From Ignavibacteria bacterium CG2_30_36_16 (GTDB lineage Bacteria > Bacteroidota > Ignavibacteria > Ignavibacteriales > Ignavibacteriaceae): 37,112 nucleotides of DNA. Below are positions 1-37,112 of the stretch, one piece after another. A program made the translations under genes and the position numbers. The stretch spans positions 1 through 37,112 of the forward strand of contig MNYQ01000213.1 of the NCBI GenBank assembly GCA_001873185.1. Direction: 5' to 3'. The notes below the pieces were generated by a model, which worked only from the letters and a program-made list of their open reading frames with translations, did no database searches and was not told the origin of the DNA. Numbering within the stretch: position 1 is the stretch's first letter; each line of letters starts with the position of its first letter.

Positions 1-1407
1 AACTATTGCGCCATTAGCGCCAACACTTAATCCTGTTCTACTATTTCCAAAAAAATATAAACCAAACAGAGAAACATCAACCGGAGTATTTATTTTTTCC
101 CAATTTTCTCCTTTGTTGCTGCTAAGAAATGTAAATCCACTATCACCCGCAGCAATAAACTTAGTCTGTGAAACTGCAACCACTTTGTTTACAGTACCCA
201 TTGCAGAATCAGCCACAACCTTCCAACTTTGCCCGCCGTTGTTTGATCGTAAAATTATTCCTTTACCAACCGCCACTGCCGTTAAATCGTCTGTAAATGC
301 TATTGAATTCAAATTAGCATCCGTACCGGTAAATATTCCCTTCCATCCGCTGCGCATTGCATAAGAAGGATTTTTTCTATAACTGTCGCTGCCGGGACCA
401 ACATCAGTTTTTGTTAGATTATTTTTGCCCCAAAAGTCATCGACAATAAGAAAAACAAAATAGAATAGTGCAGCAAAAATCACAGTAATAAATAGAACAA
501 ATAATCCAAACTTCAACTTGTTTTTTATAGGCGTATCAATTTGTTTCGTCCGGGTTCTTCTAATTTGCTTTCTGTTCTCTTCAATAGTTATTTTTGCAGA
601 GAGAAGATTTAAGTCGGCTGAAAACTCTTCACAGGTATGATATCTTTTAGCGGTTGATTTATTCGTTGCTTTTGAAATGATAGAGTCCAACCCGCCGGGC
701 ATATCTTCACGCTCGGTTGAAAGTTTAGGGGGATTTTTCTTTAAATGAGCTTCGAGTATTTCAAACTCAGTAGGGTAATCAAATGGATTTTTACCTGTTA
801 GCATTTCAAACAAAATGATACCAAGCCCGTAAACATCGCTCTGAATCGTTGGTTCCTGCGCTTTTATTTGTTCCGGACTCATATAAAGGACGGTGCCTAT
901 TTTAACTCCGGTTCTCGTAATCCCCTTTGTTTCATTGAGCGATTTTGAAATTCCGAAATCCATTATTTTAGCAATGCCTTCTTTGCTTATAATAATGTTG
1001 GAAGGTTTTAGGTCGCGATGAATAAATCCTTTATTATGCGCATAAGCCGCGCCGGATAAAACCTGAAGCATTAAATCAATTGCCTGGGCAACTGAGAGCC
1101 TGCCCTGCCTCATTATCATCTTTTCTAAAGTTTCGCCCTCGACGTATTCCATTACAATACCGAGAAGTTTCATTCCTTCGGTAAAACCATAAACCGGAAC
1201 AATATTCGGATGAGTTAATTTTGCCTGGTTCTTTGCCTCACGTTTGAAGCGCTCAATAAATTGGGGATTATTTAGCGCTTGAGCATTTAATAATTTGAGA
1301 GCAACATACCGCTCCAATTTTAAATCAAATGCTTTATAGACGATGCCCATTCCGCCTTCGCCAAGAATGTCAACTATTTTATAATTATCTATCCTTGAAC
1401 CAATCAT
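1..1407 (-). CDS. Transmembrane Ser/Thr protein kinase with Ycf48/BNR-like outer domain (C-terminus beyond window)
   Basis: Eukaryotic-type Ser/Thr kinase, open to the window edge (469 codons visible, no stop). The ATG at 1405-1407 gives MIGSRIDNYKIVDILGEGGM, so the glycine loop is at about residues 16-21 and the catalytic Lys is K38 (VALK). The HRDLKPSN loop has D132, the DFG motif has D150, and GTVLYMSPEQ forms the P+1/APE region. The kinase domain ends near residue 265. One hydrophobic helix follows at about 297-320. The part after it carries repeated W-x-x-I/V and AVG.G.I..S..GG.SW motifs, the pattern of Ycf48/BNR propeller repeats. This suggests a cytoplasmic kinase with an extracytoplasmic sensor propeller. 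The PP2C phosphatase stop codon lies 2 bp upstream, so the two are co-transcribed and probably act as an antagonistic pair. The kinase call is firm; the outer-domain class is likely. Confidence 0.93.
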   Translation of the reverse strand, partial: MIGSRIDNYKIVDILGEGGMGIVYKAFDLKLERYVALKLLNAQALNNPQFIERFKREAKNQAKLTHPNIVPVYGFTEGMKLLGIVMEYVEGETLEKMIMRQGRLSVAQAIDLMLQVLSGAAYAHNKGFIHRDLKPSNIIISKEGIAKIMDFGISKSLNETKGITRTGVKIGTVLYMSPEQIKAQEPTIQSDVYGLGIILFEMLTGKNPFDYPTEFEILEAHLKKNPPKLSTEREDMPGGLDSIISKATNKSTAKRYHTCEEFSADLNLLSAKITIEENRKQIRRTRTKQIDTPIKNKLKFGLFVLFITVIFAALFYFVFLIVDDFWGKNNLTKTDVGPGSDSYRKNPSYAMRSGWKGIFTGTDANLNSIAFTDDLTAVAVGKGIILRSNNGGQSWKVVADSAMGTVNKVVAVSQTKFIAAGDSGFTFLSSNKGENWEKINTPVDVSLFGLYFFGNSRTGLSVGANGAIV

Positions 1408-1409
1408 AA

Positions 1410-2141
1410 CTATTCAACTTTTATTAATATAAAAGTATAATTGTCCGGAGCGCCTCTTTGAGTAACAACCGCTGCAATTTCATTCTCAATAGCTTGAAGA
1501 TTATCCGGGTTACTGCTCAATATCATTTCAATTTCAGCATTGTTCATTACAGTTGTGATGCCATCCGAACAGATAAAAAATAAATTTTCATCTTCCGGTA
1601 AAATTTTCATTTTACTTAAATCAATTTCAACGTTAAGATTATCGCCGAGGGCGCGCATTATAATATTTTTGTTTGGATGATTCTCAGCTTCCTTTAAGGT
1701 TAGATATCCTTCATCAACAAGCCGCTGAACAAGCGAATGATCTTTCGTTAATAGTTTAAGTTTACGGTTTTTTAAGATATAAATTCGGGAGTCGCCAATA
1801 TGCGCCCAGTAGGCAGTATAATCTTTCAGAAATAAAACTTCAACAGTTGTAGCCATTCCGCTTAACAAAGAGTTATTAATTGCACGATCAAAAATAGTTT
1901 TATTGGCATGCATCACTGCCGAGCGGATTTTCTCAATATAATCATGAGTGTCGGATGAGGAGAAAGAAGCTATAATTGATTCTACGGCAGTCTTTGATGC
2001 TATGTCACCTGCTTTGCTTCCGCCAAGTCCATCGCAAACAACCGAAAGAAGTCCTTTATCAATTTCAACAATTCCTGCCGCATCTTCATTATTCAACCTT
2101 TTAAGACCAATATGGTTGAACTGCCTGTAAGTTAATCTCAT
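1410..2141 (-). CDS. PP2C-family Ser/Thr protein phosphatase (Stp/PrpC type)
   Basis: Soluble 243-residue PPM/PP2C phosphatase, the usual size for bacterial Stp1/PrpC enzymes that reverse Ser/Thr kinase phosphorylation. Motifs appear in family order: NNEDA (D20), VVCDGLGG with metal-binding D37 and G38, GDSRIYI, TKDHS, ICSDGI, and the C-terminal DNYT. No signal peptide or membrane segment is present, so it acts in the cytoplasm. It is the first gene of a minus-strand pair and stops 2 bp before the membrane kinase start. This is the common kinase/phosphatase arrangement and makes that kinase its likely partner. The start is the ATG giving MRLTYRQFNHIG; nothing suggests a different one. Strong family call; the substrate is inferred from context. 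Confidence 0.95.
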   Translation of the reverse strand: MRLTYRQFNHIGLKRLNNEDAAGIVEIDKGLLSVVCDGLGGSKAGDIASKTAVESIIASFSSSDTHDYIEKIRSAVMHANKTIFDRAINNSLLSGMATTVEVLFLKDYTAYWAHIGDSRIYILKNRKLKLLTKDHSLVQRLVDEGYLTLKEAENHPNKNIIMRALGDNLNVEIDLSKMKILPEDENLFFICSDGITTVMNNAEIEMILSSNPDNLQAIENEIAAVVTQRGAPDNYTFILIKVE

Positions 2142-2402
2142 AAACGAGTTTCGATATAAAATTTCTGAACGATATAAATTAGAAACCGGAATTTTATACT
2201 ATGAAAATATTATTTCTTAAGTATGTGTTAAAAAATTCTGCGCCAAAATAGTAAATCATTTCCATTAAACAAACTTTGATTAAAAACTCAATAAAGTTGA
2301 ATTTGGATAAATTCAGTTTCACTTCACGTTCTATTTCAACTTTCCACTTTTACTTTCTACTTTCTTCTTGAAGAACTCTCCGCAAAATATTCTATTCGCA
2401 TC

Positions 2403-2694
2403 TGTCCAAAACGATCCGTGCTGTCCAAAATAATTTCATAGGTTGAAATAAATTTAGAATCTTTCCTCAATCCCCATATTTCGTCTCTACCCCGCCAGGT
2501 TGGGGCAGGCGGGACTTGAAGTTATAAAGGGTTTTTCCTTCTATAAATATTTAGTCCTTAACGGAACTATCAATAAAAAACACTTCAGAATAAACGGATT
2601 ATGTCCCGAGAGGGACAAAATATTTGTAGTATCAATACTCGCTCTCTATACTAAAAGTCCCATCGGGACGAAATATTATAATTTGTTTTGGACA
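2403..2694. repeat. MITE-like repeat element with short terminal inverted repeats and internal GTCCC palindromes
   Basis: A stretch of about 292 bp is bounded by TGTCCAAAAC (2403-2412) and its exact inverse GTTTTGGACA (2685-2694). Inside lie a GC-rich hairpin CCCGCC...GGCGGG (2491-2513) and two palindromic boxes of the form GTCCC-N3/4-GGGAC followed by AAAATATT or GAAATATT (about 2601-2620 and 2658-2676). A 67-codon reading frame crosses it (2500-2703), but its residues just read out the repeat boxes. I take this as a dispersed non-coding element, not a gene. Whether it recurs elsewhere in the genome cannot be seen here. Confidence 0.45.
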
Positions 2695-2810
2695 AATATG
2701 TAGTGATCAGAAAAAATACTTCTTGCCATTGGAAAAATAAATTAATACATTTTACCAAACAGCATTTAGAGAATATGGAGATGAGCGGCAAAACGATCAC
2801 ACAGCCCGTT

Positions 2811-2826
2811 TCCGTTAGCTAACGGA
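2811..2826. repeat. Palindrome TCCGTTAGCTAACGGA
   Basis: Perfect 16-bp palindrome directly before the recombinase fragment. The same core recurs at 3024-3039 (one mismatched centre pair) and inside both attC-like sites at 7381-7398 and 8158-8175. Confidence 0.6.
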
Positions 2827-2926
2827 TAACGGATTAAACAAAGTAAGAAACGAAATGAGAGCCGGGCACTACAGTCCGCGCACAGAGGAATCCTATACTA
2901 ATTGGCTAAAGAGGTTTATTCTTTAG
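2819..2926 (+). pseudogene. N-terminal fragment of an integron-type tyrosine recombinase
   Basis: A short open stretch, closed by TAG before 2819 and by TAG at 2924-2926, reads NKVRNEMRAGHYSPRTEESY then TNWLKRFIL. This is the N-terminal SAM-like DNA-binding domain of the integron integrase/phage integrase family; class 1 IntI has [20 protein letters not shown] then AYVNWVRAFI at the same place. HYS-x-RTE, the Tyr and NW line up without gaps. No start codon, core-binding remainder or catalytic R-H-R-Y domain follows, so it is a decayed remnant of about 35 residues. It sits next to a palindrome shared with the attC-like sites 4.5 kb downstream. Recognition rests on the motif match alone, without a database search. 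Confidence 0.65.
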
Positions 2927-3294
2927 AATATAAAAAAGCAATTAACGCTGTTATGGTAAAAAAGAAGATATAAAATGAGAGAAGATATTTTTATAAATAA
3001 GGAAAGAAAAACCGCATTAAATATCCGTTGGCTAACGGATTAGCTATCGGACAAATTGTGATTTCGCATTTATCTCGATTGTTTCGGGACAACATTATTT
3101 TGCCTGCAAATGAGCAGTTAGATTTTACGACTCTCATCTTCCTCTTTTTTTGCACATTTACAGATAAAACACATAAAAGTTATGTTGTTTAACATTTAAC
3201 CGAGGTTATTATGAAAACAGTTCATAGTGCAACTTTCTTATTAATTTTGACTTTGAAAAATTTACTGTAGACTAATATTAATAGGTTGTGAAAA
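2927..3294. other. Gene-free leader of the histidine kinase
   Basis: No supported gene. It contains the near-palindrome TCCGTTGGCTAACGGA (3024-3039) and a 19-codon frame at 3211-3270 beginning MKTVHSATFLLILTLK. That frame could be a decayed signal peptide or chance. No clear promoter of the type seen elsewhere in the window was found. Confidence 0.4.
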
Positions 3295-6200
3295 ATGAAT
3301 ACACCAAATGAAAGCATTCCTAACAGCAAAAAGAAATTTGTATGGTTATACATAATAATTGCGGTTGTTCACATAACAGCTGCATATTTTTATTGCCGGT
3401 ATGAAGAATCGGTTCTAATCAAGCAAAAACAGTATGAGCTTGAATCAATTGCCAAGTTAAAAATAAACCAGATATCAGACTGGTACAAAGATGAAAAGGC
3501 AGATGCGGAGATACTTTCCCATAACACAATCCTAATCAAGGAAATTCAGCAAATGCTTTCGACCAGTGAACCTGCCGCGCTTGAGGAACTGACCGAAGTT
3601 CTTACAAACTTCAAAACAGAACATCATTATGCAGAGATAGTTATAACAACTACCAATGCAGAAATAATCATGTCGACAAATCCAACTCTAAAAAAACTGA
3701 ATAGTAATTTAAGTGAGAGAATAATTGAAACGGCAGACAAAAATAAGCTAACCGAATTAGACTTTTTCAGATCAACCTCATTTGGCGATAAGATATTGTT
3801 AGGTTTTATAACACCTATCCCTGTTGAAGTTAGTAATCATAATTTAGTTATAGCTTTTTTCATTGACCCGGAAGATCATATTTACCCTCTAACCTATCAC
3901 TGGCCTGTACCAAGCGCAACATCCGAAACATTTCTCTTCCGCGTAGATGGTGATAGCATTCTTTATTTGAATGAATTAAGACATCGGAAAGGTACAGCTT
4001 TAGAATTTGTACTTCCCAAAACGCTAAGCGATTTACCGGCTGCAAAAGCCGCAAACGGATACAAGGGAATCTACAGAGGTAAAGATTATAGAAACGTAAA
4101 TGTTGTTTCTTACGTTTCCGAAATTCCGGGAACCAATTGGTACTTGGTTGCTAAAGTAGACGAGGACGAACTTTTTACCGGACTTTTTCCCAAGATAGTA
4201 ATGGTTAGCCTTATTGTATTGCTGTTAATAATTATTACGGGTATTGGTCTTTATTTAGTTTACTCTTACCGGCAGCATAATTTAACTGTAAGCTTATACA
4301 ACAAAGACAAAGAATTATGGAGACAGCAAGAAAAATTTAAGGTAACGATGGACAGCCTCAGTCAAGGTGTCATAACACTTGATGTTAAAGGCAAGGTACA
4401 ATATATGAACAAAATGGCTGAAGATTTAACCGGCTGGGACTTAAGAAGCGTAAGAGGCGGAGACTTACACGAAGTTTACCCAGTAAAAAATGAGCAGACC
4501 GGACTCAGGGAAAATAATATTTTAGAAAAAGTATTTAAGTACGGCGTTGTAAAGGAATTAGCAAATCATACTATACTTATTACAAGAGATGGTAATGAAA
4601 TACCGGTTATGGATACGGGCGCACCGGTATACGATACAAACGGCACTATTATAGGAGTGTCCATCGTATTTCAGGATGAAACCGAAAGACGAATCCAAGA
4701 AAGAAAAATAGAAGCAAGTGAAGTTAGACTCCGCTCTACTTTAGATGATATGATTGAGGGCTGCCAGATAATCAGTTATGATTATAAATACTTGTTTTTG
4801 AATAAAGCCGCGCTTCAAAGCAGCAGACAAACAAGTGAAGATTTGCTCGGTAAAACAATGATGGAATGTTATCCCGGGATTGAGAATACGGAAATATTTA
4901 GCAAGCTGAAAACTTGTATGGAAACAAGGAAAACTGCAAATATCGAGAATGAATTTAGTTACTCGAATGGTGATAAAAGGATTTTTAATTTGCGATTTGA
5001 ACCCGTTCATGAAGGACTTTTTATATTGTCCGAAGATGTTACGGAATTAAAATCAGCACATGATTTTATCATAAAATTTAAAATGGGGATTGAACTCTCC
5101 GGGGATGTGATTTTTTTAACAGATAAAGAGGGAGTGATCACTTATGTGAACCCTACCTTTGAAAAAGTTTTTGGTTATTCAAAAGAGGAAGTTATAGGAA
5201 AAACACCGAGAATATTAAAATCCGGAACACTCACACGAGAATACTACGAAAATTTCTGGAAGGATATACTTTCAAATAAACCGGTAAATCATGAAATAAT
5301 AAATAAGACAAAAGATAACAGGCAGATTTATGTTGAAGCTTCGATTAACCCGATAAACAATGAAGCAGGTGAGATTATTGGATACCTTGCAATTGAGCGT
5401 GATATTACCGAGCGTAAACTAGCCGAAGAAAAACGAGAACAACTCACCGCAATTCTTGACGCCACGCCTGATTTTGTTGCCATAGCTGACAGTAACGGGA
5501 AACCAATTTTTATAAACACCGCGGGTAAAAAAATGCTGGGGTTAGTTTTTTATTATGATGAAAAAAAAATAACTGTTGCAGAATCACACCCGGAATGGGC
5601 AAGAAACATAGTCCTCGAGGAAGGATTTCCGACTGCAGCCAAAGAAGGTATATGGATAGGTGAAACAGCGTTGCTGAGTAGAGACGGGCACGAAACACCT
5701 ATCTCTCAAATAATAATTGCTCATAAATCTGAAAAAGGAGAAGTTAAATATTTTTCAACTATAGGAAGAGATATTACAGAACGAAAACAATATGAAAAGG
5801 AATTAATTGAAAAGACAACTTTATTAGAGTCATTCTTTGATAATACACTTACGTTAATTGCATTGCTTGATAAAGAATTTAATTTTATAAGAGTTAATCA
5901 AGCATTTGCAAATACCGATGAACGTGATGTTGATTTCTTTATAGGCAAAAACCATTTCAATCTTTATCCCTCTGATGCAAAAGAGATTTTTGAAGAAGTT
6001 GTAAGGACTAAAAAAGCTTTTCGAACAATGGAAAGACCATTTACCTATGCAAATAATCCCGAACGGGGTGTTACTTATTGGGATTGGAGCCTTGTGCCAT
6101 TACTTAATGGACAGAGTGAAGTGGAATCGCTGATTTTTACATTGTTGGACGTAACCAAAAGTGTAAAAGCAAAAGAGGAATTAGTTGAAAATGAAAAATT

Positions 6201-7290
6201 CCTCTCAACTTTATTCAATTCGGTTAATGATGCAATTTTTACTGTTACAATGCCAGATAGAACAATTCAAAACATTAATCAAGCTTTAATAGATTTATTC
6301 GGTTTTAATTCCGATGAAATAATCGGCAAACGAACCCAGATTTTATATCCTACAGAAGAAGCATATTTGGAATATGGTAGAATATTATCTGAAGCAAAAA
6401 ATGAGAACAGACCCTTTGTAAGGGCAGAATTAAAACTACTTAGAAAAGACAGAACAGAAATATTTTGTGATGTTCAGACAACCTTCTTAAGCGAGAAAGG
6501 TAAGAGCGATTTAGTGATTTCTGTTCTTAGGGATGTTACAGAAAAAAGAAAAATGATTAGTGAATTAGTTGCAGCTAAAGAAAAAGCTGAGGAGATGAAT
6601 AAAGTAAAAACAATTTTCTTTGCAAATATGAGTCATGAACTGCGCACGCCTTTTGTGGGAATAATGGGTTACGCTGAGCTGCTACACGAAGAATTGGAGA
6701 ATCCCGAACATAAAGAAATGGCAAAGGGAATTTTGAGTACCTCTAATAGGATGATGGATACTTTAACCAAAATTTTAAATTTGTCGAAATTAGAAGTCCA
6801 TGGTGAAGAGATAAACCTCAAAGAGGTTGATATAAACAATTTAATGAATACTGCTTACAACAACTTTCTTCCCGCAGCACAGAAAAAAAATCTTTTGTTT
6901 AAAAAAACGATTGATGAAAGTCTTTCATACTTAATAACAGATGAGGCTGTAATGTTCGATATTTTATCGAATCTACTTAGTAATGCCGTCAATTATACAA
7001 TTGAAGGGGAAATTTCTTTCACGGCAGAGAAAAAACTAATTGAAGGGAAAGAATTTTGTTGTATTAAAGTAAGAGATACGGGTATAGGAATACCCGAAGA
7101 TAAAAAAGATATGGTTTGGCTGGAGTTCCGGCAGGCAAGCGAAGGGACGACCCGTGATTATCAAGGCACAGGTTTAGGACTGACTATTTCAAAAAAGAAC
7201 GCAGAATTGCTCGGCGGTCAAATCTCTTTTGAAAGCGAAGAAGGTAAAGGAACAACGTTTACGTTATTACTGCCGGTAGGGATGCAGTGA
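3295..7290 (+). CDS. Membrane sensor histidine kinase with multiple PAS domains
   Basis: A 1331-residue hybrid-length sensor kinase without a receiver domain. Residues about 16-34 form the first membrane helix, 35-295 an outer sensor region of double-Cache type, and about 300-325 the second helix. A series of PAS domains (about six) follows between about 345 and 1085. Several end in the PAC signature (DETERRIQERK, ERDITERKLAEE, GRDITERKQYEK, RDVTEKRK). The HisKA H-box MSHELRTPF places the phospho-accepting His at 1114. The ATP-binding domain shows N-box LLSNAVNYT, G1 DTGIGIP and G2 GTGLGL near the C-terminus. No response regulator is adjacent, so the output is unknown. It stands alone between two repeat-rich stretches, with only a weak RBS (AGGTTGTG). 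The domain call is very secure; the ligand is not known. Confidence 0.95.
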   Translation: MNTPNESIPNSKKKFVWLYIIIAVVHITAAYFYCRYEESVLIKQKQYELESIAKLKINQISDWYKDEKADAEILSHNTILIKEIQQMLSTSEPAALEELTEVLTNFKTEHHYAEIVITTTNAEIIMSTNPTLKKLNSNLSERIIETADKNKLTELDFFRSTSFGDKILLGFITPIPVEVSNHNLVIAFFIDPEDHIYPLTYHWPVPSATSETFLFRVDGDSILYLNELRHRKGTALEFVLPKTLSDLPAAKAANGYKGIYRGKDYRNVNVVSYVSEIPGTNWYLVAKVDEDELFTGLFPKIVMVSLIVLLLIIITGIGLYLVYSYRQHNLTVSLYNKDKELWRQQEKFKVTMDSLSQGVITLDVKGKVQYMNKMAEDLTGWDLRSVRGGDLHEVYPVKNEQTGLRENNILEKVFKYGVVKELANHTILITRDGNEIPVMDTGAPVYDTNGTIIGVSIVFQDETERRIQERKIEASEVRLRSTLDDMIEGCQIISYDYKYLFLNKAALQSSRQTSEDLLGKTMMECYPGIENTEIFSKLKTCMETRKTANIENEFSYSNGDKRIFNLRFEPVHEGLFILSEDVTELKSAHDFIIKFKMGIELSGDVIFLTDKEGVITYVNPTFEKVFGYSKEEVIGKTPRILKSGTLTREYYENFWKDILSNKPVNHEIINKTKDNRQIYVEASINPINNEAGEIIGYLAIERDITERKLAEEKREQLTAILDATPDFVAIADSNGKPIFINTAGKKMLGLVFYYDEKKITVAESHPEWARNIVLEEGFPTAAKEGIWIGETALLSRDGHETPISQIIIAHKSEKGEVKYFSTIGRDITERKQYEKELIEKTTLLESFFDNTLTLIALLDKEFNFIRVNQAFANTDERDVDFFIGKNHFNLYPSDAKEIFEEVVRTKKAFRTMERPFTYANNPERGVTYWDWSLVPLLNGQSEVESLIFTLLDVTKSVKAKEELVENEKFLSTLFNSVNDAIFTVTMPDRTIQNINQALIDLFGFNSDEIIGKRTQILYPTEEAYLEYGRILSEAKNENRPFVRAELKLLRKDRTEIFCDVQTTFLSEKGKSDLVISVLRDVTEKRKMISELVAAKEKAEEMNKVKTIFFANMSHELRTPFVGIMGYAELLHEELENPEHKEMAKGILSTSNRMMDTLTKILNLSKLEVHGEEINLKEVDINNLMNTAYNNFLPAAQKKNLLFKKTIDESLSYLITDEAVMFDILSNLLSNAVNYTIEGEISFTAEKKLIEGKEFCCIKVRDTGIGIPEDKKDMVWLEFRQASEGTTRDYQGTGLGLTISKKNAELLGGQISFESEEGKGTTFTLLLPVGMQ

Positions 7291-7363
7291 ACAATCCGTC
7301 ACGGTGGGTGCTTAGCTAAAATGGAATTGTAAACATATAAATAATTAATACGGCAGTGTTGCG

Positions 7364-7422
7364 TTTTAACAACTTGTTCCGTCCGTTAGCCAACGGACTG
7401 TCGGGATAACGTGGTGTTAGCC
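7364..7422 (+). repeat. attC-like site 1 (59 bp), start of the mntA-hepT cassette
   Basis: TTTTAACAACTTGT at the left and ACGTGGTGTTAGCC at the right are imperfect inverse complements (TAACA/TGTTA plus inner pairs). They flank a hairpin core GTCCGTT-AGCC-AACGGAC. Layout and length match an integron attC (R''-L''-L'-R'). The right core GTTAGCC (7416-7422) departs at one base from the consensus GTTRRRY. The right 44 bp is repeated at 8156-8198. It is attC-like by structure; no recombination evidence exists. Confidence 0.45.
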
Positions 7423-7503
7423 CTCTATGAAAATTGGATAGTGTTTTTTAATATGTTTCCGATTATCTTTTTAAAGACATTTTAAACAAAATAAAGTGAA
7501 AAC

Positions 7504-7791
7504 ATGAGTAAGGAATTTTTAGATAAGATTGTAAGTTGTTTCAAAAATAAACCTGTAAAGAAGGCGTTTTTATTCGGTTCTGTGGCACGAAACGAAGAAG
7601 ATAATTTGAGTGATGTGGATATCTTAGTTGAATTAGATTACTCACAACCAATTGGTCTTGGTTTTGTAAGAATGAAACTAGAATTAGAAGACTTGTTACA
7701 AAGAAAAGTCGATCTTCTTACAAGTAATAGTATTTCAAAGTATATTAAACCATTTATTGATTCAGAAAAAATATTGATATATGAGAAATAG
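7504..7791 (+). CDS. mntA: MntA-type minimal nucleotidyltransferase antitoxin
   Basis: A 95-residue minimal nucleotidyltransferase (MNT). The catalytic signature GSX10DXD is intact: G25-S26 in FLFGSVARN, D37 and D39 in SDVDIL, and the third metal-binding Asp D70 in KVDLL. In characterised MNT/HEPN pairs the MNT protein adds AMP to a tyrosine of the HEPN toxin and silences it. The gene overlaps the HEPN reading frame downstream by 11 bp, the usual translational coupling of this type VII toxin-antitoxin module. The region between two attC-like sites contains only this pair, as expected for a gene cassette. A weak promoter-like TATCTTTT lies at 7464-7471, but no good -33 element stands in front of it. 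The family call is firm; antitoxin activity is inferred from the pairing. Confidence 0.9.
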   Translation: MSKEFLDKIVSCFKNKPVKKAFLFGSVARNEEDNLSDVDILVELDYSQPIGLGFVRMKLELEDLLQRKVDLLTSNSISKYIKPFIDSEKILIYEK

Positions 7792-8125
7792 TCTGGGCGA
7801 TAAAGCACGTTTACAGCACATTTATGATGCTATTCTCGAAATCGAATTATATGTTCAAGAATCATCTTATGAAGTATTTCAATCTAATACGATGATGCAA
7901 TATGCTTGCGTAAAACAATTAGAAATTATTGGTGAAGCCGCAAATCATCTTACATCACACTTCAAAAAACTCTATTCAGAAATACAATGGCGTGAAATAA
8001 TAGATCTTAGAAATTTATTGATCCACGAGTATTTTGGTATTGATACTAAAATTGTGTGGGATATAATTACGACAGATATTGTTTCATTAAAGCCACAAGT
8101 CAAAGAAATAATAGAACAATTATAA
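7781..8125 (+). CDS. hepT: HepT-like HEPN-domain toxin (RNase)
   Basis: A 114-residue all-helical HEPN protein of the DUF86/HepT family. The RX4HXY motif is intact as RNLLIHEY (R77, H82, Y84). R and H form the RNase active site in characterised members, and the Tyr is the residue AMPylated by MntA. The segment EIIGEAANHL is also typical of the family. It starts at an ATG inside the MNT frame (11-bp overlap) and ends about 30 bp before the second attC-like sequence. Both partners keep all key residues, so the module looks functional. The role in phage defence or stabilisation of the island is inference. Confidence 0.9.
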   Translation: MRNSLGDKARLQHIYDAILEIELYVQESSYEVFQSNTMMQYACVKQLEIIGEAANHLTSHFKKLYSEIQWREIIDLRNLLIHEYFGIDTKIVWDIITTDIVSLKPQVKEIIEQL

Positions 8126-8155
8126 AAAGAGTTACTCCGCCAATCAAGACGGTCG

Positions 8156-8198
8156 CCGTCCGTTAGCTAACGGACTGACGGATAATACGCCGTTAGGC
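8156..8198 (+). repeat. attC-like site 2, right half
   Basis: 43 bp similar to the right part of site 1: same CCGTCCGTTAGC.AACGGACTG start, ending in GTTAGGC (8192-8198), a perfect integron core GTTRRRY. The middle, 8158-8175, is a perfect 18-bp palindrome. The expected inverse core RYYYAAC on the left, towards the HEPN stop, is not recognisable, so the site may be degenerate. Confidence 0.4.
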
Positions 8199-8213
8199 TT
8201 GTTTAAAAATAGA

Positions 8214-8244
8214 TTGACAAATATAACACAATGTGATATATTCG
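8214..8244 (+). promoter_or_regulatory. Promoter of the higB-higA cassette
   Basis: TTGACA (8214-8219), 17 bp, TATATT (8237-8242) is a near-perfect sigma70 promoter. The same bases also read as TTG-N20-TATATTCG, one base from the Bacteroidota form used elsewhere in this window. Initiation would fall at or next to the ATG at 8248, giving a leaderless or nearly leaderless toxin mRNA. Confidence 0.6.
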
Positions 8245-8247
8245 CTT

Positions 8248-8620
8248 ATGATAAAACTTAAAACAAAATGGTTTTACAAATGGGCAAAAAAGAATTTTGT
8301 TTCTGATAAACTTTTACAAAAAGCCATTGAAAATGTGACTAATAAACTCGGAGTAAGTAATTTATCTAATGGGTTTTACAAAGTAAGAACATCAAAAGAA
8401 GGACATGGTAAAAGTGGAAGTTTTAGAACTATTTTAGTTTATAAAAAATCTGACATAGCGATTTTTATTTATGGTTTTTTAAAAAAGTGAAAAAGATAAT
8501 TTAGATCAAGGGGAATTAAAGTATTTCAAAAAGTTAGCAAAAGATTTAATAGAAATTGACAGACAAAATTATTTAGAACTTGAAAAATTAGGCAAATTTT
8601 TTAGTATTAAGGAAGAATAA
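8248..8620 (+). pseudogene. RelE/HigB-like toxin, split by a one-base frameshift
   Basis: The frame from ATG 8248 reads MIKLKTKWFYKWAKK and ends with FIYGFLKK and TGA (8488-8490). The RelE-type family (PF06296) normally continues YGFxKxExxN. Exactly that appears in the +1 frame from 8486: SEKDNLDQGELKYFKKLAKD, ending at TAA 8618-8620, 3 bp before the antitoxin ATG. Removing one base from the T6A6 run at 8475-8486 restores a full toxin of about 123 residues ending KEE. The basic GKSGSFRT segment typical of the fold is intact. The break is a real inactivating indel, a homopolymer sequencing error, or less likely recoding. The upstream GTG at 8233 overlaps the -10 region and is not a sensible start. 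Confidence 0.8.
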
Positions 8621-8623
8621 TAA

Positions 8624-8965
8624 ATGAGAACAAAAATAAAAGAAGCAATTGGCAATACAGTTCAAGATTTAGTTTTAAATAATATAAAAACATCATTTAC
8701 AGAAAAAGAATTGAAAGCTCTTGATGTAAAAATTCCGAAAGTTAAAATTAATGCTAAAGATATTCAGAAAATTAGAGAACGAACTAAACTAAGTCAAAAT
8801 GTATTTGCAAAAGTTTTAAATGTAAGTTCTTCTTCAGTAAAACAGTGGGAACAGGGTAAAAGAATTCCAACAGGATCAACCAAAGTTTTATTGGAACTTC
8901 TCAAAGAAAATCCAAATATTCTTAATTATAGAATTGATTCATACAAACAAATGGAACAAGCATAA
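8624..8965 (+). CDS. higA: HigA-type XRE-family antitoxin
   Basis: A 113-residue helix-turn-helix protein. After a linker of about 45 residues, the HTH_3 domain reads IRERTKLSQNVFAKVLNVSS then SSVKQWEQGKR (about residues 48-80), followed by IPTGSTKVLLELLKENP, as in antitoxins that follow PF06296 toxins. It would bind and neutralise the HigB protein and repress the shared promoter. It starts 3 bp after the restored toxin stop, so the pair was built as one operon, toxin first. The antitoxin itself is intact although the toxin is broken. Confidence in the family is high; repression is inferred from homologues. Confidence 0.88.
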   Translation: MRTKIKEAIGNTVQDLVLNNIKTSFTEKELKALDVKIPKVKINAKDIQKIRERTKLSQNVFAKVLNVSSSSVKQWEQGKRIPTGSTKVLLELLKENPNILNYRIDSYKQMEQA

Positions 8966-9437
8966 CCTTAACGGGATTCATGCCGAACGACAGTTGGGGC
9001 ATAGAGGTTTTGAAAAATATTTTTATTCCTTTTCTCGCTTGACACAAAATTTACTGATAAAAAATTTATTTAGATGTGCGTTAAACTTTTTTAAGTACTT
9101 TCGGGACGTAGTTATTCCGAAAGAACAAGTTGGTTCTTTGAAACATTGACGATATTTATATATGCACTATCGGAGGAGAACAGAAGCTGATCCCGCAAAG
9201 CGAGACCGCCACGACACTATAGTATTGCCATGTAAATCTTTGTTTTTAATGTCAAAATATTTATGTGTTTACAAATTTTAATTTTACATTGTGCATTGTA
9301 CATTGTACATTTTTAATTGCGGCTTGCCGCGCTATGTTCTTAGAGATGCCCTAAATGAAGATTAGTTTATTTGCTTAACAGAGTTCATAACTTTATATTT
9401 GCATTTCATTTTTGGGAATTTACCCATAGATGATCCT
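8966..9437. other. Gene-free stretch between higA and tRNA-Leu
   Basis: I see no credible gene. An imperfect hairpin follows the antitoxin (AACCT...AGGTT enclosing ATGCC...GGCAT, about 8963-9014) and may be a terminator or a degenerate recombination site. At 9291-9312 there is a run of GCATTGTACATTGTACATT, the same words as the 21-bp tandem repeat at 13121. The tRNA promoter lies at the right end. Confidence 0.5.
9371..9401 (+). promoter_or_regulatory. Bacteroidota-type promoter of tRNA-Leu
   Basis: TTG (9371-9373), 20 bp, TATATTTG (9394-9401): an exact match to the -33/-7 form TTG-N20-TAnnTTTG. It lies 36 bp before the mature tRNA 5' end, leaving a short leader for RNase P to remove. Confidence 0.75.
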
Positions 9438-9519
9438 GCGAGAATGGCGGAATTGGCAGACGCGCTAGACTTAGGATCTAGTACCGAGAGGTGTCGGGGT
9501 TCGAGTCCCCGTTCTCGCA
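9438..9519 (+). tRNA. tRNA-Leu (anticodon TAG)
   Basis: Acceptor stem GCGAGAA (9438-9444) pairs with TTCTCGC (9512-9518), with discriminator A at 9519. The anticodon arm is CTAGA-CTTAGGA-TCTAG, giving anticodon TAG. The T arm GGGGTTCGAGTCCCC is standard, and the long variable arm confirms class II. The CCA end is not encoded. The trigger factor gene begins 50 bp downstream. Confidence 0.97.
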
Positions 9520-9569
9520 CTTCTTTAGTTCCCTTAGTTTTTCACCAGCAATGATAGTTTGAGGTTTAA

Positions 9570-10880
9570 TTGGAATTTAAAATTATTGATGTATCTACTT
9601 CCGACAAAGAATTGGAAGTTATTCTTGCCTATGATGAAGTTAAAGATGATATAAACAAAGAAGTACAAAAGCAGTCGAAAAAGATTCAAATGCCAGGTTT
9701 CCGCAAAGGTAAAGTACCAGTCAGCATGCTTAAAAAAATGTACGGAGATGCGCTTGAGTATGAAGCTGCGGAAAAAGTAGCCAATAGCCAATTCTGGAAA
9801 ATTGCGAAAGAAAATGGAGTAAATCCTGTTGGTCAACCTGTGCTTATTGATATGAAGTTTGAACCCGGGAGTGATTTATCTTTTAAAGTTAAATATGAAA
9901 TCATACCAGAACTTACAGTAAAAGATTATACTGGAAACGATATTGAAATTCCTGATCTTACTGTTCAAGATAAAGCAGTTGATGAAGAGGTAAAACATAT
10001 TCTAAAATTAAATAGTACAAACGAAGAAGTGGATCAGGTTGGTGAAGATAATAACTATATCGTCAACTTAGAGCTATTCCGTGTTGATGAAAAAGAAACT
10101 CCTATGGAAGGAGTTCAGCCGCAGATAATGGATATCGACCTGTCTAACGAAAGAGTACAAAAAGATTTGGTTGAAAAAGCACGCGGTAAAAAAGTTGATG
10201 AATCTTTTGTTTTTTCTTTTACTGATAAAAGAAATGATAAGAGTGAAGAAGGCGAAGAAAAAGAAATAGTGGAAGTATTTTATTATAAAGCTAACATCAA
10301 GAATATAAAAAAAATAGTTGCTCCGGAGCTAACCGAAGAACTAATTAAAAAAGTTACAAAAAATAAAGCCGCAGATGAAGAAGGTCTTCGGGCACAAATC
10401 CGAAATGATATTCAATCATATCTTAATGAGCAGACGGAAAAGCTGCTTCGTTCAAAATTAATAACTGTTGCCATTGAAAAGAATGATTTTACTCCTCCGT
10501 CTTCACTTGTTGAAAATTTTCTGGATGATCTTGTTAAACAGGATGAAGCAGACGCAAAAAAACAAGGTTATAAATCATTCGATAAAGAGGCGGCGCGTAA
10601 ATCATATAAGGATTTATCTGAGAGAGAAGTTAAATGGTTTTTAATTAAACGCGCTATTGAAAAACTGGAAAACATTTCAGTAACCGAGGAAGAATTAAAA
10701 AATATTGCGCAAATAGAAGCAGAAAAAATTGGACTTCCGGTCGATAAATTGCTCAATTATTATAAGTCATCCAACTATGGTGACAGTTTACTTAATGATA
10801 AATTGTTTGACATGTTAAAAGGGAAAAACAATATTAAAAAAGTACCCCCGGAAAAGTATACTAAGAAAGAAAAGGACTAA
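9570..10880 (+). CDS. tig: Trigger factor, ribosome-associated chaperone
   Basis: A 436-residue trigger factor, the normal length. The ribosome-docking signature GFRKGKVP is at residues 43-50 of the N-terminal domain. The central FKBP-like PPIase domain (about 150-250) is strongly diverged, as is usual in Bacteroidota relatives. The C-terminal helical chaperone arms fill the rest, ending in a Lys-rich tail. It binds nascent chains at the ribosomal exit tunnel. The start is TTG at 9570 with GAGG 5 bp upstream, and there is no ATG near. Only 2 bp separate its stop from clpP, so the two form an operon, matching the widespread tig-clpP order. Confidence 0.96.
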
Positions 10881-10882
10881 AC

Positions 10883-11506
10883 ATGAAAAATTATCCTGAA
10901 ATTTATAACCAGCTTGTTCCATATGTAATTGAACAAACCGGACGCGGCGAACGCGGAATGGATATATATTCCCGCTTGCTGAGAGAACGAATAATTTTTA
11001 TCGGTACACCTATAGACGATCATATTGCAAGCCTTACCATTGCACAATTAATTTTCCTCGAAGCTGAAGATTCTGAAAAAGATATTAATGTTTATATCAA
11101 TTCACCCGGCGGAAGTGTATCGGCAGGCCTTGCAATCTATGATACTATGAAATACATTAAACCTGATATATCCACAATTTGCGTTGGTATGGCAGCAAGT
11201 ATGGGAGCAATTCTTCTTGCCGGCGGAACTGCAGGGAAACGTACTTCACTTCCTAATTCTAAAATTATGATTCACCAGCCCTGGATAGGCGGAATGCAGG
11301 GACAAACAAGCGATATTGAAATTCACGCAAGAGAAATGCTGCGAACGAGAGATACTCTGTATAGAATTCTTGCCCAGCACACCGGTAAAAGCATTGAACA
11401 AATTACAAAAGACTGCGACCGCGATAATTTTATGACTGCGGAAGAAGCTAAAGAATATAATATTGTAGACAACATTTTAGAAAAAAGAATACCTTTAACT
11501 AAATAA
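10883..11506 (+). CDS. clpP: ATP-dependent Clp protease proteolytic subunit ClpP
   Basis: A 207-residue ClpP serine protease, which assembles into the tetradecameric barrel used with ClpX or ClpA/C. The catalytic triad is visible: S106 in GMAASMG, H131 in MIHQPW, and D181 in DRDNFM. The oxyanion segment SPGGSVSAG is at 74-82. The N-terminus is short ([18 protein letters not shown]), so the propeptide is short or absent. It is coupled to tig (2-bp gap) and closed by a hairpin terminator. The usual next gene, clpX, is missing here, so the unfoldase must be encoded elsewhere. Confidence 0.97.
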
Positions 11507-11515
11507 TTTATATAG

Positions 11516-11536
11516 GGACTGCCATACAGGCAGTCC
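11516..11536 (+). terminator. Hairpin terminator after clpP
   Basis: Perfect 8-bp stem GGACTGCC / GGCAGTCC with loop ATACA, 10 bp after the clpP stop and followed by ATTTCATTTC. The tail is only moderately T-rich. Confidence 0.7.
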
Positions 11537-11561
11537 ATTTCATTTCAAAATCTCATCCTAT

Positions 11562-13019
11562 ATGTACCGGTACAGATTAAATTTACTTCCGACCTACTTA
11601 ATCACTATTTGCTTATTTACAGCAAACCTTCATGCACAAGATTTAAAAAATAAACTCGACCGCTACATTTTTGATTACCAAAAGAATAAAAAAGTCCCTT
11701 CAATTTCGGCCGGCTTACTTCACAATGATAAGTTTATTTGGCGCGGCGCTGAAGGATTTGCCGATATTGAAAACTCAGTTTATGCATCCCCCCGCTCGGT
11801 TTATCGTATCGCATCTATAAGCAAACTGATCACAGCAATTGCAATAATGCAGTTGGTTGAAAAAGGCAAAATTAATTTAGATGTTGACGCGCGAAGATAT
11901 CTCCCTGATTTCCCAAAGAAAAAGTGGAAGTTTACAGTGCGGCAATTGTTAAATCATACGTCGGGCATTAGGTCGTATAAGAATGGAGAGTTCGACAGTA
12001 AAATATATTATGCATCAATTTCGGAAATAGTAAAAACACTTGCCGAAGATTCACTTCAATTTGAACCGGGAACAAAATATCTTTATTCTACTCTCGCATA
12101 TAATTTACTTGCTGCAGTAATTGAAAAAACATCGGGAATGAGCTTCAGGAGTTATCTGGAACTTAATGTTTTTGGACCTGCTCAAATGTATTCTACATAT
12201 CTCGACGAACAACCAGAAATAGTTCCGGAGCGAGCCAGCGGTTATATCAAAAGTCAATATAGGAAATATCAAAATGCGCCACTTGCAGATTTAAGTTCAA
12301 AATATCCCGGCGGTGGAATTATCTCAAACAGCGGAGACCTGCTTCGCTTCGGGAAAAATATAATTAATGGCACCTTAATTAAACCCGAAACGCTTGAGAA
12401 GATGTTCGAAAAAGTGAAATTAAAAGATGGCAAAATTATTTCGTACGGTCTCGGCTGCGAAATAAAAGCAGATTCTGCAGGCAGATTTTATTTCGGGCAT
12501 ACCGGCGGCGGCACAGGTTTTTCATCACACTTAATGATTTATCCAACAGAAAAACTTGTTACTGTTTCTCTTTCTAATATTAAAGATCGTAATCTTGATT
12601 CGCCCGCATTGGACATTGCATATATTTTTTTAGACGGTGCAAAACCCGTTGTACTCCCCGCTCTTTCAGATAAATTATTTGACATCACATTTGACACAGG
12701 CATTGATTCGGCAATAGTATTTTATTCATCCACCAAAAAAGATTCTTTTCAACAAAGGCAATATGTTTGGGGATTTGATGAACTGCTCACTTTTGGCTTT
12801 GATCTTTTAAAGGCAAAACTTATACTGTCTGCTATTAAATTCTTTAAATTCCTCACAAACGATTTTCCGCAAAACGCGGATGCTTACATAGGACTTGCAG
12901 AAGCATATCAGCAGGATGGTAACAAAGGATTAGCTTCAAAATTTTATAAAGAAGCTTATCGGTTGGCACCGAACAGTGAAAAACTTAAGAAAATTCTTGG
13001 AATCAGGACCAAAAAATAA
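11562..13019 (+). CDS. Secreted beta-lactamase-fold serine hydrolase with TPR-like tail
   Basis: A 485-residue protein with an N-terminal signal peptide (hydrophobic core TYLITICLFTANLHAQ, cleavage about residue 26). The PF00144 class C beta-lactamase / D-Ala-D-Ala carboxypeptidase domain shows SxxK as S85-I-S-K88, HTSGIRSY, the YST/YxN-like box in YLYSTLAYNLL, and HTGGGTGF in place of KTG. After about residue 400 a helical segment (FPQNADAYIGLAEAYQQDGN) resembles one or two TPR repeats. Such proteins are periplasmic or surface esterases or peptidases; true beta-lactamase activity should not be assumed. It stands alone, 55 bp after clpP beyond a terminator. Confidence 0.88.
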   Translation: MYRYRLNLLPTYLITICLFTANLHAQDLKNKLDRYIFDYQKNKKVPSISAGLLHNDKFIWRGAEGFADIENSVYASPRSVYRIASISKLITAIAIMQLVEKGKINLDVDARRYLPDFPKKKWKFTVRQLLNHTSGIRSYKNGEFDSKIYYASISEIVKTLAEDSLQFEPGTKYLYSTLAYNLLAAVIEKTSGMSFRSYLELNVFGPAQMYSTYLDEQPEIVPERASGYIKSQYRKYQNAPLADLSSKYPGGGIISNSGDLLRFGKNIINGTLIKPETLEKMFEKVKLKDGKIISYGLGCEIKADSAGRFYFGHTGGGTGFSSHLMIYPTEKLVTVSLSNIKDRNLDSPALDIAYIFLDGAKPVVLPALSDKLFDITFDTGIDSAIVFYSSTKKDSFQQRQYVWGFDELLTFGFDLLKAKLILSAIKFFKFLTNDFPQNADAYIGLAEAYQQDGNKGLASKFYKEAYRLAPNSEKLKKILGIRTKK

Positions 13020-13120
13020 ATTCAAACTTCTTTTGAGCGCAAGTGAGAGTGAGAGGAAAACTTACACTTTCAAATTGAAAGAATGTTAAAACAGTTCAGC
13101 CCCGCCACTATTACCATTAT

Positions 13121-13191
13121 ACATTCTTAATTGTGCATTGTACATTCTTAATTGTGCATTGTACATTCTTAATTGTGCATTGTACATTCTT
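13121..13191. repeat. 21-bp tandem repeat, three full copies and a partial one
   Basis: ACATTCTTAATTGTGCATTGT occurs three times in a row without change (13121-13141, 13142-13162, 13163-13183), followed by ACATTCTT. The TTG in the third copy is the -33 element of the promoter at 13173. Related words occur at 9291-9312. Confidence 0.9.
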
Positions 13192-13203
13192 TAACTATTT
13201 TTG
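13173..13203 (+). promoter_or_regulatory. Bacteroidota-type promoter of the glycosyltransferase pair, inside a tandem repeat
   Basis: TTG (13173-13175), 20 bp, TATTTTTG (13196-13203) fits TTG-N20-TAnnTTTG exactly. The -33 element is contributed by the last copy of the tandem repeat, and initiation would fall about 35 bp before the ATG at 13246. Confidence 0.65.
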
Positions 13204-13245
13204 CACCGTTTTCAAAGGGCTTTTACAAAATATAAAACTAAATTG

Positions 13246-14403
13246 ATGTCAATATCTAGTAAGAAAAAAATTTTAATTATTGGACCTGCTTATCCTTACC
13301 GCGGAGGCAATTCGCTGTTTGTATCACATGTTTATGATTCACTTAAAGATCATTTCGAAGTGATAATTTATAATTACAAACTGCTCTACCCATCACTGCT
13401 ATTCCCGGGCACTACTCAATATGATGAAAGCGAAACATCTATAAAAAAAGCTCCGAATAAGCGTCTTATTAATTCTGTTAATCCGTTAAATTGGATAACA
13501 GCGGCTTACAAAATAGCGCATGAAAAACCGGATTTAATTGTTTTCGATTGGTGGCATCCTTTTTTTGGATTTTGTCATTTCGGTATTTCTGCATTACTGC
13601 CTGCAAAATATAAAAAGAAAATAATTTTTATTACAGAAAATTATATTTCTCATGAAGCTAATGTGGTAGATAGATTTTTAACGAAGATAGGATTAACGAA
13701 CGCTAAAGCATTTGTCGCGCTTTCTGAAATTGTTGAAAAAGAATTAAAGACAAATAATCCTAGCAGAAAGATATATAGAAGCGAACTACCTGTATACAAC
13801 TGCTATAACATCGAATCCCAAAATGAAAGTCTTATTCGTAAGAAACTCGGCTTTAATGATGAGGATAAAGTTTTGCTTTTTTTTGGATATGTTCGAAAGT
13901 ATAAAGGTCTTGACATTTTAATTGAGGCGATGCCGGAAATATTAAGATTTTTTCCGGAAGCAAAACTTCTGATTGTCGGTGAGTTTTATGATGATCCGAA
14001 AGACTATACAAATCGTGTTATGTCACTTGGTATCAAGGATAAAGTTACAATTGTAAATAAATTTGTTCCGAATGAAGATGTTGGCAGTTACTACATTGCA
14101 AGCGACCTTGTTGTGCTCCCCTACCGCAGCGCAACTCAAAGCGGAATACTTAATGTTGCATACGGATTTCTAAAGCCCGTGCTGGCAACACGCGTTGGAG
14201 GACTTTCGGAATTTATGCTCGAAGATAAAACCGGAATTCTTGTGGAACCTGATTCTGCTGAGGAATTATTAAGAGGGGTAATAAAATTTTTTGAGCTTAA
14301 ACTGATTGTCAATTTCAAAGAAAATATTAAAGCGTATATCGGAAGTAATAAGTTTGAAAAACTACCGCAACTTTTTGAAGAAATTATACAGGACTTAAAA
14401 TGA
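13246..14403 (+). CDS. Family 4 (GT-B) glycosyltransferase
   Basis: About 385 residues from the ATG at 13246. An upstream TTG at 13201 would overlap the promoter -7 box, so the ATG is preferred although its RBS is poor. The N-terminal Rossmann domain begins KILIIGPAYPYRGGNSLF, with a glycine-rich acceptor-side loop. The C-terminal nucleotide-sugar domain has LLFFGYVRKYKGLDILIEA, LLIVGEF, and the donor-binding stretch ATQSGILNVAYGFLKPVLAT then VGGLSE. This is the GT4 pattern of retaining transferases that build cell-surface polysaccharide or glycolipid. It overlaps the next gene by 4 bp (ATGA), so the two are translationally coupled. Sugar and acceptor cannot be read from the sequence. Confidence 0.9.
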   Translation: MSISSKKKILIIGPAYPYRGGNSLFVSHVYDSLKDHFEVIIYNYKLLYPSLLFPGTTQYDESETSIKKAPNKRLINSVNPLNWITAAYKIAHEKPDLIVFDWWHPFFGFCHFGISALLPAKYKKKIIFITENYISHEANVVDRFLTKIGLTNAKAFVALSEIVEKELKTNNPSRKIYRSELPVYNCYNIESQNESLIRKKLGFNDEDKVLLFFGYVRKYKGLDILIEAMPEILRFFPEAKLLIVGEFYDDPKDYTNRVMSLGIKDKVTIVNKFVPNEDVGSYYIASDLVVLPYRSATQSGILNVAYGFLKPVLATRVGGLSEFMLEDKTGILVEPDSAEELLRGVIKFFELKLIVNFKENIKAYIGSNKFEKLPQLFEEIIQDLK

Positions 14404-15530
14404 TTTTAAAAACAGATTGTAGATTGTTCCCCGGCGATCGCCCATGCATCCCAAATAAGCAAGAAGGGATTAAATGCGATAATTGTAATTATTACTCTCC
14501 TGTCGAATTTAAAATCTTAATCATTAAACTTGATGCTGCCGGAGATGTTCTCCGCACAACTTCTCTTTTGCATGCACTCAAAGAGAAATACAAAACTTCA
14601 CACATTACCTGGTTAACAAAAAGAAATTCAATCGCTCTATTTAAGAATAATAAGCTTGTTGATGAGGTTGTTGAGTTTGAATCACCCGCACTGCTTGCTC
14701 GACTTCAAACCGAACAGTTTGATCTTCTCATTCACCCTGATGCATCTCCTGTTTCGTGCGCGCTTGCTTCCGTAGTTAAAGCCAAAGATAAAAGAGGATA
14801 TACTCTAAATGCAAAAGGAAAAGTAATTCCCGTTAATGACGATGCGGTTGAATGGTTAGAGATGGGCGCGTTTGATGAATACAAAAAGAAAAATAAAAAA
14901 TCTTACCAGCAGATACTTCACGAAATTGCCGGCGTTGAATACAAGAAGGGTGAAATTATAATTAATCTTTCACAGCCCGAACTTGAATTCAAAAATGATT
15001 TTAGATTGAAGAATAATTTAGATCAGTATAAACATCTAATTGGTCTAAATACCGGAGCTTCAACGAGATGGCAGCTAAAGCAATGGCGGGCTGAGGGATA
15101 TCAAGAATTAATTACGAAACTTAGTTCCCAAAAAGAAATAGGTATTCTACTTTACGGCGGTCCTGAAGAAGCAGGGCGAAACGAACAAATTAAAAGTTTA
15201 TTTCCCAATGTTATTGACACCGGCACAAGCAATTCATTGCGGGAGTTTTTCGCACTGCTAGATCTTTCTGATATTGTAATAACAGGAGATACTCTTGCAT
15301 TGCATGCCGCAACTGCTTTGAAAAAAAATATTATATGCGTGTTCGGTCCTACTTCGCACAATGAAATAGAGGATTACGGCAGGATAAAAAAAGTAATCCC
15401 TGAAATGGATTGCTTAACTTGCTATAAACCCGTTTGCGATTTTGTTCCTAATTGTATGGATTTAATTTCGTCAGATGATATCTATAGTGAAGTGATACAG
15501 CTCGTGAACAATTTTATAGATTTAGTTTGA
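14400..15530 (+). CDS. Family 9 (heptosyltransferase-like) glycosyltransferase with Cys-rich ends
   Basis: A 376-residue ADP-heptose:LPS heptosyltransferase-like GT9 protein. ILIIKLDAAGDVLRTTSLLH is the N-terminal nucleotide-fold signature, IGLNTGASTRWQLKQW the central GT9 motif, and ITGDTLALHAA with VFGPTSH the donor-binding end. It acts on the inner face of the membrane in lipopolysaccharide or related glycan synthesis. The N-terminus carries a cluster CRLFPGDRPC then CDNC, and the C-terminus CLTCYKPVC then C, which could bind metal together. It overlaps the GT4 gene by 4 bp, and its 3' end overlaps the convergent gene by 17 bp. The sugar specificity is not determinable here. Confidence 0.9.
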   Translation: MILKTDCRLFPGDRPCIPNKQEGIKCDNCNYYSPVEFKILIIKLDAAGDVLRTTSLLHALKEKYKTSHITWLTKRNSIALFKNNKLVDEVVEFESPALLARLQTEQFDLLIHPDASPVSCALASVVKAKDKRGYTLNAKGKVIPVNDDAVEWLEMGAFDEYKKKNKKSYQQILHEIAGVEYKKGEIIINLSQPELEFKNDFRLKNNLDQYKHLIGLNTGASTRWQLKQWRAEGYQELITKLSSQKEIGILLYGGPEEAGRNEQIKSLFPNVIDTGTSNSLREFFALLDLSDIVITGDTLALHAATALKKNIICVFGPTSHNEIEDYGRIKKVIPEMDCLTCYKPVCDFVPNCMDLISSDDIYSEVIQLVNNFIDLV

Positions 15531-16476
15531 GAACAATTTTTTTATCGCCTTTGCCTTCTTTATATTCTTTTAAAGAAGAAGATGATTTAAAAATATCTAT
15601 CATGCTAATTTCAGTTTCATCCTTTTGAAGATTTGCCCCTTTTTTTGAATTTAAAAATTGCGCAAAAGAATGAGCTGGTTTAGTTTCTTCTTTGTCAGAT
15701 AAGGGCTTTTCAATTTTTTCGTTCTCCAAACTTTCATTCTGCACGGTCATTCTAATAACTTGTTTATAATCGAACGTGTTATCTTCCGTAATGGAATGTT
15801 TAATAAGCTTTACTTTATCTTCTTGAGAGGCGCGTTCCTCAGCGGTTTTGTTTTTTAATTCTAATCCGGCATTTTTGAAATAAGCGGGATTTACGCCAGC
15901 AGCGTTTTTAATTTTAATTCCCTGTGCTTCTAGTTTATCATTTTTTCTCTGATCGGTTTGTGACGAGACAGTTGAAAAAACTTTATCGGTTGCAAACAGA
16001 GCATCAACAAAAACTTTATCGTTTTGAAATTTAGCTTCGCGAGAGGCGAGATCCATAGAATAAACCTCAATAAACGACGGTCTCCCGTTTATAAAAATGG
16101 AACTCGATAAACCCACCTGCTGAATTCTGAAACGCAGGTCAAAGTTATTGGTTTTTTCTACAATGGATTCAACTTCTTTTATCGCATAAATAGGGTCGAA
16201 AAAAATAACTTCAAGCGTGTCGTTAATCGTCATCGAATAACCAAATTTCGCTCTTTCAATTCCGATTTCGGGTACATTTGTAAGCAGTCTGTAAATAATA
16301 ATATTTTTAGGGACAGAATCATTAACAAACATGCACACATCCGAAAAAGTAATCTTTTTAGCAGATAATTTTGGGTCTTCTTTAAATATTATTCGAAAAT
16401 TATTTTCTGCACTAAAAATATTGTGCGAATAAATTATGATGTCTTTTTTCCCGACATCTAATGTTTCTAAGAGCAT
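15514..16476 (-). CDS. Unrecognised protein, possibly two-domain with disordered C-terminus
   Basis: A 320-residue protein that I do not recognise. Residues 1-about 165 look like a folded alpha/beta domain (IIIYSHNIFSAENNF, KNIIIYRLLTNVPEIGIERA, YSMTINDTLEVIFFDP). The rest is Lys/Glu/Ser-rich, low in hydrophobics and probably disordered, ending GKGDKKIVLKLNL. No signal peptide, membrane helix or catalytic motif is visible. The ATG is supported by AAGGAAA 5 bp upstream. It is convergent with the GT9 gene (17-bp overlap of the 3' ends), separated from the EF-G gene by a palindromic element, and probably transcribed alone. Confidence 0.75.
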   Translation of the reverse strand: MLLETLDVGKKDIIIYSHNIFSAENNFRIIFKEDPKLSAKKITFSDVCMFVNDSVPKNIIIYRLLTNVPEIGIERAKFGYSMTINDTLEVIFFDPIYAIKEVESIVEKTNNFDLRFRIQQVGLSSSIFINGRPSFIEVYSMDLASREAKFQNDKVFVDALFATDKVFSTVSSQTDQRKNDKLEAQGIKIKNAAGVNPAYFKNAGLELKNKTAEERASQEDKVKLIKHSITEDNTFDYKQVIRMTVQNESLENEKIEKPLSDKEETKPAHSFAQFLNSKKGANLQKDETEISMIDIFKSSSSLKEYKEGKGDKKIVLKLNL

Positions 16477-16639
16477 TTTTCCTTACCTGTTTTTTCCGTC
16501 AGCCCAATAAATATTATATGCTAATTCTTGCAACTGTTTTATATTTTGAGTCAGCGCCTGAATTACATAATAACTCCCTAAAAACATGTACATAATTACT
16601 CCAATTTTTTAAAGACAACTCTAAGCAGATAAATACATT

Positions 16640-16812
16640 TACTCAAGTTGATCGTCTAATTGTTTGGTGAGCGAAAAAACCGTTGAAACGGTTATTATAA
16701 TTGGCTTTCGTTGTATTAACCCATCCCGCCGAAGCGGGATGGGTTAATGAGAAAAAAGTAAAAGTTTCAAACCGTTTTAACGGTTTATAATGACAAGCGA
16801 TCAACTTGAGTA
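16640..16812. mobile_element. MITE-like palindromic element with 15-bp terminal inverted repeats
   Basis: TACTCAAGTTGATCG (16640-16654) is matched exactly by its inverse CGATCAACTTGAGTA (16798-16812). In the centre is a perfect 15-bp stem ATTAACCCATCCCGC / GCGGGATGGGTTAAT (16715-16748) with loop CGAA. Two CCGTTxxAACGG-like palindromes flank it (CCGTTGAAACGG at 16681-16692 and CCGTTTTAACGG at 16772-16783). The 173-bp unit has no coding capacity. It looks like a non-autonomous transposable or REP-type element, and the central stem could also work as a terminator or mRNA-stabilising hairpin on either strand. Confidence 0.65.
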
Positions 16813-16957
16813 CGTTTAAATATAACAAAAGATTTTTTATTGATAAACTTTATAATTAAAATATTTAGCGATCTAATTGAAATTTGTTAAAAGGTTAAGA
16901 GGTCAAATTAAAAAAGGCGGAAGAATTCTTCCGCCGTGATTGAATAATCGGTAAGTA

Positions 16958-19051
16958 TTATTTTTCTTCTTCTCTTGATTTTGCATACTCTTCAATAATC
17001 TTTGCTTCAACTTCCTTAGGCACTTCTTCATAGTGAGAGAATTTCCGTTTATGAACTCCTCTGCCCGAAGTTAAACTGCGAAGATGCGATGAATATTTAT
17101 AAAGTTCGGAAAGAGGAACATGAGCCTTAATAACCTGGAAATGACTGTCTGCTTCCATACCAAGAATTTTTCCCCGCTTCGATGAGATATCTCCCATAAC
17201 ATCGCCCATATATTCTTCGGGTACAGTTACTTCAATTTCATAAATTGGTTCAAGAAGACAAGGATTTGCCATTTGAAATCCTTTTCTAAAGCACTGTGCA
17301 GCAGCAAGCTTGAATGACATTTCATCGGAGTCAACGTTATGATAAGTTCCATCAAATAGTGATACTCTTAAATCAATAACTTTACATCCTGATAGTACGC
17401 CTTTTAACATTGTCTCTTGAATTCCCTTTTCTACTGCAGGGATAAATCTGCCCGGCACAACGCCGCCAACAATGGCATCAACAAACTCAAAACCTGCACC
17501 GCGTGGCATCGGCTCCATCTTGAAGTGAACATGTCCATACTGTCCTCTACCGCCCGATTGTTTTTTATGTTTGTATTCCACATCTGCAACCGAGCCTTTA
17601 ATAGTTTCTCGATAAGGAATTTTTGGCTTAACAAGGTCAACTTCAACATTGTAACGTTCTTTTAATCTTTTCACCGCAAGTGAAAGTTGAAGCTCGCCCT
17701 GCCCGGAAATAATTGTTTGCGAAATTTCAGGATCATAGGCAACGTTAAATGAAGGATCTTCTTCGTGAAGTGTGTGAAGACCTGCGGAAATTTTATCTTC
17801 ATCCCCTTTAGCTTTCGGAAGAATTGCGCCTCGAATAACTGCCTGAGGAAATTGTATAGGAGCAATTTTAATCGTAAAATTTTTCGAAGCTAAAGTGTTG
17901 TTTGTGTGTGCATCCTTTAGTTTAACAACTGCACCCAAATCTCCGGCGTGTAATTTGCCTGCTTCTTTTCTATTGTGTCCGTTTAAAACGGATAACTGAG
18001 AGAGTCTTTCCGTCTTGTTATTGTTCGTGTTTAACAAATCAAGTCCGGTTTGAACCGTTCCTGAAAAAACTTTAAATAATGAAAGTTCACCCACATGCTG
18101 TTCGGAAATAATTTTAAATATAAAGAGCGCTGGTTCTCCATTTATATCCGGTTTTACCAAAACTTTATTACTCGACTCCGCAAGTTGAGCTTCCTCGCCG
18201 CCTCTGTCTGCCGGGCTAGGGAAATAGTCAGTAGAAAAATCTAAGAAATTATTTACCCCAACTCCCTTTGTAGCAGAGACTGCAAAAATAGGAACAAGAT
18301 TTCTGTTGATGATGGATAATTTGATACCTTTAATTAAATCATCATCAGAGAGAGTACCATCTTCAAAATATTTATTTATCAATTCCTCAGAAGATTCGGC
18401 AACTTTTTCAATTAACTCTGTTCGATAGATTTCGGCTTCAGTTAGTGCGTCGGCAGGGATTTCAATCTCTTCAACTTTTTTACTGCCGGCTTCGCCATAC
18501 TTGTAAGCCTTCATTTTAAGAACATCTATAACAGTATCAAAATTAATTCCTTCGGTCAAGGGAAAGGTTACAACAATGGATGCTGAAGAAAGTCTTTCTT
18601 TTGCATGTGCAACAATTTCCTGGAATCTGGAATGCTCATTGTCTACTTTATTAATAATGATTGCGGCGGGAAGATTATATTCTTCAATAAATTTTGCATT
18701 AGATTCTGTTCCGACTTCAATTCCTTCAACAGCTTTAATAAACATCACTGCAGTATCGCACACGCGCATGGCGCTTTTAACATCTCCCACAAAATCAGTG
18801 TATCCGGGCGTGTCGAGAATATTTATTTTTGAGTTTTTCCATTCGAGGTGAAGAAGTGAAGTCGAAATGGAAATTTGTTTTTCTATTTCATTGGGAGAAT
18901 AATCAGAGATTGTGTTTCCTTCGAGAACGGTTCCGATTCTATTTATTTCTCCCGCCGTATAGAGCAAGATTTCTGAGAGGGAAGTTTTTCCGCTTCCGCC
19001 ATGACCAATTAGCGCAATATTTCTAATAGCGCCAGCTTCGTATTCTTTCAA
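16958..19051 (-). CDS. Elongation factor G-like GTPase (EF-G2 type)
   Basis: A 697-residue EF-G-like translational GTPase with G domain and domains II-V. Motifs: G1 GHGGSGKTS, G3 DTPGYTDF, G4 NKVD, and the C-terminal EF-G part with GGRGQYGHV and LTSGRG. It departs from canonical FusA: the switch I RGITI is replaced by EKQISIST, and the catalytic His of DTPGH is Tyr (DTPGYTDF). Both changes resemble the second EF-G of Thermus and other bacteria. It is therefore probably an accessory ribosomal factor, with a normal fusA elsewhere. The start is TTG at 19049-19051 with a strong AGGAGG 7 bp upstream. It is a long gene by itself, preceded by the DUF948-like and YtxH genes on the same strand. Confidence 0.92.
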   Translation of the reverse strand: MKEYEAGAIRNIALIGHGGSGKTSLSEILLYTAGEINRIGTVLEGNTISDYSPNEIEKQISISTSLLHLEWKNSKINILDTPGYTDFVGDVKSAMRVCDTAVMFIKAVEGIEVGTESNAKFIEEYNLPAAIIINKVDNEHSRFQEIVAHAKERLSSASIVVTFPLTEGINFDTVIDVLKMKAYKYGEAGSKKVEEIEIPADALTEAEIYRTELIEKVAESSEELINKYFEDGTLSDDDLIKGIKLSIINRNLVPIFAVSATKGVGVNNFLDFSTDYFPSPADRGGEEAQLAESSNKVLVKPDINGEPALFIFKIISEQHVGELSLFKVFSGTVQTGLDLLNTNNNKTERLSQLSVLNGHNRKEAGKLHAGDLGAVVKLKDAHTNNTLASKNFTIKIAPIQFPQAVIRGAILPKAKGDEDKISAGLHTLHEEDPSFNVAYDPEISQTIISGQGELQLSLAVKRLKERYNVEVDLVKPKIPYRETIKGSVADVEYKHKKQSGGRGQYGHVHFKMEPMPRGAGFEFVDAIVGGVVPGRFIPAVEKGIQETMLKGVLSGCKVIDLRVSLFDGTYHNVDSDEMSFKLAAAQCFRKGFQMANPCLLEPIYEIEVTVPEEYMGDVMGDISSKRGKILGMEADSHFQVIKAHVPLSELYKYSSHLRSLTSGRGVHKRKFSHYEEVPKEVEAKIIEEYAKSREEEK

Positions 19052-19101
19052 GGGATTTCCTCCTAAAACTTAAAGGTATGAACGTGATTAGTTATTAGTT
19101 T

Positions 19102-19485
19102 TTATTTTCTGTAGGCATTCCAAAAAGCATTTACCCCATTGATTAATGCGGATATATTTTTAGTTAACTCAAATATCGGTCCCTCTAATCTGTGCCTCAC
19201 TTTTGTTTCTATTTCTAATATTGAGTCTACTCTATACTTAACTTCATCAACGACTGATTGAGCGTTACCTATTAAACGTTTAACATCAAAAGCATTCTCT
19301 TTTAACTTATCGCTCAAATCAGTTGTTGTAACAATTAAAGGTTTAAACTGATCAGAAATATCATTGATATCAGCCTCAATCCGCCCGACTGATTTGGTTA
19401 TTCTATTCAAATAAAAAACCAAAGCCCAGCATAAGATAGAGGCTGACACCAACAAGATTACTAAAAATACATCTGTAACATCCAT
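19102..19485 (-). CDS. DUF948-like small membrane protein
   Basis: 127 residues: one N-terminal membrane helix (VFLVILLVSASILCWALVFY, about 6-26) followed by a long amphipathic coiled-coil-like region. This is the layout of DUF948 proteins, whose function is unknown. It lies 15 bp downstream of the YtxH gene on the same strand. DUF948 and YtxH genes are neighbours in many bacteria, where the pair is linked to general stress, so a shared envelope role is plausible. The start is the ATG at 19483-19485. The domain call rests on architecture more than on specific residues. Confidence 0.7.
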   Translation of the reverse strand: MDVTDVFLVILLVSASILCWALVFYLNRITKSVGRIEADINDISDQFKPLIVTTTDLSDKLKENAFDVKRLIGNAQSVVDEVKYRVDSILEIETKVRHRLEGPIFELTKNISALINGVNAFWNAYRK

Positions 19486-19500
19486 AATTAGAAACTTCGG

Positions 19501-19917
19501 TTATGTATTTTTTTTATCTTTATAAGCATCCACTCCGGCTTTAAAGGCGTTCTTTAATTTGGATGTTTCGCTGTCTAAAGTTTCTTTACCGTCGGCTACA
19601 TAGTTGCCCGCTTTATCTTTAGCATCCGTAAAAAGTTTTTCGGCATCCTTTAAAAGAACATCTGCTTTTCCTTTAGCATCGGCAATAATTTTTTCGCCTC
19701 TTTTTTTGCCTTCGTTAATTAGTTCTTTAGCTTTACCATGGGCTTCAGCGAGGTACTTCTCAGCCTCGTCGATGTATTCATCGGTTTTTTCACGGATGTC
19801 GCTTCTCAATTCTTTTCCGCTCTTAGGTGCATATAGAAGAGCTAAAATTGCTCCGATAGCTCCACCCGCCAAAAATCCAATCAATAAACCCTTACTGATG
19901 TTATTCTCTTTTGACAT
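19501..19917 (-). CDS. YtxH domain-containing protein
   Basis: 138 residues from the ATG at 19915-19917, chosen because AGGAA lies just upstream; a longer frame opens at 19968. The N-terminal helix GLLIGFLAGGAIGAILALLY followed by APKSGKELR is the YtxH (PF12732) signature, a glycine-zipper-like membrane anchor. The remaining 100 residues are a highly charged Ala/Lys/Glu/Asp repeat helix resembling LEA-type stress proteins. Its own Bacteroidota-type promoter lies at 19954-19984. It probably leads a transcript continuing into the DUF948-like gene. The family is secure; the function is known only as stress-associated. Confidence 0.87.
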   Translation of the reverse strand: MSKENNISKGLLIGFLAGGAIGAILALLYAPKSGKELRSDIREKTDEYIDEAEKYLAEAHGKAKELINEGKKRGEKIIADAKGKADVLLKDAEKLFTDAKDKAGNYVADGKETLDSETSKLKNAFKAGVDAYKDKKNT

Positions 19918-19953
19918 GCTGGATTCCTTTCTGTTCATTAAATTATTACTACT

Positions 19954-19984
19954 AAAATATAAGTACACACTATTTGAAAATCAA
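19954..19984 (-). promoter_or_regulatory. Bacteroidota-type promoter of the ytxH gene
   Basis: On the minus strand, TTG (19984-19982), 20 bp, TATATTTT (19961-19954): one base from the consensus TTG-N20-TAnnTTTG, and 37 bp before the chosen ATG. Confidence 0.6.
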
Positions 19985-20024
19985 GAAAATGTTGCCAATA
20001 CTATTTAAGATTAGTATAAAAAAG

Positions 20025-20052
20025 AAAAACCTCTCACAAAGGAGAGGTTTTT
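20025..20052 (-). terminator. Rho-independent terminator after icd
   Basis: 11-bp stem AAAAACCTCTC / GAGAGGTTTTT (20025-20035 and 20042-20052) with a 6-base loop. On the minus strand it is followed by TTTTTTAT, 19 bp after the icd stop. Confidence 0.9.
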
Positions 20053-20070
20053 CCGTCAATGTTTCATTGA

Positions 20071-21321
20071 TTAGTTCATATTTTTAACTATAGCTTTTGC
20101 AAACTGAGAAGTTTTCACTTCCTTAGCTCCAGTCATCTGGCGGGCAAAATCGTAAGTAACAACTTTAGATTTAATTGTCTTCTGCAATGCTTTTTCAATT
20201 AACTGTGCTGCTTCCTTCCAGCCGAGGTAATCGAACATCATGACTCCGGAGAGGATAAGTGAACCCGGATTAACTTTATCAAGCCCGGCATATTTCGGCG
20301 CGGTGCCATGCGTAGCTTCAAAGATTGCATTAGAATAACCAATATTTGCACCTGGTGCCATTCCAAGTCCGCCAACTTGTGCAGCAGCAGCATCTGAAAG
20401 ATAATCACCATTTAAATTAGGTGTTGCAAGGATATCGTACTCGTCAGGTCTTAAGAGTAATTGCTGAAAAATACTGTCGGCAATTCTATCTTTAATTAAA
20501 ATTTTACCTTCGGGCATTTTGCCTTTAAATTTAGACCAAAGTTCATCTTCGGTTACAACGTAATTACGAAATTCGGAAGTTGCCAACTTGTATCCCCATT
20601 CTTTAAAAGCTCCTTCCGTAAATTTCATTATGTTCCCTTTGTGGACGATTGTAACGCTCTTGCGTTTGTTCTCTATTGCGAATTCAATTGCTTTTTTAAC
20701 GAGACGTGCAGAACCAAATTCGCTCATCGGTTTAATGCCGATACCGGAGGGAATGCGAACGGTTTTATTAAACTTTTTATTGATGTACTTGATTAATGAA
20801 TTAGACTCTTCTGTGCCTGATTTAAATTCTATTCCGGAATAAACATCTTCAGTGTTTTCTCTAAAGAGTACTATGTCGAGAAGTTGTGGTCTTTTCATCG
20901 GGCTTGGCACACCCGTATAATATTTAACAGGGCGAACGCAGGCGAACAAGTCAAGTTTGAGCCGTAATGCTACATTTAAACTTCTTATGCCGCCCCCGAT
21001 TGGAGTTGTTAAAGGTCCTTTTATAGCAACATTATATTCACGTATAGCTTCAACGGTTTCTTCGGGCAGCCATATATCTTTGCCGTATACTTTCAGCGCT
21101 TTTTCTCCGGCATAAATTTCCATCCATGAAATTTTGCGTTTACCTTTGTAAGCTTTTTTTACCGCAGTATCAAAAACTAATTTTGATGCATTCCATATAT
21201 CGGGACCTGTTCCATCCCCCTCTACAAAGCCGATAATCGGATTGTCAGGAATAACCAGCTTGCCGTTTTGTACTGCTATTTTTTCTCCTTGCGGAATTTT
21301 AATTTTTTTGAATTTACTCAT
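20071..21321 (-). CDS. icd: NADP-dependent isocitrate dehydrogenase
   Basis: A 416-residue prokaryotic-type isocitrate dehydrogenase that decarboxylates isocitrate to 2-oxoglutarate in the TCA cycle. Visible landmarks: [13 protein letters not shown] near the N-terminus, [12 protein letters not shown] with the substrate-binding Ser that AceK phosphorylates in E. coli, [15 protein letters not shown], and [20 protein letters not shown]. The Lys-Tyr after HGTAP is the NADP-specific pair, so NADPH is the expected product. The gene begins inside the flippase gene (8-bp overlap) and ends at a strong terminator, making it the last gene of the minus-strand operon 24117-20071. Its position behind envelope genes is probably incidental. 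Confidence 0.97.
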
Positions 21322-22300
21322 TCGTCATTTCTCCTAAGTTTGTTTCTTGAATAGTTTCTAATATTATTTTCCCGAATCTTCTTTGATAAAGCGTAACACT
21401 TATAACTCCCACGAGTACTGCAAACCATAAAGTTACCGCTCTGATAATAAATGTTGATGCTACTGCAACTTCATTTGCAGCGCCTTTTTCAACAAGTAAA
21501 AATGTTAATGATCCTTCCGTAACACCCAACCCGCCTGGCAGCATTGATATTGCGCCAATAATGGTTGCAAAGGCATAACTGAAAGAAGACCATAAAATTG
21601 ACACTTCTAAATTAAAGCTATTGAGAATTAAAAAGTATCCCAAACACTCAAAAAACCAGGAGCCTAAACTTACGATTGTCATATAAAAAAGCGGCTTCGG
21701 TTGAAGCATTATATAACTGCTCTCGTATGCATTGTGAATATTCGAAATATGTTTTTTAAGAAAATTTATTTTTTCAAATAAGCTAATTATTGGTAAAGCA
21801 ATATTTTTATTGCTTAGTATGATCAGTAAAAAAAGAAAAAATATTCCAACTCCAATTACCGCTACCTTTCCGTAATCAAATGAAAATGCACCGACAACGG
21901 CAATTAAGATTAACGAAACAAAATCGGTTATTCTTTCAACAAAAATTATAGGCGCAGTTTTGCTAATGGAAGTTCCGGAGATTTGTTTTACGAGATAGCT
22001 CTTTAACACTTCACCAAATTTTCCGGGGGTTACACTCATTATTAAACCCGACATGAAAATAAAAAATGAATCCATTTTTTTGATGGGCACGCTAAGCAAC
22101 CGTAAATAATAATCCCATTTTATAAAACGGAAGATATAATTCGTAAATGAAAGAGCTAAAAGAAGCGGAAGTAAAAACCAGTTAAATGTTCTAAATGCTC
22201 CTGCAACATCGTTAAAATCGGCGTAGATAGTAAATGCAAGATAAACCAATCCGGCTGCCGCAATTGAAATTAATATTTTCTTTTTAATTTTTTCGAGCAA
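21314..22300 (-). CDS. YbhN/AglD-type flippase-like membrane protein (UPF0104)
   Basis: 328 residues with about eight predicted membrane helices, of the lysylphosphatidylglycerol synthase transmembrane domain family (PF03706). Family marks are [17 protein letters not shown] in the first half and [14 protein letters not shown] in the second. Such proteins are thought to flip lipids or lipid-linked sugars; there is no synthase domain. The start is TTG at 22298-22300, directly at the Maf stop codon with no gap, and its end overlaps icd by 8 bp. It thus sits in the middle of a tight operon. Substrate not known. Confidence 0.87.
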
Positions 22301-22879
22301 TTAAATTATCCTTAAAAGAATGGAATAGAGTTTGGAAATAGGAAGCCCCACAACATTGTAATAGCAGCCATTTATTTTGCTGATGAACACTGCTCCGAAA
22401 TCATCTTGAATTCCATAAGCGCCTGCTTTATCCATCGGGCTTCCGGTTGCAATATAATCTTCAATTTCTTTTATGTTTAAATGTCTAAACGTAACGGAAG
22501 TTTTTTCGCAAGCGGTTATTGTTTTATTTTTTTGAGAATTAAAAACCGAAAATCCGGTATACACATGATGCGTACGACCGCTCAGTTTTTTTAATATTGT
22601 TGATGCTTCTATAAAGTTCTTCGGTTTTCCAATTACTTCACCGTCGAGCACAACTATTGTATCAGCAGTAATTATAATTCCTTTATTTATAATTTTTTTT
22701 GCAAGAAGCAATTTCTCTAAAGCTAATCGTTTCACATTATCAATGGGCGATTTTCCTTTATCGATTATTTCATCCATCTCAACGTGAAATGATTTGAATT
22801 TCAAATTCATTTGTTTAAGTAGCTTTCTTCTTCTTGGAGATTTCGAAGCAAGGTAGATTGGCAAATTTGTTTTAATCAT
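22301..22879 (-). CDS. maf: Maf-family nucleoside triphosphate pyrophosphatase
   Basis: 192 residues, typical for Maf/YhdE-type house-cleaning enzymes that hydrolyse dTTP/UTP or modified nucleotides to monophosphates. The SxSPRR active-site loop is at the N-terminus (LASKSPRRRKLL). ITADTIVVLDGEVIGKP carries the conserved catalytic Asp, and LSGRTHHVYTGF and GSPMDKAGAYGIQ follow in family order. It is cytoplasmic. The start ATG overlaps the SpoIID stop by 4 bp, and the stop abuts the flippase TTG. Specificity (YhdE or YceF subgroup) is not assigned. Confidence 0.94.
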   Translation of the reverse strand: MIKTNLPIYLASKSPRRRKLLKQMNLKFKSFHVEMDEIIDKGKSPIDNVKRLALEKLLLAKKIINKGIIITADTIVVLDGEVIGKPKNFIEASTILKKLSGRTHHVYTGFSVFNSQKNKTITACEKTSVTFRHLNIKEIEDYIATGSPMDKAGAYGIQDDFGAVFISKINGCYYNVVGLPISKLYSILLRII

Positions 22880-24117
22880 ATTTTTTTTATGGTGGTACCT
22901 GGATAATAAAAGTTTAATATATCTCTAAAATTTTCCCCAATTTGGGATTGAGCCATAGCACCATACTGACACATTCCTACACCGTGTCCGTAACCTTTGC
23001 CACGTAAAATTATGTCTCCTCCACTCTCTTTGATTACATCAAACCAGTTACTGTTTAAAATTGCTGAGTTGTTGCCGTTTCTTATTACGCTTCGGATTCT
23101 ATTCCCGTAAACAGAAACAACTTTTTCAACATTATTAATATCTTCAACGACAAAATCAATTTGGTTCACCCTGCCAGAGAAAAATCTGCTGGCAATTTGA
23201 ATGTCTTTTAACAAATAGGAATCGGAATCGAGAATGTTTGCGGAATAAAGTCTTTTGATAATTTCTTCGGAAGAATAAGTTTCCTGCCATTCAAATCTCG
23301 GAGATATTTTGCAGTAAGATGGCGATGAATCATCATGACTAATCAAATAAGGATAATCTGCCGAAGCAAAAACATTTTTCCCATCTTCAGTTTGACCGCC
23401 GCAAGTAGAATGATACAACGTTACAGCAAGACGATTGTCATAAGTTAAAATCATTCCCGATGTTTCTTCCACAGCTTTGTCTGAAATCAAATTCCCACGA
23501 TTCATTCCACCATACACTTGATCGCTAACGTCATCGGAAACATCAAACACTCCGTTTTGCTTGTTCATTTTTATAAGAGCATAAGTACGAGCACAAACCG
23601 CCATGGCTTTTAACGCTTCAAAATTTTCTGTGCCCTCCCCTACTGGCATTTCAGCAGGAACAACGCCTTTCAAATATTCTTCGAATGGAAGAACATTTAT
23701 AAAATAAATTTTTCCGTGAATAGAAATAATTCTCACATACCCGGTTAACTGCTTTCCATCTAACCTAAGAATTTGCGAATCATCAGCTTTAATTAATTCT
23801 ATCTTTTTAGATGAGAAATCTTTATCCATAATTGATAAGTCAACCTCTTCACCGTTAGACTTAAAATTTAAGACATTATTTTTATGGACGAGGGCTTCTT
23901 TTTTCCCATCTATTACTATCAGAAATGAACTCGCTACTGTTAACGAATACTGAGAGTCGGTGGTAAAAAGATTAACTCGAATTGTGCGTAATGATTTTTC
24001 CCATTTGAGTTCTTCATCGGCAGCAAATTTTTTTGAACTAGAACAGCCGTTGAAAAGAAGAAAACCAAAAATTATTGTCGGAAAAATAAGAGATGAATAA
24101 AAAAAATTATTCCTCAT
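22876..24117 (-). CDS. SpoIID/LytB-domain lipoprotein
   Basis: 413 residues. A lipoprotein signal ends at the lipobox LLFNGC (Cys about residue 25), so the protein is anchored in a membrane. The SpoIID domain (PF08486) shows YLKGVVPAEMPVGEG, ALKAMAVCARTYAL, YHSTCGGQTED and GYGHGVGMCQYGAMAQSQIG. In Bacillus, SpoIID is a lytic transglycosylase that cleaves denuded peptidoglycan; in non-sporulating bacteria these homologues are presumed cell-wall hydrolases. It leads the operon with maf, the flippase gene and icd (4-bp overlap with maf). Confidence 0.92.
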   Translation of the reverse strand: MRNNFFYSSLIFPTIIFGFLLFNGCSSSKKFAADEELKWEKSLRTIRVNLFTTDSQYSLTVASSFLIVIDGKKEALVHKNNVLNFKSNGEEVDLSIMDKDFSSKKIELIKADDSQILRLDGKQLTGYVRIISIHGKIYFINVLPFEEYLKGVVPAEMPVGEGTENFEALKAMAVCARTYALIKMNKQNGVFDVSDDVSDQVYGGMNRGNLISDKAVEETSGMILTYDNRLAVTLYHSTCGGQTEDGKNVFASADYPYLISHDDSSPSYCKISPRFEWQETYSSEEIIKRLYSANILDSDSYLLKDIQIASRFFSGRVNQIDFVVEDINNVEKVVSVYGNRIRSVIRNGNNSAILNSNWFDVIKESGGDIILRGKGYGHGVGMCQYGAMAQSQIGENFRDILNFYYPGTTIKKI

Positions 24118-24163
24118 ATAAGAAAAGGGAGTTCGGAGAGAATTTTGAGCATTAAAAAAAGCC

Positions 24164-24562
24164 CTATCTGAACATTGCTTTTATACTTCCCCATGTTCTT
24201 TTAAAGCCAGAGATGTTTGGAGAAACAGATGCCTGTGAGGAATGTGTGTATTGATCGTTATTGTCAACAATTCTTAATCTGTAAACAAAAACTAAATCAT
24301 TTGATTTGTATGCTGATTCATCCACATAAGAGTATAACGAATTATCACCTTTGGATTCAATTGTAGCTATATCTACAAAACTGCTTTGAGAAGTTTTTCT
24401 TTCGATAATGAAATGTTTAACACTGTTTTCGGCGCTGGTCTTCCATTCGAGTCTCACATTTTCATTTTCGGTACGGGCATGGAAATAATCAATAAAAGCA
24501 CCTGCTAAGACAGTTCCGATAAACGTTAAAACCACTAAAACTTTTGTAAGTAATAATTTCAT
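24164..24562 (-). CDS. Small secreted protein with one Fn3-like domain
   Basis: 132 residues from the ATG at 24560-24562; a TTG 6 bp earlier is an alternative. The signal peptide is about 1-21 (LLLTKVLVVLTFIGTVLAGA). The rest is a single domain with VRLEWKTSAENSVKHFIIER, YSYVDES and YRLRIVDNNDQYTHS. This is the same W...N...F.I.RS...F...Y.Y.D...YRL...D..G pattern as the Fn3-like domain before the T9SS tail in the 29280-31145 protein. The sorting domain itself is absent, and the protein ends with a basic tail, FKRTWGSIKAMFR. I take it as a stand-alone exported domain of unknown function. Confidence 0.7.
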   Translation of the reverse strand: MKLLLTKVLVVLTFIGTVLAGAFIDYFHARTENENVRLEWKTSAENSVKHFIIERKTSQSSFVDIATIESKGDNSLYSYVDESAYKSNDLVFVYRLRIVDNNDQYTHSSQASVSPNISGFKRTWGSIKAMFR

Positions 24563-24681
24563 GGGCAAAATATATTCTTATTCACTAATAATGTCAAGTT
24601 TATTTTTGTGTAAATTGAAGAAAAAACTTGCGCTAAAAAATTACTACATTTACGCCTCAATTGAAAATCTATTTGGAATTA

Positions 24682-25857
24682 ATGGTTTATTGGAAGAAAA
24701 ATCTTTTAATAGTTTGGATTTGTCAGTTCCTTGCAATGGTGGGAATGAGCGCTATTGTTCCCTTCCTTCCATTGTTCATAAGGGAATTGGGAGTAACGAA
24801 TCTTAAAGACACTGCATGGTGGAGCGGGCTTGTATTCGCCGGACCATTTTTCATTTCTTTATTTCTTGCGCCGGTTTGGGGTTCGTTGGGAGATAGGTAC
24901 GGAAGAAAAATAATGACACTGCGAGCAATCTTTGGACTTGCTGTTGCTCAAATAATTATTGGCTTCTCTCAAAATATAACACAACTTTTTATTGGTAGAT
25001 TATTACAGGGCGCGCTCAGCGGTTTTCTTCCGGCAGCTATGGCATTAATTGCATCCAACACACCGGAAGAAAAAACCGGCTACGCTTTAGGATTACTGCA
25101 ATCATCAACTGCCGCCGGAACTGTACTCGGCCCGTTAATCGGCGGGGTCATTTCCGATTTGTTCGGTTTTAGATTTGTATTTTTTTCAGTTGGAGGTTTG
25201 TTAATCGCAATCAGTTTCGTTCTTTTAATTTTAGTTAAAGAAAAAAATAAAGCCACGGGGGAGAAGAAATATTCTTTGCGTGAAAATTTTAATTTAGTCG
25301 TTCAGAATAAAATCCTTCTCATCTCTTCAATCATGATAACTTTTGCCGCACTCGGTATTTCTTTCGTAAGACCAATATTTGTTCTTTACGTGGAAACTTT
25401 ACATCTCTCAGCAAAAAATCTTCCTACAGTTACCGGCGCACTTTACAGCATTGTTGGAATATTCTCAACCATATCTTCTGCGTGGTGGGGCAAGCGTGTG
25501 GAAAAAATCGGTTTGAGAAAAAGCTTAATTATAGCTTCCTTGCTTACAGCCTCAATGTACGCTGCTCACGCGTTTGTACAGAATCCTTATTTACTTATTC
25601 CAGTTAGAACAGCTTTGGGTTTCGGATATGGCGCACTGCTTCCATTATTATTTACATCCATTAGTAATAATGTTTCGAACGAAAGAAAAGGCGGCATTAT
25701 AGGCGTCGGTTCGAGTTTTCAAATTCTTGGTAATATGATCGGTCCATTGATGGGGGGATTTGCCGTCGGTGTAATTGGATTAAGACAAGCTTTTTTGATC
25801 ACTGCTTTTTTCTTTGTAGTTACTTCGTTTTTAAGTTATAAGTTTCTTAAAAAATAA
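24682..25857 (+). CDS. MFS multidrug-type transporter
   Basis: A 12-helix major facilitator, 391 residues from the ATG at 24682; a TTG at 24661 would add seven residues, and neither has a strong RBS. The loop 2-3 signature is GSLGDRYGRKIMTLRA. The motif-C-type antiporter segment is GTVLGPLIGGVISDLFGFR at the end of helix 5. This places it with drug:H+ antiporters of the inner membrane. It is divergent from the small Fn3-like gene and convergent with a MATE transporter gene. Substrate not readable. Confidence 0.9.
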   Translation: MVYWKKNLLIVWICQFLAMVGMSAIVPFLPLFIRELGVTNLKDTAWWSGLVFAGPFFISLFLAPVWGSLGDRYGRKIMTLRAIFGLAVAQIIIGFSQNITQLFIGRLLQGALSGFLPAAMALIASNTPEEKTGYALGLLQSSTAAGTVLGPLIGGVISDLFGFRFVFFSVGGLLIAISFVLLILVKEKNKATGEKKYSLRENFNLVVQNKILLISSIMITFAALGISFVRPIFVLYVETLHLSAKNLPTVTGALYSIVGIFSTISSAWWGKRVEKIGLRKSLIIASLLTASMYAAHAFVQNPYLLIPVRTALGFGYGALLPLLFTSISNNVSNERKGGIIGVGSSFQILGNMIGPLMGGFAVGVIGLRQAFLITAFFFVVTSFLSYKFLKK

Positions 25858-25940
25858 TCCTTTGAAAATTTTACTTCAATGCTCGAAAGATTTTCTCTAT
25901 TGTAAAAACGAACTCAAATTATTTTTTTAAGACATCCTAT

Positions 25941-27293
25941 TTATTCACTCAACTTTACGCTCCACCTGCCGAATCTAAATTTAATGTAAATTACAAAAGA
26001 ATATAGAACTATATAAAAAGGTAACGCTGCCCAAGCCCATGTTAACCCAAGCCCGAGATAAACTCCAAGGAAATATGCGATCGGAACAAATATCAGTAAA
26101 TTGGTTAATACTTCTGCAGCCATTACAAACAATGTTTTCCCCGCTGCCTGCAATCCGTTTGCAAGCACTACTCCAACTGCATAAAATATTTGAGCAACTC
26201 CGGCTATTCGCATCGGATTAACAGCCGCTTGAATAATAGTTTCATCGTTTGTAATAATTAGCAGCAAATAATCCGGTAAAACGATGAAAATAAAACTTAA
26301 AGCTAAAGTATAGTATGTGGCAATTTTAGCAGTTTCAAACCCATAAATTTTTGCGAGTGTAATTTTACCCGCGCCGAGACTAATTCCCACTAAGGTTTGT
26401 ACTGCTACACCGAATCCGAAACATGGAAGAAAAGAAATAAATAACGTGCTGATTATAGCTTGAGTTGCCGCCTGTTCTCTAATGCCTATCAATCCCGTAA
26501 TTGCAACAAATATTAAAAAACCGAGTAGTATAAAAACATTCTGAAATGAAACAGGCAGACTGATTTTATAAATTCGTTTTATTACATCCAAATCAAATTT
26601 AAAATTCTTAAAGTTCTGATATTTATTTCTGTACTTAGGCATTAACAGCACTAACAAATAGAATATAAAATCAAACGAAGTTGCTAAAGTAGAGCCGAGA
26701 CCTGCACCGGCTAATCCCATTCGTGGAAATCCGAACTCGCCATAAATAAAGATATAATTGAAAATAATATTCAATAGATTAGTGATCACGCCGGAAATCA
26801 TAAATATTTTCGTTTTACTTATTCCAAAATAAAAACCCCTGTACGAAACAGAAATTAAAAAGAAAGGAATTCCAAGAAACCTATAAAAGATATAATCGGC
26901 GGCATAATTGCCCACAATTATATCGGCTGAAAAAAAATGCGCAATTGGTCGGGCGGCAAATAAACCAATTAAAGCTACGACTGAGCCGATGCCTAAAGCC
27001 AATATCAAAGAATTGTTTAAAGCTTTTCCGCAAGCCACGAAATCCCCTACTCCAAACTTGCGTGCAACAATAACATGCGTGCCGGTTGCGAGACTTGAAA
27101 AAAAACTGATGAGCGCCCATGTTGCAAGCACGCCCAAACCCATAGCGGCAAGCGCATATTCGGCTTCTGCTAATCTTCCCACCATTGCAGTGTCAACAAG
27201 AGAGACAATCATCTGCGTCGATAAACCTGCAATTGCCGGTATAGATAGCTTAAGTATTTTTTTATAATAACTGTTTATGGGTAAAATATTCAT
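25941..27293 (-). CDS. MATE-family efflux transporter
   Basis: 450 residues from the ATG at 27291-27293; the in-frame TTG 9 bp upstream is less likely. The NorM/DinF-type fold of 12 helices opens with LSIPAIAGLSTQMIVSLVDT then MVGRL, the family's first-helix signature. The matching half begins near KISLPVSFQNVFILLGF. These are Na+- or H+-coupled exporters of cationic compounds. The gene is convergent with the MFS gene (83 bp apart, no clear terminator). A weak call on substrate only. Confidence 0.93.
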   Translation of the reverse strand: MNILPINSYYKKILKLSIPAIAGLSTQMIVSLVDTAMVGRLAEAEYALAAMGLGVLATWALISFFSSLATGTHVIVARKFGVGDFVACGKALNNSLILALGIGSVVALIGLFAARPIAHFFSADIIVGNYAADYIFYRFLGIPFFLISVSYRGFYFGISKTKIFMISGVITNLLNIIFNYIFIYGEFGFPRMGLAGAGLGSTLATSFDFIFYLLVLLMPKYRNKYQNFKNFKFDLDVIKRIYKISLPVSFQNVFILLGFLIFVAITGLIGIREQAATQAIISTLFISFLPCFGFGVAVQTLVGISLGAGKITLAKIYGFETAKIATYYTLALSFIFIVLPDYLLLIITNDETIIQAAVNPMRIAGVAQIFYAVGVVLANGLQAAGKTLFVMAAEVLTNLLIFVPIAYFLGVYLGLGLTWAWAALPFYIVLYSFVIYIKFRFGRWSVKLSE

Positions 27294-27500
27294 GCGGCGC
27301 AAAGATAAAAAATATCGGACAGTATAAAAATTCAGCAGAAATTAAAACCCTCAAAGCAGCTATAATAAAAAATTTGAAAACTTTGTATTATTTTAATCGT
27401 ATAAAGTTCCAAAGTAATTAAAGTCAATCTTGATTTTGTCTTCTTTTTTTTCTAATGTAATGCGTCAATTTCTAAACATTCACATATTTTGGAGGTTTCG

Positions 27501-28955
27501 ATGAATCGTCGCTCTACACTTACTTTCTTCTCATTAATATTAGCAATTCTATTTCTATATCCGGTTGCAGGTAATGCTCAAACGTTTGACGGAGTATGGA
27601 ACTGCAATTATGCAACAATTGATGACCAGCCCAACTCTACAGGCTACAACGTGCCATCGCTTGGAGTAATTAGCGAAGATATGTTTGTTGCACTTGTTAG
27701 AAGAGGAACAAACAGCACATGTTATCTTGTAGGTTATTCTAATGCTGACTCAATCAATGGTAGGTTGGGATACTATCCTTATGCGCCTGCCGGTTATCGC
27801 CAGCAGTGGAGTTCTGGTTTTGATGTGGTTGAAATGCTCGAAGCCGTAGATATCGCAGCCACACCCGATTCTCTTGTGTATGTAGCCAATAACGATCTAT
27901 CAAGAAATATTCTTGTATTCAAAATGTCTTCTGACTCTGTTATATCAACAGATTATCGTTTGGTTACCGGTGCAGATTCAATTTGGGCAATTGATGTTGA
28001 TGATAACGGCTATGTTTATGTTACTACCGTTGATATAACCGGCGGTTTTGGTAAAGTACTTGTTTTTAAACCTATAGCTGATGACCCTGAATGGGTAGGT
28101 CTTCACTTAGGTCTCCCAATTACTTCTATAACAGTTCCCGATCCTGGTGAACTTAGAGGAGTGACTGTCCATCCATCAGGAAGCGTTATTTACGTTTCTA
28201 ATTATCAAGCTAAAAAAGTTTACTGCTATATAGGTGACCCGGCTAGTGGATATACGCAATATACCGGCTTCGACTATACTTATACCGATACTACAGGTGT
28301 GGAATTTGAAGCCGGACCATGGGGCTTAGGTTATATGCCCGAAAAAAATATTTTGTTTATGGCAGCCGATGTTGATTTCCATACTATCAACGGGTATAGG
28401 TACGGCAAAATTTTCTTATTAAACCCAAATACCGGCGAAGAACTTGATACAATCGACTGCGCAGAATGGAATTTCTTACAAACCGGCGGTTATTCGAACC
28501 GTCCCGGCGGAACTTTCGGAACTGCATCAGGTTATGCATCTGTTTACAACGTTGATTTTGATGAAAACTTCAATTTGTATGATCAGTCATATTATGGCTG
28601 GACGGTTGATAAATGGGTTTATTCAGGAACACTTCCAACAATTCCATTGACTATAGTTAGTGTTGAACAGGATAAAAATATAATTCCAAGTGAGTTTAAT
28701 TTAAACCAAAATTATCCTAATCCATTTAATCCAACAACAACAATTGAGTTTGCAGTAAACCAAAATGCCGACATAAGTTTAAAAATTTATTCAATAACAG
28801 GTGAACTTGTTACTACGCTAATTAACTCGGCTGCGTTTGAAGCCGGAAATTACAAGCTAACATTTGACGCTTCAAAACTTGCTTCCGGAACATATATTTA
28901 TGTTCTTAATAATGGAATGCAGCAGCTAAGTAAAAAAATGACTTTAATTAAATAA
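27501..28955 (+). CDS. Secreted propeller-like protein with type IX sorting domain
   Basis: 484 residues from the ATG at 27501, set by GGAGG at 27491-27495. A signal peptide ends about VAGNAQ (residue 27). The body (about 28-390) has repeated strands such as DSLVYVANNDLSRNILVFK, VDDNGYVYVTTVD and VHPSGSVIYVSNYQAKKVYC, as in NHL/lactonase-type beta-propellers. The last 80 residues are a T9SS C-terminal domain: NLNQNYPNPFNPTTTIEF, LKIYSITGELV, and ASGTYIYVLNNG then KKMTLIK. The protein should cross the outer membrane and be released or anchored at the surface. Its ligand is unknown. It is monocistronic with a strong terminator after it. Confidence 0.9.
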   Translation: MNRRSTLTFFSLILAILFLYPVAGNAQTFDGVWNCNYATIDDQPNSTGYNVPSLGVISEDMFVALVRRGTNSTCYLVGYSNADSINGRLGYYPYAPAGYRQQWSSGFDVVEMLEAVDIAATPDSLVYVANNDLSRNILVFKMSSDSVISTDYRLVTGADSIWAIDVDDNGYVYVTTVDITGGFGKVLVFKPIADDPEWVGLHLGLPITSITVPDPGELRGVTVHPSGSVIYVSNYQAKKVYCYIGDPASGYTQYTGFDYTYTDTTGVEFEAGPWGLGYMPEKNILFMAADVDFHTINGYRYGKIFLLNPNTGEELDTIDCAEWNFLQTGGYSNRPGGTFGTASGYASVYNVDFDENFNLYDQSYYGWTVDKWVYSGTLPTIPLTIVSVEQDKNIIPSEFNLNQNYPNPFNPTTTIEFAVNQNADISLKIYSITGELVTTLINSAAFEAGNYKLTFDASKLASGTYIYVLNNGMQQLSKKMTLIK

Positions 28956-28962
28956 AATTATC

Positions 28963-28990
28963 AAAGCGCCGTTAATAGCGGCGCTTTTTT
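28963..28990 (+). terminator. Rho-independent terminator
   Basis: 9-bp stem AAAGCGCCG / CGGCGCTTT with a 7-base loop and a TTTTTT tail, 8 bp after the T9SS protein stop. Confidence 0.93.
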
Positions 28991-29279
28991 CTTTATCTAA
29001 AATAGTATACGCTTATAATATTTTAAAAATATAAAAAAACATTTGGCTTATTCGCTTATTTTTTTTATTTTCCAAAAGTTTCAATTGATATTATGTTGAA
29101 TAATTATAAATCTCATCTAATTAAGAATTATAATCATTGCAAATAATTAATAAACTAACCCCGAAAGGTACATGAAAGCAAAAATAAAAATATCTCGCAA
29201 TCTTGTAGTTGATAAGATACCTTTCTATCACCTATCGGTTTTCACTCAATCAATTAATCAATCAAAATTAGGAGCTGTT

Positions 29280-31145
29280 ATGAAAAACATTTCTAGAATT
29301 TCGTTCGTTTTACTCGTCAGTCTTTTTCTGGCTGAAGTTGTATTCGGACAGGCATTTATTCGTGTGGGCGATATTCCCTTACCTGCACCCGAAAATGGAA
29401 GTTTTGGGAACCTGATTGCCGGCATGGATTTGGACGGCGATGGTCTTCCTGAAATTTACGCAGTCAACAATAACTGGAATGATACCGGTGCTGAACTTAT
29501 TCCAAGAATTTATAAATTTGAATGGGATGGCGGAAGCTGGCCGTTAGTATGGATGGCTACAATGGATATTCCTCTACAAAATACATGGCCTGCTCTAACT
29601 TATGGCGATTTGGATAAAGACGGCAGAATGGAAGTCATTTGGGGTCCTGTTAATTTTTTAAACGCCACGACAAATCCAACCCCTGCCCGTATTGTTGTAT
29701 TTGAAACAAAGGGCGATGGAAGTGATGTTATGGGCGTTCCCGATCCGGTTAACGCCGGTAACTTTCTGCCCAATGCAAAATGGGTTATTGATGCTACTCC
29801 AATGGTCAATTTAAGACCATTCCGTTGGTTTGTAGGAGACCCCGATGGTGATAATACAAACGAATTAGTATTCTGTACCCGCGCCGGTGCTTATAATTTT
29901 GGAGTTGTCTCTGTAAGCAGTATTCCTAATAATGGTGATGGTTCGGAGACATGGACTTTAGAATATTCTGGCGGAACGGGCACAGCTTATGATATGGTTT
30001 TAAAGGGTAATGAAGCATATGTATTTAATACAAATGGCGATGTTTTACCATTCGTATATGAATCAGGAGCATGGACTGCTGTACCGCCAATTGTTGGGTT
30101 AGTTCCAGGTGGTTCGTGGAATTCTGCCGCAGTGGTTGACATCAATAATGACAATACAAAAGAGATTATTGTTGCCGGTAACGGTTCAGCAGCCCAGAAA
30201 ATTTTTCTTCTTCAAGGCTCAGGCGCTGCTGTTACAGCAACAGAAATTGGTGCTATTACAACTATTGGTGCCTCAGGCAGATTGTACGGCGGATCAGCCG
30301 GTGACATTGACCTGGATGGAAATCTCGATTATGTTGCCGGTACCAGAAGCGCTACACCAAATGAATCAATTATTAGATTTGAATATAATGGAACCGGTGC
30401 TATTACCGACCCATTAAATTATACAACAACAACTATTGATCAAGAATTTACAACAAGCATAGATGGACGCTGGATGCATATAGCTATTGCAGACATAGAT
30501 GAAGACCCTGACGCTGAAGTTCTTTACAGCGAAGGTACAGGCGAGATGCAGCCTATTGTTATCCTTGATCATACCGGGCATATCCCGGTTGAACTTGCTT
30601 CATTTGCAGCAAATGTTGTAGATGGTTTTGTTAAACTTGACTGGATTACAATTACCGAAAAAAATAATTACGGATTTGAAGTTCAGAGAAGTGTTGACGG
30701 TAAATCTTTCTCAACTGTAGCTTTTGTTAACGGTTTCGGTACATCTACTGAAAACCACACTTACAGCTACATTGATAGTGATGTTGAAATGGGTAAATAT
30801 TTCTATAGATTAAAACAAGTTGATTACAACGGTGCATATTCTTACACCGACATAATGGAAGTTAATTTTAACACACCAACTGAATTTGTTCTCGAACAAA
30901 ATTATCCAAACCCGTTCAACCCTTCCACAACAATTAAATTTGGATTGGCAACAAGATCATCAGTTGACCTAAGAGTTTACAATGCTGTTGGCGAAGAAGT
31001 AGCAGTTCTTGTTTCCGGTAAATTCATGGAATCCGGCACATACAGGGTTTCGTTTGACGCTAAAAATTTACCGAGCGGAACATATATTTACAGACTTACT
31101 GCAGGAAGCAATGTTCTTACAAACAAAATGATGCTGCTGAAATAG
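29280..31145 (+). CDS. Secreted FG-GAP/VCBS-repeat protein with Fn3-like and type IX sorting domains
   Basis: 621 residues from the ATG at 29280, supported by AGGAGC just upstream and by the signal peptide MKNISRISFVLLVSLFLAEV that begins there; the frame is open back to 29172. The body carries Ca-binding FG-GAP loops of form DxDxDG: DLDGDGLPEI, DLDKDGRMEV, DPDGDNTNEL, DINNDNTKEI, DIDLDGNLDY and DIDEDPDAEV, forming an integrin-like propeller. Then comes an Fn3-like domain (PVELASFAANVVDGFVKLDW) and the T9SS tail (EQNYPNPFNPSTTIKF to NKMMLLK). It is likely a surface adhesin-like protein. It is a neighbour of another T9SS cargo but has its own leader and terminator. Confidence 0.9.
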   Translation: MKNISRISFVLLVSLFLAEVVFGQAFIRVGDIPLPAPENGSFGNLIAGMDLDGDGLPEIYAVNNNWNDTGAELIPRIYKFEWDGGSWPLVWMATMDIPLQNTWPALTYGDLDKDGRMEVIWGPVNFLNATTNPTPARIVVFETKGDGSDVMGVPDPVNAGNFLPNAKWVIDATPMVNLRPFRWFVGDPDGDNTNELVFCTRAGAYNFGVVSVSSIPNNGDGSETWTLEYSGGTGTAYDMVLKGNEAYVFNTNGDVLPFVYESGAWTAVPPIVGLVPGGSWNSAAVVDINNDNTKEIIVAGNGSAAQKIFLLQGSGAAVTATEIGAITTIGASGRLYGGSAGDIDLDGNLDYVAGTRSATPNESIIRFEYNGTGAITDPLNYTTTTIDQEFTTSIDGRWMHIAIADIDEDPDAEVLYSEGTGEMQPIVILDHTGHIPVELASFAANVVDGFVKLDWITITEKNNYGFEVQRSVDGKSFSTVAFVNGFGTSTENHTYSYIDSDVEMGKYFYRLKQVDYNGAYSYTDIMEVNFNTPTEFVLEQNYPNPFNPSTTIKFGLATRSSVDLRVYNAVGEEVAVLVSGKFMESGTYRVSFDAKNLPSGTYIYRLTAGSNVLTNKMMLLK

Positions 31146-31192
31146 TAGAGTGAATTAAGATAAGTTAACCTAATTGATCTCATTAGATTAAG

Positions 31193-31223
31193 AAGCCGGG
31201 CTGAAACACGTCCGGCTTTTTTT
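31193..31223 (+). terminator. Rho-independent terminator
   Basis: 7-bp stem AAGCCGG / CCGGCTT (31193-31199, 31212-31218) with a T-rich tail, 47 bp after the FG-GAP protein stop. Confidence 0.9.
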
Positions 31224-31246
31224 ATCAACTCTACCAATGCAATATA

Positions 31247-31277
31247 TTGACTGAAAAACTATTCTTAAGTATCTTTG
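31247..31277 (+). promoter_or_regulatory. Bacteroidota-type promoter of tRNA-Ala
   Basis: TTG (31247-31249), 20 bp, TATCTTTG (31270-31277): an exact fit to TTG-N20-TAnnTTTG, 13 bp before the tRNA. Confidence 0.8.
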
Positions 31278-31290
31278 CACCAGAATTTAA

Positions 31291-31363
<73 letters not shown>

Positions 31364-31368
31364 CAACT

Positions 31369-31400
31369 AAAAAGCCTTCTACTAGCGGAAGGCTTTTTTT
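31369..31400 (+). terminator. Rho-independent terminator after tRNA-Ala
   Basis: 11-bp stem AAAAAGCCTTC / GAAGGCTTTTT with an 8-base loop and T-tail, 6 bp after the tRNA. Confidence 0.92.
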
Positions 31401-31425
31401 AAAGAAATTAATTCAAATTCTAATT

Positions 31426-31833
31426 ATGAGTCTTCATCATTCTTTAATATTCATAACGATAAGTTTGGTCTTACTTTTGTCAGCAGGATGCAAGGATACG
31501 GTAACAGGTCAGGACATTGACAATAGAGTAATGCCCGATAGTAATGTAAGTTTTTCGGTAGATATTTATCCGATTTTAAATGTTAAGTGCGCTACTGCCG
31601 GATGTCATAACGATGAAAGTCGGGCGGGCGGTTATGCGCTAACTTCATGGACAAATGTTCGTCATCCTGATTTAATAGACCCAGGTCAACCGGACAACAG
31701 CAGATTAGTTTGGTCAATTGAAGCCCGTGCAGGAATTCCTCCGATGCCCCCCATAGGCTACAATACACCTCTAACTCTGAATCAAATAAGAGGTGTACGA
31801 ACATGGATTGCCGAAGGAGCAGAAAATAATTAA
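31426..31833 (+). CDS. Small cytochrome c-like lipoprotein with CX4CH motif
   Basis: 135 residues from the ATG at 31426, where a lipoprotein signal begins (hydrophobic core then LLLSAGC, Cys about residue 21). A longer frame from 31318 runs through the tRNA and its terminator and is not real. The mature part holds FSVDIYPILNVKCATAGCHN: the spacing is CX4CH, not CXXCH. It continues to SRLVWSIE, IPPMPPIG and LNQIRGVRTWIAEGAENN, the pattern of the short haem domains near PF07635 cytochromes. It is probably membrane-anchored on the periplasmic side. Haem binding is likely but unproven because of the altered motif. It stands alone behind tRNA-Ala. Confidence 0.82.
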   Translation: MSLHHSLIFITISLVLLLSAGCKDTVTGQDIDNRVMPDSNVSFSVDIYPILNVKCATAGCHNDESRAGGYALTSWTNVRHPDLIDPGQPDNSRLVWSIEARAGIPPMPPIGYNTPLTLNQIRGVRTWIAEGAENN

Positions 31834-31847
31834 ACTGCCCTACCTAT

Positions 31848-32843
31848 CTAAATCCATTTCATTTCTGTGTACCATTCGATAGTTCGCCTAATACCCTCTT
31901 CAAGCGAAATCTTTTGACTAAATCCAATCTCTTTTTTTGCTTTGCTTACATCGCAAATCCATGCTTGCTGTGTTATATCTTTTGCCTTTTCGATGTTCAA
32001 TGTTGCAGGCTTGCTGCTAAACATCGCGAAAAACTGAGCGACTGCTGCAATAGAATATACCGCTTTATGAGGCACGTTAATCTGAAAAGGTTTTTTGCCA
32101 ATAATATTTCCTGTTACTTTTCCTACTTCATCCCATGTATAAAATTTTTCAGAACTTATAAAATAAGTTTGCCCGATTGAAACTGAACTTGTTGCCGCGA
32201 GATAAAGTCCATTTACAAGATCTGTTACATGTATTAAACTTAATATTTTATCATTCCCGCCTATCGTTGTCATTAAACCTCTTTTAAATGTTTTAAAGAA
32301 GATTAAGATTTCCGTATCTCTTTCGCCAAAAACTGCAGGCGCACGGCATATAGTAATAGGCAGCTTATCCATATATGTCCGGGCAAGTTCTTCTTCTGCA
32401 AGTTTACTTCTACCATAAGTGGTTATTGGCAAACATACCATTTCTTCATTTACAGGTTTATCCGGTTTGGATGGTCCGGAGGCAGTTAAACTGCTTACAA
32501 CTAAAAACCTTTTAAGCTTGTCTTTTGCTGATAAAGCCGCTTCTAATAAGTGGCGGGTAGTTTCGACATTCCCGAAAAAATAGCCCTCAGGCTTTTTTGA
32601 TTTAACAACGCCTGCAACATGATAAATATATTCAGCGCCGATAAATGCTTTTTTTAAGCCTTCATCACTTGTTAAACCGCAGTCAAACACTTCAATATTT
32701 TTATCTTTTAACCAGTGCATACTACTGGATTTACGGGTTATAACCCTAACATTATAATTTTTGTTTAATAATAAATCAACGAGGTGGCTGCCCACAAAAC
32801 CGGTTGCTCCGGTTACTACTGCAATAGGATTTTCTAATTTCAT
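31848..32843 (-). CDS. Extended SDR, NAD(P)-dependent epimerase/reductase (candidate ceramide reductase CerR)
   Basis: 331 residues. The Rossmann motif TGATGFVGSHL is at 11-21, and the catalytic Tyr and Lys lie in TTYGRSKLAEE (YxxxK). The preceding Ser is in VVSSLTASG, with the substrate segment ICRAPAVFGERD after it. It belongs to the extended SDRs that include 3-beta-hydroxysteroid dehydrogenase-like enzymes and the bacterial ceramide reductase CerR. It is divergent from the serine palmitoyltransferase-like gene. In Caulobacter, cerR is part of the ceramide gene set, so 3-ketoceramide reduction is a reasonable hypothesis. General sugar-epimerase-like roles are the alternative. The family is firm; the substrate is inferred from neighbours only. 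Confidence 0.85.
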   Translation of the reverse strand: MKLENPIAVVTGATGFVGSHLVDLLLNKNYNVRVITRKSSSMHWLKDKNIEVFDCGLTSDEGLKKAFIGAEYIYHVAGVVKSKKPEGYFFGNVETTRHLLEAALSAKDKLKRFLVVSSLTASGPSKPDKPVNEEMVCLPITTYGRSKLAEEELARTYMDKLPITICRAPAVFGERDTEILIFFKTFKRGLMTTIGGNDKILSLIHVTDLVNGLYLAATSSVSIGQTYFISSEKFYTWDEVGKVTGNIIGKKPFQINVPHKAVYSIAAVAQFFAMFSSKPATLNIEKAKDITQQAWICDVSKAKKEIGFSQKISLEEGIRRTIEWYTEMKWI

Positions 32844-32855
32844 CTCTTTAATTAT

Positions 32856-32886
32856 TTGTTTTTGAAACGATTATATTTTACTTTTT
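32856..32886 (+). promoter_or_regulatory. Possible promoter of the spt-like gene
   Basis: TTG (32856-32858), 20 bp, TACTTTTT (32879-32886): one base from TTG-N20-TAnnTTTG, 66 bp before the TTG start. Confidence 0.4.
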
Positions 32887-32951
32887 ACTGCTAAATTTAA
32901 CTAATTATTATTTTAGATTAATCTTTTTTTCAGTTATTGAGGGAGGATTTT

Positions 32952-34142
32952 TTGGATTTATTTAAAAAATGCTACGATTTTACTCGTGCAGATGAAATTA
33001 AAGCGTTAGGACTCTATCCTTATTTCAGAACAATCGAAGCAAATGAAGGACCGGTTGTTCAAATTGAGGGCAGAAAAATTGTTATGGCTGGTTCTAATAA
33101 TTATTTGGGATTAACCGCCCACCCTAAAGTGAAAGAAGCTGCCATAAAAGCTGTAGAAAAATACGGTACCGGGTGTTCGGGTTCGCGTTATCTTACCGGC
33201 ACACTCGATCTTCATATTGAACTTGAAGAAAAACTTGCAGCTTTTTTTAATAAAGAAGCGCTGCTCTTATTTTCAACCGGTTATCAGACTGCTCAGGGCA
33301 TTATTCCAACGCTTGTACAGCGGGGTGATTATGTGGTTTCGGACAAAGATAATCATGCTTGCATAGTTGCCGGTAATTTGATGGCAAAAGGCGCCACAGC
33401 CGATTTTGTCCGCTACAAACATAACGACATGGACGACCTTGAGAGAGTTATAAAAAAACTTCCGGCAGAAGCAGGAAAACTGATAGTGAGTGACGGCGTT
33501 TTTTCAACCGGCGGTGAAATTGTTGAACTCGAACGTTTAAATAAAATAGCGAAAGATTCTGGCGCGCGTATTCTTATTGACGACGCCCATGCAGTAGGCG
33601 TTATTGGTAAAGGCGGAAGAGGTACCGCAAGTGAGTTTAATCTTGAAGCCGAGATTGATATGACAATGGGAACATTCAGTAAAACATTTGCATCCCTCGG
33701 CGGTTTTGTTGCAGGCGAAGCAAAAGTTATAAATTACATCAAGCATCATTCACCCGCTTTAATATTTTCTGCTTCTCCTACGCCGGCTTCCGTTGCTTCT
33801 GCACTTGCTGCGCTCGAAATTCTCAAAGCCGAGCCGGAACGCGTTAACAGGTTAATTGAAAATTCAAGCTATATGCGCGAAGCACTTAAAAAACTCGGGT
33901 TTACTGTTTTAGATGGTCGTACAGCTATTGTTCCTGTTATCGTTGGTGAAGATGGATTAGCTTTTAACATGTGGAAAATGCTTTTTGAAGCCGGTGTGTT
34001 TGTCAATGTGTTCATTTCGCCCGGAGTTCCTCCAGGGAGACAAATGATGCGAACAAGTTACATGGCTACACATGAAAAAGAACATCTCGATTTTATCCTC
34101 GAAGCTTTTGAGGAATCCGGGAAAAAACTTGGTTTAATTTAA
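32952..34142 (+). CDS. spt: PLP-dependent alpha-oxoamine synthase, likely serine palmitoyltransferase
   Basis: About 396 residues. The start is TTG at 32952, because GGGAGG (32941-32946) lies 5 bp upstream; a TTG at 32937 would put that RBS inside the gene. Fold-type I PLP enzyme: the stacking His is in [11 protein letters not shown], Asp in [10 protein letters not shown], and the Schiff-base Lys in [14 protein letters not shown]. The family also holds KBL, AONS and ALAS. Compared from memory with Bacteroides serine palmitoyltransferase it shares YPYFR, GSN.YLGLT, KYG.GC.GSR.L.GTLDLH, RYKHNDM and IFSASPTPA, favouring serine + acyl-CoA to 3-ketosphinganine. Neighbours (SDR, GNAT) support this. 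The first sphingolipid step is likely; 2-amino-3-ketobutyrate ligase is the main alternative. Confidence 0.8.
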
Positions 34143-34167
34143 TATGCCATTTTAATAATTTTCTTAT

Positions 34168-34200
34168 AAGCATATCGATGACTACGGTATGCTTTTTTTT
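34168..34200 (+). terminator. Hairpin terminator between spt-like and GNAT genes
   Basis: 7-bp stem AAGCATA / TATGCTT (34168-34174, 34188-34194), 13-base loop, long T run. It may only attenuate read-through into the next gene. Confidence 0.65.
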
Positions 34201-34212
34201 TAGAGGTGATTT

Positions 34213-35334
34213 ATGAGTGAAATAATTGTTACATCAGTTAAGTCAAAAAAAGACAGAATGAAATTCATAAAGCTTCAATGGAAGTTTTATAAAGACGATC
34301 CATATTGGGTACCGCCTCTAATTTTTGATAGAAAAAAACTGCTCGATACTGAAAAAAATCCTTTTTATAAGCATGCTGAAGTTGAGTTGTTTATTGCCAC
34401 TAAAAACGGCGAGGCAGTTGGAAGAATAGCTGCAATTAAAAATGATCTGCATAATACTTACCATAAAGATAAAGTAGGTTTCTTCGGATTTTTTGAGTGT
34501 ATTAATGATCAACAAGTTGCCAATGCTCTTTTTGATAAAGCAAAAGAATGGTTAAAGGTAAGAGACTTTGACGCAATGCGCGGACCGGCTAATCCTTCAA
34601 GCAACGATGAGTACGGTATGTTGTTGGATGGATTCGAGGATGAGCCGCGTATTCTAATGCCTTATAATCCAAAATATTATCTTGAACTTTGTGAAAACTA
34701 CGGCTTTAAAAAAGCAAAAGATTTGAATGCATACAAACTTGAAAGAGACAAAGTTGTTTCTTCGGACAAACTAAAACGGGTTGCGGAAATCTCCCGTCAA
34801 CGTTCGGGTATAAAAATATCCCAGATTGATATGAAAAATTTTAACAAGGAAATTGAAAAAGTTAAATACGTTTATAATAGAGCCTGGGCGCCAAATTGGG
34901 GTTTTGTCCCCCTTACAGAAGATGAACTTGATGCGATGGCAAAAGATCTAAAACCTCTAGCCGAGCCTTCGCTTGTATTGTTTGGGGAAATTAAAGGTGA
35001 ACTTGTTGGTTTTGCTCTTTGTATGCCGGATTACAACCAATTATTTAAATCAATGAATGGGAAGTTATTCCCGTTTAACTTTTTGAAACTTTACACACAG
35101 AAGAAAAAAATTAAATGGAGCAGAATTTTAACTCTCGGCATCATTCCCGAATTTCAAAAGAAAGGACTTGATGCGGTTTTTTACTGGGAAATTGTTAACC
35201 GTGCAGATAAAATTGGAATTAGACTTGGTGAGGCAAGTTGGATTTTGGAGGACAATGATATGATGAACCGCGGGGCTCTGGTTATGAACGGAACTCTTTA
35301 TAAAAAATATAGAATTTACGAGATAAATATTTGA
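34213..35334 (+). CDS. GNAT-fold N-acyltransferase (candidate ceramide synthase bCerS)
   Basis: A 373-residue GNAT-fold protein of a widespread long family. It opens with IKLQWKFYKDDPYWVPPLIF, then NPFYKHAEVELFIA and VGRIAAI, and a central GFFGFFECI and MRGPANPSSNDEYGMLLDGF. The C-terminal half holds YNRAWAPNWGFVPL and LTLGIIPEFQKKGLDAVFYW, the acyl-CoA-binding motif A. A large GNAT of this general kind is the bacterial ceramide synthase (bCerS) in Caulobacter, which acylates sphinganine bases. Position directly after the spt-like gene fits, but I assign bCerS by context and general resemblance. RBS GAGGTG is at 34203-34208. It overlaps the next gene by one base. Confidence 0.75.
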   Translation: MSEIIVTSVKSKKDRMKFIKLQWKFYKDDPYWVPPLIFDRKKLLDTEKNPFYKHAEVELFIATKNGEAVGRIAAIKNDLHNTYHKDKVGFFGFFECINDQQVANALFDKAKEWLKVRDFDAMRGPANPSSNDEYGMLLDGFEDEPRILMPYNPKYYLELCENYGFKKAKDLNAYKLERDKVVSSDKLKRVAEISRQRSGIKISQIDMKNFNKEIEKVKYVYNRAWAPNWGFVPLTEDELDAMAKDLKPLAEPSLVLFGEIKGELVGFALCMPDYNQLFKSMNGKLFPFNFLKLYTQKKKIKWSRILTLGIIPEFQKKGLDAVFYWEIVNRADKIGIRLGEASWILEDNDMMNRGALVMNGTLYKKYRIYEINI

Positions 35335-37061
35335 TGAAAAGTGTTTTCTTTTTTTTTGTCTTAATTGCTGTTTCTCCAACTTTTGCGCAGTACAGTATCA
35401 ATGACAAAGAACTTGTGAGAACAACTTTTGCGAGAGAATTTGATAAAGCCATAATCCAAAAATATCTTGATTCAGGCAGTAACGAGAAAATTAACGCAGC
35501 TTTATTGAGTATCAGTCATAGCGAAGACACATCTTTCATTCCTTCAATAGTTAAATTAGACGATGAGCATTTAGAATTTATAGCTTTCGCAATAGGACAG
35601 CTTGGTGAAAATCATTTATCCGAAAATTTTTTACTCTCCAAATTAAATCAGAAAAACTCTGAGCAGCTTAATTTTAGTTTGATGAGCGAACTCGGTAAAA
35701 TAATTTCGCCGGACAAATTTGATTCGTTAATAAATAATTATTCGGGAAGTTTTGGCTCGGGTATCTCACTCTTAATTTCTAACTATCATCTACGCGGATT
35801 AAAATACGACAGGAAAAAATCGGCTTTCATTCTTTCGGATGAGCTATCTGGAACTGACCAGCAGAAATTTAAAGCCTTATGCTGCGCCTTCCGCACAAAC
35901 TTGTGTGAATACATCAAAGATGATATTATCTCCACACTCAATGGAACATCTTCATTTTTAGATTTAGAATCGATCGAAACAACCAAAAGGGACATTCTGG
36001 TATATTCACTTGCCTGTTTAAGGAGATTAAAATTTTTCCCCGATGATGAGAAATTATTTCAATCGACACTTTCTACGCCCCACTATCCGGTCATAATTGA
36101 AGCGATAAAATCAGCGGTATATAAAAATAATTTTTCCGTGACCGATTTTTTAGTTTACATTAAACTACTCCATAATGAGAATTTAAACGTTGCTATGCAA
36201 TCCGCGGTATCATTAAAAGAAATAAACATTAAAGAAGATGTAAGCAGTTTTATTCTAGAAGAATTATTCAGTAGAAGTTTGGACAAAAGAATTTTAGGTG
36301 AACTGTCTCTTACATTTTATCAACTTTACCCTAATATTTTTTTTAGAAAGTGGGAAAAAATTAAAACTCTTCTATATGCTGAGCATATTCTTGATGTATA
36401 TAATTTACTTGGTCCCGCATATTTTAAAACTGATTCTCTTCTCAAAAGTTACTCATCTGCTTCCGGCATGATTAAAATTAAAATACTTGAACTTCTGCTT
36501 AACGGCAAGAATAATTCAACCGGTTCAACTGCTAAATTTATGATAGATGTTCTAAATTCCTCATTCGCAGCCGGAATATCCATCGTTGCTGATGGAATTG
36601 ACTCTACTTTCATCGACCGTTATAAAAACGAGTTGAAGCATATTATCATTAATCAGACTAACGAGTACGTTCATAATTCGGGATACATCGAGAGTTTAAT
36701 GTCGCTTGCAAATTTAGCTTTAAAGATTTCTAAAGAATTCGAAGCGGAGATTTTAGAACTGCTTTTAAATTCAGATTTATATTCGGTCAGAAAGTTTGCT
36801 GAATCTAAACTGCAAATAAAATTTAGCGGCGGTAAAGAAATGAATTATTTTGAAAATATTTGGAATAATAGTTTTAAGTTTTTATCTGCAATAATAACTA
36901 CAGAAAAAGGATCATTTGAAATTGAGTTTATGCCGCAATATGCCCCCGTTTCGGTTGGCAGCTTCTGTTATCTGGCTCAGTTGAATTTTTTCAAAGGAAT
37001 AAATTTTCATAGAGTTGTTCCGGGATTTGTCCCGACTTGTGACAACATGAAAAAAGAGTAG
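35334..37061 (+). CDS. Secreted HEAT-like repeat protein with a cyclophilin domain cut short
   Basis: 575 residues from the ATG at 35334, overlapping the GNAT stop (TGATG). The signal peptide ends about PTFAQ. Residues about 20-490 are helical repeats of HEAT type. From about 510 a cyclophilin PPIase begins: IITTEKGSFEIEFMPQYAPV, SVGSFCYLAQLNFFKGINFH, RVVPGFV. A normal domain continues with QGGDP and more than 100 residues with the catalytic FFIT and the core W/F. Here it reads PTCDNMKKE and stops. The PPIase lacks most of its fold and should be inactive. The break at about 37032 suggests an insertion or rearrangement; strictly this is a truncated gene (the 5' part may still be expressed). 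Confidence 0.8.
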   Translation: MKSVFFFFVLIAVSPTFAQYSINDKELVRTTFAREFDKAIIQKYLDSGSNEKINAALLSISHSEDTSFIPSIVKLDDEHLEFIAFAIGQLGENHLSENFLLSKLNQKNSEQLNFSLMSELGKIISPDKFDSLINNYSGSFGSGISLLISNYHLRGLKYDRKKSAFILSDELSGTDQQKFKALCCAFRTNLCEYIKDDIISTLNGTSSFLDLESIETTKRDILVYSLACLRRLKFFPDDEKLFQSTLSTPHYPVIIEAIKSAVYKNNFSVTDFLVYIKLLHNENLNVAMQSAVSLKEINIKEDVSSFILEELFSRSLDKRILGELSLTFYQLYPNIFFRKWEKIKTLLYAEHILDVYNLLGPAYFKTDSLLKSYSSASGMIKIKILELLLNGKNNSTGSTAKFMIDVLNSSFAAGISIVADGIDSTFIDRYKNELKHIIINQTNEYVHNSGYIESLMSLANLALKISKEFEAEILELLLNSDLYSVRKFAESKLQIKFSGGKEMNYFENIWNNSFKFLSAIITTEKGSFEIEFMPQYAPVSVGSFCYLAQLNFFKGINFHRVVPGFVPTCDNMKKE

Positions 37062-37112
37062 AAAATCATTTGAAAATAACTTATAATAAGCATATTTATT
37101 TTTAAATGTCAT
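37033..37112. other. Foreign-looking end after the cyclophilin break
   Basis: From about 37033 (CCCGACTTGTGACAAC) the sequence no longer matches cyclophilin, and no coding sequence is supported to the window edge. It may be the edge of an insertion element or a repeat, but only 80 bp are visible. Confidence 0.3.

Follow-up and report, generated by a model that had tools for sequence, protein, structure and literature searches.

Heptad array upstream of the glycosyltransferase genes

The window analyzed here is a 37,112-nucleotide stretch of DNA from Ignavibacteria bacterium CG2_30_36_16, and the features given below with window coordinates lie on its plus strand. Open reading frames and domain matches place a group 1 glycosyltransferase gene (PF00534) at 13246 to 14403, starting at ATG 13246, and a family 9, heptosyltransferase-like glycosyltransferase gene (PF01075) at 14400 to 15530, which overlaps the former by 4 bases. 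The upstream gene (11562 to 13019) encodes a beta-lactamase-like protein (PF00144) with a TPR-like C terminus, and the 226-bp intergenic gap between its stop at 13019 and the glycosyltransferase pair holds a tandem repeat.

This repeat, at 13116 to 13192, is real. It has the highest score among the 19 TRF rows of the window (13115 to 13191, period 21, 3.7 copies, 98% matches, score 147), and the second row, with a score of 57, describes the same stretch at period 7. TRF, the unit search, and the heptad parse together define 11 heptads of the form ATTNNNN in the order ATTATAC-(ATTCTTA-ATTGTGC-ATTGTAC)x3-ATTCTTT. Three identical copies of a 21-bp unit occupy 13120 to 13140, 13141 to 13161, and 13162 to 13182, in an assembly that, like that of its congener G001, is a draft in which repeat copy numbers may be wrong. 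Searching the genome for this unit with up to 3 mismatches returned 13 matches, while the backward-read control returned 0. The TRF and unit searches thus bear out the three identical 21-bp units of the original prediction. Its further claim that each unit holds a TTG was right as far as it went, since there are two TTGs in every 21-bp period. It had also held that only the TTG of the last unit is spaced correctly, which agrees with our coordinates: TTG 13173 to 13175 stands 20 bp before the putative -7 box TATTTTTG, and the next TTG downstream stands 13 bp before it. The same would hold wherever a periodic array runs up to a -7 box at a fixed place.

Probable promoter core at the edge of the array

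The box TATTTTTG (13196 to 13203) matches exactly the Bacteroidota consensus TAnnTTTG, as given in the available text of two reports (PMC9723704, PMC7366714), and stands 50 bp ahead of ATG 13246. According to the same texts, primary-sigma promoters of Bacteroidota carry TAnnTTTG at -7 and TTTG or TTG near -33; for F. johnsoniae, the available part of the report states that identifying a -33 motif was not possible (PMC7366714). The window locus resembles these promoters in that its TAnnTTTG is exact and stands about 50 bp ahead of the ATG, with a TTG 20 bp upstream, but not every site matches the TTTG form at its first base (the window locus has ATTG). The candidate -33 element, assigned from the heptad parse and the congener, is TTG 13173 to 13175 in the ninth heptad (ATTGTGC). 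If the box occupies -12 to -5, as described in the available text on Flavobacterium psychrophilum (PMC9723704), transcription would start at 13208. A scan with the sigma-70 consensus, which is not that of the group to which Ignavibacteriaceae belong, gave 6 promoter-like sites versus 2.3 in shuffles, with 5 of the 6 on the minus strand, and an Rfam search over 12900 to 13400 gave no match at the gathering threshold.

We compared the locus with a single congeneric genome, G001 (locus L039), which represents a different species of the same genus and whose orthologous glycosyltransferase shows 73% protein identity. TTG-N20-TATTTTTG is found at the same place in the congener, with TATTTTTG identical. 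With positions numbered relative to where the -7 box begins, 35 of 40 are identical at -10 to +29 and 12 of 20 at -30 to -11, versus 29 of 90 at -120 to -31 and 6 of 30 at +30 to +59, the last value resulting partly from a one-base shift. The congener has no 21-bp array upstream of its -33 element, and its glycosyltransferase gene has a divergent BshB1 gene as upstream neighbor, a homologue of which lies on contig C143 of the window genome. Because the core is kept while the array and the upstream gene differ, this comparison supports the promoter reading and points to the array as a lineage-specific edge. The gene order of the window is probably the older one, because the same upstream gene directly precedes the glycosyltransferase in 7 of 38 named relatives (gaps of about 5 to 147 bp between tblastn matches; several of the 38 loci are too short upstream to judge gene order).

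Counts from further genomes bear on both elements. Among the 34 relatives used (of 38), 9 carry TAnnTTTG 10 to 70 nt upstream of the orthologous gene, with a shuffle mean of 1.4 and a maximum of 6 in 2,000 shuffles. At 10 to 59 nt before ORF starts, the sense/antisense counts of TAnnTTTG in samples of the window genome, the relative G008, and the named loci were 23/11, 10/1, and 11/8; over 200 nt, they were 34/36 (no sense excess), 23/14, and 21/17 (a small excess in the latter two), respectively. For the spacer between TTG and the TAnnTTTG boxes, N20 was the commonest (7 of 78) and N19 was found in 4 of 78, with about 2.1 expected per spacer; N10, at 6 of 78, was nearly equal to N20. N19 and N20 combined account for 11 of 78 boxes versus about 4 expected, a modest enrichment. 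A -33 element in Ignavibacteriaceae therefore seems plausible, with the counts pointing weakly that way. That the glycosyltransferase pair has a promoter whose -33 TTG is supplied by the array, as originally predicted, gains support from the core conserved in the congener and the TAnnTTTG boxes of the nine relatives; we regard the promoter as probable and the overlap of repeat and promoter as real.

Predicted effect of copy-number change on the core promoter

The original prediction went on to propose that slippage in the array would shift or remove the promoter spacing. In silico loss or gain of one or two 21-bp units left TTG-N20-TATTTTTG unchanged, a result that does not bear out phase variation by spacing change. 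Whole-unit changes are silent for the core promoter because the promoter-proximal edge of the array is fixed. Single-heptad changes gave a similar picture: all 11 duplications and 8 of 11 losses kept TTG at N20, the exceptions being losses of the last three heptads at the very edge, which bring TTC to that place. A change by whole units thus leaves the core as it is, and the start predicted above lies downstream of the array. Any other copy-number effect would, on these simulated changes, act through sequence upstream of the -33 element.

Dispersed heptad family in the genome and its relatives

Judged by its sequence, the array is one copy of a dispersed heptad family. The heptad pattern gave 40 + 33 matches in the window genome and 0 + 28 when read backwards, and it is present in 36 of 61 family genomes, among them the window genome; one genome has as many as 214 matches. 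A few genomes also give many matches in the backward control, as G007 does (67 versus 132 forward matches), and therefore the pattern counts do not all represent the ATTGTAC family. In stretches of the window genome chosen for holding heptad matches, at least 34 arrays could be parsed. All 26 that were classified lie outside predicted ORFs, with both neighbors co-oriented in 9 cases, both opposed in 8, and mixed or at a contig end in 9; the corresponding numbers for 23 arrays of G008 are 7, 9, and 7, with one array inside an ORF. The family thus consists of many arrays per genome, mainly intergenic and patchy among relatives.

Fifteen of the 34 arrays of the window genome end in ATTGCGG, and these seem to be portions of a longer dispersed element. 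Within the window, TRF, an element search, and the parse locate a second heptad array at 9281 to 9322 inside such an element. The element (window 9240 to 9335) measures roughly 100 to 140 bp and often has a palindrome-like start CCCGCATGCGGG and the end GCGGCTTGCCGC on either side of a short heptad array. Searching with window 9200 to 9340 yielded 47 matches in the window genome (itself included), some of them to the heptads alone, and several copies of the element lie at contig ends (C25, C75, C76, C143, C240), as expected of a multicopy repeat.

Other arrays at putative promoters

Of these 34 arrays, 4 place a TTG 18 to 21 bp before TAnnTTTG, versus about 0.30 expected (428 positions x 30/42168), and one of the 4 is the window site itself. 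The others lie before der (TIGR03594), before a gene for MTHFR (TIGR00676; its 282.6 bits fall slightly short of the 293.7 cutoff), and on contig C179, where a hairpin-like stretch lies in between. None of 17 strictly parsed arrays of the congener has this spacing (about 0.16 expected), a count that leaves aside the G001 promoters on C214 and C447, which have the fitting spacing with heptads too few or too interrupted for the parse. These numbers are no more than suggestive of a general tie between arrays and promoters. The MTHFR promoter reads TTG-N19-TAAATTTG in both the window genome and the congener, although the heptads differ; 18 of 20 positions are identical at -10 to +9 and 15 of 60 at -90 to -31. 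In both genomes, a heptad array immediately precedes the 5' end of the tmRNA gene (L009, 1501 to 1530; L165, 1496 to 1531), with no TAnnTTTG observed a short way downstream of either array. When the array-surrounding stretches of the window genome were compared with 18 such stretches of the congener, the shared sites were those at the glycosyltransferase, MTHFR, and tmRNA genes and at C55/C65. Matches to L157, L159, L162, L169, and L172 were set aside and read as shared domains of multicopy proteins. The der, MTHFR, and tmRNA neighbors are housekeeping and not surface genes.

Proposed role of the array and alternative explanations

According to the above-described analysis, we consider it likely that an ordinary promoter of the Bacteroidota primary-sigma type serves the two glycosyltransferase genes and is abutted and overlapped at its upstream edge by a copy of a slippage-prone, dispersed heptad repeat. 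Slippage or unequal exchange in steps of 7 and 21 bp may have enlarged the array, and the edge of the array would serve as the -33 element. The primary sigma factor would use TTG 13173 to 13175 together with TATTTTTG at 13196 to 13203, RNA would start near 13208, and the -33 TTG would give way to TTC only if one of the three heptads nearest the -7 box were lost. Such a promoter would be an example of a dispersed short repeat that forms part of a core promoter and whose periodicity buffers the promoter against its own copy-number change.

It seems unlikely that the site has no promoter at all, with transcription of the glycosyltransferase pair coming from the upstream gene and the array being a plain intergenic repeat beside a chance TAnnTTTG. 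The seven relatives in which the same upstream gene directly precedes the glycosyltransferase would suit this explanation, but the gap in the window is 226 bp, and the congener, whose upstream gene is different and divergent, conserves the -7 box together with its surroundings. We regard it as quite improbable that the 21-bp units, each two helical turns long, are binding sites of a regulator or nucleoid protein, so that the number of units tunes expression. Three identical units at 21-bp spacing do lie directly upstream of the -33 element, and some other arrays adjoin housekeeping promoters; however, the congener keeps the core promoter without the units, just 4 of the 34 arrays in the window genome place a TTG 18 to 21 bp before a -7 box, and arrays occur in either orientation to their neighbors. 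No protein known to us binds the 21-bp unit.

A contingency switch, in which array slippage alters promoter spacing or strength and phase-varies surface-glycan enzymes in the manner of the Haemophilus hmw1A heptads, appears highly unlikely. Although the perfect threefold 21-bp unit suggests recent expansion, and the available text on hmw1A reports that the number of 7-bp repeats changes its expression (PMC8262952), gain or loss of whole units here leaves the -33 element, spacer, and -7 box identical, and most single-heptad losses and all duplications also hold TTG at N20. A dedicated glycan switch is not indicated, because sister arrays adjoin the promoters of der and the MTHFR gene and also the tmRNA gene, and the array is not supported as a phase-variation locus. 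Besides the promoter-edge reading, the heptads might act as a portable and self-renewing store of -33 elements, seeding or repairing promoters while the sequence of the arrays turns over, but we find this rather unlikely. With ATTG spaced by multiples of 7 bp, an array beside a -7 box would tend to place a TTG at N19 to N20, and on this reading the MTHFR promoter would be the second case and der the third. Should arrays indeed seed -33 elements, they would provide a route from simple repeats to promoters in Bacteroidota-like bacteria.

Relation to known heptamer repeats

As far as the available text of the two reports goes, the nearest in kind are the intergenic heptamers (PMC4679880) and, as a case in which a repeat and a promoter box have bases in common, the hmw1A promoter (PMC8262952). 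The former, TAACTGA repeats, are described as intergenic in marine Beggiatoaceae, Cyanobacteria, and five Bacteroidetes (PMC4679880). They resemble the heptad arrays in being seven-base direct repeats, mainly intergenic, with many sets per genome and a patchy distribution across lineages, and in being missing, in some cases, where close relatives have the corresponding intergenic region, at least in the part of that report at hand. However, the window units are ATTGTAC, ATTGTGC, and ATTCTTA, mixed within one array, and TAACTGA is not among the window heptads (ATTATAC, ATTCTTA, ATTGTGC, ATTGTAC, ATTCTTT). In addition, most TAACTGA sets are reported to stand immediately ahead of start codons, where the available text interprets them as translational sites (PMC4679880), whereas about 50 bp separate the start codon from the -7 box that the window array abuts, and the other arrays show no fixed gene orientation.

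The hmw1A promoter of Haemophilus influenzae contains (ATCTTTC)n with 13 to 24 units, and it resembles the window locus in having a heptad repeat upstream of the gene and a P1 -35 box that shares bases with the last repeat, as stated in the available text (PMC8262952). There, the copy-number effect is attributed to P2, which yields a transcript containing the repeats, rather than to P1, which the last repeat overlaps (PMC8262952), while the transcript predicted for the window locus starts downstream of the array. In the literature on short repeats, Ignavibacterium promoters, and phase-variable glycosyltransferases, covered mostly through titles and the openings of abstracts, we found no description of ATTGTAC-family arrays.

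Further observations on the heptad family

Several additional features were recorded in the genomes that carry heptads. On contig C193 of the window genome (L093, 1191 to 1279), two heptad arrays of opposite orientation fill the space between tRNA-Leu and tRNA-Val genes. By coordinates, two sites in addition to the 26 classified ones, on contigs C55 and C65 (L080, L094), lie inside a reading frame that is conserved in the congener; with L163 of G001, these arrays fall within reading frames of a related gene family. Y1 transposase domains (PF01797) were matched three times in G000 (C235, C232, C148) and twice in G001 (C365, C801). A replication-strand polarity of the G008 arrays was apparent among the matches listed (of 214), but it was rejected, as all 50 ATTGTWC matches show both strands mixed along the chromosome. 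On the 4.2-Mb contig C1 of G008, none of the 50 ATTGTWC-pair matches falls in the 2.0-Mb stretch from 1.98 to 3.98 Mb, and the GC skew of this contig switches sign near 0.3 to 0.5 Mb and 2.6 to 2.8 Mb.
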